From Thiotrichales bacterium (GTDB lineage: Bacteria; Pseudomonadota; Gammaproteobacteria; HK1), in contig JAPOSC010000051.1 in assembly GCA_026709935.1 (NCBI GenBank), positions 73,843 to 137,842 on the forward strand: a stretch of DNA of 64,000 bases. The letters are read 5' to 3'. The notes under the pieces were generated by a model that made no database searches, was not told the origin of the DNA, and was given only the letters and a program-made list of their open reading frames with translations. This document shows, piece by piece, positions 1 to 64,000 of the stretch; positions within the stretch are counted from its first letter, which is position 1; each line of letters begins with the position of its first letter. A program made the position numbers and the translations under genes.

Positions 1-1191
1 CACCGGCGCCAACCCCACCGTGACCGCAATCTGCACCGTGACCACCATGCGCAGCCGGCCGGAGACAGTACGCACATCCAACGCCGGCCGGGTGGCAAGC
101 GCCATCACGATGGCGGCGACCGCCACGAACGACAGCCAGAAACCCGGAGCTCGCACACTGTGCGGATCGACGACCAGCACCACGATCAGCGCCAGTGCGA
201 GACTGTGCGAGTGCGGGACGCAGCGCCTTGCCAGGCGCGACGCGAACAGAACCCCCAGCATCAGCAGCGCGCGCTGGGTGGGAAGTGCGAGACCCGCGAG
301 CAGCGCATAAGCCAGGGCGGCAAGCATCGCCGCAACTCCTGCGAGCTGGGGGGCGGGAACGAGGAGCGCCGCCCGCGGCACCAGCGTCCACACCCGTAGC
401 GCCAGCCAATACGCGGTGCCCGCCGCCATCCCGACATGCAGGCCCGAGATCGCCATGAGGTGGGCGATGCCGGTCACGCGCAGCGTGCGCCAGCGATCCT
501 CCGAGAGACCGCTCCGATCGCCAATGGCAAGCGCGCGGACCAGGTCTTCGCTGTCGTACCCGTCGAGCGCGGAACGAATCCACCGCGCCAGATCCGCACG
601 CACCATGTCCACCCGCGCGAGCGAGAACGCCGGCGCCGAGCCAACGACCTCCCCGGCCCTGACGTAGCCGGTAGCGGCAATGCGATCGGCAAACAGCCGC
701 CCCTCGTAGTCGGAGCCGCCCGGATTGCGCCATCCCCGCGGCCGGCGAATCCGGACCGTCAGGCGCCACACGGACCCAGGCCAAATGGACCCGGGCCACA
801 CAGACCTTGGCGACGGAGCCGCCTCCACCCCGTACCACGAGAGCCGCAGCCGTGCCCCGGCAAGGGGCGCGTGGGTGCTGTCGAGCACCCGGAATTCGAA
901 GCGGGTCCGGCGCGAGTCGACATCGGGAAGACCGCGCACCGTGCCCGTCACCTCGACATCCCGCCCCTCCACTGGCGCCGCCACCGACCCCCACGCTCCC
1001 ATCTGCATGTGCGCGACGAAAGCCGCCCAGAAATATCCGGCGGCAAGAGCAAGCAGCGGGGCCACCCGGACCCGCACGAAAATGAGTGCCACCAGGACGG
1101 GCAGCAGTGCGCACCACATCGCGTCGGGCAGCACCGGCTCGTTCTCCAGCACCGCCACCCCGGTCACGAAAAGGCAAGCGATCAGCAGCAC
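1..1191 (-). CDS. comEC: ComEC/Rec2 DNA-uptake channel protein, C-terminal part outside window
   Basis: ComEC forms the inner-membrane channel that imports single-stranded DNA during natural transformation. About 397 residues are visible. They comprise hydrophobic N-terminal segments, a soluble OB-like domain of the DUF4131 type (roughly residues 50-180, with an FRV-LDSTHAPL-like stretch), and then the family hallmark MAISGLHVGMAAG near residue 243, which opens the membrane-embedded competence domain. The frame runs off the left edge, so the last transmembrane segments and any metallo-beta-lactamase-like domain are not seen. An in-frame TGA lies 12 bases before the chosen GTG at 1191, so this or a later codon must be the start. 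Its ribosome binding site is weak. It is divergent from the DUF2062 gene, a common arrangement in gammaproteobacteria. Identity is firm, the start is not. Confidence 0.9.
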   Translation of the reverse strand, partial: MLLIACLFVTGVAVLENEPVLPDAMWCALLPVLVALIFVRVRVAPLLALAAGYFWAAFVAHMQMGAWGSVAAPVEGRDVEVTGTVRGLPDVDSRRTRFEFRVLDSTHAPLAGARLRLSWYGVEAAPSPRSVWPGSIWPGSVWRLTVRIRRPRGWRNPGGSDYEGRLFADRIAATGYVRAGEVVGSAPAFSLARVDMVRADLARWIRSALDGYDSEDLVRALAIGDRSGLSEDRWRTLRVTGIAHLMAISGLHVGMAAGTAYWLALRVWTLVPRAALLVPAPQLAGVAAMLAALAYALLAGLALPTQRALLMLGVLFASRLARRCVPHSHSLALALIVVLVVDPHSVRAPGFWLSFVAVAAIVMALATRPALDVRTVSGRLRMVVTVQIAVTVGLAPV

Positions 1192-1379
1192 GGAGGACTC
1201 ACGGAAACGGGTTCATCGGAAGGGTGCGAAGGAGATCGGCAACTCGTGGACGCCAATGGCGAGACATGGATAATGCCCTTCTCGCAACCGCGTGCCGTCA
1301 GCCTGGGGAGCTCGTACATAGAGGCCGAGAACCCGTCGATTGTGGGATTCGAGCCCGGTGCCGGTACGAGACGAGGACG

Positions 1380-1988
1380 ATGAGACGGCTGCTGCGCAGA
1401 ATGATCCCCGGGACGCGCGCGCTTCGCAGGCACCCGGTCCTGCATCGCATCTTCGGCCGAACGCTCTTCGACCCCGAGCTGTGGCACCTCGGCCGCAGCT
1501 CGGTGGCGCGAGCTGTCTCTCTCGGCCTGTTCATGGCCTGGACGCCCGTGCCCTTTCAGATGGTTCTCGCCGCCGGGGCCGCGCTCGTGGCGCGCTGCAA
1601 CCTTCCGGTCGCGGTCGCGATGGTGTGGGCGAGCAACCCGGTAACGGTGGCGCCGATGTTCTACGCGGCCCACGAACTCGGGGCGTGGATACTCGACCGA
1701 CCGCCCGGAGACTTCCGGATCGAAGTGTCGCTGCGCTGGCTATTCGAGGGACTCGGCAAGGTGTGGGAGCCGCTGCTTCTCGGATGCTTCATGCTTGGCC
1801 TGGCCTCGGCGCTCCTCGGGCAGATCCTGATCCGGCTCGTATGGCGCGCTCACACCATGGCCTCGTGGCGCGAACGCCGCATCCGACGGCGCCGACGCCG
1901 CGACTCGGCCGGATCCGGCTCTCCCGCCGCCGGCATACCCCCGCCAGCGCCGGTGAGGAATCCCGGGAAGCGCGGTCCGAAGCTCTGA
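1380..1988 (+). CDS. DUF2062 family membrane protein
   Basis: This is a 202-residue protein of the DUF2062 family, whose function is not established. The N-terminus is very basic (MRRLLRRMIPG). Hydrophobic segments follow at about residues 45-70 and 78-98, with the family-typical AWTPVPFQM and ASNPVTVAPMFY stretches. A third hydrophobic segment lies at about residues 137-160, and the tail is arginine-rich. The ATG at 1380 was chosen because the conserved region begins right after it and an AGACGAGGACG stretch precedes it. A longer frame opening upstream has no family similarity. It sits between divergent comEC and convergent lolD, the usual place for this family near Lol and lpxK genes. A role in envelope biogenesis is inferred only from that context. 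Confidence 0.8.
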   Translation: MRRLLRRMIPGTRALRRHPVLHRIFGRTLFDPELWHLGRSSVARAVSLGLFMAWTPVPFQMVLAAGAALVARCNLPVAVAMVWASNPVTVAPMFYAAHELGAWILDRPPGDFRIEVSLRWLFEGLGKVWEPLLLGCFMLGLASALLGQILIRLVWRAHTMASWRERRIRRRRRRDSAGSGSPAAGIPPPAPVRNPGKRGPKL

Positions 1989-2103
1989 CGAGATTCGTAT
2001 CGGGTTGGTCAGGCGGCGTCGCCCGAGCGGTGCGCCGCCGTACTCGAAGATCGGCTCGGGTCAATCCGTCCGGCGGAGCCGTATCGATCGGTCGCCGATG
2101 GCG

Positions 2104-2784
2104 TCAGGCAGGATCCAGGCGCCCGTCCACGACTCGCAGCCGCCGATCCATTCGCTCGCTGAGCGAAAGATCGTGCGTGGCCACCACGATGCTGGTGCCG
2201 AGCTCCCGGTTGAGCGAGCGCAGCAGGTCGAAGACTGCATCCGCGGTGTGCCGGTCGAGATTGCCAGTGGGCTCGTCGGCGAGCACGCATCGCGGCCGGG
2301 TCACGAGCGCGCGGGCGATGGCGGTGCGCTGGCGCTCGCCGCCCGAGAGCTCGGACGGCTTGTGCGTGGCGCGATCCTCCAGACCGACCCGCTCGAGCAT
2401 GTCCTGCGCCTGTCCGGCCGCGACACGGGCCCGCATGCCGCGAATGAGCAACGGCATCGCCACGTTTTCGAGTGCGGTGAACTCGGCCATGAGGTGGTGA
2501 AACTGGTAGATGAAGCCGAGAACCTTGTTGCGGAACGCTGAGCGCTCGCGTTCGCCGACCTTCGCCATCGACTGTCCGTCGATGGTCACCTCTCCGCGAT
2601 CCGGGGTATCGAGGCCACCGAGGCAGTGCAGCAGGGTGCTCTTGCCGGAACCGGACGCACCCGTGAGCGCAATCGCCTCGCCGGCCTCGACCACGAGATC
2701 CACGCCCTTCAGGACCTGGACCTCCAGCCGTCCCTGGCGGAACGTCCGGTCGATACCGCGGGCGACGAGAACCGCCTCACTCAT
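2104..2784 (-). CDS. lolD: Lipoprotein-releasing ABC transporter ATPase LolD
   Basis: LolD powers the release of outer-membrane lipoproteins from the inner membrane to the chaperone LolA. The 226-residue protein has the Walker A motif GASGSGKST at residues 42-50, a Q-loop in FIYQFHHLM, the ABC signature [14 protein letters not shown] near 144-157, Walker B in [10 protein letters not shown], and the switch histidine in [21 protein letters not shown] is typical of LolD within the MacB-like ATPases. The ATG at 2784 lies inside the last codons of the upstream permease gene (stop at 2777), so translation is likely coupled. No second permease gene follows. The next gene downstream is convergent DUF2062. 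Confidence 0.96.
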
Positions 2785-4024
2785 GGCGCAACGCCTCCAC
2801 CGGATGGACCCGCGAGGCCTTCCACGCCGGATAGATCGTCGCGAGCACGCACATCACGAAGGCCACGCTGCCCACCGCCGCCACGTCGCGCCAGCGCATC
2901 TCCGAGGGCACCGCGCTGATGTAGTAGATGTCCGGGGAGAGGAAGGTCACCCCGAAGAAGCTCTCGATGGCAGGCACGAGGGTCTCGACATTGGTGGCGA
3001 GGGCGACTCCACCGGCCACCCCGGCAATGGTACCGGCGATGCCGATCAGGGTCCCCTGCACCACGAAGATCGCCAGGATACTCGACTGTCTGGCGCCGAA
3101 GGTGCGCAGGATGGCGATGTCGGGTTCCTTGTCGGTCACCACCATGACCAGCGTCGAGACCAGGTTGAACGCGGCGACCGCGACGATGAGGGTCAGGATC
3201 ACGAACATCACTGTCCTCTCGATCTTCAGCGCCCGGAAGAAGTTCGCGTGGTACTGCGTCCAGTTCCGCAGCCAGTACTGTCCTCCGAACGAGCGGGCGA
3301 GCTCCCGGCTCACCCGAGGGGCGTCGAACATGTCGGCGAGCTTCACGCGCAGCCCGCTGACCCCCTGCTCAAGACGGAACACCCGCTGGGCGTCCTCGAT
3401 GTGCATCACCGCAAGCGCGGTGTCGTACTGCGAGTGACCAGCCTCGAAGAGACCGCTGACGGTGAAACGACGCATGCGCGGCAACACCCCGGCCGGCGTG
3501 ATCCGCGCCTGGGGAGCAACCAGCGTGACCCGCGTGCCGACCTCGGCGCCAAGCCTCCGCGCGAGGTCTCGTCCGATCAGGAGATTGAATCGTCCTGGCG
3601 CGAGGCTTTCCAGCTCGCCTTCGACCAGGTACTGGTCAATCTCCGACACCGCCGGTTCGTGCGAAGGCGAGACGCCACGAATCAGCACGCCCCGGACCTG
3701 CCCGGCGTGGGTCAGCATCCCCTGCGATTCGACGAACGGAGCGGTCCCCACCACCTCCGGGTGGTCTTCGGCGATGCCGGCGAGCGATTCCCAGTCATCG
3801 AGTGCGTGGTTGAATCCCGAGATCGTCGCGTGCGAAGCCACGCCGAGGATCCGTTCGCGCAGCTCGCGCTCGAAACCGTTCATGACCGAAATCACGGTGA
3901 TCAGGGCGGTCACGCCGAGGGCGATTCCGATCGTCGACGTGAGGCTGATGAACGAGATGAAATGATTGCGCCGCTTCGCGCGCGTGTAGCGCATGCCGAC
4001 GCAGAGCTCCCAGGGCGTGAACAT
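2777..4024 (-). CDS. lolC: Lipoprotein-releasing system permease, LolC/LolE family
   Basis: This is the 415-residue transmembrane subunit of the Lol exporter. It has the family topology: an N-terminal transmembrane helix (about residues 27-50, after [20 protein letters not shown]), a large periplasmic MacB-like domain (about 50-270), and three C-terminal helices separated by short loops. [36 protein letters not shown] forms the classic FtsX-type end. It overlaps lolD by 8 bases. Only one permease gene is present here, whereas E. coli has lolC and lolE, so a homodimeric (LolF-like) exporter or a distant second gene are both possible. The LolC or LolE label cannot be decided from this sequence. 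Confidence 0.94.
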
Positions 4025-4059
4025 GGAGGACAGTCAGTCGTGGACGGCCGGGAGACCGC

Positions 4060-4761
4060 TCACCCGATCCGCTTCGGCGCGGCCCGCGCCACCCGGCTTC
4101 GCAGGTACACGGGCGACGCATCTTCCGGCGCAACCGCCAGGCCGGCCTCCAGGGCCAGCCGCGCGGTCCCGAGCATGTCGCTTGCCTGCGGCAGTCGCGC
4201 CGCGTCCACCGACTCCGGACTGCGGCCGAGCCGATCCGCCATGCGCTCCTCCAAAGCGGCACGATGTGCGGTCCACCCGGAGCCGGCGCCGGCCCATTCG
4301 CCCGCATCGGGAAGGTGAACCGCAGCCGGTGAAACGACGGACTCCTCGAACGCCGGGACCATCGTCACTCCATCCCATTCGAAGCCTCCCCAGTACAACT
4401 CGCCCATCCGCGCGTCGAGCGCCACCAGCACTCGGGGCGTCCCCTTGGCGCGCTGCATGCCGGCCGCGATGACCTGCAGGGTGGACACCGCGATCAGCGG
4501 GCGGCCAGTTCCGAAACCGAGCCCCTGGGCGACGGAGCAGGCGATCCGCAGCCCCGTGAACGAACCCGGGCCGCGGCCGAACGCTATCGCATCGAGCGCA
4601 CCGAGATCGGCCTCCGCATCGGCCAGCACCTCGTCGATCATGGGAAGCAGCAGCTCGGTATGGCGGCGCGGCTCGACCCGGTGACGCGCCGTGATCGTGC
4701 CCGAAAACTCCAGAGCGCAGGAACATGCATCGGTTGCGGTCTCGATGGCCAGGATGTTCAC
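4060..4761 (-). CDS. tsaB: tRNA threonylcarbamoyladenosine biosynthesis protein TsaB
   Basis: TsaB is the dimerization partner of TsaD in making the t6A37 modification of ANN-decoding tRNAs. The protein begins VNILAIETATDACSCAL (the ASKHA-fold phosphate-1 region) and contains the family motif GRGPGSFTGLRIA near residue 65. The length of 233 residues is normal. The GTG at 4761 was preferred over an ATG 51 bases upstream because the conserved N-terminus starts at this valine and a GAAGGA ribosome binding site lies 9 bases before it. It is followed on the same strand by lolC after about 35 bases, so it probably shares that transcript. TsaB lacks the metal-binding histidines of TsaD, and none is seen here, as expected. 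Confidence 0.94.
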   Translation of the reverse strand: MNILAIETATDACSCALEFSGTITARHRVEPRRHTELLLPMIDEVLADAEADLGALDAIAFGRGPGSFTGLRIACSVAQGLGFGTGRPLIAVSTLQVIAAGMQRAKGTPRVLVALDARMGELYWGGFEWDGVTMVPAFEESVVSPAAVHLPDAGEWAGAGSGWTAHRAALEERMADRLGRSPESVDAARLPQASDMLGTARLALEAGLAVAPEDASPVYLRSRVARAAPKRIG

Positions 4762-4956
4762 CAGGATTCGTCCTTCGGCCCGCGGGACCGGCCAGCGCCA
4801 TCGTCCCTCCACGGGGTAACCGGGCGGGGCTTGCGGAGACGACGCGCGGACTGCGAGTCGACCCGCACCGGTGGCAAGCCGGCGATCGGCATGGCCTGGC
4901 GCAAGGTCGAAGATCCGGCGGCGGATGTTCCCGGCAGCAACACCGGTGAGTCAACT

Positions 4957-5247
4957 TCAATCCGGGTTGGTGTCGTGGGTGTGGGCGTGGGCGGTGAATT
5001 CGACGCCTTCGTGAATCATCCGGAATCGGGCATGCTCCTTCTCGTTGCGGTCGAGCTCCTTCTCGATGCGGTCGAGAATCACACCGACTCGGGCCTGCTC
5101 CTTCTCGACCGCGAGCAGGCGATCCTGAAGGCGATGCTGGCCGGCGAGCAGGCGATCCTCCAGGCGGTGTTGGCTCGCAAGCAGAAGACCGGCAAGGGCG
5201 ATGCCGGTGGCGATGATGGCGATGAGTTCGGCGGAGACAGTCTTCAT
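4957..5247 (-). CDS. Small membrane-anchored coiled-coil protein, unknown function
   Basis: This 96-residue protein is not recognised as a named family. Residues 5-25 (SAELIAIIATGIALAGLLLA) form one transmembrane segment or uncleaved signal anchor. The next 50 residues are a charged amphipathic coiled coil in which SQHRLEDRLLAG and GQHRLQDRLLAV are near repeats; the DNA shows the same period of about 30 bases at 5105-5165. The tail contains HAHTHDTN. Regular heptad-like leucines and an unbroken reading frame support a real gene. It stands alone on the minus strand, downstream of and divergent from cobT. A structural or scaffold role can be guessed from the architecture but not shown. Confidence 0.6.
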   Translation of the reverse strand: MKTVSAELIAIIATGIALAGLLLASQHRLEDRLLAGQHRLQDRLLAVEKEQARVGVILDRIEKELDRNEKEHARFRMIHEGVEFTAHAHTHDTNPD

Positions 5248-5668
5248 GGAGGCATCGTACCAGAAGCATCAATAACGCAAACTCGGATTCCAGGCCGAGC
5301 CGTGTCGTCCTCAGGCGATCGGGATGTCGGATTGCGGCCCGTACCATGTCGTCCTGCGGCCATTCATTTGCGCCGGTGCCGTTCCTGAATCCAACCCTGA
5401 ATCCGGCCCCGAATCCAGCGTCCCGCCAACGCTCGCAAAGGCGGCAGCGCGGCGGGATTTTCGCGCGATCCCAACCCTCGGACAGCCATCGGAGAGAGTT
5501 CGGGCTGATGGTCCCGCCCGGCGGGAATGGCTGCGTGACATCAGTGAATGGACGCGGCCGGATTCCGGGCGTTAGAGTCCGCGCCGAAACCCGAAATCCA
5601 CGGTGCCGAGGAGCGGCAGGACGGTATCGAAGTCCCCGTTGACGACGCACCGGGACGGAGAATGCCGC
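5248..5668. other. 420-base intergenic region with a period-12 repeat
   Basis: This space separates the divergent small membrane protein and cobT. Three copies of a 12-base unit (CCTGAATCCAAC-like) lie at 5384-5419. I looked for a cobalamin riboswitch ahead of cobT and saw no convincing B12 box or surrounding fold. A 76-codon minus-strand frame (5311-5541) encodes a low-complexity LDSG/PDSG repeat that follows directly from the DNA repeat, and I do not call it a gene. Confidence 0.5.
5384..5419. repeat. Three tandem copies of a 12-base unit
   Basis: The units are CCTGAATCCAAC, CCTGAATCCGGC and CCCGAATCCAGC, directly adjacent with exact 12-base spacing of the GAATCC core. They lie in the leader region upstream of cobT. 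Read on the minus strand the core is GGATTC(A/G)GG, similar in style to the tandem repeat upstream of rpsO at 25793. Confidence 0.7.
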
Positions 5669-6694
5669 ATGTTCGACCTTCCACCTGTCTCTCACGAGCT
5701 GGATGACGCCATCCGGCGCGCTATCGACTCGAAGACCAAGCCGCTCGGTGCCCTCGGGATGGTGGAGACACTTGCGGCGCAGATCGCACGTATCCAGGGC
5801 ACGCTCAGCCCCCGACTGGAGCGCTGCCGCCTCACCCTGTTCGCCGGCGACCACGGCATCGCCAGCGAGGGCGTCTCCGCCTTTCCGCCGGCGGTGACCC
5901 GCCAGATGGTCGAAAACTTCCTCGCCGGCGGCGCCGCCGCAAACGTGTTCGCGCGCACGAACGGGGCGGATCTCCGGGTCGTCGACGCCGGGGTCGCCGG
6001 CGACCGCATGGACACGCCCGGGCTCGTGTCGCGGCGCATCGCCGACGGCACCCGGAACTGCGCGGTCGAACCCGCGATGACGGCGGCGCAGTGCGACGCG
6101 GCGCTCGGAGCGGGCGATGCGCTCGGCGGGGACGATGCGCCCGACGCGGCGGCGTTCGGCGAGATGGGGATCGCCAACACGTCGGCGGCAGCGCTCATCG
6201 CGCACAAGCTCACCGGCATCGGGCTCGACGTGCTGGTCGGGCGCGGGACCGGACTCGACGACGATGGGCTCGCGCACAAACAGGCGGTCCTCGCGCGGGC
6301 CGCGGCGCGCACCGCGGCACGGCTCGACGCTCACGCCGCGCTACGCGAATACGGCGGCTTCGAGATCGTGATGATGGCCGGCGCGATGATCGGGGCGGCG
6401 CGCGCCGGGGCGATCGTGCTCGTGGATGGATTCATCGCGAGCTCGGCGGCGCTTGCGGCGATCGGGCTCGCGCCGGCGCTGCGGGACTACCTCGTCTTCG
6501 CGCACCGCTCCGCCGAGCAAGGTCATCGCATGGTGCTGGAGGCGCTCGACGCCCGACCGCTGCTCGAGTTCGACATGCGGCTCGGCGAAGGCACCGGTGC
6601 CCTGCTCGCATGGCCAGTGCTGAAATGCGCCGCGGCCATGCTGTGCGAGATGGCGAGCTTCGAGGGCGCGGGGGTCAGCGGGCCGAGCGCATGA
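5669..6694 (+). CDS. cobT: Nicotinate-nucleotide:dimethylbenzimidazole phosphoribosyltransferase CobT
   Basis: CobT makes alpha-ribazole 5'-phosphate from nicotinate mononucleotide and 5,6-dimethylbenzimidazole, the lower-ligand step of cobalamin assembly. The 341-residue protein shows the family blocks TKPLGALG, LFAGDHGIASEGVSAFPPAVT, GGAAANVFAR, GEMGIANTSAAALI, GRGTGLDDDG and, near the end, RLGEGTGALLA, which carries the expected catalytic glutamate. The ATG at 5669 was chosen over an upstream start because GGAG lies 8 bases before it and the family N-terminus starts there. It is the first gene of cobT-cobS-cobC. The usual partner cobU lies beyond the Dnd island on the opposite strand. Confidence 0.96.
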   Translation: MFDLPPVSHELDDAIRRAIDSKTKPLGALGMVETLAAQIARIQGTLSPRLERCRLTLFAGDHGIASEGVSAFPPAVTRQMVENFLAGGAAANVFARTNGADLRVVDAGVAGDRMDTPGLVSRRIADGTRNCAVEPAMTAAQCDAALGAGDALGGDDAPDAAAFGEMGIANTSAAALIAHKLTGIGLDVLVGRGTGLDDDGLAHKQAVLARAAARTAARLDAHAALREYGGFEIVMMAGAMIGAARAGAIVLVDGFIASSAALAAIGLAPALRDYLVFAHRSAEQGHRMVLEALDARPLLEFDMRLGEGTGALLAWPVLKCAAAMLCEMASFEGAGVSGPSA

Positions 6695-6764
6695 CGCGGG
6701 TGACGCGGGCGCACGAGAGGCGCGCGCGGACTTGCCGTGAACGGCCCGAAGCGCTGGGCCGGTG

Positions 6765-7538
6765 ATGAGCATGACGCGCGCCCGCGAGGAGTTCGCGGTT
6801 TTCCTGCTCGCAGTACAGTTTCTCACGCGAGCGCCGATCCGCTCGCAGCACCTGTTCACCGAAGCGCGACTCGCGGCCGCGCTGCGCTACCACCCGCTCG
6901 TCGGAGCGCTCGTCGGCGCGCTCTCGGGCGGCGTATTCTGGCTCGCACACCTGATCTTTCCAGCGAGCCTGAGCGTCGTGCTCGCCGTCGCCACCTCCAT
7001 CGTCGTCACCGGTGCGTTGCACGAGGACGGGTTCGCGGACACCTGCGACGGGCTCGGTGGCGGCGCCACTCGCGCACGGGCGCTCGACATCATGCGCGAC
7101 AGCCGGCTCGGCACCTACGGCGCGACCGGCCTCGGACTGATGCTCACGGCGAAGGGGCTCGCGCTGGCCGCGGCACCGACCGACGCGGTGCCATGGCTCC
7201 TGGTCGCGTCTCATGCCGCGAGCCGCGCATCCATGGTGCTGGCCCTCGCGACCGGCAGCTACGCACGGGAAACGGGGGTCGCCGCCCCGTTCGCCGGGAC
7301 GATGAATCGGACCAGCCTTGCGCTCGCGCTCGCGACCGGTGTGGCAGTGGGCTGCCTGCCGCTCATGGAAGCAACCCCGGCGGTGGTCCTGGCCGGGCTC
7401 GGCGGGCTGGCGGCCGGCCATGTCGCGATGCGCCGCCTGTACGAGCGCAAGCTCGGTGGCTATACCGGAGACTGCCTCGGCGCGGTGCAGCAAACGAGCG
7501 AACTCGGCCTGTACCTCGGTTTCGTCGCGGCGGTGTAG
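6765..7538 (+). CDS. cobS: Adenosylcobinamide-GDP ribazoletransferase (cobalamin synthase) CobS
   Basis: CobS is the integral-membrane enzyme that joins adenosylcobinamide-GDP and alpha-ribazole to give adenosylcobalamin. The 257-residue protein has FAVFLLAVQFLTRAPI at the N-terminus, YHPLVGALVGAL, the metal-binding family motif GALHEDGFADTCDGLGGG near residue 85, then DSRLGTYGATGLGLML, and several hydrophobic helices through GGYTGDCLGAVQQTSEL. Start choice is open among GTG 6762, ATG 6765 and ATG 6771, which differ by only a few residues. It lies 70 bases after cobT and is followed closely by cobC, so the three probably form one transcript. Confidence 0.95.
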   Translation: MSMTRAREEFAVFLLAVQFLTRAPIRSQHLFTEARLAAALRYHPLVGALVGALSGGVFWLAHLIFPASLSVVLAVATSIVVTGALHEDGFADTCDGLGGGATRARALDIMRDSRLGTYGATGLGLMLTAKGLALAAAPTDAVPWLLVASHAASRASMVLALATGSYARETGVAAPFAGTMNRTSLALALATGVAVGCLPLMEATPAVVLAGLGGLAAGHVAMRRLYERKLGGYTGDCLGAVQQTSELGLYLGFVAAV

Positions 7539-7555
7539 CGCGCAGGCTCCGGATC

Positions 7556-8089
7556 GTGCCCGTGATCCTGGTACGCCATACCCGGCCCGCGGTCCCGGAA
7601 GGTGTGTGCTACGGCATCACGGACCTGGATCTCGCGCCCACGTTCGACGACGAAGCGGCGGCTGTCCTGGCCACACTGCCTCGCACCAACCGGCTGGTGA
7701 GCAGCCCGCTGCAACGCTGCCGGCGGCTCGCGGAGCGGATCGGCGTCGCGCGCGGCATCGTTCCCGTGGTGGACGAGAGGCTGCGGGAGTTCGACTTCGG
7801 CACGTGGGAAGGCGTGCCGTGGGACGACATCCCCCGGCCGGAACTCGACGCGTGGGCGGCGGATTTCTTCGATGCGCGCCCGCACGGCGGCGAGAGTGTC
7901 CGGATGCTCGACGAGCGCGTCGGTGCCGCCATTGCCGAATACCGGGCCGAGTTCCGGCGCAGTGACCGCCCCCATGTGATCGTCACCCACGCCGGAGTCA
8001 TCAAGGCCGCCCTGGCCCGAGCCGGGCACCCCGACGGGTGGCGAGCCGTGGTCGAATTCGGCGCCTCGATCCGGCTGCCGGGGGACTGA
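7556..8089 (+). CDS. cobC: Histidine phosphatase, probable alpha-ribazole phosphatase CobC
   Basis: This 177-residue branch-1 histidine phosphatase probably dephosphorylates alpha-ribazole phosphate (or cobalamin 5'-phosphate) for cobalamin synthesis. It starts VPVILVRHTRPAVPEGVCYG, which places the phosphohistidine in the RHT motif about ten residues in. LVSSPLQRCRRLAE, EFDFGTWEGVPWDDI and VIVTHAGVIKAALA complete the fold, with the second catalytic histidine in THAG. The GTG at 7556 starts 17 bases after the cobS stop. Position in the cob cluster supports CobC over a general phosphoglycerate mutase. It converges with the Dnd island. Confidence 0.9.
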   Translation: MPVILVRHTRPAVPEGVCYGITDLDLAPTFDDEAAAVLATLPRTNRLVSSPLQRCRRLAERIGVARGIVPVVDERLREFDFGTWEGVPWDDIPRPELDAWAADFFDARPHGGESVRMLDERVGAAIAEYRAEFRRSDRPHVIVTHAGVIKAALARAGHPDGWRAVVEFGASIRLPGD

Positions 8090-8190
8090 GGGTGCCACTG
8101 CCCAATGTATGGACCTCACATTTCGACCTTCAGGGCTCCCAATGGACGGAGCTGGCGAGGAGGCCCCGCCGCGGTCATCGGCGAGGATTC

Positions 8191-8280
8191 TCAGGGAGAT
8201 TCACCAGCCGAGACCGCTTCAAGAGCATCGGTCATGCGTAGATCGAGGACGATGCGCCGTCGCTGCTCACCTTTGCTCAT
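8191..8280 (-). CDS. Possible 29-residue peptide or gene remnant at the end of the defence island
   Basis: An ATG at 8280, 40 bases after the DUF4276 stop, has a strong ribosome binding site (GGAGG, six bases before it). It opens a frame encoding MSKGEQRRRIVLDLRMTDAL and a few more residues before TGA. The peptide matches nothing I recognise. It could be a true small downstream gene or the first codons of a gene truncated at the island edge. The rest of 8090-8320 holds nothing else I can identify. Confidence 0.25.
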   Translation of the reverse strand: MSKGEQRRRIVLDLRMTDALEAVSAGESP

Positions 8281-8320
8281 CGCGACCCTCCGCGAACTCG
8301 GCCATGGTCGAGCCACGGAT

Positions 8321-8968
8321 TCAATCGACCCGCCTGATCAGGCGGAGGAGAGTCTCGAACAGCCGATCACAGTGAGGACACCGCTGGCGCACGGTCACCG
8401 GGTCGATATGTTGAAGAAGATCTCTGGCATGGCCGATTTTCTTGTATCGTCCTTTCCGAGTACCTTCGGTTGCACGATTCAGCGCCTGCGCGATATCGAA
8501 CTTGCTCACATCTTCGAGATTCGGATGGTGAAGAGGCAGGGCATTTCCCCGGAAGCCCTGTCCGTAGTACTTAGTGAGCGCCTCCTGGTCAGCAACGATC
8601 CAGGTCTCCATGGTCTGAACCATTAGATGAATGACATCGTCGATGTGTTGGAGATCCCATCCGTCCCGGCCAACCAGATGCTCGGCAGCGGTTCTTCCAC
8701 TTACCCGGGTTTCCGAATCCACCAAGAGCACGACGATTCCGCCTTCCATTTTCGCGTGTGCGTCACAAAAGTGTCTGTACGCCTCATTACGCGAGCCGCA
8801 ACACACGAGGGTCCAATACCAGCCCTGCTCCCTGCAGGCTCCTTTGATGTCGGCTAGAAATACTTCCATGCCTTGGCGCAACAAGCCCTTGGTGCGACTT
8901 GTTTGTCCACCTCCTTCCATATAGATCGCGACCCTCAAGGATTTGCCCCCAACTCGCCCATTCTCCAC
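8321..8968 (-). CDS. DUF4276 family protein (TOPRIM-like), partner of the upstream ATPase
   Basis: This protein of up to 215 residues is typical of DUF4276. LRVAIYMEGGGQ near the start gives an acidic residue followed by glycines, VVLLVDSET near residue 80 gives the second acidic patch, and TMETWIVADQEALTKYYG and KFDIAQALNRATEGTRKGRYKKI follow. The family is TOPRIM-like and often sits beside SMC/OLD-like ATPases in predicted defence loci, but no reaction is established for this subgroup. The GTG at 8968 lies within the ATPase gene. A TTG at 8938, overlapping the ATPase stop (TTGA), would start just at the conserved MRVAIY-like N-terminus and is equally likely. Tight overlap argues for a co-translated two-protein unit. 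A nuclease or effector role is an inference. Confidence 0.82.
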   Translation of the reverse strand: MENGRVGGKSLRVAIYMEGGGQTSRTKGLLRQGMEVFLADIKGACREQGWYWTLVCCGSRNEAYRHFCDAHAKMEGGIVVLLVDSETRVSGRTAAEHLVGRDGWDLQHIDDVIHLMVQTMETWIVADQEALTKYYGQGFRGNALPLHHPNLEDVSKFDIAQALNRATEGTRKGRYKKIGHARDLLQHIDPVTVRQRCPHCDRLFETLLRLIRRVD

Positions 8969-10152
8969 AGATCACCGAGCGTATAGTCTTCCAACCAATG
9001 GGCGAGTCGGTCGGATTCGAGCCGGCGCAGGGTCGTTCCCGCGCCCGCTCGTTCACAGGCGACAACCGCCTGTGGCCTATCCGTCAGGGCTGAGACAAGA
9101 GTATCGGAGTGAGTCGCTACGATAAGCTGCGTGCGCGCGGATGCGTCGAGCATGAGATCTGCGACAAGAGCGACCGCGTCAGGGTGCAAGCCCAATTCCG
9201 GTTCATCGATGCAAACCAGCGGCGGCGGAGACGGCGCCAGCAACGTGGCAAGAAGAGCGACGAACCGGATGGTGCCGTCCGACAGCCGAGTCGCCGGAAT
9301 ACGAGAGTTCAGGTCTGCCTCGTGCAGAAAAAATTGGATCTGGCCGCCGGAAATCCCAGTGGTCATCCGACGGAAGCGCGGAAAGAAACGTCCGAGCAAC
9401 CGATTAAACTCAGTCCATATCTCGTTGTGCTGCTCGATCTGGTTGAGCACAAGCGCGAGATTGCGACAATCAGGAAGAAGGCTGCTCTCGGGCAGGTCCG
9501 CAGGTTGCGCCTTGCGCGGTGCAGTATAGCGTCCGATGGTCCAGTCGCGCAGCATCTGAATGTGTTCAAACCATCGTCCCAACCATGTCAGTTCCGGGTA
9601 CTGATCAAGACCCTTGATCTGCGCCAAGACGGACTGATCTGGAAGTAATTCGTGCCGCTGAAGCCGTCGAATCCCAACGTCTCCATGAGAGCTTGCTGTC
9701 CGTTCCCTGATGTTGATGACGGGGTGTCCCTGCTGGAAACGATAATAAAAATAGGGTTCGTTCAAATGCCTTCCCCGTGGCTCGGTTTCCTCGATTGCCT
9801 CATCGAACACTTCGACCCGCGTGTTGGCGGTGACAAACTCAAGGCGATAACGAAGCGGAAGCGAGGGCGGATTCGTCAGGCCGGGGGGCAGATCGCCAGT
9901 CTCGATCTCGATTCTTGCGGCCCTGCTTATGGCTTCTCCTTTCCACAACCATTCCGCCGCCCCACCGCCATCCCGGATTGCGGCGGCAAAATCTGTCGGT
10001 GTTGCGCGAAGGAGCTCGATGGCCTCAATGACGTTCGATTTACCGGAACCGTTTGGTCCGATCAGGACGTTCAGGTCCTGAAGCTCGAAGGGCGGCATAT
10101 CAGGCGGAAACGTGAGCAGACCGCTCAATTCGAGGCTGCGGATGAATTTCAT
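8935..10152 (-). CDS. SMC/RecF-like AAA-family ATPase paired with DUF4276
   Basis: This 405-residue ABC-type ATPase has no transmembrane segment. The N-terminus MKFIRSLELSGLLTF is typical of RecF/SMC-like ATPases. Walker A is IGPNGSGKS at residues 31-39, the ABC signature is LSDGT near 289, Walker B is LVCIDEPELGLHPD near 314, and the switch histidine is in VATHSDTLVSAL. ATPases with this layout pair with TOPRIM-type proteins in anti-phage loci, by analogy with OLD and AbiL-type systems. The ATG at 10152 was chosen over one 51 bases upstream because GGAGG lies 7 bases before it. It starts 101 bases after the dndE-ATPase stop and overlaps the DUF4276 gene. It may act as a sensor, possibly of phosphorothioate state, but this is inferred only from position. 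Confidence 0.85.
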   Translation of the reverse strand: MKFIRSLELSGLLTFPPDMPPFELQDLNVLIGPNGSGKSNVIEAIELLRATPTDFAAAIRDGGGAAEWLWKGEAISRAARIEIETGDLPPGLTNPPSLPLRYRLEFVTANTRVEVFDEAIEETEPRGRHLNEPYFYYRFQQGHPVINIRERTASSHGDVGIRRLQRHELLPDQSVLAQIKGLDQYPELTWLGRWFEHIQMLRDWTIGRYTAPRKAQPADLPESSLLPDCRNLALVLNQIEQHNEIWTEFNRLLGRFFPRFRRMTTGISGGQIQFFLHEADLNSRIPATRLSDGTIRFVALLATLLAPSPPPLVCIDEPELGLHPDAVALVADLMLDASARTQLIVATHSDTLVSALTDRPQAVVACERAGAGTTLRRLESDRLAHWLEDYTLGDLWRMGELGANP

Positions 10153-10178
10153 TGGCACGCCTCCGAAACAAGTGCCAA
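10152..10178 (-). promoter_or_regulatory. Stem-loop enclosing the ribosome binding site of the ATPase gene
   Basis: Arms TTGGCAC and GTGCCAA (plus-strand 10152-10158 and 10172-10178, perfect 7-base complement) flank a 13-base loop. On the minus strand the loop carries the GGAGG ribosome binding site, and the inner arm touches the ATG. Such a leader hairpin could control translation of the ATPase/DUF4276 pair. No function is demonstrated. Confidence 0.45.
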
Positions 10179-10184
10179 GGGGCA

Positions 10185-10200
10185 GGAACGTGCACGTTCC
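10185..10200. promoter_or_regulatory. 16-base perfect palindrome upstream of the ATPase/DUF4276 pair
   Basis: GGAACGTGCACGTTCC is a perfect dyad in the 101-base gap between the dndE fusion and the ATPase gene. It could be an operator for a dimeric regulator. It also contains GAAC and GTTC, the core reported for phosphorothioate modification by several Dnd systems, so it may itself be a modification site. Both roles are inference. Confidence 0.4.
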
Positions 10201-10253
10201 CATCCTCCGAAAGTTTGGCTCAGGCTATTCCGGCTACGGATTTCCCGACCAGT

Positions 10254-11786
10254 TCATGGCTCCCACGCTACGACTCGTCGCGTCTTCGCCTCGGAGCGGA
10301 TGCGGCAGAGCGCTTCGCCAACGTTGAGGCCGGTCAAAGCATGACCGTCTCCGAAGATTCTCCGTGTAGGTCCTGCCTTGGCCTGAGTGTTGAACGCCAG
10401 TGTCAAGCCCATGTTGTCGAGATACCCGTCATCGGCGGCCTCGAAGTCGTCAGGCGACTGGGATACCAGCATGACGACTCCACCCTTCGATCGGCTCATA
10501 CGAACGAGGTTTGCCAGCGCCGGTAGCCGCGTCCTGAGTATGACGTGTGCTTCGTCGAGCAAGGTCACATGGCGCAGGGCTCGAATTCCCTGATCGTCGG
10601 TGGGAGCGTCCGGCTGTGCGTTCAGCCATCCGTCCAGAGCATTCAGGGTCAGGTTGATGATCAACCGCCGCATTTCCTCGGAGCTGTCCTGGGGCAACCG
10701 GATGACCCAGCTTCTCGAAAAGAAATCGCCAGGCGAACCGTCGGGCATGAACAAGTCGAACTGCGTCAGCTCGTTCAAGGTAGCGGTCAGCTCGTCCTGT
10801 CGGCGTCCCCGCTCTTCATATTCGGTTCCGAGAGCGCTGGTGACATCCGATAGGGTCGCAGCCCTGCCGGTGGCGCCGGTCCGCAAGGTCGTCGTGATCG
10901 CTTCTCGAAGGGCGTCCGACTGTATCCCGCTTAGCTTGCGGGACTTGACCGATGCGATCGAGTCCCGGATCCGTGCTGCGGCCTTTCTGATGGCGTTGTC
11001 CTCACGGGATCCCACATGGAGTACGTCCAGAGGCACGGAGTTGTCGGGCGGGGAAAGAACGCCAGCGGTATAAGCCGTACTCAGCCCGTCGGTCAGGTCG
11101 CCCTTGAAGTCGAATGCGAGCAATGGCACGTTGCCGAAATGCCGAAGCTCTTTCAACATGTGAACAGCAGTCCTGGTTTTCCCCGACCCCACGCCTCCCA
11201 TGATCGCCATGTGCGGGCTGCCACCGGCACCATTGAGTGCGAAGGTGACGCGCTCGCCAGTCCTGTTATCTCGCCCCGCTTCACCGACCGAGAGATGTAC
11301 CGCGCCGGACACGATCGGCGCTGCAGACCTGGTGGGCTTGCCCGTGGGGGTTTCGAAATCGCCTGGGAAATTCGCCAACTCCGCCAGCCTCGCGACGAAA
11401 CCCGCCATGTCGCCCTCGGCGTGCTCCCAGTCTTTCTTCAACAACTCCGCGCCTCGTTTCCAGTGTGCGGATACCAGATCTCGGAAAGCTCGTCTGTTCA
11501 TGGCCCGATCACCGGATCTCTGCACGATCAGGGACAGCCACGCGGCAGGATCAATGCCCTCCCCGAAAAGCTGCATGCCGCGCAAGGGCCTCGCCACGTC
11601 ATCGCGCTCTTCTTCCGTCAGGAGTGGCGGCGACACCTTCAGGGACAGGGAGCGTGCGATTGCAAGCCGAGCTGCGACATAACGGTGCGGCCAGCCGACC
11701 TTCCTCTTCAGATCGTCGCAAATGGTGTCGGCGGCACGAGTCGTGTTGAAGGTTGTCGTCGAGAGTTCGGAGATTTCGAGAGTCAT
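10254..11786 (-). CDS. dndE: DndE-HerA-type ATPase fusion (DndEi-like phosphorothioation protein)
   Basis: This 510-residue protein joins two parts. Residues 8-125 resemble DndE, the small DNA-binding protein of phosphorothioation: FNTTRAADTICDDLKRKVGWPHRYVAARLAIARSLSL would be the recognition segment, and LRGMQLFGEG followed by FRDLVSAHWKRGAELL matches the DndE C-terminal pattern. Residues about 160-510 are a DUF87/HerA-type motor with Walker A GGVGSGKT at 197-204 and Walker B LLDEAH at 409-414, ending with a conserved SQSPDDF region. A DndE carrying an ATPase domain (DndEi) has been described in other bacteria. The ATG overlaps the dndD stop (ATGA), so synthesis is coupled. Likely role: presenting or remodelling DNA for sulfur insertion by DndC/DndD. 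Confidence 0.82.
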   Translation of the reverse strand: MTLEISELSTTTFNTTRAADTICDDLKRKVGWPHRYVAARLAIARSLSLKVSPPLLTEEERDDVARPLRGMQLFGEGIDPAAWLSLIVQRSGDRAMNRRAFRDLVSAHWKRGAELLKKDWEHAEGDMAGFVARLAELANFPGDFETPTGKPTRSAAPIVSGAVHLSVGEAGRDNRTGERVTFALNGAGGSPHMAIMGGVGSGKTRTAVHMLKELRHFGNVPLLAFDFKGDLTDGLSTAYTAGVLSPPDNSVPLDVLHVGSREDNAIRKAAARIRDSIASVKSRKLSGIQSDALREAITTTLRTGATGRAATLSDVTSALGTEYEERGRRQDELTATLNELTQFDLFMPDGSPGDFFSRSWVIRLPQDSSEEMRRLIINLTLNALDGWLNAQPDAPTDDQGIRALRHVTLLDEAHVILRTRLPALANLVRMSRSKGGVVMLVSQSPDDFEAADDGYLDNMGLTLAFNTQAKAGPTRRIFGDGHALTGLNVGEALCRIRSEAKTRRVVAWEP

Positions 11787-13858
11787 GGTCCAACGCTCCC
11801 GAGATCGAGCTCATGCACCGTGGTGACCGCTACCCCATAGTCGTGGGTGATTCTCAACTCGTAGCTCTTGGCGATCCGGTGGCGAATCGCGTCCAGCTTG
11901 TCGTCGACGACTTCCTGATCAGTCGAGAGAAGGATCACTTGGCCAGGGCGGTTCGTGAACGTCTTGAGTACGCCGATGCGCTGGTCGCGGCTCAGGCGGG
12001 CTAGCGGCGTATCGACGACAAACGGGAAGATCCGGCCGCTGACTCTAGTGATCGCGGTGATCAACGCTTGGGTGAAGACCTGACTCGCGCCAGCGGACTT
12101 TTCGATCTCGTGAAGGTCCGTGCCGTCCGAGGCAAGCATGCTCACCTTACAATCCGGTGAAATGGCGATTCGCTCCACGCGATCCGACAGGTGTGCCATT
12201 GCCTTCCATGCGCTGGTCATTTCGGTGGCGACCACGTCGACCTCGTGGGGTACCGCCTCCTTGAGGAGATCGTCGATCAATACGGCGTAGGCGTCCGCCC
12301 TCGCCGCATTGTCCAAATCAGGAGCATGCTGTCTGATGCTCGACTGATATCGTCCCAACTCGGCACGCTTATCGCCAAGTTCCTTTTCCGAAGCGTCGAT
12401 CTCTAGTTGCGCCATATCCCGTTGCATCCTGTACTGCGCGCGCTGCTCCGATAACTTGGTAAGTTGTTCTGTCTGCGCCTGTACCTCGGGCGCCAATCGC
12501 TCAAGCTCTAAATACTCTCGTCGCTTTGCATTCGCGATTTCGACTGCAGCCAGATGGTTTTCAATATGACTAACCGCTTCTGTTGCGGTATGTTGCTCGA
12601 CTTCAGAGAGACGTTCGATCGTTTTGGCGCGCGTCATACCGGTCAAAGCAATATGGAGATAATCGTCCGCACAGCCAACCGGAGGCGGATGCCACAGTGC
12701 ATCCCAAGCCGATCTCGCTGCATTGAGCACGGCATCGTGGGAATCACGACCGAGGGGAGATTCGAGGCTCTCGATCCTTACTGAGAGGTCGGCGATGAAG
12801 CGGTCGAGATTTCGGCCGCCCGAATTCCGGCCATTCTCCCACTCTTCCCGCTTCGCCTCGGATTCCAGGCGAACGATGGCTGAGTGTCTCAGCGGTGCTC
12901 CGGCAATTGCTAGCGCCATGTCTCCCGCCATAAGCGTCGTCAGCTCCTGAATTGTTCGACGGGCCTCGCTTCGATGCCGTTGTTCATCTTCCATCAAGCT
13001 CGCGATCAAGGCGACCGTCCCCTCCCTCCCGATGAACAGCCGGGTCAGATTTTCAATTTCAGGATCGAGATGAGCAAGTTGCGCGTCCGCTTCGCCGCGA
13101 TCCGCCTTTCTCTCTTCGATCTTTTTCTCAAGATCCTCTATTGCCGATTCCACGGTATTTACTCGCTCGTCGGATGGCGTCGTTGATCGTTTGCGTCGTT
13201 CCTTCGCATATTCCTGCAAGGATTTCTTGAGAACACGAAGAACGGGTAGACCAAGCAAACCCTCGATACCATCCTGCACTTGTTTGCTCATGTCTCGGTT
13301 AGCGTAGCGCTGCACTTGTTCGCCATCGAAAAGGAAGAACTCCGCGAGGCTGGATTGCAAGAAATGTTGGGAGATCCAGTCGCGATACCATCGATCACGA
13401 TCTTCGTCGCTGAGTGGTGGTGCGATGAGCGCCCGGTTCTTACCCTCGTAGATCTGGAGCAGGTCATCTGCAACTTTGTGAGAGCCGTCCACACGGAAGT
13501 GCCACGTCCGCTTGATCTCGATCCAGTCGCCGGCTTCATTTTCCCATTCGAGCTTGACGATGCACCTCGGAGGCCCGGTCTCCGTCGCCCGGCGATGAAG
13601 CGTACCTTCGAGAAACCTGCTGTAGCTTATCCTGAGCCGATCCTCGGCGTCGTTGCCCACCATTCGCGCCCGCGGGACGAGGTTCAGACCACTCTTGCCG
13701 AACAGACCCAAGGTTACCGCCTCGAACAGCGAGGTCTTTCCATATTCGTTGGGTGCCATGACGAGGGTGACGTTTCTCTCGCCATGCGGACGGGGGAATT
13801 CGAATCGTGCGTTACGATAGGAGCGCCAATTGATGAGCTGAACAGAGCGTAGGTGCAT
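11783..13858 (-). CDS. dndD: DNA sulfur modification protein DndD (SMC-like ATPase)
   Basis: DndD is the ATPase that works with DndC and DndE in replacing a backbone oxygen by sulfur, probably by nicking or opening the target. The 691-residue protein has the SMC/Rad50 layout. The N-terminal P-loop is APNEYGKTS at 35-43, with alanine in place of the usual first glycine. A long charged coiled-coil middle spans roughly 190-520. The C-terminal half carries a degenerate signature (SAGASQVFTQALITAI, near 588) and the DndD-type Walker B FVVDTPLARLSRDQR near 614, followed by QVILLSTDQEV. The ATG at 13858 overlaps the preceding stop (TGATG), and its own stop overlaps dndE. No zinc-hook CxxC was seen in the coiled coil. 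Confidence 0.92.
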   Translation of the reverse strand: MHLRSVQLINWRSYRNARFEFPRPHGERNVTLVMAPNEYGKTSLFEAVTLGLFGKSGLNLVPRARMVGNDAEDRLRISYSRFLEGTLHRRATETGPPRCIVKLEWENEAGDWIEIKRTWHFRVDGSHKVADDLLQIYEGKNRALIAPPLSDEDRDRWYRDWISQHFLQSSLAEFFLFDGEQVQRYANRDMSKQVQDGIEGLLGLPVLRVLKKSLQEYAKERRKRSTTPSDERVNTVESAIEDLEKKIEERKADRGEADAQLAHLDPEIENLTRLFIGREGTVALIASLMEDEQRHRSEARRTIQELTTLMAGDMALAIAGAPLRHSAIVRLESEAKREEWENGRNSGGRNLDRFIADLSVRIESLESPLGRDSHDAVLNAARSAWDALWHPPPVGCADDYLHIALTGMTRAKTIERLSEVEQHTATEAVSHIENHLAAVEIANAKRREYLELERLAPEVQAQTEQLTKLSEQRAQYRMQRDMAQLEIDASEKELGDKRAELGRYQSSIRQHAPDLDNAARADAYAVLIDDLLKEAVPHEVDVVATEMTSAWKAMAHLSDRVERIAISPDCKVSMLASDGTDLHEIEKSAGASQVFTQALITAITRVSGRIFPFVVDTPLARLSRDQRIGVLKTFTNRPGQVILLSTDQEVVDDKLDAIRHRIAKSYELRITHDYGVAVTTVHELDLGSVGP

Positions 13859-14061
13859 CAATCTTCATCCTCGTTCAGATCAGCGAAGATCTCGTCGAAA
13901 TCATCCTTCAGGCCACGTCTCTTCATCTTTCCAATCTGGTCCAGCTCTGCTGCGATGAGCCGTTCCAAGACCGCGATGTCAAGACCGGCTGCCTTGCATT
14001 TCTCACGGACCAGTGCGCGTCCTTTCTCGCTTCGCATGAGAACTACCACGTTCATGGTCAT
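13858..14061 (-). CDS. Small Dnd-associated protein between dndC and dndD
   Basis: This 67-residue acidic protein (MTMNVVVLMRSEKGRALVREKC... ending in DDFDEIFADLNEDED) is wedged between dndC (4-base gap) and dndD (TGATG overlap). Small proteins in this slot are annotated in databases as DNA-modification-system-associated, with no known function. The predicted structure is mostly helical with no catalytic motif visible, and the acidic tail could mimic DNA or contact DndD. A GAGGA ribosome binding site from the dndC end precedes the ATG. The perfect packing into the operon is the best evidence that it is real and needed in fixed ratio with its neighbours. Confidence 0.85.
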   Translation of the reverse strand: MTMNVVVLMRSEKGRALVREKCKAAGLDIAVLERLIAAELDQIGKMKRRGLKDDFDEIFADLNEDED

Positions 14062-14065
14062 CGGA

Positions 14066-15235
14066 TCATTCCTCCGTCGTCACAAGGCCCTGTTCGCGCA
14101 TATTTCTCGCCGTGCTCGCCAGGACATCTTCAACCCACAATCTGCGGATGTGTTGCACTTCGTCGTCGTGGATGAGCGGCATCCCGGTCTCGTTCTGGAG
14201 GTTGAGGAGTCGATCGAGCATTTCCTTGCGGGTGGCGATGTTGAACGGTCCTGGCACAAACACACCATTCCTGGCGATAGTGAACCGGCCATCACGACGC
14301 CGAGCGAGACGGCGTTCCGGATCGTTACGGATAGCAACGAGCCAGTCCCTGAAGTCGAGCAAGGGTGTGAACTGGCCGAAGCCTGCCTCGACGAAGCCCG
14401 CGAGGCTCCTGTCCTTCTCCACGACCGTGCAAGTCCAGCAGCCGAAGCGTGACGATGTAGTGCCGCACGATGGCGCATCGTCTTTCGAGGTGATCACCGG
14501 ACATTCACCGCCTCCTGCGTCGCGATAGAGCTGGATCAGTCGCTGATGGCTACCGCCCCACGGTGGAGCGTTGGCCGCAAGGAATTCCCAGACCTCGTCC
14601 GTGTGAAGCTCCACGATCGGTCTGAACACGAAGCAACCTGTGAGATCGTTGTGTGGGTTGAGGCGCGCGCCATTATCATATCGAGCGACCACCCCCGCTC
14701 GCGTCACGCTTTCGCTCCGCCGCACACCCAGCAGCAAGATCACCTCTCCCGAGAGACTCGCCTGATCGCGGACGTATCGGCTGGTCGGAAGTATCTTCAT
14801 CCGGTCGGTACACCAGCGGAACGAACGATTGGGAGAGGGGTATCCACGACCGATGAGATTGACCCAGAACGTCTGATCCGGACTCGGTTTTGTTGTCGCG
14901 ACCACGACGGGCAAATCAAATGCGGTTGATGCGCGACGAATCTCGTCCAGGCCTTCCTTCACATGACCGATCACCAGCGGGCTCTCGACGAGAGTGTCGT
15001 TCGCGACGATATGCACGGGGCGAACACGTTCGCTGCGGGGAACCGAAAGCAGGTGCTCCACCACGAGGTGCGTGACGAGCGTACTGTCCTTGCCGCCGGA
15101 GAAACCGACGATCCAGGGCTTCCCGTGCGGCTGTGCATATTCGTCGGCGATCTCTCGCCGAATCGCATCGAACGCGCTCGTTTCGGCCGATTTCACTTCA
15201 TCTGTCTCACTGGTTGGTCGGTCAGCATGTGTCAC
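14066..15235 (-). CDS. dndC: DNA phosphorothioation sulfurtransferase DndC
   Basis: DndC is a PAPS-reductase-like ATP pyrophosphatase that carries a 4Fe-4S cluster and hands sulfur to DNA. The 389-residue protein has the PP-loop SGGKDS at residues 46-51, a WCTDRMK motif at 141-147, and cysteines at 245, 257, 266 and 269 in ECPVI, PSCGTT and RFGCWTCTVVEKD, the typical DndC cluster region. It is the first gene of the minus-strand Dnd unit. The GTG at 15235 is the longest start and its GCGGA is very close to it, so a start further in is possible. No dndA cysteine desulfurase lies nearby, so a housekeeping IscS would have to supply sulfur (inference). Confidence 0.95.
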   Translation of the reverse strand: MTHADRPTSETDEVKSAETSAFDAIRREIADEYAQPHGKPWIVGFSGGKDSTLVTHLVVEHLLSVPRSERVRPVHIVANDTLVESPLVIGHVKEGLDEIRRASTAFDLPVVVATTKPSPDQTFWVNLIGRGYPSPNRSFRWCTDRMKILPTSRYVRDQASLSGEVILLLGVRRSESVTRAGVVARYDNGARLNPHNDLTGCFVFRPIVELHTDEVWEFLAANAPPWGGSHQRLIQLYRDAGGGECPVITSKDDAPSCGTTSSRFGCWTCTVVEKDRSLAGFVEAGFGQFTPLLDFRDWLVAIRNDPERRLARRRDGRFTIARNGVFVPGPFNIATRKEMLDRLLNLQNETGMPLIHDDEVQHIRRLWVEDVLASTARNMREQGLVTTEE

Positions 15236-15373
15236 TCCGCCGGGGAGTGTAAGACGGGGGGAAACTCATGTCTTGTTCAACGCAGGATCCCTCTCCGCCG
15301 ACATCCCCGAGACGCCGACGACCCCTGCAACGCACAGCGGCGGCGGAGGTGCGCGAGGAACGGGCCGGGAGTG

Positions 15374-15904
15374 TCAATCCGGCGACGGTGCTCCCTTGAG
15401 GGTCACGGGGAGCCCGGCGGCAACGAAGAAGACCGTGCCCGCCACTTCGGCGACGGCCTGGTTGAGCCGGCCGGCGTGGTCGCGGAAGGCCCGCGCCATC
15501 GCGTTGTCCGGCACGATACCGAGGCCCACTTCGCTTGCGACCAGCACCACCGGTCCGGGGGCAGCAGCGAGCGCTTCGAGCAGGGCTTCGCAGGCGGCGC
15601 CGACGTCGAGGTCGTGGTGCATCAGGTTGCCGAGCCACACGCTCAGGCAGTCGACCAGCAGCCAGGTCCGCGGCGTGCTCTCCCGTTTGATCGTCTGCGC
15701 CAGCGCGATCGGCGCCTCGACGGTGCGCCACGCCGATCCGCGCCGGGACCGGTGGATCGCGATCCGGTCCGCCATCTCGTCGTCGACTGGCTCGGCGGTG
15801 GCGACGTAGACGCGCCCCATCTCACCCGCGGGCGCCAACGACTCGGCGAACCGGCTCTTCCCCGAGCGCGCACCCCCGAGCACCAGGGTCACGGCCGGGC
15901 GCAT
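15374..15904 (-). CDS. cobU: Adenosylcobinamide kinase / adenosylcobinamide-phosphate guanylyltransferase CobU
   Basis: CobU phosphorylates adenosylcobinamide and transfers GMP to form adenosylcobinamide-GDP, the CobS substrate. The 176-residue protein starts MRPAVTLVLGGARSGKSRFAE with the P-loop GGARSGKS, followed by VYVATAEPVDDEMADRIAIHRSRRG, which holds the histidine region that accepts GMP, then VDCLSVWLGNLM and VASEVGLGIVPDNAMARAFRDHAGRLNQ. The ATG at 15904 was preferred over a longer frame because the family N-terminus starts there. It lies 11 bases after ygfX on the same strand. It is separated from cobT-cobS-cobC by the 7-kb Dnd island and points the other way. Confidence 0.95.
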   Translation of the reverse strand: MRPAVTLVLGGARSGKSRFAESLAPAGEMGRVYVATAEPVDDEMADRIAIHRSRRGSAWRTVEAPIALAQTIKRESTPRTWLLVDCLSVWLGNLMHHDLDVGAACEALLEALAAAPGPVVLVASEVGLGIVPDNAMARAFRDHAGRLNQAVAEVAGTVFFVAAGLPVTLKGAPSPD

Positions 15905-15915
15905 GCCGGCGGCGC

Positions 15916-16335
15916 TCACCGGGACGGACGGCCAGCCCGCAGGCGAACCCGCAGGCGGCGCAGATCTTCGGCCGGCGTCGCCGCCGGCGAGAGCACGAGG
16001 AACTCGCACCGCCCCCCGACGGCGGTCTCCAGCACCACGAGCGCACGGTGCGCGAGATGCACCACCGGCGGCTCGACCGGGACGACGCCACCATCGACGC
16101 CGACGATCTTCCACACATCGCCGTCGAACCGGAGCTCCCGGTATCGGCCGGCCGGGGGCGACGGATACATCCGCGCCGCGAGGAGCGCAATGCCTCCGGC
16201 TATCTCCGGACCGAGCGCCACGCCAGCGCAGACTGCCGCGCCGCAGGCCACGGCGAGCGAGAGAGACTCGACGGCCCGATCACGAGCGACGCGAATCGTG
16301 AACGTCTGTCGGAATTGAATCCCTGACATCTCCAT
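15916..16335 (-). CDS. ygfX: YgfX/CptA-like membrane protein
   Basis: This 139-residue protein resembles YgfX, which in E. coli is encoded beside SdhE (YgfY) and has been described as its toxin-like partner acting on cytoskeletal proteins. Two transmembrane segments are seen at about residues 24-40 and 41-55. A C-terminal domain follows with GDVWKIV, a LAHRALVVLETAVGGRCEFLVLSP strand pattern and the family-typical ending DLRRLRVRLRAG. The match is by pattern and therefore moderate. Its position, divergent from the sdh operon that contains sdhE, strongly supports the assignment. It probably shares a transcript with cobU downstream. Confidence 0.72.
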   Translation of the reverse strand: MEMSGIQFRQTFTIRVARDRAVESLSLAVACGAAVCAGVALGPEIAGGIALLAARMYPSPPAGRYRELRFDGDVWKIVGVDGGVVPVEPPVVHLAHRALVVLETAVGGRCEFLVLSPAATPAEDLRRLRVRLRAGRPSR

Positions 16336-16709
16336 CCCGCGCCGCCCTCCGTTCTCGTATCAGGTCCCGCCGGTTCCCCTCCCCACAGCATTGGACCACG
16401 GCGGGCGATACCGGGAACAGACCCGAGGACCCGGCCGGTGCTTTCACCGAAAGGAGGGGGCCGGAAGCCATCAGGCACAACCCATGCAGCTCCCGACCGC
16501 TCGACTCCGGTCGCGGCGGCATCCGAACCGGGCTCACCGACCCGCCGTTTAATCACCACCCGCGCTACGCATCGGAGCGGTTCCATCGGCCCCGCGCGTG
16601 CATCACGATACGCACATATCATGGAATGACCGAGGCGAGGCGTTGCTTGCTTGCGCGCTGGGCGTCATAATTTTTCGTGACGCACGATGTTGCGATGCGC
16701 CAGCCGATC
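16336..16709. other. Divergent intergenic region between ygfX and sdhC
   Basis: About 370 GC-rich bases separate ygfX and sdhC. The last 70 bases contain a good sigma-70-like promoter for sdhC (16643-16671). The rest has several short inverted repeats (for example CGGTGCTTTCACCG near 16436), but no RNA family or coding region I can support. Confidence 0.5.
16643..16671 (+). promoter_or_regulatory. Predicted sigma-70 promoter of the sdh operon
   Basis: TTGCTT at 16643-16648 and CATAAT at 16666-16671 are separated by 17 bases, close to the TTGACA/TATAAT consensus. Transcription would begin near 16678, just before sdhC. This argues against the upstream GTG at 16677 and for an ATG at 16695 or 16710 as the sdhC start. 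Confidence 0.55.
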
Positions 16710-17093
16710 ATGGATCGAACCCGACCACTCTCCCCGCATCTTCAGGTCTACCGTCTGCCGCTCCCGGCGCTGCTGTCCATCTCCCATCGGGCGACAGGCG
16801 TGGTGCTGGCGGCCGGAAGTCTCCTGTTCACGTACTGGCTCGCGGCAGTCGCGGCCGGCCCCGAAGCGCTCGCGCACGCACAGGCACTGCTCGGCTCGAT
16901 CCCGGGGCGAGTGTTGCTCTTCGCCATCACGTTTTCGCTCTTCTACCACCTCGGGAACGGAATCCGGCACCTGTTCTGGGATGCGGGCATCGGGTTCGAA
17001 CTCTCCACCGTACACAAGAGCGGGATCGTGGTCGTCGTGGCCTCGGTCATCCTCACCGGGGTGGCCTGGGCGCTTGGCTACGTGATGCGCTGA
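16710..17093 (+). CDS. sdhC: Succinate dehydrogenase cytochrome b556 subunit SdhC
   Basis: SdhC is one of the two membrane anchors of complex II and helps bind heme b and ubiquinone. From ATG 16710 the protein has 127 residues and begins MDRTRPLSPHLQVYRLPLP, the conserved family N-terminus. SISHRATGVVLAAGS gives the HR-TG motif and the start of helix 1. Two further helices follow, with the heme-ligand histidine expected in FYHLGNGIRHLFWD near residue 80. In-frame alternatives at GTG 16677 and ATG 16695 add non-conserved residues and conflict with the predicted promoter. It is first in sdhCDAB-sdhE. Confidence 0.93.
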   Translation: MDRTRPLSPHLQVYRLPLPALLSISHRATGVVLAAGSLLFTYWLAAVAAGPEALAHAQALLGSIPGRVLLFAITFSLFYHLGNGIRHLFWDAGIGFELSTVHKSGIVVVVASVILTGVAWALGYVMR

Positions 17094-17112
17094 CCCGCGG
17101 ACGAGACCATCT

Positions 17113-17493
17113 GTGGACCATCGAACCCCCATCGCCCGTGCTCGCGGTCTCGGCTCCGCGAAAGAGGGAACGCACCACTGGCGGATGCAGAGGATCACCG
17201 CCATCGCGCTCGTCCCCCTCACCGTCTGGCTCGTGGCGTCGCTGGTTGCGGTGGGCGCCGCGGACCACGCCCGGACGGTGGACTGGATCCGCTCCCCGGC
17301 CGTCGCCATCGCTCTGCTCCTGACCATCGCCGCCCTCTTCCACCACGCCCAGCTCGGCCTGCAGGTGGTCATCGAGGACTACGTGCACCCGGAGGGCGCG
17401 AAGCTCGCCGCGCTGATCGCGACGAAGCTGCTGGCCGTCGCGCTCGCGACGATCGCTGCGTTCAGCGTGCTCAAGGTCGCGCTTGGGAGCTGA
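17113..17493 (+). CDS. sdhD: Succinate dehydrogenase membrane anchor subunit SdhD
   Basis: SdhD is the second membrane anchor of succinate dehydrogenase. The 126-residue protein has [24 protein letters not shown] before helix 1, the GS-KEG--HW-QR pattern typical of SdhD, and three hydrophobic helices. [19 protein letters not shown] carries the conserved histidine and the aspartate-tyrosine pair near the quinone site. The start is GTG at 17113, about 20 bases after sdhC. Its stop overlaps the ATG of sdhA (TGATG). Confidence 0.93.
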
Positions 17494-19289
17494 TGCGGAT
17501 GTCGCCAGCCTACCCCATCGTCGAACATGAATACGATGTCGTCGTGGTCGGCGCGGGCGGCGCGGGCCTGCGGGCGACGCTCGGTATTGCCGCCCAGGGA
17601 CTCTCGACCGCCTGCGTGACCAAGCTCTTCCCCACTCGCAGCCACACCGTGGCGGCCCAGGGCGGCATCAGCGCCGCGCTCGGCAACATGGGCGAGGACG
17701 ACTGGCGCTGGCACATGTACGACACGGTGAAGGGCTCGGACTGGCTCGGCGATCAGGACGCGATCGAGTACATGTGCCGCGAGGCGATCCCCGCCGTGGT
17801 CGAGCTGGAGCATTTCGGGGTGCCGTTCTCCCGCACCGAGGACGGGCGGATCTATCAACGCCCGTTCGGCGGGATGACCACCCACTTCGGGGAAGGCACC
17901 GCCCAGCGGACCTGCGCGGCGGCGGACCGCACCGGGCACGCCATCCTGCATACCCTCTACCAGCAGAGCCTGCGCCACGACGCCGAGTTCTTCATCGAGT
18001 ACTTCGCCATCGACCTGCTGATGGACGACGACGGGACCTGCCGCGGGGTGCTGGCCTGGAACCTCGACGATGGCACCCTGCACCGCATCCGCGCCCACAT
18101 GACGGTACTCGCCACCGGGGGCTATGGCCGCACCTACTTCTCGTGCACCTCCGCCCACACCTGCACCGGGGACGGCAACGCGATGGCGCTCCGGGCCGGC
18201 CTGCCGCTTCAGGACATGGAGTTCGTCCAGTTCCATCCCACCGGCATCTACGGTTCCGGCTGTCTTATCACCGAGGGCTCCCGCGGAGAGGGCGGGTATC
18301 TGACGAATTCCGAGGGCGAGCGGTTCATGGAGCGCTACGCTCCCAATGCCAAGGACCTCGCCTCGCGCGATGTCGTGAGCCGCGCCATGACGCTGGAGAT
18401 CCGCGAGGGCCGCGGGGTCGGCGAAAGCCAGGACCACATCTTCCTGCATCTGGAGCATCTCGGACCCGAGGTGCTGCGGGAACGGCTGCCCGGGATCTCG
18501 GAGACTGCGCGAATCTTCGCCGGCGTCGACACCTCGCGCGAGCCGATCCCGGTGCTGCCGACCGTGCACTACAACATGGGTGGAGTCCCGACCAACTTCC
18601 ACGGCGAAGTGGTGACGCTGCGCGGCAACGACCCGGACGCGGTAGTCCCCGGCCTGATGGCGATCGGGGAGTGCGGCTGTGTCTCGGTGCATGGCGCGAA
18701 CCGCCTGGGTTCCAACTCCCTGCTCGATCTCGTGGTTTTCGGCCGGGCCGCGGCGAAGCGCTGCGCGGAAACGGTGGAAGCGGGCAGCACCCACGCGCCG
18801 CTGCCGGGGAGAGCCGAGGAACGCGCCCTCGACCGGTTCGATCGGCTGCGGCATGCGCGGGGAAGCGAACCGACCGCGGCGTTGCGCCTGCGGATGCAGC
18901 GGGTGATGCAGAACAACGCCGCGGTGTTCCGCACCGGCGAGACCCTCGACGAGGGGCGCCGCCTGATCGGCGATGTGTACGCGGCGTTCGCCAATGTGCG
19001 CGTCGAGGATCGGAGCCTCGTGTGGAACTCCGACCTCGTCGAGACCCTGGAGCTCGACAACCTGCTCGGACAGGCGGTGGTGACGATGGTCTCGGCCGCG
19101 AACCGCACCGAGAGCCGTGGCGCCCACGCGCGCGAGGATTACCCGGACCGCGACGACGAGCGGTGGATGAAGCACACCCTCGCCTGGCTCGACGGGCAGG
19201 GGAACACCCGGATCGACTACCGGCCGGTGCATATGTACACCCTGACCAACGACACGAAGGTCATCCCGCCCAAGGCGCGGGTCTACTGA
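17493..19289 (+). CDS. sdhA: Succinate dehydrogenase flavoprotein subunit SdhA
   Basis: SdhA oxidises succinate to fumarate and holds covalently bound FAD. The 598-residue protein has the dinucleotide-binding motif [14 protein letters not shown] near residue 17, the FAD-attachment histidine in [17 protein letters not shown] near residue 47, substrate-site residues in [16 protein letters not shown] and HPTGIYGSG, and the late-family block [23 protein letters not shown]. The C-terminus ends in [12 protein letters not shown] and [14 protein letters not shown], as expected for the full-length family. The ATG overlaps the sdhD stop. Covalent flavinylation is probably assisted by SdhE, encoded two genes on. 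Confidence 0.97.
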
Positions 19290-19300
19290 ATCGGCCCCGC

Positions 19301-19332
19301 GCCGAGGAAACGATCGGCCGAGGAAACGATCG
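19301..19332. repeat. Perfect 16-base tandem duplication between sdhA and sdhB
   Basis: GCCGAGGAAACGATCG occurs twice head to tail in the 132-base space between sdhA and sdhB. Each unit contains GAGGAAA, similar to a ribosome binding site, but lies about 90 bases before the sdhB ATG. It is probably a slipped-strand duplication. A regulatory effect is unproven. Confidence 0.75.
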
Positions 19333-19421
19333 ATTGAACATCGACTCATCGAACCCCGCGACGACGGCACCCACGCCGTCCCGGCCGGTCCCGGGGCCGG
19401 GGTACTGAGAGGGCCTCCCGC

Positions 19422-20204
19422 ATGGCGCAGTTCACACTCCCGGCAAACTCGAAGGTTCGCGATGGCCGGACCTGGCCGGCTCCGAGCACCACGAAGCGGC
19501 CGAAGACGTTCATCGTCTACCGCTACGATCCAGACTCGGATGAGAACCCGCGGCGCGACTGCTACACCATCGACTTGGCCACATGCGGGCCGATGGTTCT
19601 CGACGCCCTTATCAGAATCAAGAGCGAGATCGACCCTACCCTGACCTTCCGGCGCTCGTGCCGGGAGGGGATTTGCGGCTCCTGCGCGATGAACATCGGC
19701 GGGCGGAACGGTCTCGCCTGCATCAGCGCGATCGAGGACTACTCGGGCGATGTCGCCATCCACCCCCTGCCGCACCTGCCCGTGGTCAAGGACCTCGTGC
19801 CGGACATGAAGCACTTCTACGCGCAGCTCGCCTCGATCAAGCCGTGGATGCGCGCCCAGCCGCCGCCGGCGCGCGACCGCGAGCGGCTCCAGTCGAAGGA
19901 GGAGCGCGAGAAGCTCGACGGGCTCTACGAGTGCATCCTGTGCGCGTGCTGCTCCACGAGTTGCCCCAGCTACTGGTGGAACGGCGACCGCTACCTCGGC
20001 CCTGCCGTCCTGCTCCAGTCCTGGCGGTGGCTCGCCGACAGCCGCGATGAAGCGGCCGGGGAGCGGCTCGACGACCTGGAGGACCCGTTCCGGCTCTACC
20101 GCTGCCACACCATCATGAACTGCACCACGGCATGCCCGAAAGGCCTGAACCCGGCGAAGGCGATCGCCGGAATCAAGAAGATGATGGTGTCGAGGACCGT
20201 CTGA
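19422..20204 (+). CDS. sdhB: Succinate dehydrogenase iron-sulfur subunit SdhB
   Basis: SdhB passes electrons from SdhA FAD to ubiquinone through three iron-sulfur clusters. The 260-residue protein shows the 2Fe-2S cysteines in [21 protein letters not shown], the 4Fe-4S motif in [16 protein letters not shown], and the 3Fe-4S/4Fe-4S motif in [21 protein letters not shown]. Length and order match the bacterial family. It has a longer spacer (132 bases, with a tandem repeat) from sdhA than the other junctions of the operon, and is followed after 7 bases by sdhE. Confidence 0.97.
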
Positions 20205-20211
20205 CCGTACC

Positions 20212-20469
20212 GTGACCGGGCGTAAGACGCGCGAGAGGGCACGCTGGCGTTGCCGGCGCGGGATGAAGGAGCTGGACGTGCTGCTGGAGCGCTTCGTGCG
20301 TCGCGCCCTCAACCGCCTCGACGCAGAGGAGATCGAGGCGCTGGAGCGGCTGCTCGATCAGCCGGATCAGGACATTCTCGAGTGGATCACTTCTCCGGAG
20401 GCCGTACCGCCGACGGGGCTCGGTGGGATCGTCGTGCTGATTCGCACCCATGCGCTCGGGCGATATTGA
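20212..20469 (+). CDS. sdhE: FAD assembly factor SdhE
   Basis: SdhE (YgfY, CptB) binds SdhA and promotes covalent attachment of FAD. The 85-residue protein contains the family RGM-E motif as WRCRRGMKELDVLLERF near residue 15, then the helical LDAEEIEALERLLDQPDQDILEWI. The start is GTG at 20212, 7 bases after the sdhB stop. Placement directly in the sdh operon contrasts with E. coli, where it pairs with ygfX away from sdh. Here the ygfX-like gene is divergent at the head of the same operon. Confidence 0.92.
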   Translation: MTGRKTRERARWRCRRGMKELDVLLERFVRRALNRLDAEEIEALERLLDQPDQDILEWITSPEAVPPTGLGGIVVLIRTHALGRY

Positions 20470-20867
20470 GTTCCCGGCAGGGACCGCAGAACCACTCCGG
20501 CTCCGAATTTCCGCTACCCGATAGTTGCGTCTGGTGCCTGATGGCCATTCTTCATCTGCCCCAGAATATAATAGGAATGATTCGTATTTGCAAATTATTG
20601 TTCTGACGATCTTTGTCCCGATCTCGCGGGAAACCCGTGCATACACAGGTCGGGGACATCAGGCAGAACGTCGAGGCAAGAGATCACCTCTGATAGCGCC
20701 CGAGTGTGTGCCTGCCTCATTTTCGATATCATGCCGTGCCGATTCTAGGAGCACCAAGGCACGAAAACCCCGAATGCTCCCGCGATGCGGAACCGAAGGG
20801 GAATGATGAAAGAACGCCGCGAGAGAATCTGGACGGCGGTGGAAGCGATCGACCAGGCAATCAAACC
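20470..20867. other. Intergenic region between sdhE and ygfZ with an AT-rich patch
   Basis: This is about 400 bases without a gene I can support. Bases 20560-20610 are much more AT-rich than the surroundings (AATATAATAGGAATGATTCG and neighbours) and could hold the ygfZ promoter. The open frame that continues upstream of ygfZ here has no family similarity. Confidence 0.4.
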
Positions 20868-21857
20868 TTGAGCAAGACGGGACGCCCGGCGGTCAGCACC
20901 GAGGGAGCCGACGCGATACCGGATCGGAGCGCGATCTTCGGGCTCGACTTTCTCACCGTGCTGCGAATCTCCGGCGGTGATGCCTTGGCGTGGCTGCAGG
21001 GACAACTCACCGCCGACCTCGCAGAAGTTGACGCGTCGACGTCCCGCATCGCCGCCTGGTGCTCACCGAAAGGGCGCGTGCTCGCGATCTTCCGCGTGCT
21101 CGCCGATCCGGGCGGCGGATACCGCCTCGTCTGCGAGCGCTGGTTCACCGCGGCACTTCTTGCGCACCTTCGCATGTTCATTCTGCGATCGGATGTGCGG
21201 ATTGACGACGCCAGCGACACCCTGAGGGTCGCCGGGGTGGCGGGCGCTGGCGCCCTGCCCGACCGGTTCAGGACATGGGCGGAAACCGCCGGGGTCGACG
21301 ACGCCGCCACGATCGGGGAGATGGTGGTGGCACGGGTGCCGGGGCACCATCCAAGGTTCATGATGACGGGACCGCTCGACCGCGTCGCTTCGATCGTGGC
21401 GGCGCAGCCGACCGACGATGCGCCGCGGACCATATCCGGCGCATGGCGGTTCGCAGATATCTGCGCCGGCGTCGCACGGGTTTCCGAGGCAATGTCCGAC
21501 GCCTTCCTCCCGCAGATGCTCAATCTCGATCGGTTTGGCGGCGTGAGTTTCGAGAAGGGATGCTACGTCGGCCAGGAGATCGTCGCGCGCGCGCAGCACC
21601 TCGGTCGCGTCAAGCGTCGCGCCTGGGTCGGGTGGACGGACATGGCCGCCGAAGGCGATGCAGTCGTGGACGGGGCGGCGGACGAAGCGCCGAAGGTGGG
21701 AGACATCGTCGCGGCGGAGCCGCATCCCGATAACGGGAGCGTCGTCTTCGTGGTGCTCAACATCTCCTCCGCAGGCTCTCCAGAGCTTCGCGTCCGTGGG
21801 CCGGACGGCCCCCTGATTGGAATCTCGTCCTCCGCCGACCCGATACCGCCGGACTGA
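20868..21857 (+). CDS. ygfZ: Folate-binding protein YgfZ
   Basis: YgfZ is a GcvT-like, tetrahydrofolate-binding protein needed for the activity of some iron-sulfur enzymes such as MiaB. The family signature K-G-C-Y-x-G-Q-E is seen as KGCYVGQEIVARAQHLGRVKR near residue 230. LTVLRISGGDALAWLQGQLTADL near residue 25 and CSPKGRVLAIFRVL give the N-terminal aminomethyltransferase-like half. About 329 residues from TTG 20868. In-frame GTG codons at 20706 and 20736 give longer forms. None has a clear ribosome binding site, so the start is uncertain while the family is secure. Confidence 0.88.
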   Translation: MSKTGRPAVSTEGADAIPDRSAIFGLDFLTVLRISGGDALAWLQGQLTADLAEVDASTSRIAAWCSPKGRVLAIFRVLADPGGGYRLVCERWFTAALLAHLRMFILRSDVRIDDASDTLRVAGVAGAGALPDRFRTWAETAGVDDAATIGEMVVARVPGHHPRFMMTGPLDRVASIVAAQPTDDAPRTISGAWRFADICAGVARVSEAMSDAFLPQMLNLDRFGGVSFEKGCYVGQEIVARAQHLGRVKRRAWVGWTDMAAEGDAVVDGAADEAPKVGDIVAAEPHPDNGSVVFVVLNISSAGSPELRVRGPDGPLIGISSSADPIPPD

Positions 21858-22033
21858 GACCAGCGGTGGGCGGAACCGGGACGACTCCCGCAAGTCGGAA
21901 CGCGGGCGGGCGGGCGAACCCGTCGGCGCACCGAAACGATGGAGGCCACGATTCCGTCCACGGTTGCGGCGCACCCACCGCGCCGCAACCGAGTGAACCC
22001 CTCGCCGTGCGTCCCGTACGCGATCCCGAGACG

Positions 22034-23083
22034 ATGCGGATCCGGCACGGAACCATTGCCCCCGCCGAATTCAAACCGGCGTGGTGGTTGCCGGGGCCGC
22101 ATCTGCAGACCATCTGGCCGGCATTCCTGCGTACGAAGCGTTCTGTCTCCCTCACCCGGGAGCGTCTCGAGCTTCCGGACGGGGATTTCATCGATATCGA
22201 CTGGATCGGCGACGCGGGCCCCATCGTCGTCATTTTGCACGGGCTACAGGGATCGAGCCGCTCACCGCACGTGCGGGGCCTGCTCGGAGCGCTCGCCCAC
22301 CGCGGCTGGCGAGGCGCGGTCATGCATTTCCGGGGGTGCGGCGGAGAACCAAACCGGCTGCCACGTACCTACCACTCCGGCGAGACCGGCGATGTCGGGT
22401 ATTTCCTGCGGCGCCTGCGCGAACGGGAACCATCGACGCCCGTCGCCGCCGTCGGGTTCTCGCTGGGCGGCAACGTCCTGCTCAAGTGGCTCGCCGAGCG
22501 GGGCGTCGGCGCCGAGCTGGCCACCGCGGTCGCGGTGTCGGTCCCCTTTCTATTGGCCGGAGCCTCGGGCCGACTCGACCGCGGCATCTCCCGGATGTAC
22601 AGACGCCACTTCATCGTCGATCTCCATCGCAGCATCACGGAGAAGTTTCGGGGCCGGCCGGGCCCGCTCGACCTTGACGTGGTGCGCCACACGCGGACCT
22701 TCCGCCGCTTCGATGATCGGATCACCGCGCCGCTCCACGGCTTTCGCGACGCCGCGCACTACTACCGCGAGGCAAGCTGCCGGCAGTACCTGCGCGGAGT
22801 CGCGCGGCCGACCTTGATCCTCCACGCGCTCGACGACCCGTTCATGACCCGCGATGTGATCCCGCGCCGTGACGAACTCTCGCCCTCCATCCGTCTGGAA
22901 CTGAGCGCGTCGGGCGGGCACGTCGGTTTCGTCAAGGGGGGCACGCCATGGACGGCGCGCTACTGGCTGGAAGAGAGGATTCCGCGCTTTCTTGCCGAGC
23001 AACCCGGATTCGACCGCGGCAAGAACGCCCGGGCGAATATCCCTGCGTCATTCAGCCGAAGGTCGGGCGATTCCTTCGGCTGA
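22034..23083 (+). CDS. YheT-family alpha/beta hydrolase
   Basis: This 349-residue alpha/beta hydrolase belongs to the YheT (AB-hydrolase, UPF0017) family; the natural substrate is unknown. FKPAWWLPGPHLQTIWPAFLR opens the family. The oxyanion region is ILHGLQGSSRSPHVRGL, MHFRGCGGEPNRLPRTYHSGETGDV is diagnostic, the nucleophile serine lies in VGFSLGGNVLLKWL near residue 145, and the acid and base lie in HALDDPFM and SASGGHVGFV. The ATG at 22034 was chosen because homology begins there, although an upstream frame is open. It converges with pnp. Confidence 0.9.
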   Translation: MRIRHGTIAPAEFKPAWWLPGPHLQTIWPAFLRTKRSVSLTRERLELPDGDFIDIDWIGDAGPIVVILHGLQGSSRSPHVRGLLGALAHRGWRGAVMHFRGCGGEPNRLPRTYHSGETGDVGYFLRRLREREPSTPVAAVGFSLGGNVLLKWLAERGVGAELATAVAVSVPFLLAGASGRLDRGISRMYRRHFIVDLHRSITEKFRGRPGPLDLDVVRHTRTFRRFDDRITAPLHGFRDAAHYYREASCRQYLRGVARPTLILHALDDPFMTRDVIPRRDELSPSIRLELSASGGHVGFVKGGTPWTARYWLEERIPRFLAEQPGFDRGKNARANIPASFSRRSGDSFG

Positions 23084-23193
23084 TCCGGCCTGCGGAGGCT
23101 GCGCACCCGTCCGCGGGACTACGCGGCCGGAGCCCGCTCCCCTTCCGCGCGGCCGAATGCGGCGCCGGGACGGGCGGCGTGCGCTCCGGATGC

Positions 23194-25293
23194 TCAGGCC
23201 GAGCGCTGCTCCTTCGGTATCGCCTTCATGCTGAGGCGGATGCGGCCCTGCTTGTCGACCTCCAGCACCTTGACCTTCACGCGATCGCCCTCGCGAAGCT
23301 TGTCGCTGACGCGTTCGACCCGTTCCTCGGAGATCTGGGAGATGTGGACGAGCCCGTCCCGTCCGGGGAGGATGTTGACGAAGGCGCCGAAGTCCATGAG
23401 CTTCGCGACGCGACCTTCGTAGATGGTGCCGACCTCCACGTCGGCGGTGATCTGTTCGATGCGTCGGCGCGCCTCGAGGCCAGCCGCAGCATCGACCGAC
23501 GCGATCTTCACCGTCCCGTCGTCGCTCACGTCGATGGTGGCGCCCGTCTCCTCGGTCAGCGACCGGATGACGCTGCCGCCCTTGCCGATGACGTCGCGAA
23601 TCTTCTCCGGATGGATCTTGAACGAGATGATGCGCGGCGCGAACACCGACATGTCCATGCGCGGCGCGTCGAGCGTCGCGTTCATCCGCTCCAGGATGTG
23701 CAGTCGACCCTCGCGCGCCTGGACGAGAGCGGTTTCCATGATCTCCCGGGTGATGCCGTCGATCTTGATGTCCATCTGCAGCGCGGTCACGCCCTCGGCG
23801 GTGCCGGCGACCTTGAAGTCCATGTCGCCGAGATGATCCTCGTCGCCCATGATGTCGGAGAGCACGACAAACGCGTCGCCCTCCTTGATGAGTCCCATCG
23901 CGATCCCGGCCACCGGCGCCGCCACCGGGACCCCCGCATCCATCAGCGCGAGGCTGGTGCCGCACACCGTCGCCATGGAGCTGGAGCCGTTCGACTCGGT
24001 GACCTCCGACACCACGCGCACAACGTAGGGGAAGTCGTCCATGTTCGGCATGACCGCCTGGATCGCCCGCTTCGCGAGCCGCCCATGACCGATCTCGCGG
24101 CGTCTCGGTCCCATCATCCGTCCAATCTCGCCGACACAGAAGGGCGGGAAGTTGTAGTGCAGCATGAAGGGTTCGCGTCGCTCGCCCTCGATGGCGTCGA
24201 CGATCTGGGCGTCCCGCGTGGTGCCCAGAGTGGTAGTCACGATGGCCTGGGTCTCGCCGCGGGTGAACAGAGCGGACCCGTGCGTGCGAGGCAGGAGCTT
24301 CACCCGGCTCGCGATATCGCGCACCGTGGCGGGGTCGCGGCCGTCGATACGCTGCTCGCCTGCGATGATGGTGCCGCGTACGATCGACTTCTCGAGCTTT
24401 TCGAACGCCCCGCGCACTTCGGCCTCCGTTCGCTCAGCGCCGTCCCCTCCAGCCAGCGCCTCGATCACCGAGCGGCGAACCTCGCCCACCCGGGCACGGC
24501 GCTCGATCTTGTCGACGACCCGATACGCCTCACGGATTCCGGATTCCGCGTGCGAGCTCACGGCATCGGCGAGGGCGGGGTCGGCGGGAGGCGCCTCGAG
24601 GTCCCACGCCGGCTTGCCCGCCTCCGCGGCGAGCGCTTCGATGGCTTCGATGACCGGCTGCATCCGCTCGTGTCCGAACATCACGGCATCGAGCATCACC
24701 GACTCGGGGAGCATCTTCGCCTCCGACTCGACCATCAGCACCGCGTTCTTCGTCCCCGCGACGACCAGATCCAGATCCGACGCCGCGGTCTGCTCGAAGG
24801 TCGGATTGAGCACGAATTCGCCCCCCACGTAGCCGACGCGCGCCGCGCCCACCGGGCCGTCGAACGGGAGGCCCGACACCGCGAGGGCCGCCGATGCCCC
24901 GACGAGCGCCGGGATGTCGGGGTCGATCTCGGGATCGAGCGAAAGAACGGTGGCGATCACCTGCACTTCATTGCGGAAGCCATCGGGGAACAGGGGGCGC
25001 AACGGGCGGTCGATAAGGCGCGAAGTCAGCGTCTCCTTCTCCGTCGGCCGCCCCTCGCGTTTGAAGAAGCCGCCTGGAATCTTCCCCGCCGCGTACGTCT
25101 TCTCGACGTAGTCCACGGTCAGCGGAAAGAAATCGCGGCCCGGCAGCGCCGAGCGGGCGCCGACGACGGTGGCCAGCACCACCGTGTCCCCCAGGCTCGC
25201 AAGCACCGCGCCGGATGCCTGTCGCGCTATCTCGCCTGTCTCCAGCACCAGATCGCGGGGGCCGTACGGAATCGTCTTCTTGATGGATGTCAT
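23194..25293 (-). CDS. pnp: Polyribonucleotide nucleotidyltransferase (PNPase)
   Basis: PNPase degrades RNA 3' to 5' by phosphorolysis. The 699-residue protein carries two RNase PH domains (about 10-230 and 310-540). The first has [17 protein letters not shown], and the second has [32 protein letters not shown] and [16 protein letters not shown], with catalytic aspartates in [23 protein letters not shown] domain ([22 protein letters not shown]) and an S1 domain ([29 protein letters not shown]) follow, as in other bacteria. The ATG at 25293 was preferred over a 27-residue longer frame. It follows rpsO by 170 bases, the classic rpsO-pnp order. Confidence 0.98.
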
Positions 25294-25390
25294 GGATTCA
25301 ACCTTGAAAGGCCTACCGGAGCGCCCGCCGGCCGGCAAGTTTCGCCAATACCCGGAACGAGGGGCGCGCGGCACACGTCAGGGGGATCAT

Positions 25391-25412
25391 CTGGGTGGAT
25401 ACTGGGTGGGTA
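25391..25412. repeat. Imperfect 11-base tandem duplication in the rpsO-pnp spacer
   Basis: CTGGGTGGATA is followed directly by CTGGGTGGGTA in the leader between rpsO and pnp. It is one of several short tandem repeats found in intergenic positions of this window. No function is evident. Confidence 0.55.
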
Positions 25413-25463
25413 CGACAACACTTTCGACGTCATCATCGACCGATGGTGACATCTGGGGTCGGA

Positions 25464-25733
25464 TCAGCGGCGCAAGCCGAGCTTTGCGATTAGCGCCCGG
25501 TACCGCTCGACATCCTTGCGACGAAGATAGTCGAGCAGCTTGCGTCGCTTGCTGACGAGCTTCAACAGACCCTGGCGGGAGTGGAAATCGTGCGAATGCT
25601 GACGGAAGTGCCCGGTGAGGTGTGTAATCCGGCGCGAGAGCAACGCCACCTGAACTTCCGGTGACCCCGTATCGCGCTCACCCCGCCCGTGCTCCTCGAC
25701 GACCTCCGCCTTCTGAACCGCAGACAACGACAT
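25464..25733 (-). CDS. rpsO: 30S ribosomal protein S15
   Basis: S15 binds 16S rRNA early in 30S assembly. The 89-residue protein [36 protein letters not shown]... contains the family signature from [19 protein letters not shown] through [15 protein letters not shown] and ends in [12 protein letters not shown]. The internal ATG at 25733 gives the universal length; a start 9 bases upstream would add three residues. It lies between truB and pnp as in most gammaproteobacteria. Its upstream region contains a fourfold 11-base repeat. Confidence 0.98.
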
Positions 25734-25792
25734 CGGTTCCACCCTCTCTCGCCAAAGTTGCGCATTCTAACCGCCAGCCGTCCGCCTAACAA

Positions 25793-25837
25793 GGTTCGGA
25801 CCGGGTTCGGATCGGGTTCGGATCGGGTTCGGACTCG
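25793..25837. repeat. Four tandem copies of an 11-base unit upstream of rpsO
   Basis: Units GGTTCGGACCG, GGTTCGGATCG, GGTTCGGATCG and a slightly longer GGTTCGGACTCG are contiguous. They lie in the 146-base space between truB and rpsO, so on the transcribed strand they form an unstructured GAACC-rich leader. Variable-number repeats of this sort are known between genes in some high-GC gammaproteobacteria. Confidence 0.85.
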
Positions 25838-25879
25838 ATGCGGGCTCGATAGCAACCTTTTGACAAATAAGGCGTTTCT

Positions 25880-26803
25880 TTAACCCGGAGAGAAGAGCCG
25901 ACGCGGCGCGATTCGTCCGTCGTCCAATACTTCGCCCACGCCGATGAATCCTGCTCGCTCGGTGTGGATCCGGACCCATCCCTCGGTAGGCGAATGCGGC
26001 ACCTGAACCGGTTGCCCCTTGCGAAGATAGAACGCGACCCCTTCGGGCAGTCGTACACTCGGCCAACCAGAGACCGCCGCCTCCATCGACAGCAGGGACG
26101 CGTCGAGGGTCTGCAGACCTTGCACAGCCATCGATTCGACCGTTTCAAGCTCCACCATGTCGCCGGCGATGAAAGGACCCGCGCCGATACGACGCAGCGT
26201 CACAACGCTCGCGCCGCAGCCGAGAGCCTTTCCAAAATCCTCGGCCAGGGTGCGTATGTACGTACCCTTGGAGCACAGAACCTCGACATCGATCGTATCG
26301 CGGTCGAACCGCGGCACCTCGAAGCGGTGGATGGAAACGCGCCGTGGCTGACGTTCGACCACGATGCCCTCGCGCGCGAGCTGGTAGAGCCGCTTGCCCT
26401 TGTGCTTCAGTGCGGAATGCATGGGGGGAATCTGCTCGATCTCACCGCGAAAGTTTGCCGTCGCCCGCTCGATGATCGCGGCTGAGAGCGCCGGCACTTC
26501 GCGGCGGGACACCACTTCTCCCTCGGCGTCACCCGTGGTGGTCGTCACTCCCAGGAGAAACGTGGCGATATAGTGCTTGTCCGCGTTCAGCAGATAGCCG
26601 GACAGCTTGGTCGCCTCACCGAAGCAGATCGGCAGGAGTCCACTCGCGAGACGATCGAGACTGCCGGTATGTCCTGCCTTGCGCGCCCGGTACATGCGTT
26701 TGACCCGCTGCAGAGCCTCGTTCGAACCCATCCCGACGGGCTTGTCGAGGACAAGGATGCCGTTGACCGCACGCCCCCGCGATCGTCGTGCCGACGGTCC
26801 CAT
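25880..26803 (-). CDS. truB: tRNA pseudouridine-55 synthase TruB
   Basis: TruB isomerises U55 in the T-loop of tRNAs. The 307-residue protein has GILVLDKPVGMGSNEAL, the catalytic block KAGHTGSLDRLASGLLPICFGEATK with the nucleophilic aspartate in SLD (near residue 50), HYIATFLLGVTTTTGDAEG, the PPMHSALKHKGKRLYQLAREG motif and CSKGTYIRTLAEDFG. The C-terminal PUA-like domain is complete. The catalytic block normally reads SLDPLA; here arginine replaces that proline. It is in the rimP-to-pnp operon, downstream of rbfA by 12 bases. Confidence 0.97.
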   Translation of the reverse strand: MGPSARRSRGRAVNGILVLDKPVGMGSNEALQRVKRMYRARKAGHTGSLDRLASGLLPICFGEATKLSGYLLNADKHYIATFLLGVTTTTGDAEGEVVSRREVPALSAAIIERATANFRGEIEQIPPMHSALKHKGKRLYQLAREGIVVERQPRRVSIHRFEVPRFDRDTIDVEVLCSKGTYIRTLAEDFGKALGCGASVVTLRRIGAGPFIAGDMVELETVESMAVQGLQTLDASLLSMEAAVSGWPSVRLPEGVAFYLRKGQPVQVPHSPTEGWVRIHTERAGFIGVGEVLDDGRIAPRRLFSPG

Positions 26804-26815
26804 CGTTGCGTACCC

Positions 26816-27187
26816 TCAGCAGAGCTCACCGGCCGCCGGACGCGACGACGCCGCGTCGATCAGCGCATCGATACGCAGCGCATGCTCGAGCGTGCGATCG
26901 TGCTCGAACACGAGACGCGGGACGCGACGCATGCGCAGTCGGCGACCGAGACGCGAGCGCAGAAATCCGGCCGCGCGGTTCAGCGCATCCACCGACTCCT
27001 GGGCGTCGGTGTCGCGGCCCGGTGTCACGAGCACCCGCGCGTGGCCCATGTCGGGGGAGAGATCGACGCCCGAGACCGTCACGACTCCCACCCTCGGGTC
27101 CGCCACCTCGTGGACGACGAGGAGCGCGATCTCGCGCTGGAGCTGATCCGCCACCCGAACCGAACGGCTGTACAAGGCGTTACCCAT
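26816..27187 (-). CDS. rbfA: Ribosome-binding factor A
   Basis: RbfA is a 30S maturation factor with a single KH-like domain. The 123-residue protein begins MGNALYSRSVRVADQLQREIALLV and contains EVADPRVGVVTVSGVDLSPDMGHARVLV and FLRSRLGRRLRMRRVPRLVFEHD, the central family pattern. The ATG at 27187 was chosen over a longer frame that overlaps infB because the conserved region starts there. It lies 37 bases after infB and just before truB in the operon. Confidence 0.96.
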   Translation of the reverse strand: MGNALYSRSVRVADQLQREIALLVVHEVADPRVGVVTVSGVDLSPDMGHARVLVTPGRDTDAQESVDALNRAAGFLRSRLGRRLRMRRVPRLVFEHDRTLEHALRIDALIDAASSRPAAGELC

Positions 27188-27224
27188 GGGCGTCACCCAT
27201 GCTCTCGATCCCGGCCGCGGCGGC

Positions 27225-29819
27225 TCACAGTGTGCGCTGGAGCTGGATGCGTTCGAAGACCTCGATCTGGTCTCCCACCTTGACATCGTTGTAGTTGCGG
27301 ACTCCGATGCCGCACTCGGTGCCGGCGCGCACCTCGTTCACGTCGTCCTGGAACCGGCGGAGCGATTCGAGCTCCCCTTCGTAGATGACGACGCTGTCGC
27401 GCAGGACCCGGATGGGATTGCTCCGGCGCACCGTCCCCTCGGAGACCCGGCAGCCGGCGATGTTCCCGAAGCGCTTCGAGCGGAAGATGTCCCGCACTTC
27501 GGCAATGCCGATGATCTCCTCCCGGAATTCCGGCGCGAGCATCCCGCTCATCGCCTGCTTCACGGTGTCGATGACGTCGTAGATCACACTGAAGTAGCGC
27601 AGATCCACCACCTCCGTCTCGATGACTTGGCGCGCAGCGGCATCCGCCCGCACGTTGAAGCCGATGATGATCGCGCTCGAGGCGACCGCAAGATTCGCAT
27701 CAGTCTCGCTGATTCCGCCGGCCGCGGCGGTGACGACGTTGACCTTGACTTCGTCGGTCGAGAGCTGGGTCAGCGCATCGCGAAGCGCCTCGACCGAGCC
27801 CTGCACGTCGGCCTTGACGATGATGTTGAGGGTATGAGTTGCACCCTCCTTCATCTGCTCGAAGATGTTCTCGAGCTTTGCCGACTGCTGGCGGGCAAGC
27901 CGGACCTCGCGATGCCTGCCGTGCCGGAGGGTGGCTATCTCGCGCGCCTTGCGCTCGTCGGCGACCACCACTGCTTCGTCGCCGGCATCGGGGAGCCCGG
28001 ACAGTCCCAGCACCTCCACCGGAATCGATGGGCCAGCCGAGGAGGTCTCCGCCCCGGTGTCGTCGAACAGCCCCCGCACCCGACCGAATTCCTGACCGGC
28101 GAGCAGGATGTCTCCCTTCGCGAGCCGGCCCGACTGAACAAGTACGGTCGCCACCGGACCGCGTCCGCGCTCGATCCGGGACTCGACGACAACCCCGCGC
28201 GCGGGGCCTTCATGGGGCGCGGACAACTCCAGAACCTCCGCCTGGAGGCTGACCGCATCGAGCAGGTTGTCGACGCCCTGGCCCGTCAGCGCCGATACGT
28301 CCACGAACATGTTATCGCCGCCCCATTCCTCGGGGACGATCTCGTGGCCGGCCAGGGCCTGGCGAATGCGCTCGGGGTCCGCATCCTCCCGGTCGATCTT
28401 GTTGACCGCGACCACGATTGGCACGTTCGCAGCCTTCGCGTGGGTGCTCGCCTCGATGGTCTGCGGCATCACCCCGTCGTCCGCGGCGACCACCAGCACC
28501 ACGATGTCCGTGGCCCGCGCACCGCGCGCCCGCATTGCGGTGAACGCCGCGTGGCCCGGCGTATCGAGGAAGGTGAGGCTCCCTCGCGGAGTCTCGACGT
28601 GATAGGCGCCGATATGCTGGGTGATGCCGCCCGCCTCGCCCGCCGCGACCTTGGCGGTCCGGATGTAGTCGAGGAGCGATGTCTTGCCGTGGTCGACATG
28701 ACCCATGACGGTCACCACCGGCGCCCGCGGTGCCGCCGGATAGTCGGCCTCGTCGCCCGCCTGCATGACCTCCTCTTCGATGGAGCTCTCCTTGACGGGC
28801 TTTGGCGTGTGGCCGAGCTCCTCGACCACGATGATTGCGGCATCCTGGTCGATGACCTGATTGATGGTCACCATCATGCCGAGCCCCATCAGCGCCTTGA
28901 TGAGCTCGTTGGCCTTGATCGACATCTTCTGCGCGAGCTCTCCCACCGTGATGGTCTCGGGAATCACGACCTCCCGAACCACCGGCGCGGTCGGCATCTC
29001 GAATGCATGTCGCGTGGGTTGGGTACGAACCACCGGCCGCGATTTCTGCTTCTTGCGTCTGCGACCCGCCTTGTCGCTCGCGACGTGCAGCTCCTCGCGG
29101 CTTCTCCGGCCACGCTCGCGTCGCCCTCCCCGTTCTCCACGCTTGGCATCGGGACGTTTGGTATCGGGACGCTTCGCATCGGAACGGCGCGAAGGTGGCG
29201 CCGACGCGACCGGGGACACGGCAGATGAGGGAGAAGCGGCGCCGGACGTCGCGTCGGGAACCACGGGCGTGGTGAGGTCGGGCGCCGTCTCGGGCTCCGC
29301 TTCCGACGCAGGCTTCTTCTTCTCGGGCTCGCGCAGCTTGCGCAACGCCTCCTCCTTCTCGCGCACCTCCGCTTCCGCCCTGAGGGTCTCGTCGAGCTCC
29401 TGCTGGCGGCGTTTCGCCTCCTCGTGCAACGCGCGCTTGGCGGCGTCCATGCGCGCCTTGGCGTCGCCCGTGTCGCCCGCGGCGACAACGTCGGAGTCGA
29501 TACGCGGGCCAGCGCCCGACGCCTGCGATCGCCGCCCCCGGGTCTCCACCGTGACCGTCTTGCGGCGGCCTTGCGCGGAAGCGACTTTCAGCTCACTCAC
29601 AGACTTGCGCCGCAGCGTGATCTTGCGCGGCGTCACCGGCTCCGCCGCACCCTTGCCATGGAGGCGGCGCAGGTGCGTGAACAACTGCGCCTTCTCCTGG
29701 TCGTTGATCCGCTCGTCAGCTCCGGTATGGTGCAACCCTGACTCGCCAAGGTGCGCCAGCAAGCGGTTGACGGGGATGCCGACGGAGTCGGCCAGTTCTC
29801 GCACAGTCGTCTCGGCCAT
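27225..29819 (-). CDS. infB: Translation initiation factor IF-2
   Basis: IF-2 is the GTPase that brings initiator tRNA to the ribosome. The 864-residue protein has the N-terminal IF2-N fold ([24 protein letters not shown]), a long charged linker (about residues 60-280) that includes runs of [19 protein letters not shown], and a complete G domain: [33 protein letters not shown] and [14 protein letters not shown]2 domains II-IV end with [26 protein letters not shown]. It follows nusA and precedes rbfA. The three-times repeated K-R-P-D motif in the linker is low complexity but in frame. Confidence 0.98.
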
Positions 29820-29997
29820 CCGAGTAGCTCCTGGGAATCTCCAGACGCCTCAAGCGGCGTCGATCCTTGCAGTCGAGCCAAATTCTCGAAGCGGGTTTTC
29901 AGACGACCAGTACGAGGCTGCAACCGGCATGACGGTCACGGTCTCGTGGAAGGTCGAGTGGCTTCGGCACATGTCTCGCGATCCGAGGGCAGCCTCG

Positions 29998-31635
29998 CTA
30001 GGGCGACGGGCCCTCGGCCTCTTCCTGCTCGAACCAGATGGCCCGCGCGGTCATGATCAGCGCCGCCGCACGTTCCGGATCGATGTCCACGATGTCGGTA
30101 AAATCGTCCACCGACAGCTCGGCCAACTCCTCTCTGGTCGCCACACCCTTCGTCGCCAGCCCGTAGGCAAGCTCGGTATCCATGCCATCGAGCAGCAGAA
30201 GATCCTCGGCCGGTGCACCGCTCGATACACCTTCCTCGCTCGCGATCTCGCGAATGAGAAGCACGTCGCGAGCCCGTGACTGCAGCTCGCGGCAGATCTC
30301 CTCGTCGAACTCGTCGATTGCCAGCATCTCGGCCTCGGGCACGTAGGCGACCTCCTCGATGCTGGTGAACCCTTCCTGGAGCAGGATGAGCGCGACCTCC
30401 TCGTCCACGTCGAGCTGGTCCCTGAACAGGCTCAGGTACTTGCCCGCCTCCATCTCGTTCTTCTCGTCGGCCTGCTGCTCGGTCATCACGTTGATCTGCC
30501 ACTGCGTGAGCTGACTGGCCAGACGCACATTCTGCCCACCACGTCCGATGGCCTGAGAGAGCTGCTCCTCGTTGACCGCGACGTCCATTGCCCCGGATTC
30601 TTCGTCGACGAGGATCGAGACCACCTCCGCCGGCGACATCGCGTTGATGACGTACTGGGCGGGATTCTCGTCCCACAGGATGATGTCCACCCGTTCGCCG
30701 CCAAGCTCGTTCGACACCGCCTGCACGCGGGAGCCGCGCATTCCGACACACGCCCCTACGGGATCGATGCGCGCAACGTTGCTGCGAACGCCGATCTTCG
30801 CCCGGGCGCCGGGATCCCGCGCACATCCCATGATCTCGATCAACCCTTCGGCGATCTCCGGCACCTCCAGGGTGAACAGGTGGACCATCAGCTCGGGCGC
30901 GGTGCGGCTGATGAACAGTTGAGGGCCTCGTGACTCCGGACGCACATCCTTCAGATAGCCGCGAAGCCGGTCGCCCGGGCGCACGATCTCGCGCGGGATA
31001 ACATCCTCGCGGCTGACCATCGCCTCGGCGTTGCCGCCGAGATCGAGGATGATACTGCTGCGCTCCAGCCGCTTGACGACTCCGGTCACCATCTCGCCCA
31101 CCCGATTCCGGTAGGCCTCGATGACCTGCGCGCGCTCGGCCTCGCGCACCTTCTGCACGATGACCTGCTTGGCGGTCTGCGCGGCGATCCGACCGAACGC
31201 CACCGACTCGATGGGTTCCTCGAAGAAGTCCCCGATCCCGAATTCGGGTATGCGCACGGACGCGTCGCTGTAGAGAATCTGGCGGTTCGGATCGAATACC
31301 TCGGGGCCGACCACCTGCTCGCTGTCACCCTCGGCGGTGCGGTCACCCTCGGCCGCGCCGTTACCCTCACCCACTTCCGCAAGCAGCTTCTCCAGCGCGG
31401 CGTCGGCCTCCTCCTGGGTAAAGACCACGGATGCGTCTTCGACGATCTCCCATCGCCGGAACGTGTCGTAGTCCCCGGTCTCGCGATCGATGCTCACGCG
31501 CACGTCAAGATCCTCGGGGTGCCGCTTGCGCGTCGCACTCGCCAAGGCGGCCTCGATCGCTTCGAAAATGATGTCTTTCGCTACGCCCTTCTCAGCCGAG
31601 ACGACCTCGACGACGCTCAGAATCTCTTTGCTCAT
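29998..31635 (-). CDS. nusA: Transcription termination/antitermination protein NusA
   Basis: NusA binds RNA polymerase and modulates pausing, termination and antitermination. The 545-residue protein has the N-terminal RNAP-binding domain ([17 protein letters not shown]), an S1 domain ([27 protein letters not shown]), two KH domains ([17 protein letters not shown]-, [32 protein letters not shown]) and two C-terminal helix-hairpin-helix acidic repeats, as in E. coli. An alanine/glycine/acidic insert ([17 protein letters not shown], near residue 92) looks like a small in-frame expansion. It lies between rimP and infB. Confidence 0.98.
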
Positions 31636-31698
31636 GTCACCCGTCCGTACGGTGGACCGCCCGGCGACGACCCCTCCTCGGTTTCACCCATGTCCAGG

Positions 31699-32154
31699 TC
31701 ACCATTGCGACACCAGCCGCGCACTCTCGATATCCGATATGGCGAAGCAATGCTCCATTCCGTGTTCATCGATCACGCGGACTCCTTCGCGGTATCCGCC
31801 GAGGGTGCCAACAAGTCGACGACGCCCCGCGACAGGGCCGCGCAATGTCACCTTCAAGCCAGCGCCAGCGAAGCGGATGAAATCGCGCTCGACGAACAGC
31901 GGACGATCCGACCCGGGCGACGAAACCTCCAGGTCGTACTCGCCAGGCACCGGGTCCGCCACATCCAGCAATCCGGTCACGCGGTAGCTTGCATTCGCGC
32001 AGTCATCCACCGTCACCCCCTCTTCGCGGTCGATGTAGACCCGAATCAGGTCGCGCGACTTCCCGTCGCGCCACAGCACACCCACCAGTTCGAACCCCAG
32101 TGCCAGCACCGTGGGCTCGATCAGTTCGTACAACCGCCTCTCTCGTTCGCGCAT
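31699..32154 (-). CDS. rimP: Ribosome maturation factor RimP
   Basis: RimP assists late 30S subunit assembly. The 151-residue protein begins MRERERRLYELIEPTVLALGFELVGVLW and shows RVYIDREEGVTVDDCANASYRVTGLLDVADPVPGEYDLEVSSPGSDRPL, the family hallmark, then the SH3-like C-terminal domain. The ATG at 32154 sits only four bases after the T-tract of a terminator-like hairpin, and its ribosome binding site (GAGGGG) lies in that hairpin. A much longer upstream frame runs across tRNA-fMet and is rejected. It is the first protein gene of the nusA-infB operon. Confidence 0.96.
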   Translation of the reverse strand: MRERERRLYELIEPTVLALGFELVGVLWRDGKSRDLIRVYIDREEGVTVDDCANASYRVTGLLDVADPVPGEYDLEVSSPGSDRPLFVERDFIRFAGAGLKVTLRGPVAGRRRLVGTLGGYREGVRVIDEHGMEHCFAISDIESARLVSQW

Positions 32155-32158
32155 CCAC

Positions 32159-32182
32159 AAAAAAACCCCTCGAAAGGGGTTT
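32159..32182 (-). terminator. Intrinsic terminator-like hairpin between tRNA-fMet and rimP
   Basis: On the minus strand AAACCCCT and AGGGGTTT pair (8 bases, loop TTCG) and are followed by a run of seven T. It would terminate the tRNA transcript, or partly attenuate read-through into rimP. The downstream arm contains the only ribosome-binding-like sequence of rimP. Confidence 0.8.
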
Positions 32183-32214
32183 CTCGGTTCGGCCCCGAAT
32201 GGGCCTCGGGCTGT

Positions 32215-32291
32215 TGGTAGCGGGGGCAGGATTCGAACCTGCGACCTTCGGGTTATGAGCCCGACGAGCTGCCAGACTGCTCCACCCCGCA
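32215..32291 (-). tRNA. Initiator tRNA-fMet (anticodon CAU)
   Basis: This is a 77-base tRNA with encoded CCA. It has the three consecutive G:C pairs in the anticodon stem (CGGG and CCCG around CTCATAA) that mark initiators, a D-arm GAGC/GCTC and T-arm GCAGG TTCGAAT CCTGC. The 1:72 pair is T1 against T72. Bacterial initiators normally have a C1:A72 mismatch, so the mismatch is kept with different bases. The gene precedes rimP-nusA-infB, the normal location of metY. Confidence 0.95.
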
Positions 32292-32467
32292 CCAGGACGG
32301 CGAATGATACGAAGACTGGCACCGACGTTTCAAGTCGAGATCGGCCTCGAGTGGACATCTGTTGCGCGAGAGCGTTCGAACATCATCCCTGACGCAGCCC
32401 GATCATGGCCCGAAAGGGGAGCGGAACGCATGCTTGAGGAACGAGCGGGTGTTCCGGGCCGGAGTCT

Positions 32468-34786
32468 TCAGGAAGCCGCGGCGTCACCGCGGGCGGCGGT
32501 CTGCGCGCCGCACCGCCCTTCGGGCGGAAGACGGCCGGACACGAACGGAAGTCGCATCGCGGCCACGCAGCTCCCCTCGATGCGCTGTCCCCGGTCCCGG
32601 CTCACCCAGTGCCACTCAACGCCGCGCGGCGCGACATCGGAGACCGAGGCTGCACCGATGGTGCGCATGAGGCGCGCCCAGACCTCCAACGCACCGCTCG
32701 CGCCGCTCAGGTTCACCGGCTGGTTGTCGTCGCGCCCAACCCAGACCACGGCCACCCGATCCGCGCCGTAGCCCGCGAACCAACTGTCGCGCCGACCGTC
32801 GGTAGTGCCGGTCTTGCCGGCCAGCGCCTGCCCGGGCCGTAGAATCTCGCGCGCCCGGCGCCCGGTACCCTCACTCAGCACTCCACGCAGCGCCTGCGTA
32901 ACGAGGAACACCGCGCCGCCGTGCGCCACCCGCGTTGAACGCTCCGGATAGTGCGCGAGAGAACGCCCATGCCCGTCCGTCACGCTGCGGATGGCGCGCA
33001 ACGGCTGCCGCAGACCTCCGGTCGCGAGCGACTGATACATGGCGTTCACCTCGATGGGGGCAAGCTCCACGGTGCCGAGCAACATGGCCGGAAACGTCGC
33101 GAACGGCCGGGACACCCCGAGGGTGCGGATCGTATCGCGAACCCGCTCCAGCCCGATGTCGAGTCCGATCCGGACGGTCGCGAGGTTGTAGGAATGCACC
33201 AGGGCGTCGCGCAGCAGCACCGCGCCATGCGTCCGCCCGTCATGGTTGTGCGGGCGCCAGGGGCCGCTCGGGCCATCGATGCGGATGGGTTCGTCGCGGA
33301 CGAGGGACGCCAGATGGAACCGGGGGCCGGCCAGCGCGGCGAGGTAGACCGCCGGCTTGACCACGGACCCGACCGGACGGACCGCGTCGAGGGCACGATT
33401 GAACCCATGACGACGCGGGTCGCGATCGCCCACGATCGACAGGACTTCGCCGGATCGCGCGTCGGTGACCGCGACCGCGGCCTGGATCTCGCCATCGGGA
33501 ATTCGGCTCCGGCGTACAAGCAACGGGATGGACAGTTCGAGCGCCGACTCGGCCGCTCGCTGCACGGTCGGATCGAGGGTGGTAAAGATCCGCAGCCCCT
33601 CGCTGCGCAGCACGCGGCCGGGGTAGTCGCGTCGGAGCTGGCGGCGGACAAGATCGAGAAACGCCGGAAACTGCGTCGATGCACGAGGGGGATCGCGCGT
33701 CACGCCGAGTGGCTCTCTCCGCGCCCGCGCAGCGGCCTGTGCGCTCGCGATGTTCCGTTCCCCGAGCCGGTCGATGATCCGATTCCTGCGCTGCATCGCA
33801 CGTTCGGAGTAGCGGCGCGGATCGTAGTACGAGGGTCCACGCACCAGACCGGCGAGGAGCGCCATCTCGTCGAGATCGAGGTCCGCGAGTTCACGGCCGA
33901 AGTAGTAGTGGGCGGCACGGCCGAAGCCGTGGATAGCGTGCGCCCCCTGCTGACCGAGATAGACCTCGTTCAGATACCCCTCCAGCAGTTCGTGCTTGGA
34001 GTAGCGCCACTCCAGCAGCAATGCGATGAGCGCCTCGTTGAGCTTGCGGGTGAGGGTACGCTCGGGCGAGAGGAAGAAATTCTTGACGAGCTGCTGGGTC
34101 AGGGTGCTACCACCCTGCACGGTCCGCCCCGCGCGAAGGTTCGTCCATGCCGCACGCAGGATCGCCAGCGGATCGATTCCGAAGTGCCGGTAGAACCGGT
34201 GATCCTCGACCTCCAGCAGAATCGCCACAAACGCAGCGGGGACGTCTTCGAGCCGCAGCAGCACGCGATCCTCGCGGTGCGCAGGGTAGATGCGGGCGAT
34301 CTCGGCCGGGTCGATCCGGACCTGCCGGCGCACGGCACCGTCGACCTCGATCCCGGCGATACGTCCTCCCGACACGGAAACCGTTACCCGACGCGATGGC
34401 GCAGTCCCGTCGGGAAACCGGAACTCGCGGGTCACCAGGCGGAACTGCCCGCCAGCGCGCTCGAAGCTCGCGGGCCTGAACGCAGCGCGAACCTGCCGGT
34501 AGCCGGCGATCTTCAGCTCCGCCTCGACCGCGTCGGCCGATATCGTCATGCCCGGAACGAGCTCCAGAGGTCGGGCAAACACCCGGGCGGGCACCGCCCA
34601 GCGCGCGCCTTCGAACTCGCCCCGGATTCGATGGTCGAGCCAGGCGACATACGCGGAGAGCACGACCACACCGGCGATCCCGGCCATGATCAGCATCCGC
34701 AGGAAACGGCGAGGACGCTTCGATCCTGCGCGGGATCGGGAGCGTCCGCGACCGCCGCCGGATGATCCGGACTGCTTTCGCGCCAT
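32468..34786 (-). CDS. mrcB: Penicillin-binding protein 1B, bifunctional glycosyltransferase/transpeptidase
   Basis: PBP1B polymerises and cross-links peptidoglycan. The 772-residue protein has a basic cytoplasmic tail, a transmembrane helix at about 30-50, and a UB2H-like region (PARVFARPLELVPGMTISADAVEAELKIAGYR). The glycosyltransferase domain carries EDHRFYRHFGIDP (catalytic glutamate), QGGSTLTQQLVKNFFL and LNEVYLGQQGAHAIHGFGRAA. The transpeptidase domain has the serine in RPVGSVVKPAVYLAAL, the motif SYN in VHSYNLATVRIG and KTG in ALAGKTGTTDGRRDSWF. RPHNHDGRTHG is PBP1B-like. It stands alone between the rimP operon and an AT-rich spacer. Confidence 0.96.
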   Translation of the reverse strand: MARKQSGSSGGGRGRSRSRAGSKRPRRFLRMLIMAGIAGVVVLSAYVAWLDHRIRGEFEGARWAVPARVFARPLELVPGMTISADAVEAELKIAGYRQVRAAFRPASFERAGGQFRLVTREFRFPDGTAPSRRVTVSVSGGRIAGIEVDGAVRRQVRIDPAEIARIYPAHREDRVLLRLEDVPAAFVAILLEVEDHRFYRHFGIDPLAILRAAWTNLRAGRTVQGGSTLTQQLVKNFFLSPERTLTRKLNEALIALLLEWRYSKHELLEGYLNEVYLGQQGAHAIHGFGRAAHYYFGRELADLDLDEMALLAGLVRGPSYYDPRRYSERAMQRRNRIIDRLGERNIASAQAAARARREPLGVTRDPPRASTQFPAFLDLVRRQLRRDYPGRVLRSEGLRIFTTLDPTVQRAAESALELSIPLLVRRSRIPDGEIQAAVAVTDARSGEVLSIVGDRDPRRHGFNRALDAVRPVGSVVKPAVYLAALAGPRFHLASLVRDEPIRIDGPSGPWRPHNHDGRTHGAVLLRDALVHSYNLATVRIGLDIGLERVRDTIRTLGVSRPFATFPAMLLGTVELAPIEVNAMYQSLATGGLRQPLRAIRSVTDGHGRSLAHYPERSTRVAHGGAVFLVTQALRGVLSEGTGRRAREILRPGQALAGKTGTTDGRRDSWFAGYGADRVAVVWVGRDDNQPVNLSGASGALEVWARLMRTIGAASVSDVAPRGVEWHWVSRDRGQRIEGSCVAAMRLPFVSGRLPPEGRCGAQTAARGDAAAS

Positions 34787-35118
34787 CGCACCGGGACCGG
34801 GTGACCTTTTCGTCGGAGACTACGAGATGGAGGGCAAAAGTTCAATGTTTAATTGAAGTTAATTTTTTATCTTATTGTTATAAATAGGAATTATTATTCA
34901 AATTTGTCAATCGGAGAACCGATCGGGAACCGGGCAGAAGGGCAAGGAAGACCGTGGTCCGCAGGCTGGAGGACGCTTTCGGCTCATCCAACTGCCTGTC
35001 AAGCTGAATCAGGGGACTCCGCTCGGCCCCGATACATGTACGGGCGTGTGAGCGCGGGGTGAGATGTCCCACGCCCTCCTCCGATCCCCGGCCTGTCATC
35101 CAGGCCGAGCCGAATCGC
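34787..35118. other. Intergenic region upstream of mrcB with an AT-rich tract
   Basis: About 330 bases with no gene I can support. Bases 34842-34915 are strikingly AT-rich for this genome (for example TTATTGTTATAAATAGGAAT) and could provide a strong promoter or UP element for mrcB, or bind a nucleoid protein. No known RNA is recognised. Confidence 0.5.
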
Positions 35119-35730
35119 TCACCAGTCGAGGATCCCGGCGAGCGCATCGAGATCCTCCGGGCGGTCGATGTCCCGGCGCGCCTCCAGTTCCAGGACCCGC
35201 AGCCGTGCGGTGCGCGCGCACTCGCGCGTCTGGGCAAGTACGCGTTCCGTCCCCCAGTCCACCCGCGTGAACAGCTCCGGCCGCGGGCGTCCGACAGCGA
35301 CAAGCACGTACCCCCCATCGAGCGCCGGCACAATCACCACGTCCGCAATCGCGGAGCGCAGGGCGCTGGCGGCGCGGACGAGATCGTCCGGTTGGAGAAA
35401 CGGACAGTCGGTGCCGATGACCAAGGTCGCGCCCGGACGCGCCGCAATGGCGTCATGCATCCTCTGTCCCAGATCCGCCCCCACCTGTGCATGCAGCGCG
35501 ACCCCCGTGCGGTCGCGCAGCCCGCGAAAGTACGCGTGGCCGGTGTCGGGAGTGCACCACAGTTCCACCGGCCCGGTGCCGGCAGCGAGCGCCGTTTCGA
35601 CCGCACACCGGATCATGGCCCGATGCAGCGCTGCCGCCCGCTCCCCTCCGATGGCCGGAATCAGTCGGCGCTTGGTCTCTCCGGGCACCGGAGCGCGGGC
35701 CATCACCACGATCCGGCAGGCATCACTCAT
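35119..35730 (-). CDS. TIGR04282 / DUF2064 family transferase, rSAM/selenodomain-associated
   Basis: This 203-residue protein has a nucleotide-diphospho-sugar-transferase-like fold. Family blocks are RIVVMARAPVPGETKRRLIPAIG at the N-terminus, LYC-like VELWCTPDTGHAYF, LGQRMHDAI, VIGTDCPFLQPDDL and VPALDGGYVLVAVGRP, and the end is RRDIDRPEDLDAL. The family is named for its association with the radical SAM/selenodomain protein encoded two genes upstream. The substrate is unknown. The ATG at 35730 was preferred over an upstream start inside the inverted-repeat element. Its distance of 24 bases from that element means the element may supply its promoter or separate it from the operon. Confidence 0.88.
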   Translation of the reverse strand: MSDACRIVVMARAPVPGETKRRLIPAIGGERAAALHRAMIRCAVETALAAGTGPVELWCTPDTGHAYFRGLRDRTGVALHAQVGADLGQRMHDAIAARPGATLVIGTDCPFLQPDDLVRAASALRSAIADVVIVPALDGGYVLVAVGRPRPELFTRVDWGTERVLAQTRECARTARLRVLELEARRDIDRPEDLDALAGILDW

Positions 35731-35754
35731 CTGTTCAGCCGCCGCAAGCCTGGC

Positions 35755-35976
35755 CCGGAAATTTGATCGATTCACGGCTGTGGACGCGGATCTGACTGCT
35801 TTCGCCGCGTTGAACGCGGCATAGGTGTGGCTTGGGTGTTGCTCGGGGTGCTCGATGCCGCTTGCTTCGCAAGCTCGCTCCATACCTGCGGGTACGCCTG
35901 CGCGCCCCGTCTCGCGTTCGCCTTGCGCACACAGTCATCCACGCGCCCTCGCTTCGCGAATCGATGAAATTTCCGG
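35755..35976. mobile_element. 222-base element with 19-base terminal inverted repeats (MITE-like)
   Basis: CCGGAAATTTGATCGATTC at 35755-35773 is repeated inverted at 35958-35976 with one mismatch. The interior has more dyads, such as GCTTGCTTCGCAAGC near 35860. The right end touches the stop codon of the TIGR04283 gene and the left end lies 24 bases before the TIGR04282 gene. No clear target-site duplication or transposase frame was seen. It may be a non-autonomous transposable element or a large extragenic repeat. Confidence 0.6.
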
Positions 35977-35977
35977 T

Positions 35978-36697
35978 CTAGCGGTCCGACCGCCGAATGC
36001 GAGCGGCCGGAACGCCGCGATACAGACGCGCCAGATCGTCGGGGTCGGCGCCGAGCGTGTATCGCAACCTCAACCGCCACATGAGGGCGATGGTGCGGAC
36101 GATGCCGTTGCGTTCCCAGCGCCGGCTTGAGGTAACCACCACCGTGCGCACACAAGCGGGGCGGGAACGGGCGCGGAGCGCCCGGCTGAGCGCGATGTCC
36201 TCCATCAGCGCAATACCGGGAAAACCGCCGACCGCCTCGAACGCGGCGCGGGTCGCGAACATCGCCTGGTCACCGGTGGCGATGCCGCTCAGCCGGGAGC
36301 GCAGGTTCATCGCCCGCTCGACGACGCGCAGCATCGGGTGCGCGCCGTCAAGCCGCACGTCGAATCGGCCCCATTCACGGCCGCGGACTTCGAGAGCGTC
36401 CCGGACCATCGCGGGCCAGCCGGAAGGGAGCAACGTGTCGGCATGGAGAAACAGCAGCGCCCGCCCACCCGCGACCTCGGCTCCGGCGTTCATCTGGCGC
36501 GCACGACCGCACGGAGCCGAGAGGACGCGGTCGCTCAGGGCATGCGCCGCACGCGGCGTGCCGTCCCGGCTGCCACCGTCGACCACGATGATCTCCGCGG
36601 TGCGGCCGCGCGCGGACTGGAGCGGAGCAAGCGCACGCGGGAGCGTCGCCGCCTCGTCAAGCACGGGAACGATGACCGAGATCGCCGGCTGGTCCAC
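35978..36697 (-). CDS. TIGR04283 family glycosyltransferase-like transferase, rSAM/selenodomain-associated
   Basis: This 239-residue GT-A family transferase starts (V)DQPAISVIVPVLDEAATLPRALAPL. The metal/nucleotide-binding region reads EIIVVDGGSRDGTPRAA, then GRARQMNAGAEVAGGRALLFLHADTLLP, WGRFDVRLDG and GGFPGIALMEDIALSRALR, matching family TIGR04283. The acceptor is unknown. GTG 36697 is the first plausible start after the end of the radical SAM gene (stop at 36736) and lies directly before the conserved strand. The stop codon is immediately followed by the inverted-repeat element. Confidence 0.88.
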   Translation of the reverse strand: MDQPAISVIVPVLDEAATLPRALAPLQSARGRTAEIIVVDGGSRDGTPRAAHALSDRVLSAPCGRARQMNAGAEVAGGRALLFLHADTLLPSGWPAMVRDALEVRGREWGRFDVRLDGAHPMLRVVERAMNLRSRLSGIATGDQAMFATRAAFEAVGGFPGIALMEDIALSRALRARSRPACVRTVVVTSSRRWERNGIVRTIALMWRLRLRYTLGADPDDLARLYRGVPAARIRRSDR

Positions 36698-36735
36698 CGG
36701 AGCCGGATCGCAACGGACACCGCAGGTGGAAGCGG

Positions 36736-37698
36736 TCAGCTCAGCGCTCCCCCGCAACTGCTCCCCTGCCCCGCAGTACAGCCGAAACAGTGGTCGCGGA
36801 TGGCGATGGGTCGTCCCTCGACGTCGGCGCCGAGAAGGTCGGTGAGGTGGGTGCGCGGCGTGCCGTTCAACCGCATGGGCAGTCCGAGCATCTGGTTGAA
36901 GTCGCAATCGTAGGCATAGCCCTGCCAGTCGATGCTCACGGTGCTTCGGCACATGACGTGCTCGATGTTCGCGTCGACGTGGGCGGCCCGCAGCACATCG
37001 AGATAATCCTCGAACCGACCCTTGGAGATCAGCATGCTGCCGAACCGCCCGATCGGCATGTTGGCCAGCGTGAACAACCGATTGAACCGGATACCGTACC
37101 GACGACCGAGCGTCTCCTTGTAGGCACGCTCGAGTTCGGCCTGCGCGGGAGGCAGGGTGGGGCCCTGGGGGTTGAAGACGAGATCAAGAGAGAGAGCAGG
37201 ATCCTCGCCGCCGTAGCCGAGGGCGTTGAGCCGTCGCAACCCTTCGATGCTCGCGTCGAACACCCCCTTGCCGCGCTGCCGATCGACATTCTCATCGAGA
37301 TAGCAAGGCAGCGACGCGACGACCGCGACCCGCCGCTCCGCCAGGAATTCGGCGAGGTCTTCCTGTCCGGGCTCAAGGAGAATCGTGAGGTTGCAGCGAT
37401 CGATGACCCGGACCCCGTGCTCCACCGCCGCGTCGACCAGGAATCGGAAGCTCGGGTTCAACTCCGGTGCACCACCCGTGAGGTCGAGCACCGCGGCGCC
37501 CGACACCCTCATCAGGTCGACGACCTGACCCGCGGTACGGGCCGTCATTCGCTCGGGGCGCTTCGGTCCCGCGTTCACGTGGCAGTGCACGCAGGACTGA
37601 TTGCAGAGGTAGCCGAGGTTGACCTGCAGCGTGGTAAGCCGGCCCCGGCGTACCGGCGGGAAGGTCGTTTCGACCAACAATGGAAGAACATCGTGCAT
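36736..37698 (-). CDS. arsS: ArsS-like radical SAM/Cys-rich protein (TIGR04167 family)
   Basis: This 320-residue radical SAM enzyme has the cluster motif CNQSCVHCHVNAGPKRPE near residue 32, followed by DLTGGAPELNPSFR. The C-terminal region ends IAIRDHCFGCTAGQGSSCGGALS with the clustered cysteines of the family. Members are called ArsS when implicated in arsenosugar synthesis; the same family was named selenobiotic because some members use selenocysteine. The substrate here is not proven. The ATG at 37698 has GAGGTGA five bases upstream. Longer frames are rejected. It is first in a three-gene cluster with TIGR04283 and TIGR04282 transferases. Confidence 0.9.
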   Translation of the reverse strand: MHDVLPLLVETTFPPVRRGRLTTLQVNLGYLCNQSCVHCHVNAGPKRPERMTARTAGQVVDLMRVSGAAVLDLTGGAPELNPSFRFLVDAAVEHGVRVIDRCNLTILLEPGQEDLAEFLAERRVAVVASLPCYLDENVDRQRGKGVFDASIEGLRRLNALGYGGEDPALSLDLVFNPQGPTLPPAQAELERAYKETLGRRYGIRFNRLFTLANMPIGRFGSMLISKGRFEDYLDVLRAAHVDANIEHVMCRSTVSIDWQGYAYDCDFNQMLGLPMRLNGTPRTHLTDLLGADVEGRPIAIRDHCFGCTAGQGSSCGGALS

Positions 37699-37914
37699 AT
37701 CGATCACCTCATCGGATTCGCGCCATCGTACTTGCCGCGAGTGAACGACGGCAATCGAGCGCGGCTGCGGGCGGTCATTCCCACCGGCACTCCAGGAGCG
37801 CCGGCCCGCAGTATGGTTCCGGCGGAATTTCGACCTCCGCCGCGTTCGGCAGCCACGATTTCGGGGACGGGTTCCGCCCCGACGGGAACGAACGGGCTGT
37901 AGTGTTGGGGTGGC

Positions 37915-37943
37915 TGGCACGCCATGACCGACGCGAGTACACT
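37915..37943 (+). promoter_or_regulatory. Predicted promoter of the tRNA-Ala/tRNA-Arg pair
   Basis: TGGCAC (37915-37920) and TACACT (37938-37943) are 17 bases apart and are followed by a GC-rich discriminator 14 bases before the tRNA. This is typical of stringently controlled stable-RNA promoters. The -35 box is weak. Confidence 0.4.
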
Positions 37944-37956
37944 TCGCGCCCTCACC

Positions 37957-38032
37957 GGGGCCGTAGCTCAGTTGGGAGAGCGCAGCGTTCGCAATGCTGA
38001 GGTCGTGGGTTCGACCCCCATCGGCTCCACCA
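37957..38032 (+). tRNA. tRNA-Ala (anticodon CGC)
   Basis: This 76-base cloverleaf has encoded CCA. The acceptor stem GGGGCCG/CGGCTCC contains the G3:U70 pair that identifies alanine tRNAs. The anticodon loop is TTCGCAA, which reads GCG codons, the kind favoured by a high-GC genome. It is 66 bases upstream of tRNA-Arg and probably cotranscribed. Confidence 0.96.
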
Positions 38033-38098
38033 GTTCCTCAAGCGGGACACCGTCCCGATGTCGGGGTATTGTCCCGGCGGATCCGCGAGCGCCCCTCC

Positions 38099-38175
38099 GC
38101 CCCGGTAGCTCAGCAGGATAGAGCGTCCGCCTCCTAAGCGGAAGGTCACAGGTTCGAATCCTGTCCGGGGCGCCA
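38099..38175 (+). tRNA. tRNA-Arg (anticodon CCT)
   Basis: This 77-base cloverleaf has encoded CCA, acceptor stem GCCCCGG/CCGGGGC, anticodon loop CTCCTAA and T-arm ACAGG TTCGAAT CCTGT. Anticodon CCT reads the rare arginine codon AGG. It follows tRNA-Ala and precedes psd by 75 bases. Confidence 0.95.
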
Positions 38176-38250
38176 GATCGGCAGGAACCGGACGGTGCAT
38201 GCCGTGAATCCCGAGCCATTCAGGACCGGCAGGCCGGCGCTCCCGAGTGC

Positions 38251-39174
38251 ATGACTCGTCGACGTCTCACGCCAGCGACGGAACGCACCCGGGCGGTACG
38301 CGGCGCCGACCGCCTCGCTGGGGTACGCCAGCGGCTCTATCCGAAACATCTGCTGTCGTGGATGATGCTGCACGCGACCCGCTTCCGGTTCACACCGTGG
38401 AAGAACTGGCAAATCCGCTGGTTCATCCGCCGGTACGGCGTGGACCTGAGCGTCGTCGCGGACCCGGCTCCCGCATCCTATCCACACTTCAACGCGTTCT
38501 TCACCCGCGCACTGACCCCCGGCGCAAGGCCGCTGGAGGGTGGACGCGGCACTGTCGTCGCTCCGGCCGACGGGACCATCGCTGCGGTAGGCTCGATGCG
38601 CGGTCGCAACGTCGTCCACGCCAAGAACCACACCTATGGGCTACGGGCGCTCTTCGGAGGCGATGAACACGCCGCAGCCGAGTTCCGGAACGGACGGTTC
38701 GTGACCATCTACCTGGCGCCGCGCGACTATCACCGCGTACACATGCCGATCACCGGCCGCCTCCGCTCCATGGTGTACGTGCCGGGCGAGCTGTTCAGCG
38801 TGAACCCGGCCACCGTCGACGCAATCGAAGGGCTGTTCGCCCGCAACGAGCGGGTGGTCTCGTTCTTCGACACCGATATCGGACCGCTCGCGGTCACCAT
38901 GGTGGGGGCGGTCTTCGTGGGGTGCATCGAACTGGCGTGGTGCGGCGTGGTGACCCCGCCGCGTCGCCGCGAGGCGCTCGTCGAACACTACGAGGACCGG
39001 AAGATCGTGCTGGAACAGGGCTGCGAGCTGGGCCGCTTCAATATGGGATCGACGGTGATCACGATGCTCGCGAACCCCACGGTCGAGTGGTCACCGGGGC
39101 TGAAGCAAGACGCTTCGGTGGAGACGGGCCGGCGCATCGGGGAGGTACGGCCCGCGATTGCAGAGCATGCGTAG
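38251..39174 (+). CDS. psd: Phosphatidylserine decarboxylase proenzyme
   Basis: Psd converts phosphatidylserine to phosphatidylethanolamine in the inner membrane and self-cleaves to form its pyruvoyl group. The 307-residue proenzyme has FNAFFTRALTPGARPLE, VAPADGTIAAVG, the H-bonding motif YLAPRDYHRVHMP, VPGELFSVNP and, near residue 275, GRFNMGSTVITM, with the self-cleavage site between glycine and serine (usually LGST, here MGST, an accepted variant). The first residues up to about 25 are not conserved. It converges with nuoN. Confidence 0.95.
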   Translation: MTRRRLTPATERTRAVRGADRLAGVRQRLYPKHLLSWMMLHATRFRFTPWKNWQIRWFIRRYGVDLSVVADPAPASYPHFNAFFTRALTPGARPLEGGRGTVVAPADGTIAAVGSMRGRNVVHAKNHTYGLRALFGGDEHAAAEFRNGRFVTIYLAPRDYHRVHMPITGRLRSMVYVPGELFSVNPATVDAIEGLFARNERVVSFFDTDIGPLAVTMVGAVFVGCIELAWCGVVTPPRRREALVEHYEDRKIVLEQGCELGRFNMGSTVITMLANPTVEWSPGLKQDASVETGRRIGEVRPAIAEHA

Positions 39175-39215
39175 GACAAAGCAGGACGACCAGTCCCGAT
39201 GATTCGCACTCCGCA

Positions 39216-40664
39216 TCAGGCCCCGATGACCGCCTCGCAGAGATCGAGCAGGGTGCCCGGATACACGCCGAGCGCGAGAATCGCCAGCGCGTTCACGCTC
39301 ACCACCACCTTCATGTCGGCAAACGCCGTCACCGGCGCGGCGTCGCGGGGGGACTCGAAGTACATGAGCCGAACCACCCGCAGGTAGTAGAACAAACCGA
39401 CGACGGAGAACAGCACCGCCGCCACCGCCAGCCAGATCATGCCGGCGTCGACCGCCTCGCGCAGCACCGACCACTTCGCCCAGAAGCCGACGAATGGCGG
39501 CACCCCCGCCATGGACAGCATCAGGATCAGCATCATGAACGCAAACCAGGGATTGCGATCGTTGAGGCCCCTGAAGTCGTCCAGCAGATCCGCCTCGTGC
39601 CCCGCCCGACCGAGCCAGATCACCATGGCGAATCCACCGAGCGCCATCAGCACATAGGTCAGGACATAGAACATCGACGCCGCATATCCGTCCGGCGTAC
39701 CGGGCGCCATCCCGACAAAAACGAAACCGACGTGCGCGATCGCAGAGTAGGCGAGCATGCGCTTGATGTTGGTCTGAGCAATGGCGATGACGTTGCCGGC
39801 GGCCATCGACAGCACTGCGAGCACCACGAGCATCTGGGACCAGTCTGCGGCCAACCCGCCGAGCCCGTCGACGAGCGCTCGCATGAGCATGCCGAACGCA
39901 GCGATCTTGGGTGCGGTGGCGATGAACAGGGTGACCGGGGTAGGCGCGCCTTCGTACACGTCCGGCACCCACATGTGGAAGGGCACCGCTCCGAGCTTGA
40001 ACGCGACCCCGACCACCACGAACACGAGCCCGAGCACCAGGGTAAGCCGCATGTCGCCGGTGGCGGAGATCGACGCCCCGACCGTAGCGAGATCGAGGCT
40101 CCCGGTGCTGCCGTAAATCATGGAGATGCCGTAGAGCAACATGCCGGAAGCGAGCGCGCCGAGCACGAAGTACTTCATCGCGGCCTCGCAGCCCGGCTTC
40201 GAGTCGCGATCGAGCGCGACCATCGCGTAGAGCGAAAGCGAGAGCAGCTCCAGCCCCAGATAAAGGGTCAGAAAGTTCCCGGCGGAGACGAGCACCATCA
40301 TCCCCAGCACTGCGAACAGACCCAGGACGAAGTACTCGCCCCGCATCAGGCCGCGCGGCTCCAGGTGAACCCTCGCGTAGAAAAACCCGAAGCCGCTGAC
40401 CAAGAGCAGGAACGTCTTCAGCACCGCCGCCATCGGGTCGGCCACGAAGGTGCCGGCGAACGTGGTGGCACGCGCGTCGGGAAACGTCGCCAACACCAGA
40501 ATCAATGCGCCGGCCAGCGATGCCTGCGCGATCTGGCAGGTCAGCCGGCGGTACCGATCCGGCAGCCAGATGTCCACGAGCAGCACCACGCACGCCATGC
40601 CGAGGAGGAAGATCTCCGCCGCGGCCGGCAGCAGGCCGGGGACGGTGAAGGCGGAGGGTGTCAT
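39216..40664 (-). CDS. nuoN: NADH-quinone oxidoreductase subunit N
   Basis: NuoN is one of three antiporter-like proton-pumping subunits of complex I. The 482-residue, very hydrophobic protein has about 14 predicted helices. Family marks are LGLELLSLSLYAMVALDRDS (with the conserved TM5 glutamate), EAAMKYFVLGALASGMLLYG, VAFKLGAVPFHMWVPDVYEGAPTPVTLF (TM7 lysine) and TNIKRMLAYSAIAHVGF. It is the last gene of the operon, 112 bases after nuoM. Confidence 0.97.
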   Translation of the reverse strand: MTPSAFTVPGLLPAAAEIFLLGMACVVLLVDIWLPDRYRRLTCQIAQASLAGALILVLATFPDARATTFAGTFVADPMAAVLKTFLLLVSGFGFFYARVHLEPRGLMRGEYFVLGLFAVLGMMVLVSAGNFLTLYLGLELLSLSLYAMVALDRDSKPGCEAAMKYFVLGALASGMLLYGISMIYGSTGSLDLATVGASISATGDMRLTLVLGLVFVVVGVAFKLGAVPFHMWVPDVYEGAPTPVTLFIATAPKIAAFGMLMRALVDGLGGLAADWSQMLVVLAVLSMAAGNVIAIAQTNIKRMLAYSAIAHVGFVFVGMAPGTPDGYAASMFYVLTYVLMALGGFAMVIWLGRAGHEADLLDDFRGLNDRNPWFAFMMLILMLSMAGVPPFVGFWAKWSVLREAVDAGMIWLAVAAVLFSVVGLFYYLRVVRLMYFESPRDAAPVTAFADMKVVVSVNALAILALGVYPGTLLDLCEAVIGA

Positions 40665-40776
40665 GGGGCAATCTCCCGACCCGACGGCTCCGGAACCGAT
40701 TCCCCCGCTTCACGAACGACGCCGGGCCGCCGCGCACGGGAAGTGGTGAGTGAGTGACTCATTGCTCGGCGCACGC

Positions 40777-42288
40777 TCACAGCTTCGACCTCGCCAGGTG
40801 CTCCAGCAGATGCTCGACGCTCGGCTCCATCACCTCCAGCAGGGGCGCCGGCCACAACCCGAACGCGAGCACCATCACCGCGAGCACCCCGAGAATCACG
40901 AACTCGCGCCGTCCGATGTCGGACAGCGCGGCGACGCCATCGCTGGCGACCGGCCCGTAGACGACTCGCTTGTACATCCACAGGGTGTATGCAGCTCCCA
41001 GCACCAGGGTCGTGGCGGCGAGCACCGCAATCCACGCGCCGGCCTTGAAGCTGGCCAGGATGACCATGAACTCACCGACGAACCCGGAGGTTCCCGGCAG
41101 ACCCGAGTTCGCGAGCGAGAACAGCATCATGAACGTAGCAAAGATGGGCATGGGGTGCGCGACGCCGCCATAGTCCCCGATCATGCGGCTATGGAGACGG
41201 TCGTACATGACACCCACGCAGAGAAAGAGCGCGCCGGAGATGAAACCGTGGGAGATCATCTGCACCAGGGCGCCCTCCACCCCCAGCGCGGCGCTCGTCG
41301 CGTCACCCGCCTCCATGAGTGAGAACGCGATGAAGAACCCGAGGGTGACGAACCCCATGTGGGAGATCGACGAATACGCGATCAGCTTCTTCATGTCGGG
41401 CTGGGCGAGGGCGACGAAACCGACGTACACGATGGCCACGAGCGAAAGCGCGATCATGAACATCGCGAGCTCCGCGCTCGCATCCGGCGCGATCGGCATG
41501 CTGAGCCGGACGAATCCGTAGCCACCGAGCTTCAGCATGATGGCGGCGAGGATCACCGAGCCGCCGGTCGGCGCCTCCACGTGCGCGTCGGGCAGCCAGG
41601 TGTGCACCGGCCACATGGGCACCTTCACCGCGAACGCCGCCAGGAATGCGATGAAGACCAGCACCTGCGCGGTGAATCCGAGCGGCACGTGGTGCAGGTC
41701 GAGGATCGCGAACGAGTCCGCCTCGGAGTAGAGGTAGAGCAACGCCACCAGCATCAGTACCGAACCGAGGAAGGTGTAGAGGAAGAACTTGACGGTGGCG
41801 TAAATGCGCCGCGGCCCACCCCAGATTCCGATGATGAGGAACATCGGGATGAGCAGCGCCTCCCAGAACACGTAGAACAGAATCGAGTCGAGCGCCGAAA
41901 ACGCGCCCACCATCAGCCCTTCCTGGATAAGGAAGGCAGCCATGTAATGCGCGGGGCGGTACTCGATGACCACCCATCCGGCGAGCACCACCAGCACCGT
42001 CATCAGCGTGGTCAGAAGGACGAGCGGGAGCGAGATGCCATCCACTCCGAGGTGGTAGTGGATGTCGAATGCGGAGATCCAGACCGCGCGCTCGACGAAC
42101 TGCATCTCGTGCGTGCCCGCGTCGAACCCGGCCCACAGGAATATCGACAGCACGAACGTGGCGAGCGAGACCACCAGTGCCACCGCGCGTACGGTCGAGG
42201 GCCCGCGGCCCACTCCGGCGAACAGAACCCACAGGCCACCGACAATCGGCGTCCATACCAGAAGGCTGAGCAGCGGAAGACCGGTCAT
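40777..42288 (-). CDS. nuoM: NADH-quinone oxidoreductase subunit M
   Basis: NuoM is an antiporter-like proton-pumping subunit of complex I. The 503-residue protein starts MTGLPLLSLLVWTPIVGG. The conserved glutamate lies in LFYVFWEALLIPMFLIIGIWGG, the lysines in AFAVKVPMWPVHTWLPDAHVEAPTGGSVILA, and a later family block reads QPDMKKLIAYSSISHMGFVTLG. Fourteen hydrophobic segments are expected. The ATG at 42288 was chosen over a start 33 bases upstream that adds a non-hydrophobic extension. It follows nuoL by about 40 bases. Confidence 0.97.
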   Translation of the reverse strand: MTGLPLLSLLVWTPIVGGLWVLFAGVGRGPSTVRAVALVVSLATFVLSIFLWAGFDAGTHEMQFVERAVWISAFDIHYHLGVDGISLPLVLLTTLMTVLVVLAGWVVIEYRPAHYMAAFLIQEGLMVGAFSALDSILFYVFWEALLIPMFLIIGIWGGPRRIYATVKFFLYTFLGSVLMLVALLYLYSEADSFAILDLHHVPLGFTAQVLVFIAFLAAFAVKVPMWPVHTWLPDAHVEAPTGGSVILAAIMLKLGGYGFVRLSMPIAPDASAELAMFMIALSLVAIVYVGFVALAQPDMKKLIAYSSISHMGFVTLGFFIAFSLMEAGDATSAALGVEGALVQMISHGFISGALFLCVGVMYDRLHSRMIGDYGGVAHPMPIFATFMMLFSLANSGLPGTSGFVGEFMVILASFKAGAWIAVLAATTLVLGAAYTLWMYKRVVYGPVASDGVAALSDIGRREFVILGVLAVMVLAFGLWPAPLLEVMEPSVEHLLEHLARSKL

Positions 42289-42325
42289 CGCGCCGCGAGC
42301 CTCCCTGGCTGCCCGAGCCACCCCG

Positions 42326-44287
42326 TCACAGCCGCACCATCACGAACAGGGACACGAGCAGGAGCAGCCCGAGGATCATCGCGAACGCATAGTGGTACAG
42401 CAGTCCGGTCTGAATCCGCCGCACCACGCCGGAGAGCCACCCCACACCTCGGGCACTTCCATTGACCATGAATCCGTCGATGAGCCGCACGTCGCCCACC
42501 CGCCACAGCCCACTGCCGACGCCGCGCCCGAACGCGGCGAGCACCGACTCGTACAGATCGTCGAAGTAGTACTTGCGGGTGAGCACCGTGTGTACCGCTC
42601 CGAACGCGTGCGCGATGCGCGCCGGAATGTCCGGGCGCAGGAACCACAGGAACCAGGCGACCACGAAACCGCCGAGCGCGAGCCAGAAAGGGGCGGTGAC
42701 GAAGGCGTGTCGCACCATCGCGGCCGCTCCGTGCCAGGAAGCGGCCATGGCCGCGAGAACGTCGCGCCCGGCGTCAACCTGGATGCTCTCGCCGAAGTGG
42801 GACCCGTAGAGCATCGGCTCCACGAAGATCCAGCCCACTGCCATCGACGGAATCGCAAGCAGGACGAGTGGCACCGTCACCACCGCCGGGGTCTCGTGCA
42901 GGTGCTCGCGCGTGTGCTCGTCCATGCGCTCGGCGCCGTGGAAAACTAGGAAGTACATGCGGAAGCTGTAGAGCGCGGTGACGAAGACGCCGGACAGCAC
43001 GCACAACCAGGCGAACCCCGCCATCGGCAGGGTCGAGTGGTGCACCGCCTCGATGATCGACTCCTTGGAGAAGAAGCCGGAGAATCCGGGGGTTCCGATG
43101 AGGGCCAGGGTGCCGATGAGCGACGTGATCCAGGTGATCGGCATGTACTTGCGCAGGCCTCCCATCCTGCGCATGTCCTGCTCGTGGTGCATGGCGATAA
43201 TGACGGAGCCGGCGGCGAGAAACAGCAGCGCCTTGAAGAACGCATGGGTCCCGAGGTGGAAGATGCTCGCGGCGTAGGCGGAGGCGCCGAGGCCCACCGT
43301 CATGTAGCCGAGCTGGGAGAGTGTCGAATAAGCCACCACGCGCTTGATGTCGTGCGCGACGAGGCCGAGCAGGCCCATGAACAGAGCGGTGATCGCGCCG
43401 ATCACCAGCACCACGCTCAGCGCGGTCTCCGAGTGCTCGAACAGCGGCGACATGCGCGCCACCATGAAGATCCCGGCCGTCACCATGGTGGCGGCGTGGA
43501 TGAGGGCCGAGATCGGAGTCGGTCCTTCCATCGAGTCCGGCAACCACACGTGCAGCGGGAACTGCGCGGACTTGCCCATCGCGCCGATGAACAGACAGAT
43601 GCAGGCGAAGGTCAGTACCGACCACTCCGCTCCCCAGAGTCCGGGCATCGTCGATTCGACGATGCCCGGCGCGGCGTCGAAGACATCGGCGTACTGGAGC
43701 GAGCCCGTGTACATGAACAGGCACGCGATCCCGATCAGGAACCCGAGGTCCCCCACCCGGTTGACGAGGAACGCCTTGAGATTGGCCCGGACCGCGGACT
43801 CCCGGTCGAACCAGAAGCCGATCAGGAGGTAGGAGACGACGCCGACCGCCTCCCAGCCGAAGAAGAGCTGCATGAAGTTGTTCGACATCACGAGCACGAG
43901 CATCGCGAAGGTGAACAACGAGATGTAGCTGAAAAACCGCTGGTACCCCGGGTCGTCGCGCATGTAGCCGATGGTGTAGATGTGCACCATCAGCGAGACG
44001 AAGGTGACGACCACCATCATCGTCGCGCTCAGCTCGTCGACGAGAAAACCGACCGCAATCTCCAGGTCGCCGACGACCCCCCACGTGTAGATCGTACCGT
44101 CGAATCCGGAGTTGCCGGCCACCACCACGTCCCAGTACGCGAACGCCGAGAGCATGGTGGAGATCGCCACCGCGCCGATCGTCACCCGATGGGCGCCCGC
44201 ACGCCCGATCGCACGGCCAAACAGCCCCGCCACGATTGCGCCCATGAGCGGGGCAAGCACGATGCACAAATACACCTGAAACATCAT
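42326..44287 (-). CDS. nuoL: NADH-quinone oxidoreductase subunit L
   Basis: NuoL is the distal proton pump of complex I, with the long lateral helix. The 653-residue protein has MFQVYLCIVLAPLMGAIVAG at the start and the conserved glutamate in MQLFFGWEAVGVVSYLLIGFWFDRESA. AMGKSAQFPLHVWLPDSMEGPTPISALIHAATMV is diagnostic, followed by DIKRVVAYSTLSQLGYM and GTPGFSGFFSKESIIEA. The C-terminal amphipathic lateral helix region precedes the last transmembrane helix. Two adjacent ATGs (44287, 44284) are possible starts. Confidence 0.97.
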   Translation of the reverse strand: MMFQVYLCIVLAPLMGAIVAGLFGRAIGRAGAHRVTIGAVAISTMLSAFAYWDVVVAGNSGFDGTIYTWGVVGDLEIAVGFLVDELSATMMVVVTFVSLMVHIYTIGYMRDDPGYQRFFSYISLFTFAMLVLVMSNNFMQLFFGWEAVGVVSYLLIGFWFDRESAVRANLKAFLVNRVGDLGFLIGIACLFMYTGSLQYADVFDAAPGIVESTMPGLWGAEWSVLTFACICLFIGAMGKSAQFPLHVWLPDSMEGPTPISALIHAATMVTAGIFMVARMSPLFEHSETALSVVLVIGAITALFMGLLGLVAHDIKRVVAYSTLSQLGYMTVGLGASAYAASIFHLGTHAFFKALLFLAAGSVIIAMHHEQDMRRMGGLRKYMPITWITSLIGTLALIGTPGFSGFFSKESIIEAVHHSTLPMAGFAWLCVLSGVFVTALYSFRMYFLVFHGAERMDEHTREHLHETPAVVTVPLVLLAIPSMAVGWIFVEPMLYGSHFGESIQVDAGRDVLAAMAASWHGAAAMVRHAFVTAPFWLALGGFVVAWFLWFLRPDIPARIAHAFGAVHTVLTRKYYFDDLYESVLAAFGRGVGSGLWRVGDVRLIDGFMVNGSARGVGWLSGVVRRIQTGLLYHYAFAMILGLLLLVSLFVMVRL

Positions 44288-44311
44288 CGGTCGCGTCCTC
44301 TCTCCCCTGCT

Positions 44312-44617
44312 CTATCCCTTGGTGGTATCCAGATCAGCGACGTTGATCGTCTGCCGGCGGCGGAAGAGCACCACGAGGATCGCGAGGCCGATGGCCGCCT
44401 CCGCCGCCGCCACGGTGAGGATGAAGAACACGAACACCTGGCCCGCGGGGTCTGCGAGGAACCGGGAGAACGCAACGAAATTCAGATTCACCGAGAGCAG
44501 CATCAGCTCGATCGACATGAGCAGGATGATCACGTTCTTCCGGTTGAGGAAGATGCCGGCCATGCTGAGGCAGAACAGGATCGCTCCCAGCACGATGAAG
44601 TGCGTGAGCGGAATCAC
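44312..44617 (-). CDS. nuoK: NADH-quinone oxidoreductase subunit K
   Basis: NuoK is a 101-residue membrane subunit of complex I with three helices and conserved buried glutamates. It reads [51 protein letters not shown], the standard family sequence with the glutamate in SIELML, and then [25 protein letters not shown] with the second glutamate. The GTG start at 44617 overlaps the nuoJ stop (GTGA), so translation is coupled. Confidence 0.97.
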
Positions 44618-45231
44618 GAGCGATCCACCCGCTCGCGCGGCTCGGCTGGCATCTGCACGATGCGGATGCGATCTTCGCGCCGAACCTCGACCTGTCGGCT
44701 CGGGTTCTGGGTTTTCACACCGGTCCGGCGCCGCATGGTGAGCGCGATGGCCGCGATGATGGCGACGAGCAGGATCGCGCCCGCCAGCTCGAACGGGTAA
44801 ACGTAGACGGTGTAGAGCAGCTTGCCCAGCTCTCTGGTGTTGCTGTAGTCCGCCGGATGCGCGGGCGGCGCCGGCATCGATTCGAGACCGAAGTCCGACA
44901 CTCCGATGACCAGGGCAAGCTCGACCACGACGATCGCCGCCACCGCGGCCCCGACCGGGAGGTAGCGGATGAACCCTTCCCTCAGGGGCGCGAGATTGAT
45001 ATCGAGCATCATCACCACGAAAAGGAAGAGCACCATCACCGCCCCGACGTAGACCAGCACGAGGACGATGGCGAGGAATTCCGCTTCGAGCAGCAACCAG
45101 ATACCGGCGCTCGTGAAGAACGCGAGCACGAGGAACAACGCCGCATGCACGGGATTGCGCGCGGTGATCACCATGACCGCCGCGCCCACCAGAACGGCGG
45201 CCAGGAAGTAGAAGACAATCTGAACGAACAT
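44614..45231 (-). CDS. nuoJ: NADH-quinone oxidoreductase subunit J
   Basis: NuoJ is a membrane subunit of complex I near the quinone channel. The 205-residue protein starts [76 protein letters not shown], the family core with the tyrosine/glycine pi-bulge helix. The tail is basic. The ATG at 45231 has GGAG nine bases before it and was preferred over TTG 45246. It is separated from nuoI by about 110 bases. Confidence 0.96.
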
Positions 45232-45341
45232 CAGGGCGCGCTCCAATCGGCCGCGCGACCCGTTGCGCTCATCCGCTCGTGTGCGGGAGCGTGAAGGACT
45301 CGTCGTCGTTGCATCAGCGTCGAATCCTCAGCGTCGAACCG

Positions 45342-45830
45342 TCAACGGTAGAGCGAATCCGCGAGGCGATCCGCTGCGATCTCCTTCTCGTACGTATCGC
45401 CGATGGCGAGCAGCTTGTCCTTGGTCATGACGTTCTCGCCCCGCTTCTCGAAGTGGTACTCGTGAATGCGCGTCTCCACGATGGAGTCGACAGGGCAGGA
45501 TTCCTCGCAGAAACCGCAGAAGATGCACTTGAAGAGATCGATGTCGTAGCGGGTGGTGCGGCGGGTACCGTCGGCCCGCCGCTCGGAATCGATGGTGATG
45601 GCGAGCGCCGGGCACACCGCTTCGCAGAGCTTGCAGGCGATGCAGCGCTCCTCCCCGTTCGGGTAGCGGCGCAATGCGTGAAGCCCGCGGAAGCGCGGCG
45701 ACTTGGGCGTCTTCTGCTCCGGGTACTGAACCGTGAACTTCTCGCTCACCAGATACCGCAGGGTGAGCCGCAACCCCTGCAGCAACTCCAGCAGCAGGAA
45801 GCTGCGCGCGTAATGTCCGATCTTGCTCAT
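45342..45830 (-). CDS. nuoI: NADH-quinone oxidoreductase subunit I
   Basis: NuoI carries the two 4Fe-4S clusters N6a and N6b in the peripheral arm. The 162-residue protein has [18 protein letters not shown] and [19 protein letters not shown], each CxxCxxCxxxCP, preceded by [15 protein letters not shown]. The N-terminal amphipathic helix [18 protein letters not shown] lies on the membrane. The ATG at 45830 is 7 bases downstream of the nuoH stop. The ribosome binding site is not obvious, but the family N-terminus starts here. Confidence 0.96.
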
Positions 45831-45837
45831 GTCGGTC

Positions 45838-46905
45838 TCAGGCCGCGTCGAACCAGGGTGGCAGGCCGACCATGATCGCAATCCCCACCACCACGATCCA
45901 GATGATCGTCAGCGGGATGAACACCTTCCAGCCGAGGCGCATGATCTGGTCGTAGCGATAGCGCGGGAAGGTGGCCCGCAACCACAGGTACAGGAACATG
46001 AAGAAGACCAGCTTGCCGATGAACCAGTGTACGCCGGGAGCGAAGATCCATCCCACGAAGGCAAGGTCGGCCAGTCCGGGAAACGGCGAGAGCCAGCCCC
46101 CCAGGAACATGATCACGGTCAGCGCACTGATGAGAACCATGTTCGTGTACTCGGCGATGAAGAACACCGAGAACGCCATGCCCGAGTACTCGACATGGAA
46201 ACCGGCCACGATCTCGGACTCGCCCTCGGCCACATCGAACGGTGCCCGGTTGGTCTCGGCGATGCCGGAGATCACGTACACCACGAACATCGGCAGCAAT
46301 GGCAGCCAGAACCACTGCGCCCAGCCGCCTTCCTGCGCCAGCACGATCTCGCGGAGATTGAGGCTCCCCGCCGCCATCAGCACCACCACCAGCGCGAACC
46401 CCATCGCGATCTCGTAGGCCACGATCTGGGCGGCGCAGCGCATCGCGCCGAGCAGGGCGTACTTGGAGTTCGACGCCCAGCCCGCGATGATCACCCCGTA
46501 TACCCCGAGCGAGGTCATCGCGAGCACGTATAGCAATCCTGCGTTGATGTCGGCGACGACCAGGAAATCGGAGAACGGCACTACCGCCCAGGCCGCCAGC
46601 GCGGTGGTGAGGGAAATCACCGGCGCGACTACGAACAGGAACCGATTCGCGCCGGCGGGGACGATGAACTCCTTGAACATCAGCTTCATCGCATCCGCAA
46701 TCGGCTGCAGCAATCCCTTCGGCCCGACGCGGTTGGGACCAAGCCGCACCTGCATGTAGCCGATGACCTTGCGCTCGGCGTAGGTGAACCAGGCGACGGT
46801 CACCAGCAGTGGCACGAGGAGGGCCACGACCTTGATCAGCGCCTCCACGAGCAAACCAAGTTCGTGAGGGAGCCATCCGAGGGCGGTTGCGAGGGGTTCG
46901 GGCAT
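45838..46905 (-). CDS. nuoH: NADH-quinone oxidoreductase subunit H
   Basis: NuoH forms the membrane part of the quinone-binding channel. The 355-residue protein shows [41 protein letters not shown], the strongest family signature, then [58 protein letters not shown] with the conserved acidic loop, and [26 protein letters not shown]. Eight helices are expected. The spacer to nuoG is 172 bases, the largest within the operon, and I see no gene in it. Confidence 0.97.
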
Positions 46906-47077
46906 GCTCGGAACTCAAGCCGGATTCAGACGCCGGTCCCGGTCGGGGAGCAGAAGGACGCTGCCGTCACGTCCCGTATCTCTGCGCGATCCGGGGAAAG
47001 CGCCCGGAGAGGGAAATCGGCGCCCTCGCTCAACCTCCTGCGCGAGCTCCGGAACCTTCCTATGCGCAGACATCGGC

Positions 47078-49459
47078 TCAACCTCCACCACATCGCCGCT
47101 CCAGCGTGATCGGTGCATCTCGCCCACCAAGCGACGCAGTCGCCGGGATGCCGGCCGGGAGAAGTGCGCAGTCGGCGGGGACACGCCGATCCGCGAGGAT
47201 CCTGAAGTCGAGCGAGCTGACACCCTGCCGAACCACGACCGACTCGCCATCGCCGAGGCCGAGACGTTCGAGGGTCGCCGGGCTCACCCCCACCCCCGTG
47301 AACTCGCCATCCTTCGTCGCCTGGAGAGGGGTCGATCGACGCACGAGCGCATCCGTTGCGTAGATGGGTACCAGGGCGATGCGTTCGAGCCCTGCACCAA
47401 TACCTTCGGATTCAGGCAGATGCGCGGGCAGCGACCACCTTGACGCGGCCGCTGAATCCGAGGTTCCGAGCGCCGCCTGCACATCCTCGATCGTTTCCTG
47501 ATCGAATCCATCGACTTCGAAGAGGTTCCCGAGCACCCGCAGCACCCGCCACGCGGGGCGCGAGTCCGCCCAGGAAGGCGCCGCGGCACCGAAGCTCTGC
47601 CAGGTTCCGGCGAGGTTGACGAACGTCCCCTCGGTCTCGGCGAACGCAGCGACGGGAAGGATGGCGTCGGCGTACTCCGACATCGCCTCGGAACGGAACG
47701 TGCTCAGGCTGACCACGAACCCCGCCGCAGTCAGCGCATCGCGGGCGCCGTCGGCGCCGTCGAGTTCGGGTTCCAGGCCCATGAGCACGTACGCATCGAG
47801 TCCGGCCTCGATCATCGCGCGCGCGTCGAGCCCGATGCGTGACGACGGCACACCGTTGACTTCCCGATGTGGAACAGCACCGGCAATCCACGCTCCGGCC
47901 GGGTTCGCCCCTTCGTCCAGAGTACCAAGAGTGGCGCCGGTCAGGTCGGCGAGACACGCGGCGAGTCCGCGTAGCGCCGCCGCATCGCGATGGTTGATGG
48001 CCTGCGGCCCCAGCAGGATTGCGCCGCGATCGGCTTCGATGAGCGTGCGCGCCATACGCTCGGCGTCGTCACCGATCTCGACGCCTTCGGTCAGCGCTTC
48101 GAGGCCCTCCGGCCATCGATCCACCCGCCGAGCCGCCGCCGCAGTGACGGCCGCGAGCCGCTCCGCGAGCTTCGATGGCGCGACCACGACCCGCGCCGCA
48201 AGCGGCAGATTCAGGTCGTGGGCCATCACGTCCAGATGCATCACCGAAGCGCCGGCGAGGCTCGCCTTGCGCAGGCGGAGGTTGACGATGGGGTGCTCCT
48301 TGCGGGTCCAGGAGCCGATCAGCAGCGCCGCGCCGAGCCGTTCCAGATCCTCCACCCCCATGCCAAGGGACGGATACGCCGGGGCGGCGTCCTGGTCGGA
48401 GAAATCCCGCTGGCGCAAGCGATGATCGACATTGGCGCAGCCGATACCCCGCACGAGCCTCTGGAACAGGTAAAGCTCTTCGAGCGTACAGGAGGCCGAG
48501 GCGAGCGCGCCGACCGCTTCCGCGCCCTTCCCGGCGACGACCTCACGCAGCTCGGCCACCACTGCCTCGAGCGCCTCCTCCCAGGACACCTCGCTCCACG
48601 TTCCATCGCGCTTCACCATCGGCGCCCGCACCCGATCCTCACTGTACAAGCCCTCGTATCCGAACCGGTCGCGGTCGGAGATCCAAGCCTCGTTGATGGA
48701 CTCGTTCGCGCGTGGCACCACCCGCAGAACCCGGCCGCGGCGCACATGCAGGTGGATGTTCGATCCGATCGGATCGTGCGGAGCGATGCCATCGTGCTGT
48801 GCCATCTCCCAGGCCCGCGCCCGAAAGCGGAAGGGCTTCGACGTGAGTGCTCCGACCGGGCAGAGATCGATGACGTTGCCGGAAAGCTCGGAGTCCACGC
48901 TGCGGGTGATGAAGGTGCCGATCTCCATGTCCTCGCCACGCCCGGTGGCGCCGAGCTCCGGCATGCCTCCGATCTCCTCCCCGAACCGCACGCATCGCGT
49001 ACAGTGGATGCAGCGAGTCATGTCGGTCGCGATGAGCGGCCCGAGGTCCTTGTCCTCGACGGCGCGCTTGCGTTCGTTGAACCGCGAGACATCGCGTCCG
49101 TAGCCCATGGCCACATCCTGCAGCTCGCACTCCCCGCCCTGATCGCAGATGGGGCAGTCGAGGGGATGGTTGATCAGCAGGAACTCCATCACCGACTTCT
49201 GAGCGTTGCGCGCGATCTTCGAGCGGGTGAACACCTTCATCCCGTCCATCACCGGGGTGGCGCAGGCGGGCAGTGGCTTCGGCGCCCGCTCGACCTCGAC
49301 CAGACACATGCGGCAGTTGGCGGCCACCGAGAGCTTCTCGTGGTAGCAGAAGCGCGGGATCGGGATGGCGTTGGCATCCGCCACCTCGATGAGCATCTGC
49401 CCCTTGCGCGCCGGCAAGGTGCGACCGTCGATCTCGATAGTGAGGGTGTCGTCGGACAT
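47078..49459 (-). CDS. nuoG: NADH-quinone oxidoreductase subunit G
   Basis: NuoG is the large iron-sulfur subunit of complex I. The 793-residue protein has the 2Fe-2S motif (CYHEKLSVAANCRMCLVEVE, then ACATPV), the histidine-ligated 4Fe-4S motif HPLDCPICDQGGEC and the 4Fe-4S motif CIHCTRCVRF with CPVGAL. It then has a molybdopterin-oxidoreductase-like domain without cofactor-binding residues. The extra N7 cluster cysteines of E. coli are absent here (HDGIAPHDPIGSN instead). The ATG at 49459 follows an in-frame GTG at 49471 that overlaps the nuoF stop; either may start it. Confidence 0.96.
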   Translation of the reverse strand: MSDDTLTIEIDGRTLPARKGQMLIEVADANAIPIPRFCYHEKLSVAANCRMCLVEVERAPKPLPACATPVMDGMKVFTRSKIARNAQKSVMEFLLINHPLDCPICDQGGECELQDVAMGYGRDVSRFNERKRAVEDKDLGPLIATDMTRCIHCTRCVRFGEEIGGMPELGATGRGEDMEIGTFITRSVDSELSGNVIDLCPVGALTSKPFRFRARAWEMAQHDGIAPHDPIGSNIHLHVRRGRVLRVVPRANESINEAWISDRDRFGYEGLYSEDRVRAPMVKRDGTWSEVSWEEALEAVVAELREVVAGKGAEAVGALASASCTLEELYLFQRLVRGIGCANVDHRLRQRDFSDQDAAPAYPSLGMGVEDLERLGAALLIGSWTRKEHPIVNLRLRKASLAGASVMHLDVMAHDLNLPLAARVVVAPSKLAERLAAVTAAAARRVDRWPEGLEALTEGVEIGDDAERMARTLIEADRGAILLGPQAINHRDAAALRGLAACLADLTGATLGTLDEGANPAGAWIAGAVPHREVNGVPSSRIGLDARAMIEAGLDAYVLMGLEPELDGADGARDALTAAGFVVSLSTFRSEAMSEYADAILPVAAFAETEGTFVNLAGTWQSFGAAAPSWADSRPAWRVLRVLGNLFEVDGFDQETIEDVQAALGTSDSAAASRWSLPAHLPESEGIGAGLERIALVPIYATDALVRRSTPLQATKDGEFTGVGVSPATLERLGLGDGESVVVRQGVSSLDFRILADRRVPADCALLPAGIPATASLGGRDAPITLERRCGGG

Positions 49460-49467
49460 CTTCGGTC

Positions 49468-50772
49468 TCACGCCGCCGCCTTCAACGCCGGCTCGACGCC
49501 GGGCGGGAATGCACCGTGGTCGATGTGGTACTGGAACTCGTCGCGGAAGTGGCGGAGGAAACCCTGCACCGGCCAGGCCGCGGCGTCGCCCAGCGCGCAG
49601 ATGGTGCGACCCTCGATGTTGTTCGCGACGTCGACGAGCATGTCCAGTTCCTCCTGCCGCGCCTCACCGCGCTCGATGCGGCACAACACGCGGTAGAGCC
49701 AGCCCGTACCCTCCCGGCACGGGGTGCACTGGCCACAGGACTCCGCGTAGTAGAACCGCGAGATGCGACGCAGCATGCTCACCATGGAGGTGGTCTCGTC
49801 CATCACCACCACCGCGCCCGAGCCGAGCAACGAGCCCGCCTTCTGGATGGAGTCGTAGTCCATGTCGACCTCCATCATGACATCACCCGGAAGCGGCGGC
49901 ACCGACGAACCGCCGGGAATGACCGCCTTGAGCTTCCGCCCATCGCGCATGCCCCCGGCAAGCTCCAGCAAGTCCCGGAACGGAGTGCCGAGCGGCACCT
50001 CGAAATTGCCGGGCCGGGCGACGTGTCCGGACACCGAGAAGCACTTCACGCCGCCGTTGTTCGGCCGGCCGAGCGCCATGAACCAGTCGCCACCGTTGCG
50101 GATGATGGATGGCACCGAGGCGAACGTCTCGGTGTTGTTGATGGTGGTCGGCCGGCCGTAGACCCCATACTGGGCGGGGAACGGCGGCTTGAACCGCGGC
50201 AGGCCCTTCTTGCCCTCCAGCGACTCGATGAGCGCGGTCTCCTCCCCACAGATGTAGGCACCCGCGCCGAGAGTCCCGTGGAGATCGAAGTCGACGCCGG
50301 AATCGAGGATGTTCCGCCCCAGCAGCCCCTTCTCGTACGCGGCCGCCACTGCTGCCTCGAAGCGCCTGAACGGTTCGTCCATGAACTCGCCACGGATGTA
50401 GTTGTAACCGACGGCGGCTCCCATCGCGTACCCGCCGATAGCCATGCCCTCCACCAGCGCGTGGGGGTTGAACCGCAGGATGTCGCGATCCTTGCAGGTG
50501 CCGGGTTCGCTCTCGTCGGAGTTGCACACCGCGTACATCGGGCCGTCGTATCCCTTCGGCATGAAGCTCCACTTCAGCCCCGCGGGGAACCCCGCCCCGC
50601 CGCGGCCGCGGAGCCCTGACTTCTTCACCTCCTCGATCACCGCTGCGGGTGGAATCTTTTCGGTGAGGATCTTCCGCCACGCCTCGTAGCCGCCCACCCG
50701 CTCGTAGCTCTCGATGCTCCACGGCCGGTCGAGCCCGAGGGTGGCGTAGCAGACGGAGTTGAGGGCGTCCAT
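49468..50772 (-). CDS. nuoF: NADH-quinone oxidoreductase subunit F
   Basis: NuoF oxidises NADH with FMN and a 4Fe-4S cluster. The 434-residue protein has [20 protein letters not shown] (NADH/FMN glycine-rich loop), [44 protein letters not shown] and the cluster motif [14 protein letters not shown]. The ATG at 50772 was chosen; a TTG at 50793 overlaps the stop of the upstream hydroxylase gene. In most genomes nuoF directly follows nuoE, but here two hydroxylase genes intervene. Confidence 0.97.
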
Positions 50773-50789
50773 GGTTCGCTCGACCGGGC

Positions 50790-53066
50790 TCAACCAAGCG
50801 GGATGGGGAGCGAGCGTACCGGCTCGCCGGTCAGCGCGTAGACCGCATTGGCAATCGCCGGTGCCATGGGCGGCAGCCCCGGCTCGCCGACGCCGGTCGG
50901 TGGATCGTCCGACGGCACGATATGCACGTCGATCGGCGGCATGTCCGGCATCCTCGGCACCGTGTAGTCGTGAAAGTTGCTCTGCTCGACCCGCCCGTCG
51001 CGCAACGTGATCTCCGCTCCGGCGAGGGTCGTGCCGATCGCCATCAGCACCGCGCCCTGGACCTGGGCCTCGACCGAGCGCGGATTCACCGCGAGGTTGC
51101 AGTGGATCGCACTGGTCACGTGATGCAGCTTCGGCCGATCACCTTCGATGGAAAGCTCCACGACATGAGCGACCACCGAGCGGAACGACTCGTGGACCGC
51201 GACCCCCCACGCCCGCCCCGGCGGCAACGGCTTCTCACCGTAGCCGGACTTCGCCACCGCGAGATCCAGCGCGGCCAGGTGCCGGGGGTGCTTGCGAAGC
51301 AGCGCCCGGCGAAGTTCCACCGGGTCGCGCCCTCCCTCCCGCGCGATTTGGTCGATGAGAGTCTCCATCACGAACGCCGAGTGGGTATGCCCGACCGAAC
51401 GCCACCAGAGGGTCGGCACCGCGACTTCCGGGTGGTGGACGGAGACCGCGACCGGCAACTCGTACGCCGTGTCGGCGATGCCTTCCACCGCCGTGGCATC
51501 CACCCCGTCCTTGACCAGAAATGCTTCGAACGCGGTGCCCTTCAGGATCGACGGACTGACGATAGTGTGCTTCCAGGCCGCGATGCCGCCATCCTCCCCG
51601 AGGCCGATCTCGGCCCGATGCATGGTGAACGGGCGATAGTACCCGCCCCGCACGTCGTCTTCCCGGGTCCAGACCACCTTCAGCGGTTCGCTCCTGCCGG
51701 CGGCCAGCCATGCTTTCATGACCCGCGCGGTATCGGCCAGGTAATCGGCGGTGGGAGTGGCGCGGCGTCCGAATCCGCCACCCGCGAACTGAGTGTGGAT
51801 GTGCACCTGCTGCGGCTCGAGCTCCAGGATAGCCGCCACCGTGCCCTGATCGATGGTCTGGAACTGGGTACCGGTCCAGATGTCACACCGCCGCTCGGCG
51901 CCCATTCCGCCGACCTCGATGAGCGCGTTCAGCGGCTCCATCGGCGAATGGGCGAGGAATGGGAATCTGAAGTCGGCCGTGATCGTCCTCGCCGCTCCGG
52001 CCAGGCCCGACGTGTCGCCGGCCCGGGCAGGCAGACCGTCCCGGACGAGAAGGGCCTCGAACTGCGCCGCGAGCCGGCCGGTGTCGGGAAGTTCGGAGGC
52101 AGGCGCCTCCCACCGGACCTCGAGGTGGTCCCGGCCCACCTTCGCGGGCCAGAAACCGTCGGCCACCACCGCGACTCCCGTGGCGCCGCGGTCGAGTTCG
52201 ACCCGCATCACCTGGTCCACCCCTTCGACGGCACGGGCGCGCGCATCGTCGAAACCGGCCACGGTGCCGCCGAAATACGGCGGGCGGGCAATCAGCACCG
52301 TCTTCATTCCCGCCCGGCGCATATCCATGCCGAAGAACTGCCGGCCGGTGGACTTGGCCGGAGTGTCGAGCCGCTTCACCGGCTTGCCGATCAGGCGGAA
52401 CTGATCCGGAGTCTTGAGAGTGACCGATGCGGGGACCGGCAGGGCCATTGCCGCCTCGCTCATCTCGCCGTAGTCCGCGCTCCTCCCGTCGGTGGAGATC
52501 AGTCGGCCCTCCCGGGTCCGGATGGTCGAGACATCGACCTCCCACGTACGGGCGGCGGCCTCCACCAGCATGGCCCGCGCCCGTGCCCCCAGCTCGCGGT
52601 ACTGGGTAAAGCTGTTCTGTATGGAATTGGAGCCGCCGGTCATCTGGATGCCGAAGACCGGATCCTTGTAGGCATCGCCCGCCGGCGCGAGCTCCGCCCG
52701 CACCCTGCTCCAGTCCGCGTCCAGCTCGTCGGCGAGCACCTGAGCAAGCCCGGTATGGGATCCTTGCCCGAACTCGAGGCGGTTGACCTGAATCGTCACC
52801 TCGCCGTTCTTGCCGATGTGCAGGAACGCATTCGGCTGCTGGTCCGGCTTCAGCTCGGCCGCGTCGCTTCCGCTCGACGCCGCGGCCCGCACACCGCCGG
52901 TGGACACCAGCCCGATGGCGAGGCCGGATGCGCCGGCCAGCTTGATGAACCGGCGGCGGCTCATGGAAACCGCGGCGCCGGCCTCCGCAATGGCTTCAGC
53001 TCCGTCTCCAGCAAAGGCCTGATGTGCGAGCCCGATACGGTGATGCATGGGGTGGGGATGGATCAT
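50790..53066 (-). CDS. Molybdenum hydroxylase large subunit, IorB-like aldehyde/isoquinoline oxidoreductase
   Basis: This 758-residue protein belongs to the xanthine dehydrogenase family and is closest in layout to the IorB-type periplasmic hydroxylases. A twin-arginine signal, [28 protein letters not shown], starts near residue 35. Cofactor-contact regions include [40 protein letters not shown], a [14 protein letters not shown] stretch and, at the end, [18 protein letters not shown] with the catalytic glutamate. GGGAGG lies six bases before ATG 53066. It overlaps the possible TTG start of nuoF. The substrate cannot be named. No maturation protein (XdhC type) is nearby. Confidence 0.9.
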
Positions 53067-53079
53067 GACGTGCCTCCCT

Positions 53080-53538
53080 TCAGGCCAGGCGAGCCGCAGC
53101 CGCCTTGATGGCAGCGCGGATCCGCGCGTAGGTGCCGCAACGACAGACGTTGCCCACCATGGCGGCGTCGATGTCGGCATCAGTAGGCGCCGCGTTGTCC
53201 GCGAGCAGGGCCACCGCGCTCATCACCTGCCCGCTCTGACAGTAGCCGCACTGCGGCACGTCGTGCTGCATCCACGCCTCCTGCACGGCAGCACCGATTC
53301 GGCCGTCCCCGACCTGTTCGATGGTGACCACGGCGGCGCCTTCCACCGCGGAGACCGGGGTCACACAGCTCCGCACCGGCCGTCCGTTCAGATGGACGGT
53401 GCATGCACCGCACTGGGCCATGCCGCAACCGTACTTGGTGCCGGTCAGCTCCAGCGAGTCGCGCAGCACCCACAGCAATGGGGTGGAATCGCCGACATCG
53501 ACGGACACATCGTTGCCGTTGACGTTGAATCTGGTCAT
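53080..53538 (-). CDS. Molybdenum hydroxylase 2Fe-2S subunit, IorA-like
   Basis: This 152-residue ferredoxin-like subunit carries two 2Fe-2S clusters. The plant-type one is in [24 protein letters not shown] (C-x4-C-x2-C and a late C). The all-helical one is in [15 protein letters not shown] plus [12 protein letters not shown]. It would pass electrons from the molybdenum subunit to an acceptor such as a cytochrome. It starts 46 bases after nuoE and ends 13 bases before its partner gene. The insertion leaves both neighbouring nuo genes intact. Confidence 0.93.
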
Positions 53539-53584
53539 GGAATGTTCTCCTGATAACCCTCTGAATGTGCCTCTGACGAGTCTC

Positions 53585-54130
53585 TCAATCCAGCGCGGAG
53601 AGGATCGCGTCGACCTTCTCCGGGGTCAGGTGCTCGTGGTAGACGTGATCGACCATCATCATCGGCGCTCCGCAGCAGGCCGCCAGACATTCCTCCTCCG
53701 GCTTGAGAAAAATCCGCCCGTCCCCGGTGCTTTCGCCCACCTTGATGCCAAGCCTGCGCTCGATGTGGGCGAGGATCTCCTCGCCCCCGCACAGCATGCA
53801 GGAGATATTGGTGCACACCGAGATGCTGTGCCGCCCCACCGGACGGGTTTCGAACATGGAGTAGAAGCTCGCGGCCTCGTAGATCCAGATCGGAGGCAAA
53901 TCGAGATAGGCGGCGACCGCATTCATCAGTTCGTCCGTGAGGTGGCCTTGATTTTGATGTTGAGCCTCGCGCAGCGCGGCCAGCACGGCCGAGCGACGCT
54001 GTTCTCGCGGATACCGAGTCAACCAAGCGTCGATCTCGCACCGGGTATGCTCGCTCAGCACGTCGCGCGCTTCTTCCAGCGTCATCGGCTGCGCGACGGA
54101 CAGGGTGGCGGTATCGGGCGACTGGGGCAT
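53585..54130 (-). CDS. nuoE: NADH-quinone oxidoreductase subunit E
   Basis: NuoE holds the 2Fe-2S cluster N1a next to NuoF. The 181-residue protein shows the thioredoxin-like domain with cysteines in [16 protein letters not shown] (C-x4-C) and [15 protein letters not shown] (C-x3-C). The upstream helical region [43 protein letters not shown] is family typical. Its ATG overlaps the nuoD stop (TGATG). A longer frame upstream lies inside nuoD and is rejected. Confidence 0.97.
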
Positions 54131-55383
54131 CAGCGGTCGATCTCGCCGAACACGACGTCCATGGTCCCAATGATCGCGACCACGTCGGCAAGCATATGTC
54201 CCCGGATCAGCTCGTTCATGGCCGCGAGGTGAACGAATCCGGGCGCCCGCACCTTCAGCCGGTACGGCTTGTTCGCGCCGTCCGACACCAGGTACACCCC
54301 GAATTCGCCCTTGGGATGCTCCACCGCGGCGTACGCCTCTCCCGGCGGCACACAATATCCCTCGGTGAACAGCTTGAAGTGGTGGATGAGGGCTTCCATG
54401 TCCTCCTTCATCGCCTCGCGGGCAGGCGCGGTGAGCTTGTGGTCCTCCAGCATCACCGGGCCGGGGTTCTCGCGGAGCCACTGCACGCACTGACGGATGA
54501 TGCGGTTCGATTGGCGCATCTCCTCGACCCGCACGAGGTACCGGTCGTAGCAGTCGCCGTTCACCCCCACGGGAATGTCGAATTCGAGCTGGTCATACAC
54601 CTCGTAGGGTTGCTTCTTGCGCAGATCCCACTCGACGCCGGAACCACGCAGCATCGGGCCCGAGAACCCGAGTTCGATCGCACGCTCGGGGGCGACCACC
54701 CCGATCCCGACCGTACGCTGCTTCCAGATGCGGTTCTCGGTGAGCAGCGTCTCGTACTCGTCGATGCGATCGGGGAAGCGCTCGGTGAACGCTTCCAGGA
54801 AGTCGAGCAGTGATCCCTGCCGATTCGCATTCAGGCGGTCGAGACGCCTGGGGCTGCGGCCTTGGGCGGGGAGGTGTTGCGGCATCCGCTCGGGCAGATC
54901 CCGATAGACGCCGCCGGGTCGGTAGTAGGTGGCGTGCATCCGGGTTCCCGACACCGCCTCGTAGCAGTCCATCAGGTCCTCGCGCTCGCGGAAGCAGTAC
55001 AGGAACACGGTCATCGCGCCGATGTCGAGTCCGTGTGCGCCGAGCCACATCAGATGGTTGAGGATGCGGGTGACCTCGTCGAACAGCACCCGGATGTACT
55101 GCGCCCGTACCGGGGGCTCGACCCCGAGGAGCTTCTCGATGGCGAGCACGTACCCGTGCTCGTTGCACATCATGGACACGTAGTCGAGACGGTCCATGTA
55201 GCCGATGCTCTGGTTGTACGGCTTGCTCTCGGCGAGCTTCTCCGTTGCCCGGTGCAGCAGACCGATATGGGGGTCGGCGCGCTCGATGATCTCGCCGTCC
55301 ATCTCCAGCACGAGACGCAGCACCCCGTGCGCGGCCGGATGCTGGGGGCCGAAATTCAGGGTGAAGTTCTGGATCTCAGGCAT
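54130..55383 (-). CDS. nuoD: NADH-quinone oxidoreductase subunit D
   Basis: NuoD is the 49-kDa homologue that lines the quinone site. The 417-residue protein begins [45 protein letters not shown], with the quinone-contact histidine in QHPAAHG. It contains [52 protein letters not shown] and [21 protein letters not shown], and ends [12 protein letters not shown]. The ATG is 8 bases inside nuoC, so translation is coupled. Confidence 0.98.
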
Positions 55384-56074
55384 CGGCCGTTGCCGCCGCG
55401 CCGGGCTCTTCGCCGTGGTGCTCGTCGGGCCGGATCACCTTGGGGACCAGGGTTCTCGGCTCGATCGACACGGGCTCGTACACCACACGCCGTCGCGCCG
55501 GGTCGTAGCGCATCTCGACCTCCCCGATGAGCGGGAAGTCCTTGCGAAAGGGGTGCCCGACAAAGCCGTAGTCGGTGAGGATCCGGCGCAGATCGGGGTG
55601 TCCGTCGAACAGGATCCCGAAGAGATCGAACGCTTCGCGCTCGTACCAGTCGGCGGAATTCCAGATGTCGTGCACCGACTCCACTACCGGGGGATCACCT
55701 AGCGCCGGACATCGGACCCGAATCCGCTGGTTGAGTTCATGCGAAAGCAGGTGGTAGACGACGGCGTAGCGCGCACCCTCGTGCCTCACCTCCGCGTGAT
55801 CGCGGCTCCGAACCCCGCGGGAGAATCCCTGCGCAGTCGCGGAATCGCTCGTCTCCCAGTCCGCGCGTCCGTAGTCGAGCCAGTCCACTCCACAGAGATC
55901 CACAAGCTGCCCGAACCGCAGTCCGTCGCCGTCGCGCAACTCGACGCACACCGCACGCAACGCCGCCGGCGCGACCTCCACCGCAACCTCCCCGAGCCGC
56001 GACGCCGCTACTCCGACATCGCTTCCCAGGCAATCCTGAACGAGCGTCGCAAGGCGCTCGGCCGCGTGAGACAT
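55376..56074 (-). CDS. nuoC: NADH-quinone oxidoreductase subunit C
   Basis: NuoC is the 30-kDa peripheral subunit of complex I. The 232-residue protein has [32 protein letters not shown] and the diagnostic block [51 protein letters not shown] stretch [21 protein letters not shown] in the first half looks longer than in many homologues. The ATG at 56074 has AGGA ten bases before it. The TTG at 56083 is an alternative. Confidence 0.96.
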
Positions 56075-56086
56075 GCTTGCCAATTC

Positions 56087-56563
56087 CTAACGTGCGATGG
56101 TGTGCTCTCGACGGATCTTGTCGTGCAGTCGGATGATCCCGTAGAGCAGTGCCTCCGCCGTCGGAGGACAGCCGGGAACGTAGATATCGACCGGTACGAT
56201 CCGATCACAGCCCCGGACCACCGCGTAGGAGTAGTGGTAGTAGCCGCCGCCGTTGGCGCACGAGCCCATCGAGATGACCCAGCGCGGCTCGGGCATCTGG
56301 TCGTAGACCTTCCTGAGCGCCGGCGCCATCTTGTTCACCAGCGTCCCGGCAACGATCATCACGTCCGACTGGCGCGGACTCGGGCGAAAGAGGATGCCGA
56401 AACGGTCCAGGTCGTAGCGCGCCGCCCCCGCGTGCATCATCTCCACCGCGCAGCACGCGAGCCCGAACGTCATCGGCCACAGAGAACCGGTGCGGGCCCA
56501 ATTGATCAGCTTGTCCGCGGTGGTGGTGACAAACCCTTCCTCAAGCCGTCCTTCTATTCCCAT
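56087..56563 (-). CDS. nuoB: NADH-quinone oxidoreductase subunit B
   Basis: NuoB carries the terminal 4Fe-4S cluster N2 that reduces quinone. The 158-residue protein has [55 protein letters not shown] and [19 protein letters not shown], which together supply the four cysteines, including the tandem CC pair. The ATG at 56563 overlaps nuoA by ten bases. The very long frame upstream lies inside nuoA and is rejected. Confidence 0.98.
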
Positions 56564-56910
56564 TCGAGCGCCCCCTTCCTCCACTCGTAGACGAAGCCGA
56601 CCACGAGCACCGCGAGGAACACCATCATCGCGCCGAAGCCGAACACGCCGATCTCGTCGAGCACGATTGCCCACGGGAACAGAAACGCGATCTCCAGATC
56701 GAAGATGATGAACAGGATGGCGACGAGGTAGTAGCGGACATCGAACTTCATCCGGGAATCTTCGAACGCCTCGAACCCGCACTCGTAGGGAGACAGCTTG
56801 TCGCCGTCCGGGCGATGAGGGCCGAGCACCGCACCGACCGCAAGCATCGCCGCGCCGAGCCCCAGGCCGACGACGAGGAATACGAGGATCGGGAGATAGC
56901 TCTCTAGCAT
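56554..56910 (-). CDS. nuoA: NADH-quinone oxidoreductase subunit A
   Basis: NuoA is a 118-residue membrane subunit with three helices. It has [30 protein letters not shown], then [46 protein letters not shown], the universally conserved cysteine-containing loop and acidic helix. It is the first gene of the nuo operon, and its ATG is only 14 bases after the tRNA-Leu 3' end. The nuo transcript may therefore start upstream of the tRNA or be released by tRNA processing. Confidence 0.97.
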
Positions 56911-56924
56911 CTGTCAGGATCAGT

Positions 56925-57010
56925 TGGTGCCGAAGGCCGGACTCGAACCGGCACGCCCAAAGGGCACTACCCCCTCAAGATAGCGTGTCTACCAATTCCA
57001 CCACTTCGGC
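56925..57010 (-). tRNA. tRNA-Leu (anticodon GAG)
   Basis: This is an 86-base class II tRNA with a long variable arm (GCCC TTT GGGC), acceptor stem GCCGAAG/CTTCGGC, encoded CCA, anticodon loop TTGAGGG and T-arm GCCGG TTCGAGT CCGGC. Anticodon GAG reads CUC and CUU. It lies between secG and nuoA, an order shared by several gammaproteobacteria. Confidence 0.96.
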
Positions 57011-57017
57011 AACGACA

Positions 57018-57401
57018 TCACTGGGACGTCGGGGCTTGCGGCACTTCCAGCGCGCCCGTACCCCCACCGTCGACCGGAAGGACCGGCACGTCGCCGTCCT
57101 CCCCGGGCATCTGCGAAGTTTCGGATACCGACTGCGACTGCACGCGATCCACCACGCTGCGGCGTTCGATCGACTGGCTGGAAATATACGCCAATCCAAG
57201 GCTGTTCGCGAAGAACAGCACCGCCAGTCCCGCGGTCACCTTCGACAGGAACGAAGCGGGTCCGCGCGACCCGAACAGCGAGCCCGACGAGCCACCGCCG
57301 AATGACGCCCCCGCGTCCGCGCCACGCCCCTGCTGCAGCAGCACCAGCACCACCAGCGCAGCGCAGATCAGGATCTGAACAACAAGGAGAATCTGTGCCA
57401 T
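57018..57401 (-). CDS. secG: Protein translocase subunit SecG
   Basis: SecG is the small auxiliary subunit of the SecYEG channel. The 127-residue protein starts MAQILLVVQILICAALVVLVLLQQGRGADAGASFGGGSSGSLFGSRGPASFLSKVTAGLAVLFFANSLGLAY, which is two helices joined by the glycine/serine-rich cytoplasmic loop typical of the family. The C-terminal extension (about residues 75-127) is longer than in E. coli and rich in serine, valine and proline, a frequent variable feature. It begins two bases after the tpiA stop and precedes tRNA-Leu. Confidence 0.95.
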   Translation of the reverse strand: MAQILLVVQILICAALVVLVLLQQGRGADAGASFGGGSSGSLFGSRGPASFLSKVTAGLAVLFFANSLGLAYISSQSIERRSVVDRVQSQSVSETSQMPGEDGDVPVLPVDGGGTGALEVPQAPTSQ

Positions 57402-57402
57402 C

Positions 57403-58155
57403 TCAGCCCGCCGCCCGACAGATGCCGACGAATTGTTCCGCGTCGAGTGACGCACCACCCACGAGCCCGCCGTCGACATCGGGCTCGGAGAACAGCAAGG
57501 CCGCGTTTTCCGCCTTCACGCTCCCGCCGTAGAGTATCCGAAGTCCGGCCGCTACGTTCGGCTGCCGGGCTGCCACCCGCTCCCTGAGAAAGGCGTGGAC
57601 CGCGTTGGCCTGCGCCTGGGTGGCGGTCCGGCCGGTACCGATCGCCCACACCGGCTCGTACGCGACGACGATGCGCGCGAGACCGTCATCGTCCAGGCGG
57701 GCCATCACCGCGTCGATCTGTCGTCCCACCACGGCCTCGGTCTGCTCCGCCTCGCGTTCGACCAGGGTCTCGCCGACGCAGACCACCGGCACAAGTCCGG
57801 CCGCGAGCGCGAGCTCCGTCTTCCGGGCCACTTCGTCATCACTCTCTCCGTACAGGGTGCGCCGTTCGGAGTGACCGACCAGCACGAAGGCGCAGCCGAC
57901 GTCGGCCAGCATGTCCGCCGATACCTCGCCGGTGAATGCGCCCCGCTCGACCCCGGCGCAATTCTGACCGCCGAGCAGAACCGACGCATCCCCGATCGCC
58001 GCGCGTGCATCGCCCACGTAAACGAATGGCGGACACAAACCGATGTCTACCTCCGGCAACCCGAACGCGCCGGAGCACACCCCGACAACGAGCGCCTGCG
58101 CACGCTCCCGGGAACCGTTCATCTTCCAGTTGCCGACAACGAACGGACGACGCAT
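57403..58155 (-). CDS. tpiA: Triosephosphate isomerase
   Basis: This enzyme interconverts dihydroxyacetone phosphate and glyceraldehyde 3-phosphate in glycolysis. The 250-residue TIM barrel has the catalytic lysine in FVVGNWKMNGSRE, histidine in LVGHSERRTLYGESD, glutamate in VVAYEPVWAIGTGRTAT, and the phosphate loop RILYGGSVKAENAALL with VGGASLDAEQF. The ATG at 58155 was chosen; GTG 58167 is an alternative adding four residues. The tpiA-secG-tRNA order is typical. Confidence 0.97.
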   Translation of the reverse strand: MRRPFVVGNWKMNGSRERAQALVVGVCSGAFGLPEVDIGLCPPFVYVGDARAAIGDASVLLGGQNCAGVERGAFTGEVSADMLADVGCAFVLVGHSERRTLYGESDDEVARKTELALAAGLVPVVCVGETLVEREAEQTEAVVGRQIDAVMARLDDDGLARIVVAYEPVWAIGTGRTATQAQANAVHAFLRERVAARQPNVAAGLRILYGGSVKAENAALLFSEPDVDGGLVGGASLDAEQFVGICRAAG

Positions 58156-58174
58156 GCCTTCAGCCACCGGGGGC

Positions 58175-58198
58175 AGCCGGCCTGCAAAACGGCCGGCT
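58175..58198. repeat. Perfect 8-base-pair hairpin between accA and tpiA
   Basis: AGCCGGCC and GGCCGGCT are separated by an 8-base loop. No T-run follows on the minus strand, so it is not a classic terminator for accA. A T-run of six precedes it on that strand instead. It could be a processing or stability element. Confidence 0.5.
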
Positions 58199-58241
58199 CA
58201 CGAAAAAAGGTGCGGAAGCGTACCGGGGAGTGAAGGCCGGA

Positions 58242-59222
58242 TCAACGCGACCCGCCTCCCGATCCCTCCTCCCTGAAGCGACCGTAGCTCATGAGCCGCT
58301 CGTAGCGGCGACGCTTGAGAGCCTCGACATCCATCCCGACGAGCGCCTCCAGCTCCTCGACGAGCGCAGCCTGGAGCGATTCGGCCATCGTTTCGGGATC
58401 ACGATGTGCACCACCGAGCGGCTCGTCCACGATCCGATCGATCAGTCCGAGCTCTTTGAGCCGACTGGAGGTAATGCCCATCGCCTTCGCGGCATCCGCG
58501 GCCCGATCCGCACTCTTCCACAGGATCGAGGCGCAACCCTCGGGCGAGATCACAGAGTAGGTGCTGTACTGCAGCATCAGCACGCGATCGGCGACACCGA
58601 TGGCCAACGCACCCCCCGATCCTCCTTCCCCAATGACCGTGCACAGAATGGGGACATCGAGGGTCGACAGGACATGCAGGTTGCGCGCGATGGCCTCCGA
58701 CTGCCCGCGTTCCTCGGCCCCCACTCCGGGATAGGCCCCGGGGGTATCGATGAAGGTGATGACCGGCAGGCGAAAACGCTCGGCCATCCGGAACAGCCGA
58801 AGCGCCTTGCGGTAGCCTTCGGGGCGAGGCATGCCGAAGCTGCGGTCGATGTTCTCCTTCGTCGTCCGGCCCTTCTGGTGCCCGACGACCACGACCGGAT
58901 GCCCATCGAGCCGCGTCACCCCACCCACGATCGCGCCGTCGTCGGCAAAGTACCGGTCACCGTGCAGTTCGGTGAACTCCGTGAAGACCCGGCTCAGGTA
59001 GTCGAGGGCGTACGGGCGTCTGGGGTGCCGCGCGAGGCGTGCGACCTGCCAAGGTGTGAGCTTGCCGAAAATCGACCGTGTCAGCGCCTCGCTCTTCGAG
59101 CGAAGCCTGTCGATCTCTTCGCCAATGTTGACTCCCGGATCGCTGTCGACATGGCGAAGCTCTTCGATCTTCTCCTCCAGATCGGCGATCGGTCGTTCGA
59201 AATCGAGAAAGTTCACCCCCAT
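58242..59222 (-). CDS. accA: Acetyl-CoA carboxylase carboxyltransferase subunit alpha
   Basis: AccA and AccD transfer the carboxyl group from biotin to acetyl-CoA in fatty-acid synthesis. From ATG 59222 the protein has 326 residues and starts [22 protein letters not shown], the usual N-terminus. [68 protein letters not shown] and [40 protein letters not shown] are diagnostic. A TTG at 59279 would add 19 non-conserved residues, and neither start has ideal ribosome-binding spacing. It follows dnaE by about 70-130 bases. Confidence 0.96.
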
Positions 59223-59348
59223 CTCCGGCGGCGCGGACCTCCCGGAACTTTCCGCAGGATTGCTCACACGCTTGGACAATACCCCGGCGGCCGGACGGTG
59301 ACAACGAGCATCCGCTACGGACCTCCACTGCGCACTCGGCCTGACCCG

Positions 59349-62300
59349 TCAGTATTCGATTCGGACCCGTTTCGTCCCTGCGACATCGCGGAGCCGATCG
59401 ACGAGAGCCTGGGCGGGACGTACCGCCCAGGCATCACCGAGCGAGAACCTTGCTCGGGCATCCTGCCGGCGATAGTCGATGCACACGGGCGTCCGGCCGG
59501 TGCGATACGACTCCATAGCTTCCCTGAGGGCATCGGGCACACCATCGTCCATGACATCGCCGTCCAGCTCGATGAGGATGCGCCGCGCTCGCCGCTCACG
59601 TGCCGATTCGAAATCCTCGATCACGCTCGCGACCATCGAACACCCGCCCGTGAATTCGTCATCCTCGACCTCGCCCTCGACGACGAGCAACCGATCCTTC
59701 ACCAGCATCTCTCGACAACTCGAAAACAGCTCGGAGTAGATCCGGACCTCGACGCGGGCGGTCCGGTCATCGAGCGTCGCAATTCCCATCCGGCCGTTGC
59801 GCGTGTTCAGTGTACGCAGCCCCGCCATCAGGCCGGCGACGGCCTGCCTCTGTCCCGGTATCGGGCGCAGCTCGGAGAGCCTCGCGCTCGCAATCGCCTC
59901 CAGCTCGGGCTCGAACCGGGTAATCGGATGACCGGTCAGGTACAGCCCCAAGGTCTCCTTCTCGCCCGAGAGGCGTTCGTCCTCCGACCATTCGACCCCG
60001 GTCCTGAACCGGGATTCGACGTTCCCGCCGAGGAGCGCGTTGCCGAACATGTCGTCCTGACCCGTCGAAGTGTCTCGCGCGAGTTGCTCGGCTGCGAGCA
60101 TGGCATCGGTGAGGCTCAGCGTCATCGCCGCCCGGGAGGGCCCCAGCCCGTCGAGTGCGCCGGCTCGCACGAGCGCCTCCACCACGCGCCGATTGACCTT
60201 CCGGTGATCGATGCGGCGAGTGAAGTCGAAGAGGTCCGTGTAGGGTTCGTTGCGAATGCGTTCGTCGATGACATTCTCGAGCGCGGCTTCGCCCGCCCCC
60301 TTGATCGCACCAAGTCCGTACCGAACGCTGCGCTCATCGGCCGCACTGAAGCGGTAGACGCATTCGTTGACGTGCGGCGGCACGACCGCGAGACCCAGCG
60401 AGCGGCACTCCTCGACCAGATTGACGACCTTGTCAGTGCTGTCCATGTCGGCGGAGAGCACCGCCGCCATGAACGCGGCGGGATGGTGCGTCTTCAGCCA
60501 CGCGGTCTGGTACGTCAGGAGCGCGTACGCGGCGGAGTGCGACTTGTTGAAGCCGTATCCGGCGAACTTTTCCATCAGGTCGAAAATGTACGTGGCCTGG
60601 TCGCTGTCCACTCCCCGGCTCATCGCGCCACCCACGAACACGTCGCGGTGCTTGGCCATCTCCTCGGGCTTCTTCTTGCCCATCGCGCGGCGCAGCAGAT
60701 CGGCCTCGCCCAGCGTGTAGCCGGCGAGCACCTGAGCAATCTGCATCACCTGCTCCTGATACAGGATGACCCCATAGGTCGGCTTGAGAATGGATTCAAG
60801 CTGCGGGTGCAGGTACTCGATGGCCGCCTGGCCGTGCTTGCGCGCGATGAAGTCCTCGACCATTCCGGATTGGAGCGGACCGGGGCGAAACAGGGCGACG
60901 AGGGCGATGATGTCGTCGAAGCAGTCCGGGAGCAGACGCCGCACAAGATCCCTCATCCCGCGTGACTCGAGCTGGAACACCGCAGTCGTCGCGCCGCTTC
61001 GGATGAGCTCGTAGGTGGCCGGATCGTCGGTGGGCAGGCTTTCAAGGTTCAGCGGAGCCTGCGCGTCGGACCGGCGCTTCTCGTTGACGGTGGCCAGCGT
61101 CCAGTCGATGATGGTGAGCGTACGAAGGCCGAGAAAGTCGAACTTCACCAGGCCGATCGCTTCGATGTCGTCCTTGTCGAACTGGGTCACCGCGCTTGCC
61201 GCCCCGGGCTCGCGGTAGAGGGCGGTAAACTCGGTCAGACGTCCCGGAGCAATCACGACACCCCCGGCGTGCCGTCCCGCATTGCGAGCGAGTCCCTCCA
61301 GCTTGCGCGCAAGATCGATGATCGACCTCACGTCGTCGTCCGTCTCGTAACGTTCCTTCAGTGCGTCGTCGGTAAGCGCCCGTTCGAGCGTCATCCCGAG
61401 TTCGAACGGAATGAGCTTGGCGACCTGGTCGACGAAGCCGTAGGGGTGACCGAGCACCCGGCCGACATCGCGCACGACCGCCTTGGCCGCCATCGTGCCG
61501 AAGGTGATGATCTGGGCGACATGGTCGGAGGAATACCGCGAAGCGACGTATTCGATGACCCGATCACGGCCCTCCATGCAGAAATCGATATCGAAATCCG
61601 GCAGCGATACCCGCTCCGGATTCAGAAAGCGCTCGAACAGCAGGTCGTACCGCAACGGGTCGAGATCGGTGATGCCCAATGCGTAGGCGACAAGGGATCC
61701 GGCTCCCGAGCCGCGCCCCGGTCCGACCGGAATCCGCTGCTCTCTCGCCCACCGAATGAAGTCCGCCACGATAAGAAAATATCCCGGGTACCCCATGCGA
61801 CAAATGACCCCAAGCTCCATCTCCAGGCGCTGCCGGTACTGCGCCTCCTCGCCGCCGGGAGCTTCCGCACCCTGTCCCGGACGTTCGAGGCGCCACCTGA
61901 GCCCGGCCCGGGTACGCTCGGCGAACCACTCGTCGAGGTCGTGGCCATCCGGGACGGGAAACTCGGGGAGATGACTGCCGCCGAGATCGAGCGTCACGGT
62001 GCACCGGCGCGCGATCTCCACCGCGTTCTCCAGAGCTTCGGGAAGATCCTCGAACAGCGCCGCCATCTCCTGTGGCGACTTCAGGTACTGCTCCTCGCTG
62101 TACCTCCTCGGTCGCCGCGGATCGGCGAGAATCCGGCCGTCATGGATACAGACCCGCGCTTCGTGCGCCTCGAAATCGTCTCGTTCGAGAAATCTCACAT
62201 CGTTGCCGGCGACGACCGGAAGCCCGATCGACATTGCCAGATCGACCGTCGACTCCAGGCATGGGGCATCTTCGGCACGTCCCGTGCGCTGGACGCCGAG

Positions 62301-62798
62301 GTAGAAGCGATCCTCGAACACGGACGCCCACATCCGGGCCCGACGCTCCGCTTCCCCGGCGCGCCCGTGCAGCAGTGCCTGGCCGATGTCCCCCACGGGT
62401 CCGGGCGATATCGCGATAATGCCGTTGGCATACTCGCCGACCCACATCCGGTCGGCGACGGGGACCGCGGTGCTGCGATCCACGGTGTAGCATCGGGTCA
62501 GGAGCCGGGCGAGCTGCCGGTAGCCCGAACTGTCCATCGCGAGCAGCGTCAGCAAACCATCCGCGGCGTTGCCCGAAGTGCTGCGGATCGGCAGGTCGAC
62601 ACCGACAATCGGCTTGATTCCCGCCGCGACCGCCGCGCGGTAGAAGCGCACCATGCCGAACAGATTCGCGCGATCGGTGATGGCGACCGCCGGCATTCCG
62701 AGCGCCTTCGTGCGCTTGATGAGTGGACCAATCCGGGAGATCCCGTCGGCAAGCGAAAATTCGGAATGCAGGTTCAGGTGCACGAATCCGGGATTCAT
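59349..62798 (-). CDS. dnaE: DNA polymerase III alpha subunit
   Basis: DnaE is the replicative polymerase. The 1149-residue protein has the N-terminal PHP domain (FVHLNLHSEFSLADGISRI), catalytic aspartates in SLPDFDIDFCMEGRDRVIEYV, the polymerase palm and finger regions (TFGTMAAKAVVRDVGRVLG, ILYQEQVMQIAQVLAGYTLGEADLLRRAMGKKK, FNKSHSAAYALLTYQTAWLK), a helix-hairpin-helix region, an OB fold (MGIATLDDRTARVEVRIY) and a C-terminal domain. Length agrees with E. coli DnaE (1160). Its start overlaps the rnhB stop. Order lpxB-rnhB-dnaE-accA is conserved in gammaproteobacteria. Confidence 0.98.
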   Translation of the reverse strand: MNPGFVHLNLHSEFSLADGISRIGPLIKRTKALGMPAVAITDRANLFGMVRFYRAAVAAGIKPIVGVDLPIRSTSGNAADGLLTLLAMDSSGYRQLARLLTRCYTVDRSTAVPVADRMWVGEYANGIIAISPGPVGDIGQALLHGRAGEAERRARMWASVFEDRFYLGVQRTGRAEDAPCLESTVDLAMSIGLPVVAGNDVRFLERDDFEAHEARVCIHDGRILADPRRPRRYSEEQYLKSPQEMAALFEDLPEALENAVEIARRCTVTLDLGGSHLPEFPVPDGHDLDEWFAERTRAGLRWRLERPGQGAEAPGGEEAQYRQRLEMELGVICRMGYPGYFLIVADFIRWAREQRIPVGPGRGSGAGSLVAYALGITDLDPLRYDLLFERFLNPERVSLPDFDIDFCMEGRDRVIEYVASRYSSDHVAQIITFGTMAAKAVVRDVGRVLGHPYGFVDQVAKLIPFELGMTLERALTDDALKERYETDDDVRSIIDLARKLEGLARNAGRHAGGVVIAPGRLTEFTALYREPGAASAVTQFDKDDIEAIGLVKFDFLGLRTLTIIDWTLATVNEKRRSDAQAPLNLESLPTDDPATYELIRSGATTAVFQLESRGMRDLVRRLLPDCFDDIIALVALFRPGPLQSGMVEDFIARKHGQAAIEYLHPQLESILKPTYGVILYQEQVMQIAQVLAGYTLGEADLLRRAMGKKKPEEMAKHRDVFVGGAMSRGVDSDQATYIFDLMEKFAGYGFNKSHSAAYALLTYQTAWLKTHHPAAFMAAVLSADMDSTDKVVNLVEECRSLGLAVVPPHVNECVYRFSAADERSVRYGLGAIKGAGEAALENVIDERIRNEPYTDLFDFTRRIDHRKVNRRVVEALVRAGALDGLGPSRAAMTLSLTDAMLAAEQLARDTSTGQDDMFGNALLGGNVESRFRTGVEWSEDERLSGEKETLGLYLTGHPITRFEPELEAIASARLSELRPIPGQRQAVAGLMAGLRTLNTRNGRMGIATLDDRTARVEVRIYSELFSSCREMLVKDRLLVVEGEVEDDEFTGGCSMVASVIEDFESARERRARRILIELDGDVMDDGVPDALREAMESYRTGRTPVCIDYRRQDARARFSLGDAWAVRPAQALVDRLRDVAGTKRVRIEY

Positions 62799-63409
62799 GA
62801 ACGGTCCCGCTCCGTTAAGTTGCGAAAGAGCACCGACTGCACCGGAGCGAAGCTCGTACGATGGATCGGCGAGGGACCGAACCGCGCCAGGGCGTCACGG
62901 TGGGCACGCGTCCCATAGCCCTTGTGGCGCGCGAATCCGTACTCCGGATAACGGCGGTCCATCTCGATCATCTCCTGATCCCGTGCGACCTTGGCGAGGA
63001 CCGACGCGGCGCTGATTGCGGCGACGCTCACGTCGCCCCTCACCACCGCTCGCGCCGGATACGGCAGGGCCGGACAACGATCGCCGTCGACGAGGACCTC
63101 GTCCGGCGGGGTGTCGAGTCCATCGATCGCCTCGCGCATCGCCTGCATCGTCGCCTGGAGGATGTTGATGGTGTCGATGACCGTGGCGCCGACCCGGGCC
63201 ACGGCAAAGCTTAGCGCACACTCGCGAATTTCGTGGTCCAGATCCGTCCGGCGTCCGGCGGAAAGACGCTTCGAATCCGTGAGTCCCTCAATCCGAACGC
63301 CTGGGTCGAGAATCACCGCGGCGGCAACCACCGGGCCCGCCAGTGGTCCACGACCCGCTTCATCGACACCGGCAACGAGTCTGGCCCCCGTCCCGGTGCG
63401 GCCGTTCAT
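62795..63409 (-). CDS. rnhB: Ribonuclease HII
   Basis: RNase HII cuts RNA in RNA-DNA hybrids and single ribonucleotides in DNA. The 204-residue protein has catalytic acidic residues in VAGVDEAGRGPLAGPVVAAAVIL (DEAGRG), LTDSKRLSAGRR, VDGDRCPALP and VAAISAASVLAKVARDQEM, then the PEYGFARHKGYGTRAHRDALARFGPSPIHRTSFAPV motif. It overlaps dnaE by four bases and its ATG overlaps the end of lpxB. Confidence 0.97.
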   Translation of the reverse strand: MNGRTGTGARLVAGVDEAGRGPLAGPVVAAAVILDPGVRIEGLTDSKRLSAGRRTDLDHEIRECALSFAVARVGATVIDTINILQATMQAMREAIDGLDTPPDEVLVDGDRCPALPYPARAVVRGDVSVAAISAASVLAKVARDQEMIEMDRRYPEYGFARHKGYGTRAHRDALARFGPSPIHRTSFAPVQSVLFRNLTERDRS

Positions 63410-64000
63410 GCAGCCGCCACCTCCAGCACCGCCTCGGACGCCTTCGTGAACGCATCGTTGCGCAACATGTGGTGTATCCGATCGAACTCCTCCAGGACCG
63501 CTCGCTGCCGTTCGGGATGATCAAGCCGATCGAGCACTAGGGCCCCGAGTCGCTCCGGGGTCGCCTCGTCCTGCAGCAGTTCCGGCACCAGACGCCGGCC
63601 GGCGAGGAGGTTCGGAAGTCCCACGTGATCGACGTGCAGCATCGCCCGCCCCACCATCCACGTCAGACGCATGGTGCGATAGGTGATCACCATCGGTCGC
63701 TTGATCAGCATCGCTTCGAGCGACGCAGTCCCGGAGGCGAGCAGGATCACGTCGCTCGCCGCCATCGCATCACGCGACTGCCCCAGGAACAGGTCGCACC
63801 GGGCGTCAGGCGCATGCTCGTCCAGAGCCCGCGCGAAGAATCCGTGCGTCGCGCGGTCGACCAGGGGCACCACGAACCGCACATCGGGCCGCCGTCGCTG
63901 CACCCAGCGGGCGGTCCGCGCCAAAGGCTCCGCAAGGCGCCGCAGTTCGCCCATTCGACTGCCGGGGAGAAGCGCCACGATCCGGGCCTGGCGGTCGAGG
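63406..64000 (-). CDS. lpxB: Lipid-A-disaccharide synthase, N-terminal part outside window
   Basis: LpxB joins UDP-2,3-diacylglucosamine and lipid X into the lipid A disaccharide. About 198 C-terminal residues are visible in a frame that stays open to the right edge: IVALLPGSRMGELRRLAEPLARTA, then FVVPLVDRATHGFF, ASDVILLASGTASLEAMLIKRPMVITYRTMRLTWMVGRAML with the UDP-binding region, VGLPNLLAGRRLVPELLQDEATPERLG. All are typical of the second LpxB half. The GTG near 63978 is internal, not a start. It is the first gene of the lpxB-rnhB-dnaE-accA run here. Confidence 0.95.
   Translation of the reverse strand, partial: LDRQARIVALLPGSRMGELRRLAEPLARTARWVQRRRPDVRFVVPLVDRATHGFFARALDEHAPDARCDLFLGQSRDAMAASDVILLASGTASLEAMLIKRPMVITYRTMRLTWMVGRAMLHVDHVGLPNLLAGRRLVPELLQDEATPERLGALVLDRLDHPERQRAVLEEFDRIHHMLRNDAFTKASEAVLEVAAA

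Follow-up and report, generated by a model that had tools for sequence, protein, structure and literature searches.

A lineage-restricted family of short inverted-repeat elements with 4-bp YYRR target sites in a Thiotrichales bacterium

Introduction

Two co-directional glycosyltransferase genes, TIGR04283 and TIGR04282, are separated by a spacer with inverted ends in the window analyzed here, which is the whole 64,000-nucleotide stretch of DNA from a Thiotrichales bacterium. This locus raises the question of what the spacer is and how it came to stand between the two genes. An initial annotation described it as a MITE-like, likely mobile or extragenic repeat that may separate the two genes or drive the downstream one. 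The reading favored here, at a probability of roughly three in four, is that the spacer belongs to a family of non-autonomous transposons (MITEs) that is confined to one lineage, duplicates a 4-bp YYRR target and relies on a DDE transposase acting in trans.

Anatomy and position of the element

Direct reading bears out the inverted ends of the initial annotation, 19 bases with 18 matching, around 222 bases. The left end begins at 35755 with CCGGAAATTTGATCGATTC, and the right end, reverse-complemented, is CCGGAAATTTCATCGATTC and stops at 35976. By our own arithmetic, fewer than 0.01 such pairs lying at most 300 bp apart are expected by chance in 64 kb. Alignment with other copies extends the element by one base on each side, to 35754–35977, and the outermost right-hand base is A in the window copy, where the family consensus has C. 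At 224 bp, the element is too short for a transposase and contains no coding gene. The interior dyads described earlier are also present. The features are as follows.

35754..35977, no strand: element read as a MITE copy; its 224 bp count the outermost base at each end (end reading, genome matches and copy alignment)
35754..35773, plus strand: left terminal inverted repeat CCCGGAAATTTGATCGATTC, family consensus CCCGGAAATTTCACCGATTC (alignment to copies)
35958..35977, minus strand: right terminal inverted repeat, ACCGGAAATTTCATCGATTC in minus-strand reading (alignment to copies)
35750..35753, no strand: left flank CTGG, presumed half of a 4-bp target-site duplication, equal to the other half at three of four positions
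35978..35981, no strand: right flank CTAG, the other presumed half, whose TAG serves in minus-strand reading as the TIGR04283 stop codon
35804..35820, no strand: interior dyad GCCGCGTTGAACGCGGC
35860..35874, no strand: interior dyad GCTTGCTTCGCAAGC, a hairpin module found also in other long copies
35978..36742, minus strand: upstream gene, TIGR04283 glycosyltransferase (stretch used, start provisional; the C-terminus runs on as VPAARIRRSDR to the stop at the element edge)
35119..35730, minus strand: downstream gene, TIGR04282 glycosyltransferase (frame open upstream into the element, with an ATG at 35883)

The earlier description of the element as exactly fitted between a stop codon and the next gene start holds on one side. 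It applies to the TIGR04283 stop, whose TAG lies inside the flanking CTAG, but not to the TIGR04282 start, where 23 bases lie between the element and the ATG at 35730. An N-terminal extension of TIGR04282 starting at the ATG at 35883 is possible, judging from the open frame.

The empty junction in relatives

TIGR04283 was matched in 16 of 19 genomes searched and 12 loci were inspected, the window's own genome being included in both counts. In nine relatives TIGR04282 adjoins TIGR04283, and the printed junction is without the element in all nine. The distance from the TIGR04283 stop to the first aligned TIGR04282 residue is 8 to 79 nt in these genomes, in contrast to the 247 nt that lie between the two genes in the window, a difference that supports the proposal that the element separates the pair. 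The nine relatives, sought as empty sites, are too diverged to reveal the exact pre-insertion target. Two further loci (L109 and L112) have TIGR04283 with no TIGR04282 within the stretch examined.

NCBIfam names TIGR04282 and TIGR04283 (window 35119–36742) arsenosugar biosynthesis glycosyltransferases. Counting the radical-SAM gene named in the initial annotation, the gene neighborhood may be an arsenosugar cluster.

Copies in the host genome

The element is one of many in its own genome (G000), a 3.78-Mb draft in 88 contigs. At least 55 blast matches at E ≤ 0.001 were obtained, with 40 of 116 first-look candidates scored, and the closest other copy among those scored is 86% identical over its full length. 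The end pattern with up to three mismatches has 67 matches in this genome, where the reversed-pattern control has none, and exact CCCGVAWWTYTCACC has 72 matches, again with none for the control. The element is therefore neither single-copy nor without similar elements in relatives.

The family consensus end, CCCGGAAATTTCACCGATTC, is based on 90 ends with up to four mismatches in the first 84 loci. The bases outside these 90 ends follow YYRR: C 47 and T 27 at −4, T 48 and C 27 at −3, A 45 and G 33 at −2, and G 49 and A 34 at −1. Among 44 paired copies, strict YYRR flanks are found on the left in 31 and on the right in 29.

The 44 paired copies range from 27 to 303 bp. The shortest consist of two abutting ends: L236 (27 bp), L234 (34 bp), six copies of 42–45 bp and ten of 51–55 bp. 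Longer copies carry additional modules, among them GTTCAACGCGGCGAAA, a stretch containing GTACGGAGCGAGCTTGCGAAGCAAGC, subterminal arms and the hairpin GCTTGCTTCGCAAGC. Composites contain a second end type, GCATTTCTCACC, which predominates in two genomes of the same genus, G002 and G004. The GCATTTCTCACC-ended repeat has an interior of its own and hybridizes with the window family, sometimes forming hairpin chains (L007 1–343, L072, L069, L071, L082, L054, L062 and L077). A short central tandem array, with units like CCCAAGCTACC or CCAGGCCACAC, is present in L007 and L009.

Among near-complete copies that have the end type of the window element, the best mutual matches are 86–90%, and a 96% match over 129 bp between L054 and L007 is read as lying in the second-type module; recent movement is thus without support. 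In a survey of the flanks of 37 copies, taking the best codon-scoring gene by a home-made codon score, a stop codon lies exactly at the element edge, in a gene running toward the element, in 7 of 74 flanks. Such stops would follow from a target of YTAG or YTGA.

Target-site duplication and matched arms

The flanks on the two sides of a copy resemble each other over 4 bp. Across 38 pairs, 80 of 152 flanking positions are identical, against 63.7–63.8 when partners are permuted (p = 0.002), and seven pairs are exact, against 1.6 (p = 0.0001–0.0004). An enlarged set of 44 pairs has 93 of 176 identical positions against 75 permuted and seven exact pairs against 1.9 (p about 0.002). The seven copies added for the larger set were picked by eye for a visible second end among 32 ends in 29 loci, and the composite L242, visible among these candidates, was left out. 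The L077 pair (scores 11 and 8) belongs to the 38-pair set and lies outside the 44-pair set, the 37-copy survey and the arm and copy-similarity sets. Copies of at most 65 bp taken alone (n = 20) have 47 of 80 identical positions against 36.5 (p = 0.006; exact pairs, p = 0.058), and those above 65 bp taken alone give p = 0.08 on identity and 0.015 on exact pairs.

Other duplication lengths give little. In the 38-pair permutation, lengths of 3, 5, 6, 9 and 10 have no signal, length 2 gives two exact pairs (p = 0.04), and for lengths 7 and 8 the identity test is borderline (p = 0.03 and 0.05) and no pair is exact. The flanks do not extend the inverted repeat, as reverse-complement agreement is 56 against 65.5 expected (p = 0.96). 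The window copy itself, with CTGG and CTAG, is identical at three of four positions. The dispersed copies are insertions with 4-bp target duplications and form a MITE family. The mobile, MITE-like nature claimed in the initial annotation is accordingly supported by copy number, by nine empty relatives and by a duplication that is significant at the level of the family.

The two arms also match better within a copy than between copies. In columns 4–9, 227 of 264 comparisons agree against 212.1 expected (p = 0.0006), and the effect extends to columns 4–14 (p = 0.012) and 1–14 (p = 0.008). This co-variation fits matched-end subfamilies, quasi-palindrome repair or a hairpin constraint.

Range among other genomes

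At E ≤ 0.001, the 222-bp query matches three genomes of the same genus (G002, G003 and G004) and one of the same family (G006). With up to 14 candidates scored in each genome, the 50 others give no match. A further genome of the same genus, G001, has no match by either the 222-bp query or the exact end pattern. Exact end matches elsewhere in the bacterial family number four in G005, two in G007 and one in G009, and outside it one each in G017 and G023. Sister genomes have the interior in common, but bounded by other ends.

A collection of species genomes, from which the window's own genome may be absent, contains the strict end in two contigs of one MAG (JAJDUQ, Gammaproteobacteria, jk18x1bzbins.85). 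In a class-wide draw of 369 genomes, CCCGGAAATYTCACCRA occurs 24 times in the window's own genome but in none of the 368 others, of which only three are from the same bacterial family; G003 and G015, which have related copies, lie outside the draw. The CCCGGAAATYTCACCRA end is present in G015, which represents another genus of the family. There, L255 (C130, 1505–1773) is a 269-bp element with CCCGGAAATCTCACC ends, CTAG on both sides and nested interior hairpins. A viral origin was considered and rejected, with viral contigs giving zero exact hits to the end.

Search for a partner transposase

An autonomous partner with the same ends is usual for a MITE but not required. No transposase with matching ends, as sought in the initial annotation's proposed check, was found in the four families searched. 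For Y1_Tnp the search covered the own genome, for DDE_Tnp_1_4 and DDE_Tnp_1 six genomes, and for IS1634 55 genomes, with the loci of at most 30 matches read per search. The own genome has a single Y1 transposase, which contains two in-frame TGA stops and has no copy of the element next to it within 3.4 kb of sequence read, one DDE_Tnp_1 fragment and zero DDE_Tnp_1_4 matches. Its single IS1634 match scores 25.8 bits, under the cut-off of 100. A broken IS200-like transposase lies near an IS4-type transposase fragment in the same genome (L085, C5).

Across 60 and a further 17 transposase loci, matches to the MITE end with up to three mismatches are chance-like, apart from L292, in the IS1634 group, and the MITE-like L255. 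At position 915 of L182 (G003) there is a weak look-alike of the end, for which a second end was not found. The IS1380-like and IS4/IS5-like groups were rejected as partners, having unrelated ends (8 of 15 positions for the IS1380-like end against the window's end type).

The best lead, although short of proof, comes from sequence comparison with the IS1634 elements of sister genomes. G002 and G004 encode transposases of 615–625 amino acids within elements whose ends are CCCATCTTTACCAC; one such transposase scores 294.8 bits against NCBIfam IS1634 (cut-off 100), and the others are above the cut-off in the profile search. Like those of the MITE, these ends open with CCC and contain a TTT..CACC core. 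They match the second end type, CCCGCATTTCTCACC, at 10 and 9 of 15 positions and the window's end type at 8 and 7, no better than the IS1380-like end does. An IS1634 element in G015 (CCCGAAGTTCCC, flanks TTAG and CTAG) gives 10 and 9 of 15 against the second type and 7–8 against the window's. Of the four groups of IS1634 elements in the comparison, two show no match, at 3–6 of 15. A match of at least 10 of 15 has a chance of 0.0036 per end, or 0.047 over 13 ends.

The IS1634 lead rests equally on the ends and on the flanks. Identical 4-bp YTAR flanks, resembling those of the MITE, surround 9 of 11 IS1634 copies in G002 and G004 (CTAG in four, TTAA in two, and TTAG or CTAA in three). All nine G002 copies examined (L205, L207, L274–L277 and L281–L283) have them, and the two G004 copies are identical at three and two of four positions. 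Differences from the MITE are the low agreement with the window's end type, the 5–6 bp, AT-rich duplications that one published account gives for IS1634 (PMC2266710), and the want of any IS1634 transposase above the cut-off in the MITE host itself. A narrow full-text search of the open-licence literature found no MITEs tied to IS1634.

Alternative explanations and known repeats

The family resembles several described repeats. Correia/NEMIS, RUP and ERIC elements are likewise short, gene-free, multi-copy sequences with inverted ends, target duplication and a stem-loop fold. Termini of 5′-TA, which one source lists for most described bacterial MITE families (PMC2229807), are typical of the Correia, ERIC and RUP kind, whereas the window family has YYRR|CCCG ends. 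It also differs from described MITEs in its spread of sizes, from 27 to 303 bp within a single genome, and in its variable internal modules. The family is new but of a known kind, and it is unusual in the lower part of its size range (27–54 bp) and in the co-variation of arms within copies. A literature search for MITEs in sponge symbionts found none.

Another candidate source is an IS5-family (IS427-type) element instead of IS1634. In favor of it, CTAG lies at most two bases from both edges of two IS5-type elements, in G003 and G004. Their ends, GGCGTGTTAACGC and GGGCGTGTTCACAC, agree with those of the MITE at no more than 4–6 of 15 positions (4 for the G003 element), however, and are unrelated. 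A possible link is L223 (G000 C10:10313; 1510–1670), where a family end with a CTAG flank is followed by a decayed piece of an IS5-type transposase gene, with 93% identity over 61 bp to its G003 counterpart. This junction may be a chance neighbor, and no Pfam transposase family covers the fragment; in a plasmid search with the L223 piece, the best 20 of 180 matches cover the transposase-like part only. Derivation from IS5 is unlikely on balance. We give somewhat less credit to a REP/BIME-like palindrome spread by RAYT or TIRYT acting on single-stranded hairpins, in which long copies would be chains of hairpins. The very short palindromic copies (27–54 bp) and the composites favor this reading, as does the likeness of arms within a copy, which a hairpin substrate would demand. 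One source also records that GTAG REPs frequently supply the stop codon of flanking ORFs and that long TIRs flank some RAYT genes (PMC3733652), which parallels the stop codons seen here. Against this, YYRR flanks the element at either end and is duplicated in a share of copies, with no one-sided GTAG or CGTC tag, and the only Y1 transposase of the host is broken and unaccompanied by any copy within the 3.4 kb examined.

The least probable reading, and a very improbable one, is that the spacer is a functional RNA or DNA structure, such as an attenuator, mRNA stabilizer or terminator, that selection maintains between the two genes. Folding of both element strands does beat all 200 of 200 shuffles (z −4.9 and −5.5), and arms are matched across the family. 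The same junction is nevertheless empty in nine relatives, and copies occupy dozens of other sites. An Rfam scan of the window returned four tRNAs only, with no family in the element, and a simple consensus scan of the element detected no promoter- or terminator-like site, so the earlier suggestion that it may drive the downstream gene is unsupported.

Proposed route of insertion

For the favored MITE reading, a presumed DDE-type transposase acting in trans would recognize the ends (CCCGGAAATTTCACCGATTC) and join the element into a YYRR target, mostly CTGA, CTAG, TCAG or CTGG, which would be duplicated over 4 bp. The window copy would have landed at the TIGR04283 stop codon, between the two co-directional genes, pushing the pair from adjacent to 247 nt apart. 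We infer that the partner was an IS1634-type element, since lost from the own genome or unassembled in it, and that most copies are no longer mobile. Internal hairpin modules were probably gained or lost by slippage or by deletion between palindromes.

An odd spacer would then become a mobile insertion that splits a gene pair adjacent in nine relatives. YTAG and YTGA targets can hold a stop codon, so that some insertions would land exactly at gene ends. Copies of 27–54 bp look short for a DDE synapse. If truly transposed, they probe the minimum size of a transposon. A bolder proposal, which we consider improbable, is that these short palindromes, with their 4-bp duplications and matched arms, are among the shortest known transposing units and move as folded hairpins by a hitherto unrecognized mechanism, intermediate between DDE transposition and single-strand insertion of the REP type.
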